From Vitis vinifera (Eukaryota > Streptophyta > Magnoliopsida > Vitales > Vitaceae): 64,000 nucleotides of DNA. Each line of letters begins with the position of its first letter. Position 1 is the stretch's first letter. The stretch lies in the NCBI RefSeq assembly GCF_030704535.1, contig NC_081812.1:19996501-20060500 (forward strand), in the 5' to 3' direction. Position numbers and translations under genes: made by a program. A model generated the notes under the pieces. It saw only the letters and a list, made by a program, of their open reading frames with translations. It was not told the origin of the DNA and ran no database searches. Positions 1 to 64,000 of the stretch are shown here, one piece after another.

Positions 1-399
1 ATTTACAATTTTTCCATTCATAGCTACTAAAGCATCTTTTGTTAATATTTATAATATAGTTTTGTGAAAAAAAAAATCGTAGCCCAAAGTATCCAGAGTC
101 TCAAAAGAGATTAAATTCCCCCCAACTTATAAATGCATTTATCATTAGTCAATGTCTTTACAACATTATCAAACATATTTACCTTCATAGTATTAGCATT
201 GTTCATTTAAATAATACTAACATCACATTCCTTATAAGTTTCAAACCATTTTTTATAAGAGCACATATGAAATGAACGTTTAAAATCCAAAATTTAAGAG
301 TCAACAAAATTTTCATTAACTATAATAGAAAACATTATGCTCCTCATCAAACTTTTCATCAATAATACCCCATAGATATTGAAACTCTTAGGATTCAAG

Positions 400-430
<31 letters not shown>

Positions 431-3400
431 TCACTTTTAGGTGCTTTGTCAATTCTTCATTGCGCTTCATGATATGTTATTTTTTATTTTTTTGTGACAA
501 TAGTAATGTTTCACATCTCTCTAATAATATGACTGAAATGATCATCTATCCTATAATAATGTATTTCTTATAATAATTTAGTTATATCATAATGTGATTC
601 AAACTTCACCACAAGAGCCTGTTTAGTATAAAACAAGTTATTTAGTTGTTTAATATTTTTTATCTTTAGAAAAAGTAGTTGACATCTCATCCATAATCAA
701 TGCATCAAACATTTAAGAATTTTTAAACTTGTATATAAAAACTTCAATTTTTTTTTCAATTGTTATTTTCTTTTTCTAATTTTCTTGTCACAATGCTAAA
801 AGTTATGTTTTGGTTTCAGAAAATTTGGGGGAAAATATCAGGAAAAGAAAATATAAAATAAAAGTAGAATAAAATAAAAAGTAATGAAAAATAAAAAATA
901 GGTTAAAACTCGATAAATTATTTTTATTTTTTATTTCAAACTCATTTTACTTATTTTAATTTATCGATATAAAAATGAAATAATTTTAAAAATATATAAG
1001 TTTTTAATTAGTTTTAATTTATATTTGATTTTTTTAAATATTTTTTATAAGATAATCAAACACGAGAAAATCATTTTTCTTCATAATTTTTTTCTTTTCA
1101 TAATATTTTATAGGAACCAAACACAACCTAATATAGAAAACTAAGTTTAAAAAAAAAACTAGATTAATAACTTTAAGTATATTAAGTTTATATATATATA
1201 TACATATACCAAGGAGTTTCAGACACTCAATAAGACGATAAATTACATCTCATGCATGTTTTCCACCAATTTGCTTATTTTTTTTCGTATACTCTACGTT
1301 TCTCAAATGCCTTTTCATGTTTGTGAGAGGTCATCATGCATAAGTATATTTATAATCTTACTCCTAGTAATTTGGGATTGTAACTCCGCGTATATATAAT
1401 AATTTATACTTTGAGACGGAAGGATGATTCAGTCGTAACAACCCTGTTTAGAATGCAACATGGTTGGTCACGCTTTGTATACATTCCTACGTAACATAGA
1501 CATGTGCATATATAAAATTTACTCCACAACAAAATATAGCATAATAAACCACTAAAATGTTGTCCATTTGTCTGTGTCCTCTCATGGAGCGAATACGCAA
1601 GAGTGCAGATTTTAGATATCATTTTTTCGAGTAACGAGACGCGGTCAAGCTGACAAAGCCGAATTTGAAAGAGGCCACAACACGGCATGATGGAATCAAG
1701 AATCATTGACTGCCCTCTATGTTCGCATCGACTTGACTTGGACTGTTTCCCACTACTAAAATCTTAATCATGATATGATCTCCTTATTATCTACCATAAA
1801 TTGGCGGGACCCAAGTGGTACAATCCTATTGGATGGGGCTTTGAAATATCTGGTGTTAAGAGATAAGGCCAACTCATTGATTTAATGTACTTCCCAAAAG
1901 GATTGGTCCAATCTATTGATCTAGTAATACAAAAATGCTAAACACCCTAAACCTCACCGAAAGCTTGCTACACGTCATCACAGTCCTTCTGGGTGCACAC
2001 GGTATAGACACCAAGATCGGGTCCAGTCCCTTGAACTTTTCTTTTCTCCTTCCAGGAGGTCTCCATCTTGTGAGTCGATGTTGCCCGGATCACGGGGTTG
2101 AAAGTGATTGCCTTACTTTTATATTTATTGCCTGCACTTATCCTTGTTAGCCGACTTCGTCCCCTCCGTCATTCAGTAACTGAGTCATTGTTATTATTTT
2201 CAAAGGTTTAAATAGCAGAGGCTGCATCCATTTTGCTAATTTGAATGTGGGAAATAGAGTTTGACTGTTAAGCATATAGACCCTGTAAGAATCCAAGATG
2301 GGATGATTTTGCGTGTCCCACAAGCCTCCTTTGTAATGGGATTGGGATGATTTGAAAGGGGTTGTCTTACACACTATAAGTCAAACATCATTTACACGGA
2401 CGGACATGAGAGATCAAACCCCTACCGACTACTCCCATCATCCAATCATCTTCTACTCAGATTGAAGAAGAATGATGGCATGTTTGTCTAAAATCGAAAC
2501 CAGCTACTAGTAATTCATACTCTCCTAGTAATTAGCCACTCGTGAATTTAATGTCTCAGCTAGATTGCTCAATTGTTGACATTAGTGGGTCCAACTTTTA
2601 AAGTTCCACCAAAAGTAATAATTTCAGCCTAATAAAGTTAAAAGACCCCTCAAAAAATTTCTCAAGGACAATCAATTTTTTCCTTTTTTTCCAAATGTAT
2701 TACACAAATTTGTCCCTGGGGATGAAGTCGTCTAAAAATGGCAGGAGTTCTGGAAAGTAGAAGCCTCTTTCTACGGTTCTACCAAATGATTTGGTACTTG
2801 ACTCATTTTCCCACCAAGCAAAAAAAGAAATAAAGGATGACTGAAAAAAGAGAGAGACCAGAAATACAGGTTCAGCAGTTTATAGAATGGGCCAGTAGGC
2901 CCATCAGGCTCTGCCGTCAAGTATCTGCTTGTTTGCTGGGCTCTTTAAAGTGGTACCCTCAATCAAAGCGACTCTAGTAGGATAATTCATATTTGTGCAG
3001 GTCTAGGTCCAAGTCAAAAAAATTGAATTAGTTTCGGAGAAAAAAAGGTATGGTTTTAAAAAATCAATAGACTGCAGAGATAAAGAATAATACACGAAAA
3101 TAAAATACTTTATACAAATCTAAAGTGCCCTCATCTGCAACCCCAAGTTTGGGCCGAGGCCCAGGCCCAGGCCTAGGCCTAAGTGTATATAAAATTGGAC
3201 CAAACCCACCTTAGCATGATCGTTTTGGTGCCCATGTGAATCCGGCGAGAATGACACAGCATTTTCCCTTTAAGAATGAACTATTGTCAGATGCTGATCA
3301 CAACATTGAAAATTAGGACCAAAGTCGTGGGAATTGAGAAATCAGGTCTGAAAAGGCGGTTTAAGAGATCTGTTAAACTAGATTAAGCCCAGTTTAAACT

Positions 3401-4600
3401 AATCAGGGTCAGCGCACTTGTCTTGCCAATGACCAATTATACAATCTACTAAAAATTTGGCATTGTTCAATTTGAAAAGAATGTGAAAAGGATTAGTGTG
3501 ACTCATTAATTAGCAAGCCAACCATTTCTGGGTCTGTTTGGGCCGCAACAATGACGAGAGGATTGGTATATCCTATAAACAATGGGGGGGTTTTTAGCTT
3601 TATTAATTCGTGTTGGTTGGTTCCATATCTTTTCCTAACCCAACAACAAGCTTGTTTATTTACACACAATTCAAGGCTGCATTATGTCTGTTTGATAATT
3701 TTTGTGGGAGATTTACAGGATTTCACTTGGAGAAGAAGCAAGTTAAGATTATTAAAAGAGTTATAAAACTGTTCGTTCATCATCTTTCAATTAAGTTTTT
3801 AGGACAATCGATTGTTGAACATGATATTAGAGCTTGCTTTGACGGGAAATTATGGATTCGAATCATCTCTCTCCAATTTGCATGTTTGTTTTCTCCCCTT
3901 CACGATTCTTTGCTATCTCTTTACCCCAATTTGTGCAGGAAGGGTGTACAAAATTGATTGTTAAACGTATTAAATACCATGCTCCTTAAAAACGGGAAAG
4001 ACTGTCTTAATATGGGAAAAAGACAGTTAGTTATTAGGTTGAAGAAAGAGAAAGGCCATATCCTCGCAATTAATCGAGTGACAGAGGAAATTGCGTGAAC
4101 CGAAAAGATAAGAGGTGTGGAAGGAGTGGCTACACTTACGCCGACACTTGAAACTTAAAGTCCACCAACAAAAAGAGGTGTGTAGGAAAGAAGATGAGGT
4201 CAGCCACTGGATCAACTTCTTAACAATTGGCTCTTTGGCCTTGTGGGGATCACCTATCATGAACCATGTGACTGATTCTCTTTTTATTGTCCTGTAATTT
4301 CATTACAGGTGAAAGATGTTAGGACGGAGATGATCATCTTTTGCGGTTTTTGTCAAGACCATCTAGAAACAAGTGAAAGTGGGAGGTTCAATGTTTGTGT
4401 GTACAGTGTGTTGGCATATAATTTGGGCCCATGTTTCGAATAAATAAAGCACTTCCACGCCGATGTCTTCAAAATCAGTGCGAAAGCATCAGTCTCTTTT
4501 TGTTGAAGGCGGGTCCATTGTCGTCAACATCCATAAAGACCTTTTAAATTTTACGATTTGTTGTTTCTGAATTCTAAGCGTGGACAGCACCAATTTCTGC
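1..4600. other. Intergenic region without a recognisable gene
   Basis: AT-rich spacer. Open frames here (for example around 1404-1706, 1935-2150 and 3610-3957) are short, lack recognisable domains and have no plausible exon partners. It holds a poly-T run near 408-431, a hAT-like MITE around 803-1127, and a short palindromic GGCCCAGGCC/GGCCTA cluster near 3150-3182. Sequence after about 4600 may be 3' untranslated or terminator DNA of the minus-strand transporter gene. Confidence 0.6.
803..1127. mobile_element. hAT-like MITE, copy A
   Basis: The ends are imperfect inverted repeats: TTATGTTTTGGTTTC on the left, and the reverse complement of the right end reads TTGTGTTTGGTTCC. The AT-rich interior, including the segment around GATAAATTATTTTTATTTT followed by TTTCAAACTCAT, is the reverse complement of the interior of the elements at 11493-12036 and 21085-21377, so all three belong to one family. 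No target duplication could be confirmed, so the ends are approximate. Confidence 0.55.
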
Positions 4601-4941
4601 GGCCCTAACGCGGCCTATCCCCTTGCAGACTTGCGGTAATGTTTTGTTGTCAGAGATGATTCCAGATTTCGGTGTCACTTACTGCCAACGGGTTGGAGGT
4701 GAAGCAAGAGCTGTAAACAGATTGGATGTCACCATAGGAAGCCTCTCCAATTGGCTTTGCTGCATAGGGCATAAGAGAAACATACTAATAGTCAGAGAAT
4801 CTTTGTTCCACTGTTCAATAAATATGGGAAGTATTTTTGTTACTTACTTTGGGGTACTACAATATTGACAGCAAAATAGAAAAGCAGAAAGTTCACGATT
4901 ACATTATTACAATACAGACAATAGCAAGAAGCACTGTAAAT

Positions 4942-6858
4942 CTAGTTTACATTAATGTGCTTGCTGTTGCTTCTCTCTAAACCATCTCTACAAATTTGTG
5001 TTGGCTGGTCCATGGTAGTGGTGGTGTCTTCTGTGGCTGTGGCGGTGGCAGTGACAGTAGCCTTGGATTCTGTTTCTCCCAATTGTAGAATGCCGTTTCC
5101 GGAGGAAGCCATGTTAATCTCAGCTTTATTGGCTTCTTGTCTGAACTTCTTGTAGATATCGCCTTGGTAAAACTTTTTGGTCCGGATCACTAAAATGAAG
5201 GAAATAATGCACCCAAATAGTGTGGCTGCTGTGATTATGATAAAAGACAGTTTGTAACACGCAGCGCCTGTGCAAGTCAAGTCCTGCCCAGCAACCCTAG
5301 TAACACCTGAAGCTTCCAGTTGCTTCAAAGCTTCCTTGTCGTAGAGATGCCCGGCTACTTTGACGTTGAGGATATACGACCCGACCGGACTTGCCACGGC
5401 TCCGAAATTGTACAAAGTGGAGTAGTATTTAAGGCCAAATAATTCTGATATGATGGCGAACACTAGTGGCCACTGGGCTCCAAAGCAGAAGCCGATGATC
5501 ACTGAGGCGAAGTAAAGAGAGTTGGGGACGGCGAAGGCGATGAGAAGATGGCCAACACAAGAGAAAAGAAGAACAAAAGTTAGCATCAGCGGACGGGGGA
5601 ATTTGTATCTTGTCAAGAATATTTCGGAAGCGAAGCCAGACACGACTCGACCCAGATAATTCCATATGCTGACGAGGGATACGAAGGTGGTGGTGCTGTG
5701 GGCCGTGTAGCCCTGTGAACTGCCAATCTGCCCCAAATTGTCGATAGCAGTTAGTGTTCCTCCGACTCCACATGTGGTGACAATGAACAGAATCAACATA
5801 TCAATGCTGAACAGCGCTTGTAGAATGGTGTAGTCCTCGCCTCTGTCTGGTGGCTTGAACATGGTTTTGAAACAAGAAACTGATTTCTCTGCATTTTCTG
5901 GAGCTGCAGTGGGTGGTGGAAGCTGATCCAGTGACACCACAGGGGATGATGCTAGCTCAACCGCAGGTGGATTTTCAGTAATTACTTTCACCTGGGCGGC
6001 GTCCAAGGCTTGTTTCTTACCCTTCCAGATGTTGATTTCCTCTTTGATGACTACAGCAAGCGGAAGAAAGAGTAGGATAAGAACGACAGCAGCACTTCCA
6101 CTATACTCGATTCTGGAGAAGGTAAACTTGTTTTGTATTATGATTATAACCATGAGAAACCCGGCGAGGCCGAGAGACATATAGAGAAGATCATAGAAAA
6201 CCTTGAGCTCGTTTGCTTGCCGACCTACTTTCATGATCCTGATTGTCCGAAGAAACACGAAGGAGACTGCAGCCGGAAGCCAAGCAATGAATAGAATAAG
6301 AGATTTGGAATCATCTCCGTAGAAAGCACGGTAGAGTTGTGTGATGATAGCACCACTCAGACCAACAAATCCCTTCAGAAGGCCCAAAACAATACCTCTG
6401 CTTTCAGGGAAGTTCCTAACACAAGTAACCAACGCTCCGGTATTGGCGAATGATTGGGAATTGGCGCCGATGCATATGTAAAGACACATCTGCCATATCT
6501 GGGGTTTGGCAATGCGGTCGGTGACGGCGAGCCAGATCATGAAATACCCAAAAAAGTTCATAACAGCGCCAATACAGAGAACCACCCAAGGTGGCGTGAC
6601 CTCGTTGATGAGGCCCGAGAGAACCCCAACATTGCCACCCAGGTCCTTGAAGAAGCTCAGCAAATTAAGGGTGGTCTGATCATAACCCAGTGACGTTTTT
6701 ATTTCACCCGAGTACAGACTGAACATGTAAGTTGCACCTGCAACAGACATGATCAGGAGTGAAGCAAAGACCATGAACCATCGCCCCACAAGCACTTGCA
6801 AACCGAATCTCCTCATCCCTCTCCCCCCACCACCACCACTGAACTCAGCCATCCCCAT
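4942..6858 (-). CDS. Nodulin-like / NFD4-like major facilitator protein
   Basis: One uninterrupted frame of 638 residues, read from the ATG at 6858 to the TAG at 4942. The N-terminal half is a Nodulin-like domain (residues about 17-265): [20 protein letters not shown], then [20 protein letters not shown] and a [20 protein letters not shown] segment typical of plant NFD4-related proteins. The C-terminal half (about 345-565) is a second MFS-like block containing [10 protein letters not shown] and [20 protein letters not shown]. About twelve hydrophobic segments are visible, with a hydrophilic loop near 285-340 and a cytosolic-type polar tail rich in Ala-Thr repeats. The family is integral to membranes; members are linked to nuclear fusion, nodulation or small-solute transport, but the substrate cannot be told here. 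The length is normal to slightly long for the family, and intron loss is plausible. The first ATG follows a TATA box at a sensible distance, which supports this start. Confidence 0.9.
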
Positions 6859-6936
6859 GTTTTTCCCACCTCGGGTGTCGATAAATATGCTGGAGCTGAT
6901 CAGTGATGATGATTATTGAGGTTCACAGTGGCCTCA

Positions 6937-6945
6937 TATTTATAG
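6937..6945 (-). promoter_or_regulatory. TATA box of the NFD4-like gene
   Basis: CTATAAATA on the minus strand, about 80 bp upstream of the ATG at 6858. This would put transcription start near 6905-6910 and leave a 5' UTR of roughly 50 nt. Confidence 0.6.
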
Positions 6946-7087
6946 TAAACAGATGTTAAATATGACCTTACACGCGTGTGAATTAACCACGAGTTTCATC
7001 TTGACTTGATAGTTGACTGGTAAACGGGATGGTTCCAGGATTGGGCGGAGAGATTCCAAGTAAGAACAATGATTCAAAGCTTCCAAC

Positions 7088-7093
7088 CACGTG
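7088..7093. promoter_or_regulatory. G-box (CACGTG) upstream of the NFD4-like gene
   Basis: A perfect CACGTG palindrome within CCAACCACGTGCTG, about 230 bp upstream of the minus-strand start codon. bZIP and bHLH factors bind such sites in plant promoters responding to light or abscisic acid. A six-base match alone is weak evidence for function. Confidence 0.35.
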
Positions 7094-8119
7094 CTGTGCT
7101 CTATGGAATTGACACTGACACTCACAAAGCACTCCCAGAAACTGGGTTTTTTACACTCCAAAAAGGCAATTTATAGAACTCATTTCCCAGACAATGGCTC
7201 AATTTTTTGAATCACCAAAATTGACAAAATTATTAAAAGTGAAAAATAGAAATTCCACCATTATCAAACTCTTGTATCATGCTCCGTGGACTGTACTTTT
7301 TTGGTTTTGATACCCGTGACCACATTATTCTTAATTTGAATCACTTTTTTGGTTTGGATACCCTCGTACAATTTTTCCAATAATTGTTTCTAAGCATACA
7401 AGCAATCAACTTCATGGATCGATCTGAGACTTAGAGATTAATGAGCAAGAAAACCGATACCATGGTTTTAAGTGTGAAAAGTATCAGAGCATACCATACA
7501 TGATGGTCTTCAACTAGTACATGAACAAATAAAATTCAAATCATTTGCGTCATACTGTTTTAAATTTCTGGTTCCATAATCACTCCCATTTCCTCTATAT
7601 ATTGTTTCCGTTCACGCATCATACTCTTCTAATAAGCAGAGCCCCTTTCGTCTTGTTAGCCCAAGGCCACAAGTTTAATCAAAATACACGCACCAATTGA
7701 CTAAGTATTTATGATTCCTCTTCTTCTAAATCATCTTCTTTTTGATCATTTATGCTATTTCTCTGCTAAACCACATGTTGAAATAGAGATGTATTTTAGA
7801 CGTGGTCAACATGATTCCCCACCAATAATTTATTCGCGAGGAAATTGCATGCATGATAATCTCCGGCTAAAGTGTGCCCAAGAGAGTTGAATAGGAAGCC
7901 AGCTTTATTGGACCCTTCGTTTTAGCTTTATGCTCCTCTGTTTAGGCCGTCTTTGTTGCCAAATTCTAAAGAACTATCATTTATTTTGGTACAGGCTCCT
8001 AGAGAACAAAGTGTCCATTTTGATAATGAGATACTTGAATTGCTAAGTTATTGACTAATTTTAATGTCTATTTAAGATACTAATATGCATATAGTACCAT
8101 CTTATGTTAATTGATTAGC

Positions 8120-8948
8120 TAATATTATAAGGAAAAGTAAGTTTGACTCATTAATATAAAAATATATAATAAAAAAATCTAAATTTTTTAAAATCAATAT
8201 TATTTTTATTTATTTAAAAATAATTTGAAATATATGTACTTTTTAATGAATCGTCTCATTATTCCTTAAAATACAATTTTACTTGTCATGTCATTAATAT
8301 CATTTGATAACTAAACTTCTCTACGTAAATTTTCATTTCTTTTAAGATACATATACATATTTTTTATTATTATTATTTAAGAATTTTTTTTTCTCAAAAG
8401 CGCCTGACTTTTTTATTCCTTCTCTCTATCAACAAACATTTCATAAGAAAAGTGGGTTACTTTATTGGAGAAAAATCCTAAAGAAACAGTGAAAAAAAAC
8501 CATAAACTTTATTCCCAGTAAAACTCAAATTCATGTACAATTCACCAAGTTTCATTGCTTTTAATATTCACACTCTTCAAACTACCTCACTTTTGTTACA
8601 TAATGTTTATATATAGAGAAAAAATAAAGTCTCAACTTTTCTTATAGGACACTTATTTTGGAGGAAAAAAAATCACAAATGAAATATATATATATATATA
8701 TATATGTAAATCTAAATAAATAAATAAATAATTTATTTAGATGAGTTTAATTATCAATTGATGTTAATGACATAACAAGTAAAAAAAACATTTTAAGGAA
8801 TAATTAAATCATTCATTAAAAAAAAAATATTTTAAATTATTTATAAATAAATAAAGATAATATTGATTTAAAAAAATTGAAATATTTTTTCATATATTTT
8901 TAAATTAGTAAGTAAAAATCCACTTTTTCTGAATAAGATTAATTATCG
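8120..8948. repeat. Foldback element with arms of about 190-210 bp
   Basis: The stretch 8120-8316 is matched in reverse complement by 8737-8948 over nearly its whole length. Shared landmarks are AATCAATATTAT.TTTATTTATTT, TTAATGAAT..T, ATTATTCCTTAAAAT and TACTTGT.ATGTCATTAA. The 420-bp centre is unrelated and holds a TA microsatellite. This is either one long-TIR transposon or two copies of a repeat in opposite orientation. No target duplication was clear. Confidence 0.7.
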
Positions 8949-10079
8949 GGTAAAGTGCTTTTTTTGGGATTTCATTTTGTTGGGAACCACCTACCGAAAC
9001 TGATATGCCCTTATATCCAATATGAATGTACTGTTGCGTATCTCATCCAAAGACATGCTGATAAAAGTATGTCGGCCATTTCCTCATACAAGTAAGCAGA
9101 TCTTGTGGTCGGCAAGCTGGCATCACCTAGTCAAGTTGATTTGGAGGGAGGGAAAGTCTTGGCATCAATCTCTTTGAATATTAGGCTGGCATATGCTATG
9201 TGTGCAACCCAAATCTTTGGACAAGTTTGAATACAATGGTTTGGGCAGACTCGGACTTCCGATTTGGAGAACTTCCACCTTGTTATGGAAGTTTTTTTTT
9301 TTTTTTATAAGTAGAAATGGACAGCATTCTAATGAATTGAAACACTGCCCAACTTTGAATGATATATTTATTGCATAGGAATAAAGAAAGCTGGCGTCGT
9401 ATTTGATGGTGTCTATTGTGCGTCACCCAAAATTTCGATTGATTGTTTCAAGTCATGCACCACCACATGTTTAGAGAGGGAATCTTCTCCCCCATAAAAT
9501 AAAAAAATAAAAACATATTTATTTTAATAGTGATAATTTCTTAGCAGTTTTAAAATTCCGGAAAACTATTTCTGTAGTTTTTATTTATTAAATCAAGTCG
9601 AATTGACTTATTTGGACACCTAAACCCCACTCCAATAAAAAATAAAAGAAAGGAATATGACATAATAATAATCTATCTACACATGATTTTTAAGAAGAAA
9701 TTTATAAAAAGGGTTGACAAAAATATTTGAAAATAGGAAAGAAACAAAAAAAGATCAAGGTTGTTTTGAGAAATGGAAACTACAATGTCTAATTTCAAGA
9801 GAATGTGAAACGCTAACCGTGGAGTTTGGGCATCAACACCCATCTTTTTGCATAAGCAAGTTAAATGAGCCAAAAAGAAAGAGCTTCCCATGAGGCCTAC
9901 ATTTTTTTTAACCCAAGGGTATTTATTTTTTTAACTTTTTATTGAAAGCAATTTATTTTCAAATTTTAAGTTATTTGTTTCTCTATCTTTTTATACTTAT
10001 TATAAACTTTTTATTGAATAGAAAAAACCAAAATATTTGAATTTTTTTAAATGAAAAAAAATAACATGTCAGTTTTTTT

Positions 10080-11363
10080 CAATGTTTTCATAACCAAACC
10101 AGTAATTGAACCAGAAAAGTTACGACTGTAGAATTGGTGACTTCATAAATAATAATTTATATATTATATAAAATTTTAAATAATTCAAAATTTTCATAAT
10201 ATTTCATTTTTATATTTGACATATCAAATTAAATGATAAAGAGAAATATAAATATATTAATATTTTAAATTTTATTAAATAAAACATTTATAATATTTAA
10301 ATATAAAGATATATTTAAAATGAAAAAATATATAATATTTAATTTTATTTGCATGTATTTTGTATATTTTGAAATTATTATATTAATTAATTTATATTAT
10401 TTTTTAATTACATTATATAATTATTATAAAAATAAATGTGAAAGTGTTTTATACTTTTATACAATAAAAAATTGAAAAAAAAATAATTTTGTTATATATT
10501 TTTATTTACAAATATAATACAATGAAAATGTTTCATAACTTAATGGTTAAACTTCAATTTTTACACTTGAAGGTCCCAGCAACTAACTAATCCCATATCG
10601 AAAATGAATAAAAAATATGAATGGATTCTGGGTATAAAAGGTATGCAAGAATTATTGACTTATGAGACTAAAAACTTATTGGGTTTGATGACAAATGGGT
10701 TGGATGATCTCCTCACATAGTGATCTGGTTCCCTTAGGAAATGGGGTTATTTTGGTGCAAAATTCATCAAAATGTTTTTTTGGATTAAAAAAAGAAAGAA
10801 AAAAGTTTTTTTGGCTTATTTATATATATATATATATATATATTGAATTGTCCGATTCGGTAATTCGATTCTAGTTCAACCCTTAGTCAGTTTAATTAAT
10901 CGGATCGAATCAGAATCGTGACCGACCGACAGTCGACCTTCATAACTTAATGGTTAAGCTTCAATTTTTACACTTGAAGGTCCCAGCTCAAGCTCTCTAA
11001 CTTTTAAAAAAAAATTTCTCGCTAACTAATCCCACATTGAAAATGGATAAAAAAAAATATATGTAGGGATTGTGGGTTATAAAAGACATACAAGAATCAA
11101 TAACTTGTAAAACTAAAAACTTAGTGGGCTTGATGACAAATGGGCTATATGAGCTCCTCATAGATTGATTTGGTTCACTTAGGAAACATTGTCATTTTGG
11201 TGCAAAATGCATCAAAATATTTTTTTGGCTTAAAAAAAGAAAAAAAAAAAAAAAAAGGTTGAACTATCTCGTTCGCTGGATTGATTCCGGTTCAACCCTT
11301 GACCAACTTAATTAGTCGAATTGAACTAGAATCAATTAGTTTGGTCTGGTTTTTAAAATCATG
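10080..11363. mobile_element. Non-autonomous DNA transposon with internal tandem duplication
   Basis: The left end begins CAATGTTTTCATAACCAAAC; the right end, reverse-complemented, begins CATGATTTTAAAAACCAGAC. The flanks GTTTTTTT (10072-10079) and GTTTTTCT (11364-11371) agree at seven of eight bases, fitting an 8-bp hAT-like target duplication. End sequences are of the same type as those at 41458-42070. No transposase is encoded. Most of the right part is a 407-bp tandem duplication, described separately. Confidence 0.6.
10532..11346 (+). repeat. 407-bp tandem duplication with promoter-like motifs
   Basis: Two direct copies, 10532-10938 and 10939-11346, both begin TTCATAACTTAATGGTTAA and share many later blocks, for example TTTTACACTTGAAGGTCCCAG and TGATGACAAATGGG. 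Each copy carries a near match to the plant snRNA upstream element RTCCCACATCG (10590-10600 and 11029-11039, one mismatch each) followed by TATAAAAG (10633-10640 and 11079-11086). TAACTTAATGG resembles a Pol III A box, and the second copy has a weak B-box-like GCTCAAGCTC. Confidence 0.75.
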
Positions 11364-11492
11364 GTTTTTCTTTACTTTTAATGTTTAATAGAAATAAAAT
11401 ACTATAAAAACAAACAATTTAATACTTAACACTATTAAGCATTAAAGATCTATTTAGAATTAAGTTAAAAAAAAAAAAACATCACCTAAGAC

Positions 11493-12036
11493 TATGTTTG
11501 ATTCCCAAAAAGTATTAAGGAAAGAAAAAAAATGTTAAGAAAAATAATTTTTTTCATATTTTGTTTAAATCAAATATAATTAAAATTAGTTAAAAACTTA
11601 GGCGGTGTTTGTTTTTTTTTTACTTAATTCTAAATAAAAACTTAATGTTTAATAGTGTTAAATATCAGGTTGTTTGTTTTTATAATATTTTATTTCTATT
11701 AAGTATTAAAAAAAAAAACTAATATGTTATTTTTTCTATTTAAAAAAAACTAATTTTTTTATTTATAATAAGTCATGAAAAAAATTAGAAAAACAAACAA
11801 CCTAAATTCTGAAAACAAATTACTTTTAGTAAAAAGCCAAAAAAACAAACACCCTCTTGTACATTTTAAAATTATCTAATCTTTATATAAAAGTAGAAAA
11901 TAAGTTAAATGAGTTTGAAATAAAATATAAAATAATTTATTGACTTAAATCTATTTTTTATTTTTCTTAACTTTTATTTCCTTTGATTTTTCCTTTCTAT
12001 TTTCTTTCCCTCACATTTTCCAAGAACCAAACATAG
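11493..12036. mobile_element. hAT-like MITE, copy B (interrupted)
   Basis: The ends are TATGTTTGATTCCCAA and, reverse-complemented, CTATGTTTGGTTCTTGG. The flanks CCTAAGAC (11485-11492) and CTTAAGAC (12037-12044) differ at one base and look like an 8-bp target duplication, as expected for hAT elements. The interior matches copies A and C. It is split by a younger element at 11601-11856. Confidence 0.7.
11601..11856. mobile_element. Tourist-like MITE nested in hAT-like MITE
   Basis: Terminal inverted repeats are GGCGGTGTTTGTTTTTTT on the left and, reverse-complemented, GAGGGTGTTTGTTTTTTTGG on the right. The flanking trinucleotides TTA and TTG fit a PIF/Harbinger-type 3-bp target duplication with one later change. 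Sequence on both sides resumes the interior of the surrounding hAT-like MITE. Confidence 0.6.
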
Positions 12037-12327
12037 CTTAAGACTGAAGTAGATTAGGCTGGTTTAATTCAACATGGCAACCATTGAAGCCGTTAACCAA
12101 AAGCTTAATCCAAAACTTGAATTTAACAGTTTTGTCAAATGCTTAAAAGTACATGAATAATCAATTCTATTTAAATTACACATTCATTAACATATAAATC
12201 TCATGGACAATTAATTAACCAATATTAAAAATGAGGTGGGCTTTGGGCATTTCCATCCCAACTGAATAATTTATAGTTATAAAAAAGTTCTGAGTCACCG
12301 ATATTTCAGTTTTTATAATGTCCTTAA

Positions 12328-12935
12328 GGCCACACTTAATCAAACAAGAGCAGAAAAGAAAAAGGAAAAAAATGGATTATTTAATAAAATTTAATATTTA
12401 TTACTTAATTAAATTGATTTTAAATTAAATTATTCTTAATTTATTAACTTAAAATTTATTATTTATTTTTTGCTTTAAATATTAAATTTTTTTATAAATT
12501 TAAATTTATTCTAAATTATCAAATTGACATATATATCCTCTTTAATTCTAACTAATATTTATATTTTCACTAATAATAAGCAATAAATTTATTTATCAAA
12601 CATTTATATTTAAAAAATTGCAGATATAGAAGATAACTAAATATATATATATAAGAAAAAATTATAAATATAAAAAATATTTATGGTAAAAGAGAATTAT
12701 GAATATAGAGTTATAGTTGTAAAAAATATTTTTATTAAAGATTAAAAATGAATTAATTATTTTAACTTAATACTTAAAGTTATTTTTTACTTTAAATTAT
12801 GCTCCAAATTACTTTATCAAAAGTAATTTTTTTTTTCTTTTAAACTATAACTTAATAGTATTAAGCATTAAATTATTTATTTTTATTATTAAGTATGAAG
12901 TATTAATAAGATGAAAGTTAGGTTGAGATTGTGCC
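12328..12935. mobile_element. Probable MITE flanked by TTAA
   Basis: The left end starts GGCCACACTTAATC and the right end, reverse-complemented, starts GGCACAATCTCAACC. Both sides are flanked by TTAA (12324-12327 and 12936-12939). The interior is very AT-rich and non-coding. The terminal repeats are diverged, so family assignment is uncertain; PIF/Harbinger with a TTA/TAA target is the likeliest. Confidence 0.4.
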
Positions 12936-14313
12936 TTAATTGTTTCAAAAAATTATTTTTAACATTCTACACAAAGCTAGAGAGCTAAATATTTTAGTTT
13001 TTTCCTTTGGGATATATTTTTTTAAAAAATAAGTAATAAATAAAAAAAATTAAAAAAACAAATCATTTAAAATCTAAAAGGAAATTGCATTCAATGTTAA
13101 ATTAAAAAAAAAAAAAACAAATATCACATTAATCTACTTAATGACTTAATTTAAGTTATTAAGTCAATTGAAATCATTATTTAATTTACCAAACATCCTC
13201 TAAATGTCCAATAAAAAGAATATAAGAACCAACAGTTAATGGGAACAAGCATGAAGAGGAATGAAGAAAGGCATCATACTAGCAATTAAATCTAAATCAT
13301 ATAAGAAATTGTGACATGATCAGCTTGAGTTAATGGGAAGAATTTTGTAATCTGTGTGTAATTTAATTTTAACACATTTTTTAAACAACAATAACGTTGT
13401 CCAAATAAAACAAAAATATAAAAATGGAAAGTGTTACATGATTTCAGGTAATTTGTTTAAATGATGTTGGAAGAACGTTCAATTATCCAAATTTGTTATT
13501 AAGACATGAATGGGCTGTTGTCTTTCTTTGGTGTGTTTTTTTTTTTTTTTAAGGATAATGTCAATGTGAAAATTGCTTTTCTTGACAAAAGCTTCCTCTG
13601 TTTTCACTTTTCCCGAACCCCAACAGTAGCTGTCAGCCATCTATCTAGTTAGTGAGCGGTGGAGTTGTCGTCTTCACTGCCAAAGCGAAATGTGGAGCCA
13701 GATATGCAATCCAAAATCAACCAAATCCTCCATATTCCCAGATGTGGAATTGTTGATAATGAGAATAGCAAAATCATTAGCAAGAAAAAAGCCCAATACA
13801 ACCTTACCACACGAAAAAGGGGCACTCCCAACTATGCACTTTCCTTGAGATGATTGTCAACAGCAAAATCGAAGTCAGAAACTCCTGTTAAAGCACAAAA
13901 TTCCCAACAACAATCCTCAAAGCCGGAGCAGTGGAACAAACAGGATGACAAGTTTATGAGCAACTCAATAAAACCCAAACACATTGCTTTCAGAGAAACA
14001 TTATGGCTCTGAATCGTCTCCTTTTCTGTCACTTACCCAGACCACCAAGTGCTTCATTGCTGTGACTCAAGACAGAATCAAGGCTATTAAATAATAACCA
14101 CGATGACTTCCAAGCATTCATTAATTCCACATCCTGAGTTAGTTTTAAAGAACAGAAGTAAGAGACCTACAAACTAGGCTGAATCCATCCATGCAGAAGC
14201 TAATAATAAGCTGTTCTCCTCATCAATCAGAACTCAACAGAGTAACTGTGTGAATCAGATATCTATCAGTCTTAACATGAAATAGACAAACCATATCTCA
14301 GCATCTCAGCATC

Positions 14314-17300
14314 TCAGTACCGGTCATAGGAAGATGGTCGACCTGCTTTTCTAGAGCGATCATAAGGACCGGGTCTGTCCCTGTAGCTTCCCCTGTCGAA
14401 ACGGGCTGGCCCTCCTCCACTTCCATACTTGTCGCCACCACCTCTGGGTCCTCCTTCCCTATTGTAACCCTTATCCTTGCCGTTGTACCCATTTTGAGTG
14501 TCCCGGTCCATATATCTATCCCCTCCAAAGCGATCACCACCAGGCTGGTACCTGTCATTGTTGTAACGATCACGGCCATACCTGTTGTCTCTGCTATCAG
14601 TGCGCTCCCTATCTCCTCCATAGCGTCCCCCATCAAAATGATCATCATATCGGTCTCCTCCAAAGCGATCGCCACGACCACCTCCACCCCCACCTCCACC
14701 TCCACCAAACTTGGAATGTGAAGAGAATCGGCCACCACCACTGCCAACACCATCACCAGAAGGACAATCCCGCGCCCAATGTCCTGGACGGCCGCACTTA
14801 AAGCAATCATCAGATCGGCCAACTGGCTTATCAACTCCCCTGTAGCTGTCCCTACCACCCAGCATACGATCCCTGCCACCTGGAAAATGATCCCTGCCAC
14901 CAGGGAAATGATCCCTGCCACCTGGCATATGGTCCCGTCCACCAGATATGCGGTCTCTGCCACTTGTCGCGTGGTCTCTGCCACCAGGAGCATGATCCCT
15001 GCCACTTGGCATATGGTCCCTACCATAGCCATATCCTGAATCTTCACTGCCCATTTTTGGCTGTGCCTTGTTTACAGATATTACCCTGCCATCCAACTCC
15101 CGGCCATGCATCTCCCGAATTGCATCTTCCATAGCTCGATGATCTGCAAAGGTTATAAATCCAAACCCGCGAGGACGACCAGTATCTCTTTCCATCATGA
15201 CCTACGCAAACACCAAACATATTGTGAAGTCAAAGGGGGCATTTTCTTGCAGGAGTAGTGAACCAACAAATATCATGGACCCTGTTTATTTTGAAATGAA
15301 ACTACTCCTTTCCCAAATAAAGAGGGCCTAAAACATTTCAGTGTAGCAGATATGCTTCCACAGTTTAAATCATCAACAAATAGACATTTCGAGGGACTAT
15401 TGGTGACTTTGCTGCAGCTCCTCTATTGCATTTCAGATGGCAACCAGAATAATCAGCTAGGAAGACCAACAATTAAATTGTTACACCTCATGTGTGCAAA
15501 ACTGATCGACAATGCAAGAACAAGCCACCTACATACCACAACTCAAAAAATGCATTTTATGGATGAATCTATATTCATATCGGTTTACAGTTTTATCAAA
15601 AAGCACCATTGCAGGTTCTCTCCATCCAAATCAATCACAGGAACAATGGGACATGACACTAGAAACTAGCAGGCTCAGATACGGTAGGCCATAAGAAAAT
15701 ATGCAATCAGGAACCCTTTTCACAAATTTGAAATTCAACTCTGGCCTCCAATAAGACCATCCTGTAAACTGCAGCACATCATCATACTCATTGCAGCCAA
15801 GACAGAAATATAACGCCACTTCAAATTGCAGTCCAGAAAAATCTACTTTGTTTGAACAGAATCTCGTGTAGTCTCACAAAATAGAACTTTAATAGCAAAC
15901 ACCGAATCCTTCATCTAGAAGGAATGGAAAGATAATTAAAGAATGATTCAGGTGCTGCACTGCCACCAGGAAGCCTGACTATGAAAAATATTCAAGATAT
16001 AATACCACGAAGAGAGATTAGATGTCAATCAATGGAAAGGGGGAAAAAAGAACTAATAGCATGTACATGTGAACTGCCATTGTTACTGGTAATTATGTGG
16101 AAGGATATGCACAATAGTAGCATAATACTTTCTGCCATAATAAATCCTCTTTATCATCATATTGCTCACAATCACTCAATATTATTAACACAATAGTAAC
16201 AGTTGTTCCCTAGAGAAGCACTTGAACAGACATAATATTCAAACAAAATCCAGCATGTGAACTGAGCAGGGCATTCATGATTTATCACAAACAAGCTGCA
16301 TCAGAAGATGGGGTTTCTATAGGTGACTCATTCCAAGGAAGTATTTTGCTTCCTTTCTCTGGTGGATAAGTAGTTAGCATCTTGCAATCACTAGCACCCA
16401 GTTTATGACGCATCTTAAACTCCTCTTAAACATTTAAAGTTAGGTAAATCAAAGTACAGACCACACTCATGCTACTCTTCTAATGGGCACAACTAATGAT
16501 AAGCAAGTTTCACATTTAAAAATAAGTGATCCCTGAGAAGGCTTATTGTGAAGTATCTGAAACCAAAAAAAAAAATCCTGAAAAGCATTAAAAATAAATC
16601 TTTTGGACTCTATGATCAGAGACAATGTAGTCAAACGTTATTTGCTTGACATCTATAGAAACCAACTTACTTTCGTGTTCAAACATGACTGTGCATCCCA
16701 TTTGAAATAACAATCAGAATCTTTTTCATTAAATTGATATAAATGACAGTCCTCAAGGCAACATCTGAAGGCAGGCCAAGTACCCACTAGTGTAATACTT
16801 CACTTTTCTTTTTCAAAAAATACAAAAGCCCCAATTTTGACATATAAATAGTTGGTATTATGGAAAAGGACAGCCATCTAGCAAGCAACAGCTTAAGAAT
16901 TGGTTAATCAGTTCTCAGCCACATCATTAAATAAAATCTGGAACAGTGTGAGAATTCCTAATAGACCTCAAAGCATAGTTATTATTGCGAATAAGGATCA
17001 CTCCAACAATAGCAAACATAATATACAAAATGGAAAACCGAGCATCTAACCATACAACAGTCTGCAGACTCAACACATTACAGACTACATGTCATTGGTT
17101 TATTAAATTATTCCTCAGCCTGCATATATGTACACACACACTTCTTGTGCAGCCAAAATTGCAAACTAAGGTGTAATTTGCACACACTTCTTGTTTTCTG
17201 TTTTGAAAACAAAATATAGTAACAATTCCAATATCAAATTTAAGAACTCTTATAGACTTATCATAAAAAGATAATTTTCAAGAACTGTTTAAAAAAAAAT

Positions 17301-18109
17301 CAAAGGTATCAAAAATTTTAGAGCTTTTTTGGCCATGCAATTTAAAAACAGTTTTCTGTCTTTCAAAACAATAAATTGTTTTTAAAAATTTCTAACACTA
17401 TTTGCTGTTATTCTCTAGAAACAATTTTTAATAACAAAGTAAATAGAGAACAATTTTTAGAAAACAAATAGGAGTCGTTTTCTTTAGTTTTTAAAAACAA
17501 AAGGAAAACATGAACTTGTTTGGCCATGTTTTCTCAAACTTATTTTTAAAAACTCTATTTTATTTAAAACAAATTTCAGAAAACATGGCCAAACTTGCCC
17601 ATACGAGCCCATACTAACTCAAATTTTAAAATTTGTAAAATCAATTTTTAAGAACATAAGGTAAGTACATATTTATGGGACAATGCAAGGAAATATTTCC
17701 TTTTTTATTGCATTAATGGGGCAATCCTCAAACCCACAAAAAGGACACATGACTGAGCTACAATCGTTAACATCACACAAAAGGAAAACATTGCCAAAAA
17801 ATATATATGCCACAGGCATTGGGCTCCGTGATGATAAAATAATGCACAAAGTCATCCAAATTTTTACAAGAAACGAGCAGATTAACAAATTGACCTAATC
17901 AATTAACATGAAAAAATGCCAGAAAAACATACAAGTCTTAGTCTTTACTTTTCTAGGAAACCAAACAAGATGGGGGACTGATGAAAGAAACATCATACCA
18001 GGGACTCGAGAATTTTTCCGTATCGACTGAAGGCATCTTCAAGATGCCTCTCCGAAGTGTTCCAACCCAATCCTCCCACGAATATGCGATTCTCTTCTCT
18101 ACCGCCCAT
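14314..18109 (-). CDS. RZ-1-type glycine-rich RNA-binding protein (RRM + CCHC zinc knuckle)
   Basis: Two coding exons, 18109-17999 and 15201-14314, join in phase 0 across a 2.8-kb GT-AG intron to give 332 residues. The RRM occupies about residues 8-83, with RNP2 IFVGGL at 9-14 in exon 1 and RNP1 RGFGFITF at 48-55 in exon 2. Nine GRD-based heptads (about 97-159) follow, then a CCHC knuckle [14 protein letters not shown] (Cys170, Cys173, His178, Cys183), and an RGG/RD-rich low-complexity tail. This order is that of the Arabidopsis RZ-1B/RZ-1C family, nuclear proteins affecting pre-mRNA splicing with SR proteins; the first Arabidopsis relative, RZ-1A, is cold-associated. Only the heptad block seems expanded. 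The ATG lies just after a 5' UTR intron and begins the conserved [14 protein letters not shown] stretch. Confidence 0.93.
14836..15024 (-). repeat. In-frame 21-nt coding minisatellite, nine units
   Basis: Nine consecutive heptads, all starting Gly-Arg-Asp, such as [21 protein letters not shown] and GRDHFPG (twice in a row), lie between the RRM and the zinc knuckle of the RZ-1-like protein. Because the unit is a multiple of three, the reverse strand and other frames also stay open, creating spurious antisense frames. Confidence 0.9.
17518..17594. repeat. Short perfect inverted repeat in the RZ-1 intron
   Basis: GTTTGGCCATGTTTTCT at 17518-17534 is perfectly inverted at 17578-17594 with a 43-bp AT-rich loop. 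A related TTTGGCCATG motif lies near 17329. It looks like the end of a small MITE or its internal palindrome in the AT-rich stretch 17200-17600. Confidence 0.6.
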
Positions 18110-18120
18110 CTTCACAAACC

Positions 18121-18221
18121 CTAGTGGAAAGAGATTTATGGTGTTTGTAATTCAAAATTTGCAAAAAGGAAAAACTAGAGAGAAAAAAGAAAAAAAGGAA
18201 GGTGGGATTTGGAGATAATAC
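18121..18221 (-). other. Probable 5' UTR intron of the RZ-1-type gene
   Basis: On the minus strand a donor CTCAG|GTATTATC precedes an acceptor TTTCCACTAG|GGTTTGTG lying 11 nt before the ATG. The implied 101-nt intron has a normal length and borders. It is inferred from splice motifs only. Confidence 0.55.
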
Positions 18222-18333
18222 CTGAGAGTCTCTCTTTCTTATCACTGAGATGTAGCGGGAGCAGCAGTTCTTGCTCTAGGGCTTCTGAAACGACGAAAAA
18301 CCCTAGACCCTTGTTTCTAATTCTGCTCTATTT

Positions 18334-18341
18334 TATTTATA
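18334..18341 (-). promoter_or_regulatory. TATA-like box and nearby telo-box of the RZ-1-type gene
   Basis: TATAAATA reads on the minus strand about 225 bp above the ATG. Just downstream, AAACCCTAG occurs around 18298-18306 (plus strand), matching the plant telo-box found near starts of translation- and RNA-related genes. Both together suggest transcription starting near 18300. Confidence 0.45.
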
Positions 18342-18815
18342 TTTGTCAGTAAAGTTCCCACCCGGTTGGCCTCTCCACCCGATTTTATCAAGCCCACTAC
18401 TCAAACTCTGGCCCAGCCCAACCTCAAGCCCAATTTTTCGACAGCATAAACCATCCGGCCCTATTTTTATATATTATAACAATTAAAAAAAAAAGTTTTT
18501 TTTTTAAAGAAAATTGATTGAATCAAATTATTTTTTCTTAAAATTTATTTTTTTTAAAGTAAGTATTTTTTTTTCAAAAGATTTTTTATAGAAGTCAGGG
18601 TCTTACATGGCAATCTTACTGTGTATAGATGATTAAAATTATTATAGTTTTATAAATATTCTCTCCATTATTATATTTTACAAATCATTTTTTAAAAAAT
18701 CCTACAAATTTTAAAAAGGCTTTTGAACTTAGATTTCGGGAAATAGCCCGACCCCTCTTGACCCCACATACTTGGGGCACTCAAAATTGGGATATAATAG
18801 GAAACATCTCAAAGT

Positions 18816-18831
18816 TTGAACTATAAAATTG
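18816..18831 (-). terminator. Plant snRNA 3'-end box of the U5 gene
   Basis: The minus strand reads CA, seven bases, then AGTTCAA. This fits the plant snRNA 3' processing consensus CA(N)3-10AGTNNAA exactly and lies a few bases after the terminal stem-loop of the U5 RNA. Confidence 0.85.
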
Positions 18832-18833
18832 TA

Positions 18834-18953
18834 GGGGTCATCCAATGAGGATGCACCCTCCAAAAATAGGCGTATGCCGCTGCTTGCGGCGCGCACACGG
18901 TATTCTTTAGTAAAAGGCGAAAGAATAGTTCGCTTTGTGCTCACCGCGCGGCT
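18834..18953 (-). ncRNA. U5: U5 spliceosomal snRNA
   Basis: About 120 nt beginning AGCCGCGCGG. It contains the invariant U5 loop 1 sequence CGCCTTTTACTAAAG (18905-18919 on the plus strand as its complement), closed by the TTCTTT/AAAGAA stem. It then has an Sm-binding site ATTTTTGG (18860-18867) and a terminal hairpin GGGT-GCATCC/GGATG-ACCC. U5 aligns exon ends in the spliceosome through loop 1. Upstream, an exact USE and a TATA box are 34 bp apart, the spacing of Pol II-type plant snRNA genes, and an exact 3' box follows. All required parts are intact, so it looks functional rather than a pseudogene. The 5' end is uncertain by about four bases (18953 or 18957). Confidence 0.95.
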
Positions 18954-18981
18954 GCGTGATTTACTTTGGAAAATGAAATGG

Positions 18982-18989
18982 CTTATATA
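18982..18989 (-). promoter_or_regulatory. TATA box of the U5 snRNA gene
   Basis: TATATAAG on the minus strand, starting 36 bp before the proposed RNA start at 18953, or 32 bp before the alternative start at 18957. Confidence 0.85.
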
Positions 18990-19023
18990 GGAAGCTTTCA
19001 TGTTTGGTTTTCTCACTTGGAAG

Positions 19024-19034
19024 CGATGTGGGAC
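19024..19034 (-). promoter_or_regulatory. Upstream sequence element (USE) of the U5 snRNA gene
   Basis: GTCCCACATCG on the minus strand matches the plant snRNA USE consensus RTCCCACATCG at every position. It lies 34 bp from the TATA box, the spacing that specifies RNA polymerase II rather than III in plants. Confidence 0.92.
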
Positions 19035-19239
19035 TCATTTATATCTTCTAGACACTTACTTTCTTCTTGTGCCAGTTCGACCCCAACCCCAAACATAACT
19101 TCATTAGCTGAAGTGGCTAACAGGACAAAAGGGGTATCAATGCAGATCATCACGAGAATCCGACGGTTCAAAAACTCACTGCACGCTTTACGGAGATCCA
19201 GTGTGCACAAACCCACGCAGTGATTTTATTCGGAGGCTC

Positions 19240-20330
19240 TCAAGGATCAAATATTCTCTAAAAATTATAAATTTTAAATCACGAAAATGTAGGTAATGAT
19301 TCAGAAAATATTTGCAGGCCCAGAAAAATAAGCTAGCCGGCAGTATTAAAGAGTCTGGATGACCTCTTTGTGATGCAATCAAGTGCATGGACGGTCGAGA
19401 TCATAGTGTATTAGGACCCGTTTTAGATAAAAAAACCAGTCTGCAACGTTTATCATACTTATGGTGCAGCCGGCTACATCTATATGCTCAGCTAATGCAA
19501 TTCTGTATATTTGATGAGATGGACAAATGGTATCAGATCTCCAGTTTGTACTGAAATCTAACAGTCTAACAGGCAAATATCCCCATTCAACAACTTGAAA
19601 ATTAATTTTCAATCATTCAAACTAAGATAAATCTGCGCTCCTTGATTAATAGGCTCAAAGCTGAAGCCTAGAATTCATGAGCTTGTTCCTGAACAGTACT
19701 TCAAAGGTAGCATAAGTCACTTCATTTATAGTATAGAAAAATATTTCATATAAAGCAAAAGACAATCTAGGATTCAAACCTAATTTATCATAATCTATAA
19801 AGCAAAAGACTCAAAACTTGTTTCTCCATTACTTTAACATTCAAACCTTTGAATTTCTAGTGAGAGTACATTAAAAAACAATCCTGCAATTTGACCTGTC
19901 TTACATTTTTACTAATTGGACGAGTTTTAATATTAAAGTTTGTTCCTCAGCCTAACACCAGCCCATTCAAAAAATAGTTAACATACAACCTTGATTGTTC
20001 CACGCTCTGGTTTCTCATTCACAGGGAACAGTTATATGACAGTTCCACGCCACCAACTTCGAATCTGGATTTCTATTCTGTCTTACTCGATGGAGCCTTT
20101 GGTTTGTCCAACCCATGCATCTTCATCCATTTCTTTAATTGTCTTCTCAATGTGACCAACTGGGTCCTATCCATCCAAGTAATTTAGTCTCCAACTACTG
20201 CCGGCCCTTGACATCCTTGCCTTCTCTTGTTCTTATTATCTAGCTAGGCTAGCTGTTATAAGCACTTCCATCCCACTGAATTGGCTGAAAATTCACTCCG
20301 GGGGCTGAGAAAATTAAGGTTCCAATATCA
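19240..20330. other. Intergenic region between U5 and the HGSNAT-like gene
   Basis: No gene recognised; short open frames on both strands lack domains. The promoter of the downstream plus-strand gene probably lies in its last few hundred bases; a TATAAG near 20252 is about 80 bp before that ATG. Confidence 0.5.
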
Positions 20331-20333
20331 GCC

Positions 20334-23300
20334 ATGGACTACGATGCCAAGAGAGTGGAAGAAGGCTTGGGCCATGTTCACAAAGAAGATATCAGCGAGA
20401 AAGCAGATAAGATCGAGAAAGATGAGAGTAGCGCAACACCAGCCCAGTCGGTGGAACAGAAGGGGGAGGAGCAGCCTCTTATAAAGCAGAAAAGCAAGAG
20501 GGTGGCAACCTTGGATGCGTTCAGAGGCCTCACCATAGTGGTAAGCATAAGCCGTAAGTATTATACAGTAGAAAAACGAATTATCAAAGATATGGTTTAG
20601 GTTTCGTTGTTGTAATAAGAATGAGGATGTGTGCAGCTGATGATATTGGTGGACGATGCTGGGGGATCATATGCGCGTATTGATCACTCACCGTGGAATG
20701 GGTGCACACTGGCAGACTTTGTGATGCCATTTTTTCTCTTCATTGTAGGGGTCGCAGTCGCCCTTGCTCTCAAGGTTTACAATTTCTTACAACACCTGAT
20801 GCCACTTCCAAACAAAACGTTATAGCCTAGGAATGCAACCCTCCAGCACACAAAAGATACTCCCGGATCACGGATCAATGCATTAAAAATACTTCTTTCT
20901 CTTTCACTCTAAATCTAAGAGTCTTTAGTAGTAATTCTATAAAATGATTCTAATATTTCTAATACTTAGAATTATAAAAATTTTCAAATGTTGAAAATAC
21001 GAAAAACGTTTTTTAAAATCACTATCAAATAAGTTCTAAACAATTATTAACATGCGATTGTCACGTCTATGTATCGATTAAAATTATGTTTGGTTATCTA
21101 ATAGTACTAAGAAATGAAAAAAAAATTGATATAAAAAATAGTTTTCTTATATCTAATTTTAGTATAAAAAATATTAAAGAAAATAAAATATAATTCAAAT
21201 TAGTTAAAATTTTATATAATTTTAAATTATTTAAATTTTTATACTATAAAAAAAATAAAGTATATGAGTTTGAAGAAATATATAAAAATAATTTATTGAC
21301 TTAAAATTTTTTTTTTCTTCCTTCTATTTTTCTTTTCTATTTATTTTTTCCTCAAATTTTTTTAAAACCAAACATAGCCATAGGGGAATTTTCATAGGAA
21401 AAAAATGCATCATTTTTTTTATGAATGATCACATTAATATGGTTTTGATTTAACAAAAAAATCCAAGATGAGCAATGAGAAATTTTAAACTATTAACTAT
21501 CAAGTATAACATAGGATATGTTGGTTTCGCAAAAAGTAAATAATTTTCTTATATTTGGTTTTATTCTGGAAAATCGGAGATTAACAAATAAGCCTATCAT
21601 GATGCAATTAGTCCAATAATAACCTTTGAGATTGATGTTTCAGAAAATTCCGAGGATAAGTCTAGCAGTCAAGAAGATTTCCCTAAGGACACTGAAGCTT
21701 CTTTTCTGGGGAATTCTTTTGCAAGGTATCCATAGTGTTATCATTACTATATTTATCCATTTTTAATGACTTTCCCTTTTTCTTCTTTCACTCTCTCTCT
21801 CTCTCTCTCTGGGCTAAGTTGTATGTCATTAACATAATGTAGGAGGATACTCTCATGCCCCTGATGATCTGTCTTATGGAGTTGACATGAAGCATATCCG
21901 ATGGTTCGGCATCCTCCAGGTCTTCCCTTTACCTTTGTTTACTGGAAAGTCCATCCCAAGTTCAAGTTTATCTGGATTCCTTCAGGTAGTGGAATGTTCT
22001 TAAGCCATAGCATTCATACAGTACTCACCATTTTTCTTGTGTGTATATGCAGAGAATTGCAGTAGTGTACTTTGTTGTGGCTCTCATAGAGACACTAACC
22101 ACCAAGCGCAGACCAACTGTCATAGACTCTGGACATTTCTCCATTTTGTCAGCATATAAATGGCAATGGTAAATAAGCACTTCTATTCCAATCAATATTA
22201 AGACTGTGACCGTCTCCGGGGGTTCGAAATTATTTAGTTTGCAATAATAATTGGTGAATTCATGGCACAGGATTGGGGGATTTGTGGCATTTCTTATTTA
22301 CATGATCACAACGTATGCACTATATGTTCCAGACTGGAGTTTTGTGATAGACCAGGATCACGAAGCAAAGAGATACACAGTATGTATTAACTATTAACTG
22401 GCTTTTTGCTACCATTTCTATTATACTTGTAGCTAGTGAAACTGACTGTTTTAATTTTCAGGTAAAATGTGGGATGAGAGGACACTTGGGACCTGCATGC
22501 AATGCAGTTGGTTACGTCGATAGACAAGTATGGGGCATTAATCATCTCTACTCGCAGCCTGTTTGGACGCGCTTGAAGGTTGGATAAACTGGATAGAGTG
22601 GGGAAAAACCACTTTTTTCACATACCAATCAAGCATTAATAACTACTCATTGGGTGTTTTCTCCTTGACATATAGGCTTGCACTCTTAGTTCTCCAAACT
22701 CTGGCCCTTTTCGTGAGGACGCTCCAAGTTGGTGCTATGCTCCATTTGAGCCTGAAGGCCTGTTGAGGTGTGTTGATTTGTAGTAAACAACTTCATACTA
22801 GAAAACAGAAGAAAAAAAGGCACTATGAACTGATTTGGATTTAATTTGCTACTGGTTTTTCTTAGTACAATTTCAGCTATCCTCTCAGGCACCATCGGCA
22901 TCCATTACGGACATGTTTTGATTCATTTTAAGGTTATAAACTTCAGATTACGAATAACAGTGCCTGTTGAGCATTAAACATTGAGCTCGTGAGGGATAAT
23001 AGAAGTGGGTTCTTTTGCAGGGTCACGCTGAAAGGCTCAAGCAATGGGTTTCAATGGGAATTGTCTTGCTTATTGTAGCCATCATTCTTCATTTTACAGA
23101 TGGTAAGCTCCCCTGCCTTTGTCCTGGCCCTGAGTAGGATGTATCTTTAACACAAAATCTCAACCATATATTAGTTGGAGAGTATTAATTAATTCAGAAA
23201 GTTCCATTTCTCCACTGGTTTGCAGCTATTCCCATCAACAAACAGCTCTATAGCTTCAGCTATGTTTGTTTCACAGCGGGTGCAGCTGGAATTGTACTCT

Positions 23301-23849
23301 CTGCATTCTATTTAGTGGTAAAACAGTTCAATCCAGATGAAATATTGACATTTTTTTCTGGTTTCAAAGATAATTAATTATAGAATCCCAGGAGAATAAT
23401 TTGTTTTTTTTCCCATTGTGTTCTTCCTCTTCATGAGTAAACAGATTGATGTTTGGGGATTTCGGACACCATTCTTATTCCTAGAGTGGATTGGAATGAA
23501 TGCAATGCTAGTGTTTGTGATGGCAGCTCAGGGTATCTTCGCCGCATTCATAAATGGATGGTATTTTGAAAGTTCGGATAACTCACTGGTAAGTAGTATT
23601 GTCTATTCATTGGGAAATCTTCTTGTATATGATCATTTTCAGAGAATCCTGATTATTTTGAATATTACTTAATGGCATAAGAAAAACTACTGTTGTGGTC
23701 AGGTTCATTGGATCCAAAGACATGTTTTTATTGACGTTTGGCACTCAGAGAGGTTGGGGACTCTCTTATATGTGATATTTGCTGAGATCACATTCTGGGC
23801 CGTGGTCTCGGGCATCTTGCATAAATTGCATATATACTGGAAGCTCTAG
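20334..23849 (+). CDS. HGSNAT-like (DUF5009) polytopic membrane acyltransferase homologue
   Basis: Thirteen exons keep one frame of 489 residues: 20334-20540, 20637-20774, 21644-21725, 21843-21919, 22053-22168, 22271-22379, 22462-22578, 22676-22767, 22866-22932, 23021-23102, 23226-23317, 23445-23588, 23703-23849. All have GT-AG borders. After a polar N-terminus the protein reads RVATLDAFRGLTIV, then LMILVDDAGG and DHSPWNGCTLADFVMPFFLF, where His86 aligns with the active-site histidine of human heparan-alpha-glucosaminide N-acetyltransferase (context HASWNG). FGILQRIAVVYF and many hydrophobic helices follow; the last exon ends with HSERLGTLLYVIFAEITFW. The human enzyme carries acetyl groups across the lysosomal membrane to heparan sulfate. 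Plants lack heparan sulfate, so the plant substrate is unknown; vacuolar or secretory location is inference. The start has a good context, AGCCATGGA. Confidence 0.92.
21085..21377. mobile_element. hAT-like MITE, copy C, in intron 2 of the HGSNAT-like gene
   Basis: The left end TATGTTTGGTTATC and right end AAAACCAAACATAG form an inverted pair. The interior AATAATTTATTGACTTAAA is shared with copy B at 11493-12036. No target duplication could be found. The element explains most of the extra length of this intron (20775-21643). Confidence 0.6.
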
Positions 23850-25847
23850 AAGCCAAAAATTATGAGAAGATAAAGGGAGGATTTGGAGATTTGCTTTTAC
23901 TTGCAACAATCACATGTATACTTTAGACCTTCGGTGGTTCCTTTCTCATTGACTTGTCTGTTTGTATGTTGTTTCTTTTTTTGGTTAATGCAGATGTAAT
24001 ATATGTTTCCTTTAATTTGAAACTACATCTTTCAATCTCCTTGGCTAAGTATTCCCTAGTGATCAGTTTGGTCCAAGGAATAGTGGGTTCTCCATAAAGG
24101 TATCTTTAAAATTGAAGGAACACAGAAAACACTAAGTTAATTGGACGCTTAAATCAAATTGGTTGCGTATAGGCTGAATCATGCCCTTTGAAGAAAGGGA
24201 ATGCCATAAAAACTTAGGAACTCTGTTTCGGGTATAAAGTCTCCTCAATGTCAAAAAAGGCGGTGAAAAAGAAGGATACGTTCATTCTATTATGGAAATA
24301 CCATGATGCAAGGCAAGCCTTTTGTGATGCTTGACCATGACGACAACAGACCCAGGACATGGAAATTATGGAGAGCCTGGAACTATTCAGGATTGAGAAA
24401 TAAAAGGAACGTGCCCCATAAAATAAACAAGGACGTCTCTGGAATTTGATAATATATGGGGACTGTCACGATGAAGCTACTGGTACAGACAAATATAGGT
24501 CTTTGGATGACAGTGGGAACACAAGAATCGTGAGTCATTTTAGTAGTCAGCTAAATGACATAAAACCATCATTTGGAGCATAATGAAATCAACGGATGAG
24601 TAGAAATAGAATCGCTATTATCAACTTTGGTTGAATGAAGGATTTGAAATTGGGGATAGGGGACCCAACCCGATGGTTAAATTTGCTCAATTATACATGC
24701 AGAAACGGATAATAAGAATGATGATGGGAACATCGATCCATATCGGGAAACACAAAACCCACGTGTAAGGACATCTCACATCTGCAAATTATTCAATGAT
24801 AGAGGCTTTTGATGCGATTCAACTCATCTTTTGTTATAGACACCTGGTCTTGTTTGATATAGATAAGAACCAAGAAGCAAGAGAAAAACTGAAGAGAACA
24901 GGCTCCTCTCTATAAGGACTTGAGTTTGTGTAACTTTACTTAAGTAGAATGAGAAGGACAGCCCCCAAGGTAAATGATCTAAGGTCTACAAGGGCACAAG
25001 AGGAAAGAGATATGAACCCAGAAACATCCTGTCAAAATACAACCTCCTCAAAAAGTATGTGGAATTCTTTCTTCTTTTTTATTTTTTTTATTTTTATTTT
25101 TTTTGCCAACAAAATTTCGATATTATTGAGACTGGATTATAGCATGGGAAAAATCTGCATGTGTCTATTTTTAGAGAAACATCTTGTACACAATGATAAC
25201 TCCAGCTTTAGGGGATAAAAATTATTGGGTTTGATGCATCATCTGAAAAGAAAGGCTGTATGACCCTGCCAACTAATACTTCTAATCCTGCCTTTGGAGG
25301 AAGAAGCACCCATATTACAAACATGCAGGGCAACCATTAATTTTATTTTGTAACAAGCTCTGTGTTTAGATTCATCTACAGCTCCATCTTTTCCCATTTC
25401 TCTAAAAATATTTTACCACAAAACCCAACTCTTCTGCAACATGCTCTAGATGCAGTGCTTGTGTACAAAAGAGGATAAAAATAGCCAACTAAAAATTAGA
25501 AAGGCACTGCTGGAGAGCACGGTTTATTCCCAAGTAACGAACACTAATAGACTCACACAAAGGAACATTTCTACGAGACAATTATAGCTCCTCATCTTCT
25601 TTTATTTCAGGTATACAAAGCCATCAGAGGTTTACCCTCCTCTTTATCCCCTCACTACCAACTTCTTCTCATTTTTTATACAACAAAGTTAGTCTCACAA
25701 AGCTGTAAATTAAGATGCGAAACTGCTCAGCCTTTTAATAACATATTTGCCATAATTTACATCTAGTAGACACTGAAACAGCCTTAGTACACTGTACAAA
25801 GGTTCCAGAAGACCGTAGATTTCCATGTGAAGATATTTCGATGATTA
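23850..25847. other. Convergent intergenic region
   Basis: This lies between the 3' ends of the plus-strand HGSNAT-like gene and the minus-strand ACT-repeat gene. The first and last few hundred bases are probably 3' untranslated regions. The frame at 24949-25218 has no recognisable domain. Nothing else is evident. Confidence 0.55.
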
Positions 25848-28800
25848 TCACTCCCAACCCATCAACATTTTCCAAACTCCTTCCTCAATCTTGTTCCTGG
25901 GGACCAACAAACCATCTCCTTCATCAAGTAGGATTCGGTAAACTTCCCATTCCCGGTCGGCGATCATCTGCCTCCCAATTTCAGCCTGGAAAAGCAATCA
26001 CATTAGTCAACTTGGACTTGGGACTTCATCCAATAAAACTGGATATGGTAATGTAAATTGTAAAATCAAATGGCTTCCTTAGCCCATAAACATTGTCAGA
26101 CGCATAATTCCAACAAGCACTTCCAAAATGCACAACAGGCTCTTAGGGTTACTAAGGGGCAATTAATGCATTTGCAAGTTTAACCCAACGAACACGTATA
26201 ATAGGAGCATAGAGAAGTACCGAAAAGATGCAAACATTAAGCATCTTCAGAGCATGAGTGATGTCAAAGAATACGAGAGGCCGGCCCTTTCCTGATAGCT
26301 CCACTGGATTTGCAACCAGCAGCTCTGTATCAGGACCACGGCTCACCACAGCCACTCTTAGAGGACGAAGTAGCTCCATCTGCAGACGAGAGCACAACGC
26401 ATTCTGCTTGTAGGGATCCACTACTTTCTTCCCATCTGCTTGCATGATGAACAAGTCCACCTCACAGTTTCTCCTTGGTTTTGTGGTCAAGCGCCCATAG
26501 GAAATCTGAAACACATTATCAAGATTTATGTATTGATATCATACAATACCATCAGGTAAACAGTCAAAGAATGATTTAGCAATGCAAATTATAAAATGAT
26601 CAAGAATTTTAGCATCTGGCCAGCATGCATGCCAAATGAGCATGTAAGGCAACGCATCATAGGAAGAAGCATTCAGTACTTAAACACAATCCTTCCTATC
26701 ACTGATGCAGTTATCAGGCTAACGGTGGCAACTCATAAAGGATCTTAAACACTGGGGCTATACAATTGTCTGGGTGGTTGCATAAAGACTTGAGTGATAT
26801 GCAATCCAAGGGTAGTCACAATGCAGTATGGAAGACATGAAACATGAGAATCCATGCTGTGCCATGCTGACACAATTGTTATGGGTTGAACATATTGAAA
26901 ACTGCAATTTCCTATAGAAGAAGCATAAGGGGTAAGTGTATTCAAATATTATTATTTCATGGATGAATAACTGACACTTGCAGTATTTCATTATATCTTT
27001 TCTCAAATTGGATTATAGACGTAATGTACCTTGATATTGTAATCCTTTAGAGTTCTCATCATGTCGTAAAGGAGACCTTTGTGATCTTGGCAGACAATTT
27101 GGACAAGAGTGTGAGCGGGACTGAGGGAATTATCCATTGTGACGGATATATTGCCAGATACCTGTGGCAATCCACTTGGGGGCTCATCCTCAAATTTCGA
27201 GCCGAAAATCTCTCTGGTAATTGCAGAAGGGAGGAGCGTTGATGTCTGAGAACATGCAGTAATTTCAGAGCCAACCATACTTATGTCACAACTTATCATG
27301 GCATCTCCCAGAACAGTTTTTAAATGGTTATGTGTATCCTCCTGTCTCTTCTTTGTATGTAGAAGTTCTCTGACAAGATAAAAAAAAAAAAACATTAAAT
27401 TTGGAACCAGAACAACATAATAAACATAAGCCCATTTTTCACTAACAGTACCGAAGAATTCTTGACTTTTCCAAAAACCCCACTTGGCTAGGAAGGATCT
27501 CCGGTTGGTCTTAAATTGGTATTCCCCAAGTATGGAAATTATCAATAGATTGGACTCTGAGTCAGCCACCAAATTCCCCACTTCGTATGGGTGTTGTTTT
27601 CATAGATAGAGATAACTAGGAAAAAAATTGGTCCAAAACAGATGCGTAGCAAACTTGTTTAGGTTAGGGGTTTCTGTTATAACCTTGTGTCTGTGATGAA
27701 GAAGAGGTCCATCACTCTTCCATCAGGGGTCGTGGATACCTTCACTTTCTTTATTGTAAGCTCGAGTTCACAAAGAACCTCCGTCACATCTGCCAAAAGA
27801 AATTCCACATAAAAGCAGGTCTATTACATTCATGGAATCTGAATTCTACTCAGAAATTGGGAAAACAAGATAAACTTCATACCAAAATAACAGAAAAGGG
27901 GAGACTGTTGTACAATTCCTTAAGGGGATTGCAGCAAACGCAGAGAGGAAAAAAAAAATGGGAAATAAACTATGGAAAGGAAAAGAAAGAAAAAATCAAG
28001 AAGTAGTAATGGCTATCTAAAACAAACACTCGTCAATTCAAACCCAGGAAAACAATTTCAAATTTCAAAAAACAAGCGAATTGGCAAGACCAAACATAGA
28101 AGTACCATGTAAAAGTCCTTTCCGGTCATAGCAACAGAACTTCAACAAGAATACATCAGGAGGCTTCGGTGGCTGCAATTGAAAATACGAAAACCCAGAA
28201 GCCGAAGAACAAGAAGGGCAAGCCTCAGACAGCCTATCCTGCAACAAACTCCATCTCGTTGTCGATTTTCCGATAATCCAGAACACTATGTAGCACCATT
28301 TGCCGTCTGTGGATACATCTGCATCACACAATCCAAGTAAAAGGAAAAAAGCTCAAATACGCATTACTTTGTTCCCCAAAATTTTATGCTTGCAGAAGCA
28401 TGGTAGGAAAAAGAAAAGAAAATGAAATTGAAAATTTCTTAATTGGGACCCGACAAAAATAAAAATCCAATTCCCCATACAGCCTTTTGTGTAATCTGAA
28501 TTTAATTCTTCGCACTCCGTAGCCAAGTAATATTTCACATTTTCGTTTTCCTTAATTTTCCTGGGTTTTCAGGAAAACCAAACAGGGGATTAGAGACAAC
28601 AGACCGACCAAAAGGGAAGGGGAAGACGGCAGAACCCATAAGCCATAATACTCTCTGTTCGGTTGGTTACGATGGTAGGAAAGGAAGGAAACGGAAAAGA
28701 AAAACAAAATCTTGAATCGAGGTTTCTCCTTTTCAGAAAACCAAGAAAAGCATGAGTAAGCTTACCGACTCTGACAATGCTCAAACCAAAAAAGAGAATG

Positions 28801-28919
28801 ATGCGACAGAGATCACATCCCAAGCCCGTCTTGTCAGGGCAGTTCACAGTAAGAACTCTGGGTTCGCCTTCCTTCTCTGATGGCCTTATGATCACTACGT
28901 CGTCGTATAGTATCCCCAT
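25848..28919 (-). CDS. ACT domain-repeat protein of the ACR9/ACR10 type
   Basis: Six exons (28919-28766, 28318-28106, 27789-27684, 27369-27030, 26505-26221, 25985-25848) join with GT-AG borders into 411 residues, the usual length of Arabidopsis ACR9/ACR10. Four ACT-like units can be followed. The first begins RVLTVNCPDKTGLGCDLCRI (about 20-95). The second holds FLLKFCCYDRKGLLHDVTEV (about 115-195). The third holds TLVQIVCQDHKGLLYDMMRT with ISYGRLTTKP (about 255-330). The fourth ends AEIGRQMIADREWEVYRILL. ACT repeats bind amino acids in regulatory proteins; the plant ACR proteins carry no catalytic domain and are thought to sense amino acids, but the ligand here is unknown. A second in-frame ATG at 28967 would add 16 residues; the start at MGILYDDVV is chosen because that is how homologues begin. 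Confidence 0.93.
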
Positions 28920-29059
28920 CGCTTCTTTTTCCCTCTTCAATCTTTCAATACACAGATTCAAACTCAAACCCAGCTGCTGCGGATTGTCGTTCTACTGTGT
29001 GGAGCACTGGAAGCCGAAAGCTGAAAGCTTTTCTCTCCACAAAGAAGAAGGGTAGTTAA

Positions 29060-32000
29060 CAACCCGAGAGACAAAAACAAAAATAAAAAAATACAACACC
29101 ATCACAGTTTGGTCTCTCTGCCTTTCTTCCCTCCCACTTGTTCTTCTTGTTGTTGTTCTTTCTCTGTCCTCTTACTATTAATCAATTAATTAATTCACCA
29201 GATATCATTTCATTGTTATTGTTATTTTATTTAAAAATCTTATGACTGTGAGAAGGATCCTGGAATATATCGTAGACGAGACATGTGGAGGTTGAAAATT
29301 GCAGGACCCACGAGAGTTGGGTGAAGAGCTTTTGGCCTAACACATCAGAAAATTTCTCCATTAACCCCAGAAAAACCCCCCTGGTGGTAGACAAAAATGA
29401 GAAAGCCAAGCCAAAAAATCACACATTCAAAATCACATGGAGGGAGTGAGAAGCAGGGGGCCCCAAGCACTAGACCTTGAAATTCACTCACCGTCTCTTT
29501 ATCTTATCATTTACGGAGAAGTTGGAAGATTGAATATGGCGCGAGTCAGTTGGTTCTCGTGCCGCCCACCTATTCCAGAAGGCACCAGCCGCCATCACGT
29601 GTCTTATTTCGTTGAACCGAGGCTTCAAAAAATGTTGGCATGTCCTTTCAAATTTTGCTGGGGTGGACCTCCCTCTCACCTAATCTTCACCCTCCCTCTG
29701 TCTAATTTAAACTTGTTTAAGCTCATTGCCCGTTTTTATAATATAATATGTTGCAAGAGGATCGAGGTCTACGTGGACTCTACGAATTGGGTCGTCCACT
29801 ACAAGATCCGACGGATGGGATGGCCTGCAATCTGCATCATAAAAGAAAGCTCCCAATAATGGGGAGTACTTCAATCACCCTGTCTTAGTTTATTGCAAGG
29901 GAAATTCTACAGTACCCAAGTGGGTAATGCCCACTATTTAAACAACGGTATCTCTTTTTTAAGTTTTAAGCAAAGTACTTCTGAAAAACTACATAATTCA
30001 TCACTGAATGGAAATCAACTCCATGGAATAGGTTTGTGGAATTTGGGCCTTAAAATAAAAATTAAATTTTCTTGGCACGGAGGCCCTTTTCGATGGGAGC
30101 CCAATATAAATGGAGGAATTTGGGCTTTGAAAGCCCAAGAATGGGCCTGAGACAACAGAACCAACGACCACGATTCTAGGTACTACATCAAACGATCAGA
30201 ATGAAATATTATGGAGGTGAGTCGATACAAGAAATATAAAAGGAGGGGTGAAGACTGACTGAAACCACGTGCTCATCATCTGTATTATAAAATAAAAGTG
30301 GCCAGTGGTGAGCTGGATTCAAGGGACAGAGATTAGGACAAGGCCACCCGACTTTGATGACCACTACAATAATAATGCCCCTCATTATCATGTGACGCCT
30401 AGCTCTGACGACATGCTTTTAGTAAATTGGCTAAGAAAAATTGTATAATATTATAAATAGAATCTAGTTCAATGTTTATGCAAACACCATTAACTAAGTC
30501 GGGGTTAGTCATCTCACATGTCAAAGCTCAGGACCATGTCACATGACACTAATGGACTAGATGATTAAGCCATTACAAAATGTCATGACCAATTATTTAT
30601 TCATTTATTTATTTTGGGTTCCTAGGTGTCGTTGATTTTCAAAATGTCCCTTTGATGTGCTGCCAGAACCCAGAATAGAAAATAGAAAATAAAAAAATAC
30701 CCTAGTTCAGTTTTCTTTCCTTTCAGGACGATCAAATTGGTGTCGTATTTTAAGTCTTTTTAATTCAAGAAGGCCACCACCAAACACACCTCAAACCGGC
30801 GAAGGAATACAAGTTTATTAAGTCCTAATTGCTCACGTCTCATCACTAGCGTTGAAGATGTTTTTTAATTCATGCCCCCCACAAGCGCATGATAATCCAA
30901 TTACTTAAAAGACAGAAGAAATTAATGTATATCAGCTAACCCTCATTTTCTATGTGTGAAGGCAAAGGGCATGTGAGAAAAGGGCCCCTTTGATTGGCAC
31001 CCCTTCCCAGCCATTCACACGTATGATATATATGGGGAGAAAGGGGCATAATTTTGCACCAAGGATGGTCTTAACCTAGCAGCCATGTATTTATATTTTT
31101 GTGTCATATTCAAGTAGTATATGGGCGACGGGCTGTCCACGGCCGATTGCTTTGTCGGGTCGTAGTGTGTGGGTCCTGGGTCTGACAAGTGGGGCAGATG
31201 TGGACTAGTGCAGCCCCTGTGGCTTATAAAGGCTAAACTGGGGTTACGGGAAGGATTAGAATTGAGTTAATGATAAGAAAGAAGATTATAGAAATGATTG
31301 TGGTCAAGTTGGAAATGGGTGGGAGGGAGAAACTAAAGAGAGAAAGACAAAAAAGGGGGACCGAGTTGGAAAATAATTGTGAGAAAGTGATTGTGAATGG
31401 GGAAGGGTTGGGCTCTGGAGCCTCATGGGTGTGGGTGGATGAGGATCCACACACAGATTCCAATCAGAAAGTGGGATCATCCACTAGGTATCCCAAAGAT
31501 TCAGTTGGATATTTGGGAGGGTATGAAGTGTTGGTGAAATATCAAAGAGAAAGGGTAAATCCTGATGTGAAAATTGTTAATGTCATTTTCGAGTACATGG
31601 TAGTGGTGAGTGGTGGAAGGTTCACTATCTGAACAGGGAACGAGGTCCCCACCGAATCGCTGCAGTAGATTTGCCAGGTAATGAAAAGGGCGACACATAG
31701 TGAGATTCCATGGAAACATCCCAAAAGAGACCAAGTGAAGGGTCCCTACATCATTAAAATTTAAGGAGGCACAGCGACATGAGATGGGCCCAACTTTCCA
31801 AGTCCAAGTCAAAAAACATTTTTTGAGGTGGTGGAAAACACACACATTTTGCGCTTTCCACGTCTTGTTTCGTCTAATGGCGTGCTACACGAATTACACT
31901 ATTCTCCTATCATTCGGAACCCCAATTATAGTTTTAAATGAATATGGCACCTTACACTTGAAGAAAAGGGCTTGGGTTGGACAATCGATAGTGCTGGGCT

Positions 32001-32400
32001 TCGGCCCTCCACTAGATCATTGGGTTCTCTTAGGTCCACAAAGCATCGCCTCAGTGACAAATTTGACAAAACTTAGTTGAACACAGGTAGGACTTCCTGT
32101 GGAAAATCAGCCCAAATGTCAAATAAAATTTACCTTAGGTGAGATTTTTGTTCAAATGATTGGGTGAGGCCCGGGTATAAAGAGGTTTCGCACAATCCCC
32201 TTTTGGGTTGCCAAGAGAATAAAAGAAAACAATAAAAACTGGAATTATGATCTCGAGTTTTACATTGTTTTCATTCTAAAACCCAAACTCAACATAGGCT
32301 GAGGCTGAATTCCCTCTGGGTCTCCACTCACGTTCAGTGGAGGCCCATGAACCTCAGTGGGTGTGAATGAGATGCTCATGAAAAGGCATGAAACATAAGC
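29060..32400. other. Intergenic region upstream of ACR9-type gene
   Basis: No gene was recognised. The longest frames (29437-29859, 140 residues; 31270-31632, 120 residues; and an antisense frame at 31233-31463) show no domain, no homology I recognise and no exon partners. The first few hundred bases should hold the promoter of the ACR9-type gene. The last part probably runs into the 3' untranslated region of the minus-strand UPF0729-like gene. Confidence 0.5.
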
Positions 32401-32977
32401 CAATATATCAGTAACATACTAAACTAACTTCTAAGTTTCTAAAAAGTAGCCAAATCTTCCTCTTTTGAGGTCCTAGTCCGTTTCAAAGCCTGCTTGGCTG
32501 TCTCTTGCACATTGGACAACTCCATTGGATGTTCCGTACATTTGAAAGTAAAACTACATATTCATCATCGTGTCCAAATTTTAGTGAAGATAGCAGTGGC
32601 TCTAAAGCATAGTCTGCAATATGCAAACTAAGATGACATATTAATCAGATCAAGAAGCTCCAACACAAATCCTCAAGTGAAATTTTCTAGAATTATAAAA
32701 TTGTCATCCCCAATGTTCTAGTTGGAATCGCCTTTGTCCAGAGTACCATTCTTCATCAACAAAAATAAGGATAGTAAACCGACTTCAAGAATTGCCAAAT
32801 CAGTTTTATACAATCGAAGTTCAAAGATTCAAACTCCATTGCTCAACAACCTGTAAATAGACGAATCATCTTTATAGCAAGACTTGCTACCGATCAAGCA
32901 ATTAAATAAGCTTTTTATCCTGAGGAAAAACCTTGTACTTTATAAGTGACATGTATGTTAGGAGAGGTGGTCCAACT

Positions 32978-35175
32978 TTAGTCGCACTTGCTATTCTCTA
33001 CTCCCACTGGTTTCAGAACAGGCTCTGGTGCACCAGGTTCAGTTTCTACCCCCACCTGTTAAAACATGAGACAACTCAGTTAATTTACCATCCTAGGGTT
33101 AGAACACCAAAACAACAACCTTATCGTCTGCAGACATTACTATTGAGGGTCAGATTTGCTTTAAAGAAACAGCAGTAATTTTAAAATCAGGCATGATTCA
33201 TAAATAGTTTCACTAAAACCAAACCAGATCTGCATGTTTGGATGGTAGTAGTTGCTGGTGGTGCAGCTATGGAATAGCAACCAAAAAGTCAAGATCAAGT
33301 ATTAAGAAGTAATGACAGCCAAAATCATGAAAGCAACCACGAAGTGAAACAAGTGGTGGTTGATTTGACACGACTAGCAACTTTTATTCCAATTATAATA
33401 ATGAAAGCAATTAATAGCGCAGGAACTACTCAGTAGATGAGATCAGACTTCACATTCGCACTCACTGCATGATGTGAACGGGACTGGCATCCTACTTTTC
33501 TTTTGGTCAAGATGAAGGTTCTATCAATTTTATAACAACTTTCTCCAACAAGCATGGACCTGGAATTGGCCAGCTTTTAGAAGAGGTGAGTGCAATGAGC
33601 AGAAATCTGACCCGCTATCAAAGTAGTCCAATTGAAACCAAAAAATATAGGCCTGTCTGTGCTCCTTAATTGTTTTGGTTTTAAGGCTGGCTTATTTATT
33701 GTCTTTTCACCTTCCCTTATTGATAAGCTCTTTTCCTAGCTCACCTGAAAAGATGAAAATGCTTTTTCATCATCTCAACTAAAGTACTGAACTTCCCCAT
33801 ATTCAAGGCAAATCTCCGTCAGTTTCACGCAACTAGATTTAAAATGGGAATCATTACAATCAGGGTTTCCCATGCACAAAATGATTTAGAGAAGGGTTTT
33901 TTTCCCCCAAAAAAAAAAATCAAACATTTCAGTCAACCACCTTCCTTTTTTAATATATTTTCTGAATTTGTAGACCCAACTACAGTTATTGATTAATAAC
34001 CTTAAAATCATGCCTAATATGAACAACAACACGACCCAACCATGATGCTAAAAAAGTCATAAAAGGAATATCTATCTAAACATAAAGTATGCTGGAAGAT
34101 TAGATAATAATATGATCATACGCTAATTATGATTGAAGGACTGTGTATAGGACATGCATAAGTGGTGTCTATACAGGCCTTGTTTGGGATAACTCTGTTT
34201 TTGGCTTTAGCCTATAAATTAACCTAAAGACCAAGTCACAAAAAAGTAATATTAGTATTATAAAAAATTTATTAAACATGAAAAAACTTCTTGCATGAGC
34301 TAAAATAGAGCTTTTACAAGAAATAGCACTTTCTTGGATTCCTTATTATGCTCCTTTTTAAGTCATAAGCTCTTTGAACAAAGTTAGCCAAACAGACATA
34401 GCTCTTATTAAGCTTAAAAAGAGCTTTTGGCTTCTTAGAAGTTGATCCAACCAAGGTCATAGTTTATTTTCCAAAAAAATGACTTTGCACCAAAAAATTA
34501 AATATATCATTTTCTATGTCTGGAAAGTAATTTCTCACCCATCATCTCAATATAATTTTCCATGATATGATTCAAAGATAATGCAAATGAAAAACATTTT
34601 GATCAAAGTACTAGCAAAAATGAGAAAATACTAAGATTGAGGACCAGAAAACATACAAATCATTTTTGTTATCATTGATTACTCACCCACATAGAGGAGC
34701 TGATGAATTAAAGTGGACATAGAAATACAAAGGGACAAAAAATTAATATGAATGGAGAACTGATTATGATTGTGTGTGACTTGACCAACACCCACCACAT
34801 CTTAAGGGAACATTTTCTAAAGGCCAATTTGACATTGCTGTGAAAAAATCACTTCTAGTCGTGCTGGAAAAAAAAAATCAGTTGTAACTAAAAGTTTAGT
34901 AAGTTTCAAAAGTAATGTTTAAGAGTTTGACAAACCACATTATTAAATTGCAGTGAAAGCGTGTAATGATCAAAATGGGGTTGTAAAAAATGTAAACAAG
35001 TTCTAAAAACTAATTCTTTAGTATTTGAATTAAATAATTAAATCAGAATTAAATAAATCATTGTATTATTAACCAATTTTTAATATTTTCATTCTCATTT
35101 TCAAAAGAACAATCCAATTTTTCTATTTTAATAGAATTCAAGTAAATAGATCTATAATATATCTATATACATAGT

Positions 35176-35227
<52 letters not shown>

Positions 35228-35831
35228 ACAATGAGTAGTGCAAAATGGAAATCCCAAAAGAAAAAGGCTCTATGAGAGGGGATGATAAGAGAGGGAAAAA
35301 AATGTGTAAAGAAATTGTGGAAGTAAATTATTAGAAGATCTAATAAGCAATTTTATATAAAAGATTCAAATTCTTAATAACTCGCTTTTGAAAAGCTACC
35401 ATTTACTTGCTTCTTAAAAGATTCTTTTACAAACACTTCTTATTTACTTTATCAAACAAAATAATTGCAAAAAGTTATTGCAAAAGTGATTCTGAGGGAC
35501 GTAAAATCAAATCCCAAACAGAGCCTAAAATCATCCATTGATAGCTGCTAGTGCTTTATGGTATATAGTGTTGAATATGCAAGAAAAAAGAAGTTTATAA
35601 CACATGACTAAAATAAGGAAGTTGAGATGGATCTGTCATTTGTCACAAGCAAGAAGGGATACAAATAGGCCTTAAGGAGCTATGAGAAGAAACAATTAAG
35701 GAAAAGATGAGAGGAAACAAATTGATTTAGCCAAAGATAGTTTGACTAAAACCTAATGATTGATTTGATTCATCTGAACATATTACAACACATGAGGAAG
35801 AAGTTGTAGGAAAAGACACTGCTTATGTTTG

Positions 35832-35876
<45 letters not shown>

Positions 35877-37276
35877 CCTCAATCACAGAAAAACCGGATT
35901 AAAAGAAGGGGACAAGGATGACGACCACAAAGAAGAAGATGAAGAAGAAGAAGAAGAAGAAGAGGAAGAAAAATCCGTGCAGCTATCCCCAGGTAGTTTG
36001 TAAAAAGATCGATCAATTCGACCAAGCATGCACAATGCTGTAATGACTTAGATATCATGTTAACTGCAGTAAAAACTACACTGCCGGACCTCTACCCAAG
36101 TAGATTACCAATCAGTTCCAATCACCAGCATATGGTTTTACAAATAAAGACTTCTTGAGATATTTAAATCTGAAGAAAAATGTATAACAGTCCATTCCAA
36201 CCTCAAAATTAAAAGGAAAAAGGAAACAGAGGTTCAAGTTATGCTTAAGAACAAAATCAGGTTTGCTTATGGGATCTTGATAACAGGACATCAACACTAT
36301 AACCCTCAAAACTCAGCTCAATTCTGTTCAGATGTCACAACTATTAAATAGATAATCATTTTTATATTATTAATAAAAGAGCACCACCATATTCAAAACA
36401 AAGAATATGCTAAAGAAGTGTGCAGGAAAAGGTAAAAACAGAAAATACAGCTGCAATAACCAACACCAAAATCATCCTAATATTTAATTGGATTTTCTTC
36501 ACACATTTCAGGTCGTTCATATCAAACTTTTCCCCCCACCCTCTTAGTAAAATCATGTCTGTAGCCTTGGAAAATATCATATATTTATGATACTTATCTC
36601 ATAGTGTACTGAGGATTTTGCCCATTCCAATTCCTCTCATCTCAATGTTATTAAGATAAATAAAAATTAAAATTAAATTTGAACAATAAAATAAAATATT
36701 CTAAACAACACCGGTGAACAGTGAACTAAGTTTCCGAACCCAATTTCCCAATCTACTCAACAAAGTGGCTAGCAAGTAATCATAAAGAAACACCGAATTC
36801 CCACAAATGAAAAGGCATTAGGGCATTTACTTACCTTGCTATTATTATTGGCCGCAGGCTTGTACGGACATGCAGCTGGAACCCTTTCTGGCTTCCTATA
36901 CTCCCATCCGAAAAGCCCATAAACCTTTGCCTGCAAAAGGGAAAATTATTAAAAATCAAACCCACTTTCGATAATTAAAGAAAATGGCAAAACACGATAA
37001 GAACAAACCCACAAAAATAATAAATCGAGAAAATTAAATATGAAAGAAGGGAAATCTATATCGCAAAGAGGGATTATAAGGGGAGAGGATTATCTCACCA
37101 TGATGAGATTGAAGAGTAAGGGCAATAAGTTGACTATTGGAACCAGAAACAGCGGTAACAAACACGCCAGACATACCTACCAAATATTATATAATTCAGA
37201 TCAACCATAATCGGAAGTAGGTATAGCATCAAAACCACATTCAGAAAACAAAGAACGCCCTTCCGGGAATTACCAT
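32978..37276 (-). CDS. Small membrane protein, UPF0729 (C18orf32)-like
   Basis: Four coding pieces (37276-37274, 37176-37099, 36930-36835, 33055-32978) join with GT-AG borders into 84 residues. The protein starts MVCLACLLPLFLVPIVNLLP, a hydrophobic segment with the MVCxxC opening seen in human C18orf32 (UPF0729), continues AKVYGLFGWEYRKPERVPAA and CPYKPAANNNSK, and ends in an acidic, proline-containing tail finishing SKCD. The human family member is associated with the endoplasmic reticulum and lipid droplets; its biochemical function is not settled. Here the ATG is itself the last codon of exon 1, so a 97-nt intron follows the start codon directly. The last intron is 3.8 kb and full of MITEs and microsatellites. 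Splicing is inferred; the gene model rests on frame continuity and family resemblance. Confidence 0.82.
34176..34458. mobile_element. MITE in intron 3 of the UPF0729-like gene
   Basis: The left end GGCCTTGTTTGGGATAACT pairs with the right end, reverse-complemented GACCTTGGTTGGATCAACT. The interior has repeated AGAGCTTTT/AAGAGCTT motifs. It is non-coding; no target duplication was clear. Confidence 0.5.
34819..35526. mobile_element. Second MITE in intron 3, containing a GA microsatellite
   Basis: The left end AAAGGCCAATTTGACATTG, with AATCACTT further in, is mirrored by the right end, reverse-complemented AGGCTCTGTTTGGGATTTG, with AATCACTTTTG further in. The ends are diverged. The interior holds an uninterrupted GA tract near 35181-35222. 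Confidence 0.4.
35175..35222 (+). repeat. GA dinucleotide microsatellite
   Basis: About 48 bp of GA repeats with one early interruption, in the large intron of the UPF0729-like gene. Confidence 0.95.
35835..35874. repeat. TA dinucleotide microsatellite
   Basis: About 40 bp of uninterrupted AT repeats in the same intron, followed at 35930-35970 by a GAA/AAG trinucleotide tract. Confidence 0.95.
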
Positions 37277-37535
37277 CTTCGATCGCCTCTTGCTCTGTGT
37301 GAAACGCAAAAGCGAAGACTCTAGCGGGTGACGATGCACTAGATGATGCCTCCCAAAGTCGCGATGCTTTCTTACCTCCGCCTAATTTTATAGTCTTCAA
37401 CGCATCAGGCGGGTTGATCGGGTAAATAGCAGAATCAAAGCCCAATTTAACTTCTGAATGTCTTGCTAGCCCAGCCCAAATTCAAATGCCGAAGAGAAGC
37501 AGACTTCTTTTTGCCTACTTTTCCTCTTTTTCTTT

Positions 37536-38189
37536 AGGGCTTTTGTTCCTGTTTTGAATAACTGTTTTATGTTATTTAAAACAAAAAACATAAAAAATTT
37601 ATTTGGAAAATGGGGTGTGTTTTTATTTTTTGTGTTCTCAAAAACTGCTTTTTTGATAACAATAAAAAAAAAATTTCATTGTTTTTTTCTTGTTTTTCTT
37701 GTTTTCTTTTCTTTTTTTTTTATGTTTTCTTAGCTGTTTTTTGTGTTTTCACAAAAAGTGAGTTTCACCCACCCACCCACCACACCCCCACCCGCAAACC
37801 CTTTCTTTTTGCTTAAATTATTAAAATTAATATACTTATACATGATGACAAAATCATCATTTGTTTAAAAAAATTATAACTAGTTTAAAATTTTCAAAAT
37901 AATTTTTAAAAAAAAATTAAATGAATTGTGCATATGAGAATTATTTATATATTTATAATATCAAGTTAATGGAAGACAACACTTTATTAATTAAAAAAAT
38001 AACTTTCAAACATGTTTTTTATCTTACTTATTCTAAAAAAAAATTTATTAACTCAACAAAACATTTTTCTTTTTTTTAGAGCAAAAACTGTTTTCCATAA
38101 TTCAATTCCCAAACAATTTTTTTTTCTTCTGAAAACGTAAAAAACTGTTTTGCATAATAGTTTTCAAAAACAACAATCAAATAGGCCCT
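37536..38189. mobile_element. Probable MITE between the UPF0729-like and CDC25-like genes
   Basis: The left end begins AGGGCTTTTGTTCCTGTTTT and the right end, reverse-complemented, begins AGGGCCTATTTGATTGTTG. The interior is T-rich with repeated AAAACTGTTTT motifs near both ends. No transposase; target duplication not established. It lies just upstream of the UPF0729-like gene and may have moved into its promoter. Confidence 0.5.
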
Positions 38190-38884
38190 TACTTTTTCCG
38201 AGGCTTATATTCAACTTATTTAATTTGTATCGTTTCTATATTTATATTTATACTATGTATAAAAGTATGACCCCTTCAAGACACTTTTTATCCAAAAAAT
38301 CCTACTAACAAATTTATATACCTGATAATGTCATCTCAATTTACAACAATTCATTTCCCTTATACCATGATGTCTTCTTAGTTCACACTCATTCATTCCC
38401 CTCAAGGGAAATAAATGAAATTAACCCTACTAATTTTCTAATAATGTTGATGAATTTAGTCAGCCCGCGTGTGAAATTTCCTTTTGTATATCGACCGTGG
38501 CATGGAAGGAAGAAGCAAGGGGACGAGTACTCCTTTCCTCATAGTACCTCAGCGGCTCAGCCATCTCAGCGAAATGATAAACCCGAAACACCTATTAACG
38601 CCATTTACAACCACTGAATAACAGCCTCCCATCGGCAGTCAAAGGTCAATTATCTTCTGGTCATGTACAGCAAATATACCAAAGTTCATTTAAAAATGGA
38701 ACCCATACAATCAGCCAAGCAGGCTGCAAAAACCATGTTGTCTATCACGTGAGAAATAAACAATACTGTTTAAACATGATATCCATTATGAACGTTTAAA
38801 TTGTTACATCGTAATAATATGCTTCCGTTTTCTGTTACAGCAGTGAGAACGTGCTTCCTTCTCATCCAGGATGTATTCTAACAA

Positions 38885-40752
38885 TCACTGTGCATTGTCG
38901 CCCTTACAGGGGATGCCAGTGCAACGACAAACAGGTCTACCAGAAGCTTCCCAACCATTGAAGCCACGTTCCAAGACAAGAATGTTCTTTATTTCCTCAT
39001 TCTCCACCCCTGTGAGATAGGTTGCAAGCCTTCGTGCACAAGTTGGACCACGAACCTACAAAAGCATCCACTGTAAGATTATTGGTTTTGCGACATTATA
39101 TAAATGACTTTCATATAACTCTCTTCTGGTAGGTGACAATAATAAGTTTCTGGCATTGACAAACAAAAGCATCCACCGTAAGATTATTTGTTTTGCGACA
39201 TTGTATAAAAGACTTTCATAGAACTCTTCTGGTAGGCAACAATAACAAGGCAATAACAAATAAAAGAAGGATAATCTGCACATTCAGCATAGAAATCCCA
39301 TTATCTCACAATAGCAGAACTGCAGAACAGTGGGTGCTGGTCAGCGCAGAAAATGATATAAGCGTCAAGGCAGTTTCAATATGCCAGATGACAGGATCTA
39401 TTATATGCAATTTCAGTTTCCTATGGACACAGGATGGGACTAGAGAGAAGAATCTTAGAGAATTTATTTTATGTAGTTGTCGAAGGAATCCTACTTTGAG
39501 ATATCATTATGAATGTTTGAAATTATACTTCCCAATTCTTTTACTCACCATTTGAACAACAGGAAAGGTCAAATGGCTGCAACTTGACCACCATAAAAAT
39601 ATGCAAGAAAGCCCTGGTTTGACCGACATGGTGCTTTATTGTTTGAGTTTACATCAGATTAGTTGCTTACATAAACTATTCATACACACCAATGCAACCG
39701 AGCAAAACTAAAGCACCCGACAAGACTCAATTGTGGGTTAGATGACTACAGTCACGGTATCTTTGTCCCAGATCCTTAATCTATAAGCATTAGTATTTTG
39801 ATAATTACTTCTGATCAAACTGAATTTTCAATTGCTAATCTTACAGTAAGAAGGAGCTAAAGGGATCCTAAGCATACCACATATCAGTCATTTGCAACGT
39901 TCATTTGCAACGTAAAAAACGAACAAAATATCAAAGGAACGAACAAAAGATCATTACTGATACACATTCATCACGACATTAAAGTGCTTCTAGTTATGTT
40001 CTAGAGCGAGCCAAATGTTAATAAAATCAGATAAGTTAAAGACTAAAACAAATGGGCAATTCACAAACTTTATGAAAGGCATGGGGGGGGAATGATGTGA
40101 CACAATCCCAGAGCGATGAAAATCCCGTAAATTTCAGTAGATCAGCAATTTTGCGGAATTTTCAGATTTCCTTTTAATGGAAATAAGAAATTGCAGACTA
40201 TATGTGAACCATTAATTAGTTTAACACCGCCATAAATCTGCAGTGAATCAAACAAAATTCTGCAATACTCAATGTCATGATATATCAACCCGGTAGATGT
40301 TTCCACAATTTTCCTCGAACTGGTTAAAATTAAAATGGAATGCGAAAACCTGGTCGAAATGAACACCCAAAACAAACCTAATAATGAATCCACCCACCTG
40401 ACTTAAGGCGCAATGGAAGACCAGGGTGTCCTTCCCTTTGACCTCTTGAACCAGATTAGAGATCTTATCAGAAAAGGTGTCGCTCGCATAGTGCAGAGAC
40501 CCGGCTATGTGTCCATCGTAACTCCTCTCATCGTCCCTGCAACCCCACCACACAAACCCTCAATTTCTCCCCAATTTATTCAGCCAAAATCACAATCAAG
40601 AAGGAAATATAAATTAATCGAAAATCGTGAAAAGCAAATACGTAAAAGGAAGAAAATAAGACTAACTACCGGACATCGACAATAGCAATATTAGGGCGAC
40701 GTTTGAGGGCTAGAAGCTGCGAACCAGTTATGTAAGAAATACTCCGAGCCAT
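38885..40752 (-). CDS. CDC25/ACR2-like rhodanese-fold phosphatase or arsenate reductase
   Basis: Three exons (40752-40670, 40536-40398, 39055-38885) join into 130 residues, close to the 132-146 of Arabidopsis CDC25/ACR2. The frame starts [20 protein letters not shown] and continues [20 protein letters not shown]. The catalytic loop HCALSQVR gives the CX5R signature with Cys70 and Arg76, and it is split by intron 2. The C-terminus has the cysteine cluster CRCTGIPC (Cys117, 119, 124), matching the zinc loop known in the Arabidopsis protein. Plant members show arsenate reductase activity and in vitro dual-specificity phosphatase activity; which matters in vivo is debated. All key residues are present. 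The start is the only plausible ATG ahead of the conserved rhodanese strand. Confidence 0.94.
39060..39252. repeat. About 105-bp tandem duplication in intron 2 of the CDC25-like gene
   Basis: Copy 1 (39060-39164) and copy 2 (from 39165) share AAAAGCATCCAC.GTAAGATT, GTTTTGCGACATT.TATAAA and GACTTTCATA.AACTC. The first copy abuts the exon 3 acceptor of the minus-strand gene. The copies differ by several substitutions and small gaps, so the event is not very recent. Confidence 0.85.
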
Positions 40753-41457
40753 CTTTCTCCTCTCGTTTCCTGTCTGGACAGTAGACCCAATAGGAAGTCG
40801 AGAGCGAGAAAGACTCCGTAGCTTAGACTGTTAGACACAGGGTTATATAGATACTGCTAGGATGTAAATTTTTCCGATTGGATCGGGTTAGTAACTAATT
40901 GAAACCCGAAAAGTAATAAACATTTAGAATTGGGTCTGGATAGCGACTAATTAAAACCCAGTAATTAATAAACTTTTAGAATCAGTCTCTTAGTAAAAAT
41001 GTGTTTGTCAGTTCTTTTATTAGAGGTGTTTTTTTATAAAATTATTTTTATGCGGGTAGGATATCAAGTGTCTCTTCATAAAATGTTATAAGTGAATTTT
41101 TTAGAATTTTAAAAGTATTTTTTTAAATTTTATCAAATATTTTAAATTAAAATATTTTATAAAATATTGTCAAACAGATTCTAATACCGTATTTTATAAT
41201 ATTTTTACTTAAAATGTTTGGAGTGAAAGTGTTTTTTTACGACATATGAAGTGTTTTATATATATATATATAATATTTGTGATTTTTCATATTTTTTAAA
41301 AGTATTTCATAAAATTAGTATCAAATGGATTCTGATCTATGTGGCATTTCTAAATTTTTTTAACATTTTTAACTTTTCATCAAAAGGTTGTTTTCAAGTG
41401 TTATAAAGATCAAAAAATTATTATAAACGACTATCAAACGAACTATACAAATATATA

Positions 41458-42070
41458 CAATGGTTTGAAAATCGGATTGGACCACTGACCGATCACGGTT
41501 CCGATCCGATCTGACCAATTTGATTGACTTCGAACCGGGGTTGGACTGCTTGAACTGTCTGGTTCAATTAATTTTTATTTATTTATTTATTTTTATACAA
41601 CATCAAAACGACATTATTTTGGAGGGTATATAAGCTGCCTGGAAGTCTAGAAATTAGAAACCCTTGTCGCCTCGGTCCTCCCCCCGCAACAACTGTTAGC
41701 GTGTCGCTCCGCCTACCCCCGACATGCCACCGCCCGTGACACCCAGACGGTGTCCATTGACAGTTGTTACAAGGCGACAACTTGTGGTGTTGGAAGTCGG
41801 CGAAGCTCTTCTTAGTTCCACGCAGTGTTGAAAGTTGGCAAAGCTCCTTGCTGTTGTTAACCGGCAAAGCCGACATTGGAAGGCGGCTCTGGCTAGTACC
41901 CCTCCCTATCGTTGGTACATGTTGTCAAAATTTACGAATTTATTAATTTTTAAAATTTTTATAAAATAATAAAATATATATATTTATGATGTCACCGATT
42001 CGATCGCTGGTCCAACCAGTGAACCAGTAATTTTTTTAGTTAAATGATGGGTTCGGTTTTGAAAACATTG
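41458..42070. mobile_element. 613-bp non-autonomous DNA transposon
   Basis: The left end CAATGGTTTGAAAATCGGAT pairs with the right end, reverse-complemented CAATGTTTTCAAAACCGAAC. Both sides carry an exact AATATATA target duplication (41450-41457 and 42071-42078). The interior is non-coding, with CCGATC and GAACCGG motifs near the ends. The end type is shared with 10080-11363, suggesting one hAT-like family. Confidence 0.72.
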
Positions 42071-42732
42071 AATATATATGATATTATATTTATTTTACGG
42101 TTTTTTAATAAAAATATTTTATCTAGATGTGTTTTCTAAATAATCATATATTGGAATAATTTTTCTAAAAAACATTATAAGTTATTTTTCAAAAATTTAA
42201 AAATATTTTCTAAATATTGTTAAACTCGTGATTTTTCTTTTAAAAAATAAAAATATATTTTACACTACAACAACTATCTAAAAACATTGATAAACAACTG
42301 CGTTTAGTAATGTATTTTATAAAACGTTTTTAATATTTATAACACTTGAAATTTTTTATCTTTTTAAGTATTATTAGTAATACTAAAAATATTTTTTAAA
42401 ATTATTATCAAACGTACTTTTAAAGTCCATTGAATAATACTTTTTAAAAGTGTTTATATCCTTAAAAATACTTAAAAACATTTTTAAGGTAAAAAAATAG
42501 ATGTTTGATAATATTTTGAGAAACGCTTTTGAAAATTTAGAAAACACTTAAAGTGTTTTTCAGACGAGTATTTGGAAGGTGTTTTTTTATAAAATCACTT
42601 CAAAAATTTTCATATATTCATAAAATACAATTTTATTGCTATCGTCCATTTGTATTTCATTTTCTACTTCTTTATAGCTTTCTTTTTCCTTTTCATAAAC
42701 ATAATTTTGTGAGTTTTTTTTTTAACAATATA

Positions 42733-42734
<2 letters not shown>

Positions 42735-42781
<47 letters not shown>
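42735..42781. repeat. TA dinucleotide microsatellite
   Basis: About 47 bp of uninterrupted TA repeats in the MITE-rich spacer. Confidence 0.95.
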
Positions 42782-42784
<3 letters not shown>

Positions 42785-43520
42785 ATAATAAAAAGTTTTT
42801 AGTTTATTATAATATATTTTTTATAATAAATTTCATTTTTAGTAAATTATTATTATTAAAAGTGTTTTTATACTATACCATATATTATAAACACCATTAG
42901 AGTTACTTTTCTAGTTTTTTATAAAATATTTTTTCATAAAAGTGACGTAGACAAAAACATTTTCAATAAAAACACTCCTATTAGAAATAGTATCGGGCTT
43001 TTAATTCAAATATGATCCAACCTTATTTTTAGAAATTGCTGGTATGAATTGAATTGATAGGTTGATATGGTTCAAAAATTAGCTTGAGTAAGAATTTTTA
43101 TAAAACTTTTTTTCTTATATGTTTATATGGAATTTTTTTAGAAAAAAATGAAACCCATGTTTCGCCATGATAATAAACGTTTAAAATAAATCATATATAT
43201 ATATATGTATAAACGAATTTTAAATCTATATAAAAACCAAAGCTTAAAAACGGTTTTTATTGATAAAAATGGTATAAACTAAAATTGCTGAAAAAAGTAA
43301 CTCAAAAGGATGCAACGAAGCGTCTCAAATTAGATTTGGCCAGGGGCAAAATCGTAAAAAAGAAAGAACTTACAACGGATACTTGCAACTTAAGGCTCCA
43401 AGAAAGCAACATCTTTTTTGCACCGCCTTTTTTTCCCCCTTTAAATACTTTCGACTCAGCTCACCTTCGTTTCCACGATCACTCCACTCCTTTCAGGGGA
43501 GAGCTTTAGCAAAGCAACGA

Positions 43521-46500
43521 ATGGATCCATTCACCGTAGACGAAGAGACGGAAGATGACGAAGAGACAGAAGGCGAAGCCGAAGACTATATTCCCGTGGA
43601 GGGGTCGACTAGGGTTTCCCAAAACGGTGCCGTTACGTCCGACCAAGCGATAAGCGTTAATGGAGGCAGCGGTGAGGTGTTGGCACTTCGGGTTTCCGAC
43701 GAGGGGTTCCAAGAAGGGGGAGGTGAGATGAGAAGAGTGGAAGGAGGAGAAATTTCGGCGATGGGGTCTTCGTCGTCATCCAATGGGGGTGAGACCCAGG
43801 AGGGGTCAGACGGGTGGGTTCAGGATCAAATCGATGGTTTGTGTTGCCCTATTTGCATGGAAGCTTGGACCAGTGGCGGCGAGCATCAAGTCTGGTTGGT
43901 TTACTTACTTCTGTTCACTTTATATTCTTCAGATATATCCCGCGTGAATGAAGCAAAATTAAGAGATTCAAATTTTTGTACCATTTTCAACCAATAGGCG
44001 CAGGCGAGACAGCTAAATAAGTGGGGAGTGCTCCATATTATAGGTTTCGTTTTTTCCCTCGTTTTGGTAGATCAATTGTGAATTTTGTTTGTTTTTGGAT
44101 TTAATTTATTCTTAGAAAATCCAAGAAACGGAGTCCAGCTAGGAACTCGAAGGCTCATTCTCCGGTTCGTTTTGATTTTGTCTGGACGTTGGAAAGCGAG
44201 AGAAAAAAGGGGAGGGAAGGGAAGAAAAAGGATGGGGAAGAAAAAGAAGAAACAGACAAAAAAAGCTTGAGTTAGATGAATAGGAGTAGGCAAGGCAGCT
44301 AAGTACGTGGGGAATGTACCATATTATAGGTCTCATTTTTTTCCCTCGTTTCGGTAGATCAATTGTGAATTTTGTTTGTTTATGGATTCAATTTGTTCTT
44401 AAAAAATCCAAGAAACGGAGTTTGGCAAACTCCAGGCACTCGAAGGCGCATTCTCCAGTTCTTTTAGATTTTGTTTGGATGTTGGAAAGCGGGGAGAAAA
44501 AAGAGGAGGGAAGGGAAAAGGATGGAAAAGAAAAGAAAAAAGAAAAAGAGTTAAACAGAGCAGAGTGTGAATTACTTTTCCTTTTAAAGGGTCAAGTCTC
44601 CTCTCTCTTGGCACCGTTCTCTGTCTACTATACTTGTGTAACTTGAATTGTGTTGGTGGTTTTATTTTGCAAATGCCTTCTTGAATGCTGGTGATTTTAA
44701 CAATCTCCTACTTCAACAACATCCACTAATGTAATTGCTTCTTTTAAGGATTGCAGTTGTCTTCCTTGTGGGCACATATATGGCATCTCTTGCATCAAGA
44801 AATGGTTTCAACAATGTGGAAGAAGTTCTGGGAAGGTATTTTTCTTTTGAGTTAGGGCACCTGTTTCTGTATCCTGACTTACTATTATTTCTCTGTTCCT
44901 TTTTAGTGTCCTCAATGCAAAAGGAAATGCACATTGAGAAATGTTAGAACACTTTATGCATCACGGGTTGTTGCTGTGGACGAAGATCTACGAAAGGTTG
45001 TACATTTTATGCATAATCCAATGGAGATGATAGATTAATGGAGATTATAGTTTTGACAACTCTTAATCGAATGTGGCCATTTCTTGTTTGCAGAAAATTC
45101 GATCTCTTGAAGCAAAATGTGCTAGTCTTGAGAAGAAGGTAAAAGATACTTACTAGGCAAAAGGAGAACCGCCATTAAGTGCTTGCGGTGTAATTTATGT
45201 TTGCCTGTAAAGAGAATTGTATAATGTTTGGTTGTAGGTAGCATCACAACCATCAGCCGCTGCCTTTTAGTGTTCAACATACATCACTATATACTTCTCT
45301 CTGTTCATCTTTCTGACTTTTTATGATAACATGCCCCCTAACAGCGCAGGTATCAAATAATACTTGTTTTATTCTAGATGGTCTGGTTCATGAGGCAGTG
45401 GATACATATAGAACAACTTTTATAAAACTTTCCTGATGCTCTTCTATGCTCAATTATTGTCAAGAAAAAAAAATGTTCATTTGAGTAGGAAAATAGCATA
45501 AATTAGCTGTATCATGCCATTCTAATAAATATTTTAATGCTTCAGCATTCTTCTATGCCAACATCAGTAAACTACTTCCCTCCTTTTTGGATAAATAAGA
45601 TATATCTGTCTTTGTTACTGATGAGATTTTCTGGTAAATTAGATTGAGGAGGCACAATAGTTGTAATAGGTGCAGCCATCCTGGTGCAAGCGTTACCATA
45701 ACCTATAAACCTAATTATCTATTTTGGGATTGGGTAAGATTGTATATTGGGGATGACTCCATGTCGATGCTTGATTTTATGGATTGGTTAGGAACTCAGT
45801 AGGGTGTGGATGCTTATTTTTGTTTTTCCGCACCTTTTTATTTTTTGGTTGCTTGTATACATTGTGTATACTCTTCTCTTTTTAATACAATAGCTTTTTT
45901 TTTTTATACCTATAAACCTAGTTATCTTTTATTTGGATTGTATGATTTGATATATTGTAGAATTTTTTATGGATGCCATGATGCCACTTGGATATGCTTC
46001 CTCCCATTTTTAAAATTTTTTTTAAAATATAAAAATTTAAAATCCTTTTGAACAACTTGTTGGTTATTGCATTTTTGCCTTTTAGTTTTAAAATCTGGTA
46101 GCTATCCTTTTAAAGTATAAGGAAACAAAAGAAAGACCCTATCCTATTTGCATATATATATATACTATTTGTGTTTGTGTTTTCTAAAGAAAGAAAAAGG
46201 GTATTCGGATGAGACATCTAAGTTTTGCAATTCGTGAAATTTCTTCCTTTTTGATGACCAGAGGACTTTATTAAAAGGATACTAGGGAATTTAAACAGAG
46301 GATGAAATGAGGAGTTTTCCTTACAGAAGAAGAAAATTAAGACGGCGCAGCAAAAGAAAAAGAGAGGCCTAAAAAGGGTAATGAAGGCAAAAGCGTCCTT
46401 CTTAGCTGTAGGTATCTACTATTGAGATGCCATTTGTCAGGATACAATGAATAGCCGCCCCTACTAGGAAAATTTAACACTTCTCTACAAAGATGACACA

Positions 46501-49500
46501 AACTATAGGATTTTTTCCTATCCTATTAGCTGCCTTAAGAATCACATCAATGTTGTTCTTTTTTCATGATATGTAGCCCTAGTTTACATTATTTGAAACC
46601 CATACATGGTCAGAAATTTTCTCTAGCATTTAAGTAGTCATTCTGTTGAAGTGTTCCATTTCTGTTGCACTCCTTGCATTTTGATGTTTTCTGTTTATGA
46701 AAAGGGTTTCACAAAGCAGAGTTGTATATAACATGTACAGTTGATGATGCCTTTTCCTCACTTCAGTGGTATCATACTTTCTGGGGACTATTATTAGCTA
46801 GGGGAGCAAATGTGATATCTTGATATTTGTAATTGCAGAATGCTGATTGGTGTATGAAAGAATCTGACTGGCACAAGAGAGAGGCTGATTTACATTTACA
46901 AGTACAACAACTTATAGAGGTATAACCTTGTGATGGACATATACATTTTATTTTTATTTTTATTTTTTTGTTTTTGTTCTTGAGGAGATCTTTCCTTTTT
47001 GATGTAAAAACAGGTTTATTGACTTCTTACCCTATTCATCAATGAAATTTAACAAAGACTAATACTCATTCCTATTTCTATGAGCATGTGTTATGGAAGG
47101 GAAATTCACAAGGAAGGATGAGGAATCCTTCAAATATGATTCATATCAAGAATGAACACAGCAAACACCCATACTAATCCAGATTTTCTATGGGAGGGGA
47201 TTGAATCCAAATAACTCAAGGGGCCTTAAAGTCACTGAAAAAGTTTGAAGAGGATATGACACTTCTTTTAGCCATACCAAGAAGTCTTTAATTTGTCAAT
47301 CCAGACTTCCAAGAAAACATCCATCTATAGACAGGTCTGCAATGCTGCACATCCAATGATCATATCTCTAGGACTGTCCTGTAACTAAAACTCCTGCCAC
47401 CATAATATCTAGGCCCCCATATTCTTTCATCTTTACTATACCTTCTGTTAAGGACAACATTTTTGTCTTGATAGCCAGCCAAAATTGAACTGTTTTTGGG
47501 AAGGGCCCTCATGAATCTACCTCTTATGATTCCATAAAGACCTTCAAACCTTGTCTGACCTACGTAAAGGGAAACCATCAAAATTGAGCTTCAGTCTATC
47601 ATTAGGTGAAGAACCCAATCAACATTTACAGCCACAACACTCCAACATGAATAACATATTGAACTTGAATCTAATATACTAAAGCAGACCCCATAAAACT
47701 TCTTGATCACTAGCACTGACAATCAGGCTATAGCATAATATTCTTCTACAGTTCCACATGTTAACCACAAATTGTTATGTCCTCAAATATCCTTGCATTC
47801 CTCCTCAACCAAACAACCCACATGAGAGCTAGGATGATTCAGTACCTCCTACACCTGAAAGGAGATGAATAATGAACTATGTGTCAGCAATGCTGGGAGG
47901 CCTATGGAATCCCAGCTATAGAAAATAGTTTTTGCTATGGCTTTGGAACAAAAATGGAGAAGATGGTTCAGCGATTCCGCACTTCTTTAGAACAAAACAC
48001 AGTAATCAGGATCATCAAGCCTATTGAGTTGAAGAAAATTATTTGTACATTAAGCTCATAAAATGGCACATCAACCATTCAAAAGCTTTAAGGTTTTAAA
48101 GCAACTTCAATTTTCCAAATAAAATTTCTTGGAGAAAGAGACAAAAGTATTAACATTTGAAAATGCACGAAAAAGGAATTTAAAATAAAGAGACTGCTAG
48201 ATCCCAATGCCCAATGCCTCTCATCCAGGAAAGAATGATATGGAGACAAATCTTTTCTTTTCTTTTTTTGATATGCAAAGATCAAATATAATAATAGTGG
48301 TTAACTAAAAGGTGCACAGAAGCATACACGATGTATACAATGGTGCCAAAAGGCTGAAACAAGGTGAGGGCATAGAAACAAATCATTAGGGAAGCCAGGC
48401 AAGGGAAAATAGATCAAGGAAATTTGGATGCTATGTATCAAAAATCCTATAAAGATTTCCTTTATCCTTATCACTGGTGGTAGCACACATTTGGTAGACA
48501 TTTCTTGCGTAGCAAATGATGTATCTCCTGTTTGCTTTGAATTGATGGTAGGCATGTGTACAATATTTTTTCCACACTTTCTGGCAGCATTCATTTATGG
48601 GGATATTTGTGTGGTAGAAGTTTGTTAAACTCACTGGCTTAGGCCTTGGTATAAAAAGATCTTAACTTGGGGAAGTTTGTTTAGCTTTCTTTAGTCTTTC
48701 TCTAGTGAGAAAAAGTTCTAAGTTCTTGTTAAACTCACTAGATTAGATTATGTTGGTAGAAGAAAACATCTTTGTTTAAATTTATTTTTGATCTTCTTTT
48801 TCTTACGTTGGGTTTAAACTTTGGCTTTGTAGAGGACAACTTATTTGGAGCGCTTGTCAAGTGAAATGCATGGCAGAGGGTCAGGATTAGTTGCTGCAAG
48901 GGGTTGTCTTCATTCTTTCTTTGTGAAAGATTTCTTTTTCTTTTTCTTTTAATATTTTACACATTTTGCTCATTTTGCCCATCATTTTATGATTTCCTGA
49001 GAAAAAAAACCAAATTTACTATAGCATCAGGTGTCAAGATCATGTTATCCCTTCTATTTTGATTTAGAACAATTTATTTATTTTTAACTATTCTTGTAGG
49101 ACATAACTTTGCTGAAAATTTTGGCAGACGGGGTTCCTCTTGCAACTTTGTATTACAGGTGTGGCACTTGGTTTTTCTTATGGCAGGGTTTTCCTTTCTG
49201 GGTGGAAACACCCAATTACGAGGAAAGTTATATTTTTTTTGTTTGTTTGTTTTTTGGATTTTGCTTTTTTGGCTCTTTTTGTTTGTTTGTTTTTTTTTTT
49301 CTGTTTTTAATAAATGCCTGAGAAGAAGTGTTTGGTGCCTGGAGAGTGATCATTGGATGATAGGGCTGCTCTAATGTCCTCAATTTTCCTTTTTATTCAG
49401 TCCCTTCGAGTGTTGGATAAGATTGCACCAAAATCTTCTATTCTTGACAAGCAAAAATGAAGATTGAACTGGGGCATGTGAAGAAAAAACAAATATAAAT

Positions 49501-52500
49501 GAAAAAAATGGAACTTTAGAAAGTAGGGAATATAATCATGTTAGACATAGCTTGTCCACTATTGTTCCACACCATCCATTTCACTATGAGGAAATCAGTA
49601 AATAATGAATCCTTATTGCATGACTAATCTATACATTATTAAAGTGTACCAAACTCCTTGTTTATATAATTTGGTTTTTCTTTAGCCCATTCCAAGTTTA
49701 CAAATAAGTTAGAAATGATAGGGTAGTTTTGTTAAAAAAAAAATGGAAAATATAAATTGGAATTCTTAAATTTTTTTAATTATATTTTTATAGATAAATG
49801 AGAATTATTATTAAAAGTGTTTCCTCTAGTAGACATGAAGTATATAAAAGTCTCCTTATGGAACTTATCTGAGTAAGAAGAGGTCAAACAAGAATTCTTA
49901 AAATTCGTCTCTTTTGTCTCTCAAGTTTTTTTACACACTCGTCATGCCTCCTATAACACTCAGGTGGATTAGAACTCTTTTTAAAGATTATGTGTAAAAC
50001 CAGTTTAAAGTTTTTGTTGACCTTCATGTATGAATGATGGTCAGTTCTGAACATCTTTCTCACGTGTTTCATGTGCTGTGTGACCTCTAGTGGTTCATAA
50101 ATATTGTACTGCAGGATTGAGAAGGAAACTGAGAGCACTAGCATATCAATTTAATAGTAGAAGGATATCCTTGAGGGAGGGATCCTTGTGATGATTATGG
50201 GGCCTGAGGTAGTCATTAAGCATTTATAATGAGTTAGGAAGCAGAATCCATATCATTGAGTTAACTCCACCATCTCCATATCACTTCCATTTTTTGGCAC
50301 CAACTCATTACTGTCACTGAACCACTACTGCCACCTTGGGCTCCCACACTACCACTACACAACCCCATTACCACCTAACCAATGCTAGGAAATAATCGTT
50401 TCTGCCATCACACTATAATCATTGTCATCCTGTGTGCCACATCATGAGCACAAACCCTTGCACTGTTATTCCACTGCACAAAATCTCCATCTACAAATCT
50501 CCCTCCACTTCCACCTACACCTCTTCATTGACTTCCATGAAACCAAAGAAAAAAGTACCTATGTAATGCCAAAAATTCCAATTTCATACCCCTCATCACA
50601 ATCATCACTAACTTGGTCAACTGTGTTCTTGCTATTCTAAGATAGGTTTGGCCAATGGTTAGCATACTTGCTAGTTTCGCCAGAAAATTTCAATTCAGCA
50701 ATCCATTTTTTTAGATAAAAACTGAATGCATGAAACTCAATTCAATTGGACCCAGATGAAGTTATGGATTGGCTTTCATGGGTGGTTGCTTTGTGTTTAC
50801 ATGGTGTTTGTTTAAGGTAGATTCTTGCGAAGGATTAGGAACATAGAGTAACTGTCAATGTCGATATGGTTTTTGGTTGACTTGTAGGATGTAGCTGGGT
50901 AGGGGAAAGGTGGTTGGGTCAACTATGTCTTTGTTTATGGTGTAAGTGTTAAACTGCCAATGTCAATAAGGTTTTTGGATGTCTTTTAAGATGTTGCTGA
51001 TTAGGAGAAAGGTGGGTGGGGTCAATTACATATGCGTTAATGGAATATCGAGTTGAGTGCAGGAGATTGTTTGAGCTGAATACTATGGACAAAATGGGGA
51101 GAAAAATAGCTAAGTTTATCACCATCATGGATGAAAATTTCGCTGAAATTTCATGTATCGATGATCGGCGATACGAAATAGGTAGGCGAAAAATCGGTGA
51201 GGCGATTTTTCGGAAAATTTCGGCTAATTTCACCGAAAAATTGATTTTTTACTTATTTATCGGCAATGTTGGCAATTTTTTGGTCCGGTCAATGTGCGGT
51301 AAAACCCTCAAAAATATGAAATTGTGCACGTGGGTTCCTGGACTCGAACCCCCGCCCAAACCCAAAACAATCGTGTGTCCTTACCTTGGCCCGCCACTGG
51401 GCTGCTTGCCCACTTGTTAAACAATAGGCACCAAATATATATATAGTAAAACTATCACAAAACAAAATGTTAAAAAATAATTTTAATAAACAAATTAATT
51501 CTAATTATTTTATTTTTAAATTTCATATAATTAATCACTAAAAATATGAAACCTATCATTATAATTTTCTTAACAGTTTTTTATATCATTTATATGTTAA
51601 TTAAATATAAAAAAATGTAAATATTAAAAAAATTTATACATATATCATCATTTATTTTTTATCATTTAATACAATTAAAGTTAAATGAATTATAATTTTA
51701 AAATAAGATATATTGTAATCAAATATCACAATATTATTATCGAATGACATTTGATGTGATTTAATAAATTTATATCTTTTTATAGATGCATACGATATTA
51801 TTATCAAATATGATTGATTATATCATATACATATATTATTTTTTTTTATAAAATAACTTTAAAATATCTATTATTGTTTATTATGTTATTTTTAGAGTTT
51901 TTCTCAATTTCATAATTTTTTATTAATTTTAGGCTACCAAATTTTTTTTTTTCCAAAATATCCGTCAATATATTAGTAAAATCAAAGTACCGATATATCC
52001 ATGATTACTGATATTTTCATCAATGATCACCATTGATGGTAGTGATTTCATTATCATAGCCTTGTAATCCCTTTATGGTGCTTGTAGGCTTTGGGCCCTT
52101 TTCTAAATTCTCTGTTTGGTGAATGTTAATCATCAAATGGCATAGTGTTGGTGCTTCCTGGTCTAAAATTAGTTTTCTTCTTTTCCTTTTTTATGACAGC
52201 TTATTCTAGATTAGCTTCTCTTAGCTATTCTTATTTGATTGTAATTGCTGTTCACTCTCACCTTTATAATGTTAATTGTGCTTAACAGTCAGAATCTTTG
52301 TAGAAAGAGTTGCAGGTAGATGGTGCGCGATATTTTGATATAGATGCTTCTGGTGAAATTTTGGTGATCGCTAGAAGGCTTTCTGGGACGGGAGGAACAC
52401 ATGTACTTACCAAAGTATGGTTGTTTGGTCTGGAAATGAAAATTCACATTAGTAATCAACACTTTAGTTTCAGGTTTTATATTTTGTGGGAAGGACCTCT

Positions 52501-54908
52501 CATTCTTCTCTTGAACTTTATTATTATCAATATATGTATATGTATCGTTTCAAATCCAAAAAAAAAAATAAAAAAAAAATAAATTCAACACTTTCCTACC
52601 AACTGCATGCACACTTTAAAACTCCTCCTCAAGTTTCTTTTAAACGTGGTTTTTGCAGATGAGCTTGATATCTCCACATGAAATTGAAGATATTCTACTT
52701 CCTTCTGGTACAAAAGCTGTTAAGGACTTGCGTGTTTCCCCTGCTAAGTGTAGACTTGCACTTTTGGCTTCACTGGGGAAGAAATTATCAGTTCTTAGGT
52801 GAAGCTACTTTTTGCTATTTAATCTTTGTTTCCAATGTTGAGGCTTCTACTTTGTACACCATGATTTTCTGTGAAAGTATCTTACTTTGTTGTTCCTGTT
52901 TTTTATTTCTATTTTTTTTCCAGTATGGAAAGCAACAATGTTATTCTCACATATGATTTGCCAGTAAGTCAGTTTTTTATCCCCTCTGATTTGTTGTGAT
53001 GTTGGTTATAAATCAAAGAGGTGGATGTTTGCTTGCTTTCTCCATTTTCCTGCTTCTGGAAAAATATTTTTTTTTAAAAGAAACATCTTCTTTTCAATTT
53101 CTTTAATTAGTACCAATTTTGATAAAACAGTGAAATATTTCATAGATTGTGTTGGACCTTGAGGCCCGGCTCAGGTGGCAAAGGATTTTTTTTTAGTTGT
53201 TGTGTGTGTAGGGAAGGGTTTGACGTTTTTCATTGAGATGAATATTCTCATAATTAACAATGTCTTCCAGACGGCTGCTTGGTCATGTTCATGGGATCTG
53301 AACAGTTCGCATTATATGTATGCTGGATTACAGGTACTTAACTGTGTTTTATTTAGCTTCATGAGACAATTGAATTCAGTGGTCTTTTTTTTGTTTGTTT
53401 GTTGTTTTTCCACCCCCCATTTTAAACTTGTGCAGAATGGCATGCTTATGGTGTTTGATATGCGCCAAACTGCAAGGCCAATGGCAGAAATTAGTGGGCC
53501 CACAAGCAATCCCATTCATACTATACAATCTGTTCTACACAACTCAACCCTCCCATCAGGTGTTAGCACCCTTCTATCTGCTTCTTCAGTTGGTTTGTGC
53601 CAGTGGAACTTTGGTGGAAGTGAAGAGAGGTAGGCTTTCACCAAAATTTTCTTGGGGAACCAGTAATGCGTTGCAAAGAAAAAGGAATTGATCACATGCT
53701 TTTACAGCCACTAGAAGAATGAGATTTCCTTCCAAATTCTCGTTCCTTGTTTGACTTTTTCTTGTTCTTTGAATTTTTCATCAATTTAGATAATTTGGTA
53801 ACTTAATGATGCATTGAAAAATTATTCATTTGTTTGGAAGTCTCATTTTGTGTTTCTATGTCCATCTAGTAATTGTAATGTTACTGACGCAAACAAGCGC
53901 AAGTGTTTCACCTTCACTAATAATTTTTCTCTCCTTGTATTTATTTTGGCATTCTTAGGGAAATCAATGGTGATACTGGATTGGAATTCTTATAATATTT
54001 TGTTTTTCGTGAGGATAGAAATTCACCGAATTTAAATGGTCATCCTATTCCAGTGTAGCTTGTTTTAAGTGATTAGCAATTCAGAAATTAAAAAATTCTT
54101 TTGTCTGTAATTTATGGTGTTGGGCGAGATTGTATAGTGGAGAGAGTTGTCTCTTATAGGCTTCTTGGAGTGGATAGCCTCCAGATAAGGGCTGGTGGGG
54201 TTTTTTTTTGCTTTCCTTTTGGTTGTGAGGCTTAGCTAGTTTGTATACTCCCTGTATACTTTGTGGCTTTTTGGCCTCTTTTCAATATATTCAGCGCTTA
54301 TCTATCAAAAAAAAATTCCTTGCGTACCTGGAAAGCAATTACTTGGAAAATTCTCATGCAATTCTATTTATTTCTTTATGAGGCCTTGCTTTGACCAATT
54401 TCTAATTAATGTGCATTGCAGGCCATTTCTGGTTCCTGAAACTAAGAATCACGGAGTTTGCATATCCCTTGCTCATTGTCCGAGCAGTGATAACATTGTT
54501 TCTACTTTTCGTCCCAAAGTTGAGATGTCTAATGAGATTGCTGTTTCTCAATATTCACTTACTCCATCTGTTATGGGGCAAGGGATGCAGGGTTCCCATG
54601 TTCTTCTCAAGAGAGTGGGTGGCAATTGCTATCAAAAGTTGGGATCTTCATGTGCAAATGTAAATGATATTCGCCTGCAGAGATCTGCAATTATAGATTT
54701 ACAGAGCCACCACCCACTGTTTGTATCTGGGGATGAAATAACACATGAATTAGTATTGCAAGAATTGCCATCTTTAAGAGTTTCTCAACGCCTCAAGTCT
54801 CAGAAACATCCTCTCCGTGATGTTAAGTACTCACATGATCTAAGCCCAAGCTTGCTTTGTTGTTTAAGTGAGGACACCTTGCAGTTTTTTTCTGCCAAAT
54901 TTTCATGA
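43521..54908 (+). CDS. RFWD3-like RING/WD40 E3 ubiquitin ligase
   Basis: Thirteen exons hold one frame of 610 residues: 43521-43894, 44757-44835, 44907-44996, 45094-45138, 46839-46919, 48833-48902, 49100-49158, 52304-52414, 52659-52798, 52924-52963, 53271-53333, 53436-53629, 54422-54908. An acidic, low-complexity N-terminus (FTVDEETEDDEETEGEAEDY) precedes a RING finger: CCPICMEAW (Cys109, Cys112), CLPCGH (Cys129, His131), Cys137 and CPQC (Cys152, Cys155). A coiled coil (about 180-235) follows, then a C-terminal WD40-like half with VDGARYFDIDASGEILVIAR, AAWSCSWDLNSSHYMYAGLQ and GMLMVFDMRQ. Animal RFWD3 ubiquitinates RPA and RAD51 at stalled forks; a role in replication stress for the plant protein is inference. 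The exon 1 donor, GTTGGT, is weak. An upstream in-frame ATG at 43383 exists, but MDPF resembles homologue starts. Confidence 0.9.
43993..44545 (+). repeat. About 286-bp tandem duplication in intron 1 of the RFWD3-like gene
   Basis: Unit 1 starts near 43993 (AATAGGCGCAGGCGAGACAG) and unit 2 near 44279 (AATAGGAGTAGGCAAGGCAG). Both continue through CCATATTATAGGT, TCGGTAGATCAATTGTGAA or its near copy, AATCCAAGAAACGGAG and a purine-rich GAAAAAAG tail. They are diverged by scattered substitutions. Confidence 0.88.
45721..45907 (+). mobile_element. 5'-truncated LINE tail with 20-bp target duplication, intron 4
   Basis: A 187-bp insertion resembling plant LINE 3' ends (TTGTATACATTGTGTATACT then TTTTTAATACAATAGC and a T-run). 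It is flanked by ACCTATAAACCTAATTATCT at 45701-45720 and the same 20 bases with one change at 45908-45927. This is the expected product of target-primed reverse transcription. Confidence 0.65.
47740..47880 (-). mobile_element. LINE C-terminal fragment (zf-RVT-like), intron 5
   Basis: On the minus strand a short segment reads ALMWVVWLRRNARIFED, very like the end of plant L1-type LINE reverse transcriptase proteins. It is a decayed fragment without a long open frame; wider boundaries within 46940-48300 are unclear. Confidence 0.5.
51126..52025. mobile_element. 900-bp non-autonomous DNA transposon in intron 7, with tRNA-like boxes
   Basis: The left end CATGGATGAAAATTTC and the right end, reverse-complemented CATTGATGAAAATATC, agree at 14 of 16 bases. 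Exact 8-bp target duplications ATCACCAT lie at 51118-51125 and 52026-52033. No transposase is encoded. On the minus strand it contains GGTTCGAGTCC (51340-51350), a perfect Pol III B-box, 43 nt after CAGCCCAGTGG (51394-51404), an A-box-like sequence. It inserted into the RFWD3-like gene between exons 7 and 8. Confidence 0.75.
54118..54315 (+). mobile_element. LINE 3' tail in intron 12
   Basis: Sequence ending TTGTATACTCCCTGTATACT, then TTTTCAATATATTCAGCGC and TTATCTATCAAAAAAAAA, closely resembles the 3' ends of eudicot L1-type LINEs. Only the 3' end remains; target duplication was not established. Confidence 0.6.
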
Positions 54909-55577
54909 AAAAGGTAACTTCGTTTCGGTGGTGATATCCTTGCCTCACTTGCTTTGGTTCATTCTTTTCATCAAATGGGTCATGTTACCAATCATCTAGA
55001 ATGTTCACATATTTACAAATTTTGTAGATTATGGCATATTGTAATAGTTTCAATAGGGGACCAGTTACATTTTGAAATTATTTGTAGAGGTGATGAATGT
55101 AAAGTTTACTCCTTATTTGGTAAGAAGTGCATTTTGTTTTTTCTTTTGAGAAATTACTAGGATAAAATGTTCTATGGCAATAGAACTTAATAGTGTTTCT
55201 GTGTACAAGATGCACTTAAACACAAAAAGTTACAGGTGAAGATTTCCTGGGCCTCCATAAATGCCAATGAAATAGTGTGCAACTGCAATAAAGGTGTTAT
55301 GAAATTCTGGTATATTCACTGTAGCATTGAAGATCATCTAAATTGAACAACCAATTGCTGTCTGAGATGAAATCATAATTGCTGCTGAGATCTCAGGAAA
55401 ACCCAAGGCCAGAGGCTTGTGTATCTCCTTGAGGAATTTCTGGGGTGATCAAAAGAGCGGTTTTATTCAGGAGATCTTTCATATCTATCAAAAACCTAAC
55501 CTGATAACAAATTCTCTGGGTAATGAATCATAGAGGAAGAAGGAAACAGAAGGTGCTTCAATATCTGGTTGTTAAAG

Positions 55578-56705
55578 GGGAGGCATTGGTTCATCAGGTT
55601 TCCTTGGATGGTGTTGAGATTGGGGAGATGAGAGGAGCAGAGAAGATGGAGGTGAAGCGCCTTTGCTAATGGTTTGCTTGCCATCAAATGTGGGTTCAGA
55701 GTGAAATTGATGGTTTGTTTTGTCCTGTTTGTGTGAACTTGAACCAGCAGAGGTGAGCATGATTTGTGGTACAAATAGTTACTTTTTCTATCTGTGTTAT
55801 TGTTGGTTTCAGTAGTTTCTTGATGTGTTTGTGTGTGAAAGCATGATCTTTGCCTTGTATTATGTTTGAAATGTTCTTTTTAGCATTACATGCATGGATT
55901 GTGTTGCTACTTGGGATGAAATGGTGCTGTGAGTTGATTCTGGCTGCTGAAATCATGTGTAACTAACCTAGCTTCTTGATTTTGGTGACATGGGAAAAAG
56001 CAAGGTACTTTGTGCCAGGTGTAAACTGAATGCAGCCTTTCTTCATAGGCACAATACAGCTACATTCACAGGTAATCAGACAAAAGTTAATTTCCATATT
56101 GGATGGAAGAGAACAAAAACATGGGCATGATGCGTACCTTCTAATTACCTGGGAAATCGATGAACCTCTCTCTAGATCAACAAATTTCAGATTTCTTGAT
56201 TCAATCCAACAAGCCTATTACTGTAAGTAGCTATAGTGTCCTAATGATATCACTTACAAATCTGTGATGGCACCTTTTGACATTATCTCTTCTTTAGCAT
56301 TGCAATTCATCCAAGAATTGCTAAATAAAAAGAGCAATTGTGTCAGGACCCTTTTCCATTTAACCTCTCTTCTTTCTACATACATCTTTTTCTGTCTCCT
56401 ATGCTTGCGTGTTATTATGTTGTAGTTGGCAGCAAGATCAAGAGACCCATTTCTCCATTCCAGTTCACAATTATTTCCTTTTTCCTTTTTGGTGTACACT
56501 ATGTAAGATGAAATTTATGTTGAGGCATGTTAGAACACTTCATGCAAGTTGCTGTCAATGAAGATCTACAAAAAGGTTGTGTATAGTCTAATTGTAGATG
56601 GTGTTTAAAAGAAATATTGAAACATAGTTGAGTGTGCCTATTTCCTTTTTTTTTTTTTTTTTTGCAGAAAATTTCCTTGAAGCTTAATGTGCTAGCCTTG
56701 GGAAG
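55578..56705 (+). pseudogene. Partial duplicated pseudogene of the RFWD3-like E3 ligase
   Basis: Three blocks match the neighbouring functional gene in order. The block 55578-55760 corresponds to the 3' half of exon 1 (GAAATTGATGGTTTGTTTTG against CAAATCGATGGTTTGTGTTG). The block 56493-56575 corresponds to exon 3, including ATGTTAGAACACTT and GAAGATCTAC. The block 56668-56705 corresponds to exon 4, with its TTTGCAG acceptor. Intron remnants around them also match, so this arose by DNA duplication rather than retroposition. Exon 2 was not found, the exon 3 acceptor AG is now GG, and small deletions disrupt the frame. It lies 0.7 kb after the parent gene's stop codon. Confidence 0.85.
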
Positions 56706-57339
56706 GTCGGTATATTTTTTTGGTGAAGAATTGTCATTGGATGTTTACATACGAATTTATATATGTTTACATAGTATTTAGTTGTTGGTAGCATCATGCA
56801 TTACCTTTGAATATTGATTGTGTGATACACTTTTATTTATTTATTTTCATTAGAAAAAAAACATGTATTAAAAATATGGATAAAGAAATATGAAAGAAGG
56901 ATGAAGAATCCTCCCATGATACAATGAACTAATAAAATAGTATGTTTAAAACCTCTAAAATGCTAAATAGACACCTATACATTAGTATAGTACCACCTGG
57001 GAATATACAAAAAATAACTCAATGAGAGGAATGCTCCTCTCTTGCTACCTCAAACCTTTCAATCCACACACCAAATAATAATAAAAAAATAATATTTGAT
57101 TACACACCAATTAATAATCAATTTGGATCATATTGAGAGGAATGCCCTTAAATGTTGTGGAGTAAGAGACCTAAAAGGAGGAGTAGAAGGGAATGAGATC
57201 CTAAAGATGGGGTTGGTAGAAGAGGCTGAGACCTGCAATGCTCTCAAAGATGGGGAGTTTTTTAGAAAGTTAGGTGGAGGAGGGAAGACGTTACTTGCTG
57301 GATTTGCGTAGCAATAGAACAGGGCGGTTCTTGCTTTGT

Positions 57340-57480
57340 TCTGTTTAGGATGTGGAAGGAAAGTGGTTTTCATTGGTGTTTCTTGAAGGAAGGGGATTTG
57401 TAGGGGGATGGAAAATCCTGTCTAGCAAGCTAAGAAGTCTTGGTGTTTCCATGACCCAAAGGAGAGTGGAGGAGCATAAA
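57340..57480 (+). mobile_element. Possible LINE ORF1 remnant
   Basis: A short plus-strand reading segment, FLEGRGFVGGWKILSSKLRS, resembles the ORF1 product of eudicot L1-type LINEs. The surrounding sequence 57000-57640 gives no continuous frame. The identification rests on a short stretch. Confidence 0.3.
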
Positions 57481-57739
57481 GCTATTGTAGACCCTCCATT
57501 TTCTCCCCTAGCACATTCCCTTTTAGGTGCTCTCCAAGTTCTCCTCTATCCTGTAGTCTTCCCCTGGTGGCCCATTGCTACTGCATGCCTACCTTTTCCA
57601 AGCCACCTTGGAGACTTTTGTTGAAGGATTAATTTGATCCCTTATTGTGACCTTAGTAGCTCCTAGTTAGATTTAGGATTTTTATTTTTATTTTTATTTA
57701 TTTTTATTTTTTTATTTTAAGGATAGCCCATTTAGGAAA

Positions 57740-57970
57740 CACGCCATTGAATCACATTTTAGGACACTTCACCCAGGCACACCCTGGCTCACCTAGGCTT
57801 ACCTAGACACTTTTTAGGCCACTTGGGCACATCCTAACACACCTAGACACCTTTTAGGCTACTTAGGTACATTCTAGTTCATCTAGGCACATCTTAGCTC
57901 AACCAGGCACTCCCTAGACCACCTAAGCTCACTTAAGCTCACCTAAGCTCACCTAAGCTCACTCGAGCTA
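57740..57970 (+). repeat. Degenerate short tandem repeat based on CACCTAAGCTCA
   Basis: Recurrent units of about 10-12 bp such as CACCTAGGCTTA, CACCTAAGCTCA and CATCTAGGCACA run through the segment, most regular at 57910-57960. Confidence 0.8.
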
Positions 57971-58019
57971 ACATCAAATTACTTAGTACTTGAGTTCATG
58001 TTCAGCTCACTAGGTGGCA

Positions 58020-58460
58020 CCTTAGCTCATCTCAACTCATTGAGTTGCACATTAGCTTAACTCACTTGATTTAGTTCACATAGTTGCATTTTACGATTTT
58101 TTCTAGTTCACTTTAGTTTAGGTGCACTTTATAATAGTTAATTTAGATGCATATTTAGTTCACTCTAATTTAGATGCACTTTAGGATAGTTCATCTTAGT
58201 TGCACATTAGTTCATTCCATTTAGGGACACTCTAAGTTAGTTTAGCTCATTTCAGCTCATTGAGTTGCACATTAGCTTATCTCACTTGATTTAGTTCACT
58301 TAGTTGCATTTTAGGATTTTTTCTAGTTCACTTTAGTTTATGTGCATTTTGGGGTAGTTAATTTAGATGCATATTTAGTTCACTTTAGTTTAGATGCACT
58401 TTAGGATAGGTTCATCTTAGTTTCACATTAGTTCATTCCATTTAAGGACACTAAGTTAGT
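58020..58460 (+). repeat. About 223-bp tandem duplication
   Basis: Two consecutive copies share CTCATTGAGTTGCACATTAG, CACTTGATTTAGTTCAC, TTTTTTCTAGTTCACTTTAG, AATTTAGATGCATATTTAG and TTAGTTCATTCCATTTA. Unit 1 is roughly 58020-58243 and unit 2 58244-58460. The copies are closely similar, so the event is fairly young. Confidence 0.9.
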
Positions 58461-59450
58461 TTTTCTAGTTCTTGTTTAGGTATTTTATCTAGTCACTTTT
58501 TAGGATTCCTTTTAGGTATGTTTTAAGACAACATTGCATTTACCTTGTTTGGATTTTTCCTGGAGATTGAGTTTGTTTTTTTAAAATGAAGGGGCCACAT
58601 TTGGATGTATTACATAGCTACATGGAGAGTTTTTGAATAAGGAAAGAGTGGACTTGCAGCATTGCCATATGGAAAACAGAAGATTCATGACATGCAAGGA
58701 ATTTGTAGAAAAAAAAGGCTCTCATGGTGATGGACGGCAAAGAGATAAGGAAAAGGTGGACTTGAGAGTCCACGGCCACATGGTGAATTTTGTTTTGATA
58801 GGGAAATTAGAGATTTTGAAAATCAAAGGGACCCATTTATGGATATACACTGGCTGCCACATCTTTTGAGGATTCACACGCACATGAGGATCTTTTGGGA
58901 AGTCCATGGCTGCCCATAAGGTAGGAGGAGGTATCATTCACTCAATATGGGAGGTTCAGATTTAAGTGGAAATATTAGAAAGGACTCCCCATGAGTGGTG
59001 CGGCTACCATGGTAAAAAAAGAAGAATACACTGTTATATTGACTTTTGGATATGAAAAGGAATTTGAAGTTGAGTGGAGTCTTATGGAAGGTGTGGCATT
59101 GATGTTTGGATATGGGAAGGAGACCTACACGACAAGGTTTAGTTTGAAAAAAGGATTTACACACATGAGACAGACTTGGATGGAAAAAAGGGGATTTATT
59201 TTGAGAGAAAATCTTAATAAGGAAATTTGACCCAGGAAACCTAAGGGAAGGATAGAGATCATGGGAAATTTTTTTCACGCACATGGAAGAGGCATTGGGA
59301 GTCCATGGCAAGAGGAATCTTGTTTTGGGAAGAGTCCTCATTAAGGGAGGTAAGATCATGGCTTTAAGAAGGAATCCGGGCTGCATATAGGGGGTGGGCA
59401 GATCACGGCTGAAGGTAAGAGGAAAGGAGATTTTTATTTTTTTTAAAAAG
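58460..59450. other. Non-coding stretch between tandem repeats
   Basis: Purine-rich sequence with repeated CCATGG and CACATG motifs. The frames here (58633-58869, and 58934-59386 on the minus strand) show no domain. It may be the internal region of an old non-coding retroelement, but no LTR pair was found. Confidence 0.4.
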
Positions 59451-59454
59451 GGGG

Positions 59455-59650
59455 CAATGCGGCTTTTTGAAAAGGAGTATGACCAGATTTTTGAGGAGAG
59501 GAAACATGGTTTTTTGAAGAGGAGCTTGGCCAGATTTTTGAGGGGAGGCTACATGACTTTTTGAAGAGAAGCATGACCAGATTTTTGTGGGGGGCAACAC
59601 AGCTTTTTGAAGAGGAGCTTCACCAGATTTTTGAGAGGACTCACAGCGGA
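59455..59650 (+). repeat. About 48-bp tandem repeat, four units
   Basis: Four units each contain CTTTTTGAAGAGGAG (or near variant), GACC/CACC and AGATTTTTGAGGGG. A further copy of the last unit and its flank occurs at 60115-60204, including CTTCACCAGATTTTTGAGA and ATGGCTGCATCTTGAAAGG. Confidence 0.85.
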
Positions 59651-60204
59651 TCTTCAAAGCATCATGGCTGAAGAAAAATCAGAGAATATCATGGCTGCAT
59701 CTTGAAAGGGATTGAAGGTAAGTTTTGTTTTTTTGGATTTCCATTAATTCTATCTCGATCTTTCTTATCGTTTATAATCCTTGATGGTTCATTTATATAT
59801 ATATATATATATATATAGTCTTCTTGAAATATTTGGTTTTGAAAGTTTGTATCAGGAGAATGCAAATTTAGTTTCTGTATATTGAGAAAAAATTACATGC
59901 ACAGGAGACGTTCTCTACTCTGCAATTTATAGTTTCAGCAGTAACAAACTACACTACCAGATTCTTAACTACTTGCATAGTTCTTGAGTGATCTTGGTTC
60001 TATTCAGTTCTGTTGTTGCAACAACCTTCTGTTGCTAGTGCAGGTGTGGTCTATCAAGTTTTACTTTGTTCTTTGATAATCCATGCTAGTTCATCGCTTT
60101 CTTTAAGTGTTTTTACTTTTTGAAGAGAGCTTCACCAGATTTTTGAGAAGACTTGCTGCAAATCTTCGAAGCATCTGAGAATACCATGGCTGCATCTTGA
60201 AAGG

Positions 60205-60332
60205 TGTTTAGTAATGTATTCTAGAGCTTAATTAATTCTATATTAGGATAAGTTAGGATTGCACTATTAGTGCCTACTTTATAGGCTGATTTATAGTAAT
60301 TATCTTTGTATAGTTAACTTCCTAATATAAGA

Positions 60333-60369
<37 letters not shown>

Positions 60370-61930
60370 CTAGGATGTAACCCTAAAAAAATAACCTACA
60401 GAATATATGAATGAATTTTATGTCTTGTTTCACTATTCTGAACATGGTATCAGAGCAGGTTCAACTCTAACCCTAGCCACCTTTTAGTCTTGGTGATCCT
60501 TTTTTTTCCTTTTTCAGTCCTAGTTTGTTTGTTGTGAGGGTAGATCAATCCCCTCTTGTGTGATTGATCACTTTGTGCCTTTGTGTTTGAGGATGTGTGC
60601 CTTGTGGTAATTGTATTTGTGATTCAAGATGAGGGATAACATTTTTACTTCAGATCTACGTGTTTCTGTTGGTACAACAGTGAAGTTTAATGGAAGAAAT
60701 TATACTCTTTGGTCCCAAGTTTTTGTACTTTCCTGGGTTCACAAGGTTGTGACCATTATCTTAGCTGATAAAATGTTGGATCCTAAGGATTCCGAGTATG
60801 CAGCATGGTGTCAGTATGATGGTCTAGTGAAGACATGGATGTTGAATTCCTTGGAACCTGAGATTGCTGCTTCTGTTGGTCTGACATCAACTGCTAAAAA
60901 GATGTGGGATGACATCAAAGAGATGTTTTCTAATGATGGTAATAATTCTCGTATATTCTCTTTGTTTCAACAACTGGTAGATAATAAAGAAGGTGAAAGG
61001 TCCCTTCCAGAATTCTTTGCTGCCTATAGAGGGATTATCAATGAATTACGTGAGCTTCTACCCCTTTCTACAGATTTAGACTCAGAAGTGTCAAGGGGAA
61101 AACCTATTTGTATGTGGTTTTTTAATGAATCTAAATGAATAGTATAACACTCTTAGGAGTCAATTGCTTGGGGACAGTGCCATGCCTACGCTTTAGTCTG
61201 CTTTCTCTCGCCTACAATTTGCTTTTCTAACCTTGTCCTCCCTTGGTGTGGATCTTAAGTATTTTGCCATGGTTGCATGTGGCTGTGTGCGTGACACTAG
61301 AAAGAGCAAAAATCATGATGGGTTATGTGAGTTTTGTGGTAAACGAGGGCACATTGTGGATTGATGTTGGGATAAGCATGGTAAGCCCGATTGGGCTACC
61401 AAAGGTGCTAAGTTGTCCAATTTCCAACATCCCTAAAGTAGCAAATGTTACACTTGCTTTTAATGGATCTACTTCTTTTTCAACTGTTCCTAAGGATGTT
61501 ATTCAGATCTCTAAGGAGGAGTATGGTAGGTTGCTTCATTCTTAACCAAGTTCTATTGCCTCCCATGCCCTCTAGTCAGGTACTGGGGCACTTGGTGCCT
61601 TATCTTGTAATTCTTGGTTAATAGATTTAGGTGCATCAAATCATATGACTGGTGACCAGCATCAATTGAACAACTTCACACCTTGTCAGTCTCTTTAACT
61701 TATTACTGTTGCTGATGGTTTTGTTTCTAATGTGTGTGGTTTTGATACTATTCATACTTCCTCTCTTGAGCTCAACCCAGTCTTACATGTCCCAAAATTG
61801 TCATTTAATCTTTTTTTCTGTTAATCAAATTACAAAATCTTTGAATTGTTCTGTGACTTTCTTTCCTACTCATTGTATTTTTCATGATTTCCAAACCAAT
61901 ACAGTGAGTGGATCCGACTTTGAGTTAGGA
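60205..61930 (+). mobile_element. Copia-type LTR retroelement fossil (5' part)
   Basis: A presumed 5' LTR at about 60205-60444, with a TA microsatellite inside, is followed directly by the TGGTATCAGAGC primer-binding site for initiator tRNA-Met. Then come a gag region (about 60.6-61.4 kb, UBN2/Copia gag type with a zinc-knuckle segment) and the start of a protease-like region. Most of pol and the 3' LTR are absent. The element is broken, with several breaks and a large loss. It inserted into a copy of the 48-bp repeat family. Age: not recent. Confidence 0.8.
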
Positions 61931-61934
61931 GGAG

Positions 61935-62666
61935 TGCAAATAGAATAGGAAATGAATATATATTTTTTATTCTATTCTATATTTAAAACTGTATACACGG
62001 CATCCTCTTTATAGAGGATTTTTCTCAACACAAAAATAGGAAACAACTTAACAACCTAACAATATACAACTGTCTAACAGATTACAAAAAAATAAATCTC
62101 CTAATATCTTGTACATTTAAATCTCCTAATATCTTGCTAATTATCTCAGCCGATCCTATCTTTTTCAACACTCTCCCTCAAGCTTACTTAAAGATATCTT
62201 TCATAGCCAACTTGCCAATTAGTCTATCAAATTGCTTTGTAGGAATTCCTTTTGTAAGCACATCAGCCACTTGCTTAGTAGTAGGAATATACAGCATACA
62301 TATAAGTCCATTCTCGAGTTTTTCCTTAATAAAGTACTTGTCTACCTCCACATGCTTTATTCGATCGTGAAGTACTGGATTATGAGCTATTAAAATAGCT
62401 GCTTTGTTGTCACAGTACAGTTTCACTGGTAGGGTACTTGAGATCTTCAATTCTTCCAATAGTCGTCTAATCCACAACACCTCACAAATTCCAAGAGCAA
62501 CTGATCTGAACTCAACCTCTACACTACTCCTAGCCACCACATATGGTTTTTTGCTTCACCAAGTGACAAGGTTACCTCCAACAAAGGTGCAGTAACTAGA
62601 GGTAGCTCAATCTGCATTAGTAAATGCTTCAACCTGTAGGTGCCCACAACCTTTAAATAGTAAACC
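61935..62666 (-). mobile_element. Copia-type LTR retroelement fossil (3' end), opposite orientation
   Basis: On the minus strand the end of a Copia pol is visible (RNase H region, about 62180-62660), followed by a polypurine tract and LTR sequence from about 62173 down to 61935. Only the 3' end of the element is in the window. It is broken and is interrupted at 62667 by a Gypsy element. It abuts the truncated end of the plus-strand Copia fossil. Confidence 0.75.
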
Positions 62667-64000
62667 TGATGAGGGAAAGCCTTTTAAAGTTTATTCAAGG
62701 AAGAAAGGGAAGACCTAAGTAAACTTTAAGTAGGATTAATATTAATTAGAATTGAATTGGGATTGATATTTGTTGGAGTCTAATTAGGATTAGCTAGTTG
62801 AGTTATAATATAATTAGAATTTGAGTCATGATAGGTTATTAGAGTCCTAGTAGATTTTGGATGTTATAATTAGAATTAGAATCATAATAGGTTATTAGAG
62901 TCCTAGTGGACTTTGGATTTCTTAGAGAAGCCTATAAATAGGCTAATCAATGTAAATCAAAGGAATGAATTGATGAATAATATTAAATTTTCTTTCATTG
63001 ATGAGACTCTATTGATTTTCTTCTAGGTGAGACTCCTAGAAGGCCTTAGTGAGACTCTAAGGTTTTCCATCTTTTCTTCATTGTTTCTTCTTTCTCTCTG
63101 TTTCTTATCTTATAATTTTCTCTACTATAAAATTTATTCCTTGTTCCTCTCCTTACGCCCTAAAAATAAAACCCTATCCCACTTACTCTTGAGTGTAGGC
63201 AACCATCCTAGGGTTGTCCTACATCAATTTTGGTATCAGAGTAGTTCTTGGCTTGAAGGCATATGCAATTAAGGAGCGGAGTAACTTATGCAAGCATGAG
63301 TTCCAAAAACACTTCTAACAATCAAGATGCCATTACAATACGCTTGAAGGAAATTTCAGCCACACAACAATCCCATCAAGATGCTATAATACAACTAAAT
63401 AGCAAACTTGATGAGATCATGAAGTTATTAGAAAAGAGTCAAGAAAAACGACCAATTGAAGAGGAGATTGCAAGTCATCAATTTAGACAATCGCCAAGTC
63501 AATCACGCGAAGAACAAGACAATTTTATGATGGGGACTCAAAGAAGGGCCAGACTTTTTGAGCTAGATGATGATGTGACTAAAAAGGTACATCTTGAAGT
63601 TGCTGAATTTTATGGAAAACTAAATCCAACAACTTTTCTTGATTGGATTATATCAATGGAAGATTACTTTGATTGGTATGCAATGCTCGAAAATAGAAAA
63701 GTTCGTTTTGTGAAGGCAAAGTTGAAAGGAGCAACACGTCTATGGTGTCACAATATTAAGAATCAAGTTCATAGAATTGGCCAACCACCTATTAACACAT
63801 GAGACGAGATAAAGTTGAAGATGAAGGAGCACTTTCTCCCAACTGATTATGAACAACTTATGTATACAAAATTGTTTTCTCTTAAACAAGGTACCAAGTC
63901 CGTTGAAGAATATATAGAAGAATTCCATGAGTTGAGCATTCGAAATCAAGTGTGGGAAAGTGATGCTCAACTTGTAGCCTGCTACAAAGTTGGACTTCGA
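62667..64000 (+). mobile_element. Gypsy-type LTR retroelement, 5' part, running off the window
   Basis: A presumed 5' LTR of about 560 bp (62667-63226, TG...CA ends) is followed by a TGGTATCAGAG primer-binding site at about 63231 and a gag region (about 63.26 kb to the window end) of the Retrotrans_gag type, with a coiled N-terminal part. The visible gag is broken at about one place; the rest lies beyond the window. It was inserted into the minus-strand Copia fossil and is therefore younger than it. Confidence 0.8.

Follow-up and report, generated by a model that had tools for sequence, protein, structure and literature searches.

An intact-looking U5 snRNA gene in a 64-kb stretch of the grapevine genome, compared with the other U5 loci of the same assembly

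We analysed a 64-kb stretch of grapevine DNA (hereafter the window) and found, at 18816–19034 on its minus strand, what its sequence indicates with near certainty to be a plant U5 snRNA gene that looks intact, U5 being a small RNA of the splicing machinery. The gene is real and of a known kind, and it is ordinary in that the genome has about ten U5 copies, this one included, of intact appearance.

The U5 gene, its promoter and its 3′ box

To identify structured RNAs, we scanned the whole 64-kb window with Rfam 15, and U5 was the only match above its curated cut-off. The U5 model (RF00020) aligned to the minus strand from 18953 to 18836 over model positions 1–117 of 117, with a score of 85.8 bits against a cut-off of 40 (E 2.3e-13). 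The earlier note had read the segment as a complete U5 snRNA gene and had proposed a covariance search as the check, a poor score counting against it; the score obtained was not poor, and the full-model match, together with the presence of all elements in order on the minus strand, bears the reading out. The elements are as follows.

19024–19034, minus strand: USE GTCCCACATCG, exact, one occurrence in the window
18983–18989, minus strand: TATA box TATATAA, separated from the USE by a 34-bp spacer
18834–18953, minus strand: U5 snRNA, with a predicted mature length of about 120 nt (RF00020 match with the 3′ end extended to 18834; both ends predicted)
18905–18923, minus strand: loop-1 region CTTTCGCCTTTTACTAAAG, the same in all ten high-scoring copies of the genome
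18876–18890, minus strand: GCCGC-AAGCA-GCGGC, which pairing probabilities and a ten-copy alignment assign to the standard 5′ stem as the 3′ strands of its inner and outer parts
18860–18867, minus strand: Sm site ATTTTTGG, after which the 3′ hairpin follows
18835–18858, minus strand: 3′ terminal hairpin of nine pairs with one bulged G, in the predicted fold
18816–18831, minus strand: 3′ box CAATTTTATAGTTCAA, exact, two bases beyond 18834

The predicted 3′ end was put at 18834 because the extension from 18836 completes the 3′ hairpin. Loop 1 (GCCUUUUAC) is intact on its stem, which is paired in 10 of 10 high-scoring copies. Identity to the RF00020 consensus line is 70/117, and 26 of the 30 consensus pairs are kept in the window copy (14 identical, 1 altered on one side and 11 altered on both). 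The four broken pairs comprise one A-G in the 5′ stem, a position at which five of the ten copies carry A-U, and three basal pairs of the 3′ hairpin, where the window copy pairs in a register other than that of the Rfam consensus.

U2-U5 pairs occur in plants. No second snRNA was detected in the 64-kb window, where U5 was the sole Rfam family above cut-off, and the six further matches obtained at E values of up to 5 were to sub-threshold miRNA, snoRNA and sRNA families, with no spliceosomal RNA among them. A BLAST search (E 0.01) found no other U5 pieces in the window, and the U5 loop pattern, with up to three mismatches allowed, occurred there a single time. The same pattern had no occurrence in viral contigs and two in bacterial genomes, roughly the chance level for 257 billion bases by our own estimate.

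In plants, a TATA box about 33–34 bp after the USE characterizes Pol II-type snRNA genes, the distance in the Pol III type being about ten less. For the USE we used the consensus RTCCCACATCG, taken in part from the earlier note; the available text of PMC545797 prints it one C shorter. An exact USE arose at a rate of 0.013 per window in 150 first-order Markov windows, and none of the 150 contained an exact USE with TATAWA at 33–35 bp, the combination that the earlier note had reported at 34 bp and that is indeed present here. The predicted RNA start, A18953, lies 36 bases from the start of the TATA box. A Pol II-type plant snRNA gene is thus the best reading of the USE, the TATA box at 34 bp and the 3′ box, and the 12 other U5 loci of the genome agree with it. 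When one mismatch was allowed, the USE matched four times in the window, compared with 0.66 expected. On the plus strand at 10530–11250 lies a repeat of two copies, about 80–83% identical and 445 bp apart, each with a near-USE of one mismatch (10590 and 11029) and a TATA 32 or 38 bp later; a 49-nt stretch common to both precedes each copy. Rfam detected no snRNA in this repeat. Because of these near-USE/TATA sites, USE and TATA alone are not fully specific.

The definition CA(N)3-10AGTNNAA, described as the 3′ box or termination signal of Pol II snRNA genes in the available text of PMC5079582 and PMC545797, is satisfied just past the predicted RNA end. The exact box that had been claimed is therefore there, while the weight given to it did not hold: the pattern, when its gap is set to 7 bases, was found 17 times in the window, where 15.5 would be expected, and thus counts through its position alone.

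By analogy with the family, the USE and the Pol II-spaced TATA box would direct RNA polymerase II to start near 18953, and the 3′ box would direct cleavage near 18834, a step that the accessible part of PMC5079582 attributes to the DSP1/CPSF73-I complex. Sm proteins would bind AUUUUUGG, and the RNA would enter the U5 snRNP, where loop 1 would contact exon ends.

The U5 loci of the genome

We scanned the assembly (495,616,077 bases in 21 contigs; C followed by a number denotes a contig, and the window is C8:19996501-20060500) and found 13 U5 loci above the RF00020 cut-off among the best 46 candidates scored, ten of them with 85.8–97.6 bits and three with 50.2–57.9 bits. The window copy ranked tenth, and BLAST with the window gene found the same 13 places as the covariance search. 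Identity to the window U5 ranged from 87.2% (C17) to 61.9% (C18). Arabidopsis U5 genes are likewise multicopy, numbering 14, and all are reported with a USE and a TATA box in the available text of the ASRG survey (PMC545797).

The USE was exact in nine of the ten high-scoring loci and had one mismatch in C13. TATATAA or TATAAAA was found 30–42 bases past the USE in 8 of the 13 loci (the window, C6 three times, C17, C11, C15 and C5); the remaining TATA regions read TATATAT in C13, AATATAA in C6 (21093 kb) and CATATAA in C18, and were weak in C1 and C19. Within the 30 bases scanned, AGTNNAA was exact in three of the 13 loci (the window, C17 and C1) and the full 3′ box in the window copy only. 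The closest relative, C17:1743637-1743755, shares with the window copy the GCCGC/GCGGC outer stem letters, an exact USE and TATATAA, and BLAST similarity runs into its 3′ flank; it differs in its 3′ hairpin letters and in having AGTTCAA with no CA at the required distance.

The three low-scoring loci look damaged. Loop 1 is altered in C19 and C5, and C18, with loop 1 intact, has extra sequence between the stem and the Sm site and an ATTTTTGAAGGG stretch only beyond the model end. They nevertheless keep the USE, exactly in C5 and with one mismatch in C18 and C19, a retention that would fit a recently silenced pseudogene at the window locus, with intact-looking parts and no transcription. Also in favour of such silencing are the multicopy nature of U5, which means that single copies can be lost, and the rank of the window copy, below which none of the other high-scoring loci falls. 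However, its promoter, RNA and 3′ elements all remain intact, it alone of the 13 loci has the full 3′ box in exact form, and we consider silencing very unlikely.

The 5′ stem

The preferred reading, an ordinary U5 gene, was also evaluated at the level of RNA structure. The RNA from 18953 to 18836 folded with an energy of −43.6 kcal/mol (z −2.78), and 1 of 200 shuffles was as stable. The earlier note had described an extra GCCGC/GCGGC mini-hairpin, possibly specific to this variant, between the 5′ stem and the Sm site; our results assign these letters to the standard 5′ stem instead. GCCGC occupies RNA positions 64–68 and GCGGC positions 74–78, and their 5′ stem partners lie within positions 7–12 and 2–6, respectively. 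Pairing probabilities were 0.960–0.963 for the outer stem and 0.979–0.996 for the inner stem, as compared with 0.004 for the mini-hairpin, and forcing the latter carried a penalty of 3.5 kcal/mol and undid the loop-1 stem.

Covariation was evaluated on an alignment of ten high-scoring U5 copies of the same genome, with 500 shuffles. Of the long, internally looped 5′ stem expected of a U5 RNA, the outer helix was paired in 50 of 50 cells, with three of its five pairs changed on both sides, and the inner helix in 92.7% of cells. Over the whole 5′ domain (27 pairs), 97.0% of the 270 cells paired, a value that fell to 55.0% or less when partners were slid by 1–3 columns and that none of the 500 shuffles reached (shuffled mean 93.9%). 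Likewise, no shuffle reached the covariation score of the domain or its 14 cells with changes on both sides. Two further measures did not go beyond the shuffles and, like the A-G mismatch of the window copy, count against the preferred reading, namely the number of pairs altered on both sides (5, shuffled mean 3.4, reached by 65/500) and that of further pair types (10, shuffled mean 11.8, reached by 498/500). The letters of the mini-hairpin are complementary and paired in 41 of 50 cells, and 8/500 shuffles attained their covariation score; this complementarity arises because the 5′ strand GCCGCGCGG is near-palindromic, and the letters are not specific to the window copy, since C17 has them too. 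A structural U5 variant whose function is altered by the extra hairpin is, against the energetic cost and the fully paired standard helix, hardly credible at all.

Neighbouring genes and the age of the locus

Two predicted protein-coding genes lie downstream of U5 and are oriented like it.

14314–18109, minus strand: predicted RZ-1-type gene, with exon 1 at 18109–17999 and exon 2 at 15201–14314, an in-frame join and GT-AG borders
4942–6912, minus strand: NFD4-like gene (PF06813), about 12 kb downstream of U5

The start codon of the nearer gene is 725 bp downstream of the predicted U5 end. Its predicted protein of 332 residues combines an RRM_1 domain with a CCHC zinc knuckle, and we take its family to be that of the RZ-1-type glycine-rich RNA-binding proteins. 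Exon 2 contains a 21-bp tandem repeat. Within the intron, ARAGORN called a tRNA-SeC at 17161–17241 (minus strand); as Rfam gave no tRNA at 17161–17241 and selenocysteine use is not known in land plants, the call is probably false. The intron also holds an A/T-rich foldback at 17496–17618 (minus strand) that matches three plant miRNA families below threshold and looks like a small inverted-repeat element. Elsewhere in the window, a reading frame at 60623–61138 (plus strand) carries a copia-type gag domain (PF14223, at cut-off).

In Arabidopsis, RZ-1B and RZ-1C promote FLC splicing, according to the available part of a review (PMC6928127). The ASRG survey lists, for Arabidopsis, 395 protein genes related to splicing, 74 snRNA genes and, in its available text (PMC545797), no splicing-related gene beside any snRNA gene, in contrast with the RZ-1-type neighbour of the window U5. 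From these counts we estimate that one or a few splicing-related neighbours of snRNA genes would be expected by chance, and the pairing is therefore a small curiosity. No RZ-1 match was obtained around the other 12 U5 loci (E 0.001; ~10 kb on each side, except contig 6 21104900-21121000). Position and orientation would allow the two genes to be a coupled pair in which failed 3′-box cleavage leads to readthrough into the RZ-1-type gene, an arrangement that we regard as highly improbable; if it were true, the state of snRNA processing would tune a splicing regulator. A literature search for Arabidopsis snRNA transcripts that read through into protein-coding genes behind them found nothing.

The NFD4-like gene has counterparts near U5 copies on contig 6. 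Four copies, in two pairs within 44 kb, lie there on the plus strand at 21091, 21094, 21132 and 21135 kb, and are interleaved between 21.09 and 21.16 Mb with nodulin-like (NFD4-type) genes that share their orientation; the plus-strand matches to these are at 21102 kb (broken by stops), ~21142 kb (partial) and 21151 and 21158 kb (open frames). On contig 13, the nodulin-like cluster is at 6.76–6.90 Mb and the U5 copy is elsewhere, at 2.198 Mb, flanked by ankyrin/PGG-type and ketoacyl-CoA-synthase-like frames. Weak evidence comes from C11, where a nodulin-like gene, ~33% identical, lies 7 kb from the U5 copy and on the opposite strand.

The linkage common to contigs 8 and 6 suggests an old locus. 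Since grape chromosomes 6, 8 and 13 form one of the ancient triplicated sets, the simplest reading, which relies on one gene family, is that U5 and NFD4-type genes were already linked before the triplication, that contigs 8 and 6 inherited this linkage and that the contig 13 cluster lost its U5 copy. The contig 6 copies are 76–78% identical to the window copy, as compared with 87% for C17, and are thus not its nearest relatives, which disfavours the pre-triplication reading unless the copies have been homogenised.

Taken together, our results add the location of one intact-looking U5 copy, belonging to a sort of gene that protein-based annotation overlooks, and nothing in them should surprise a specialist. 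The comparison of 13 loci within one genome supports the 5′ stem of U5 through compensatory changes and shows that just one of them matches the strict 3′ box consensus exactly. The linkage of U5 with NFD4-type genes on contigs 8 and 6 offers a means of dating plant U5 loci.
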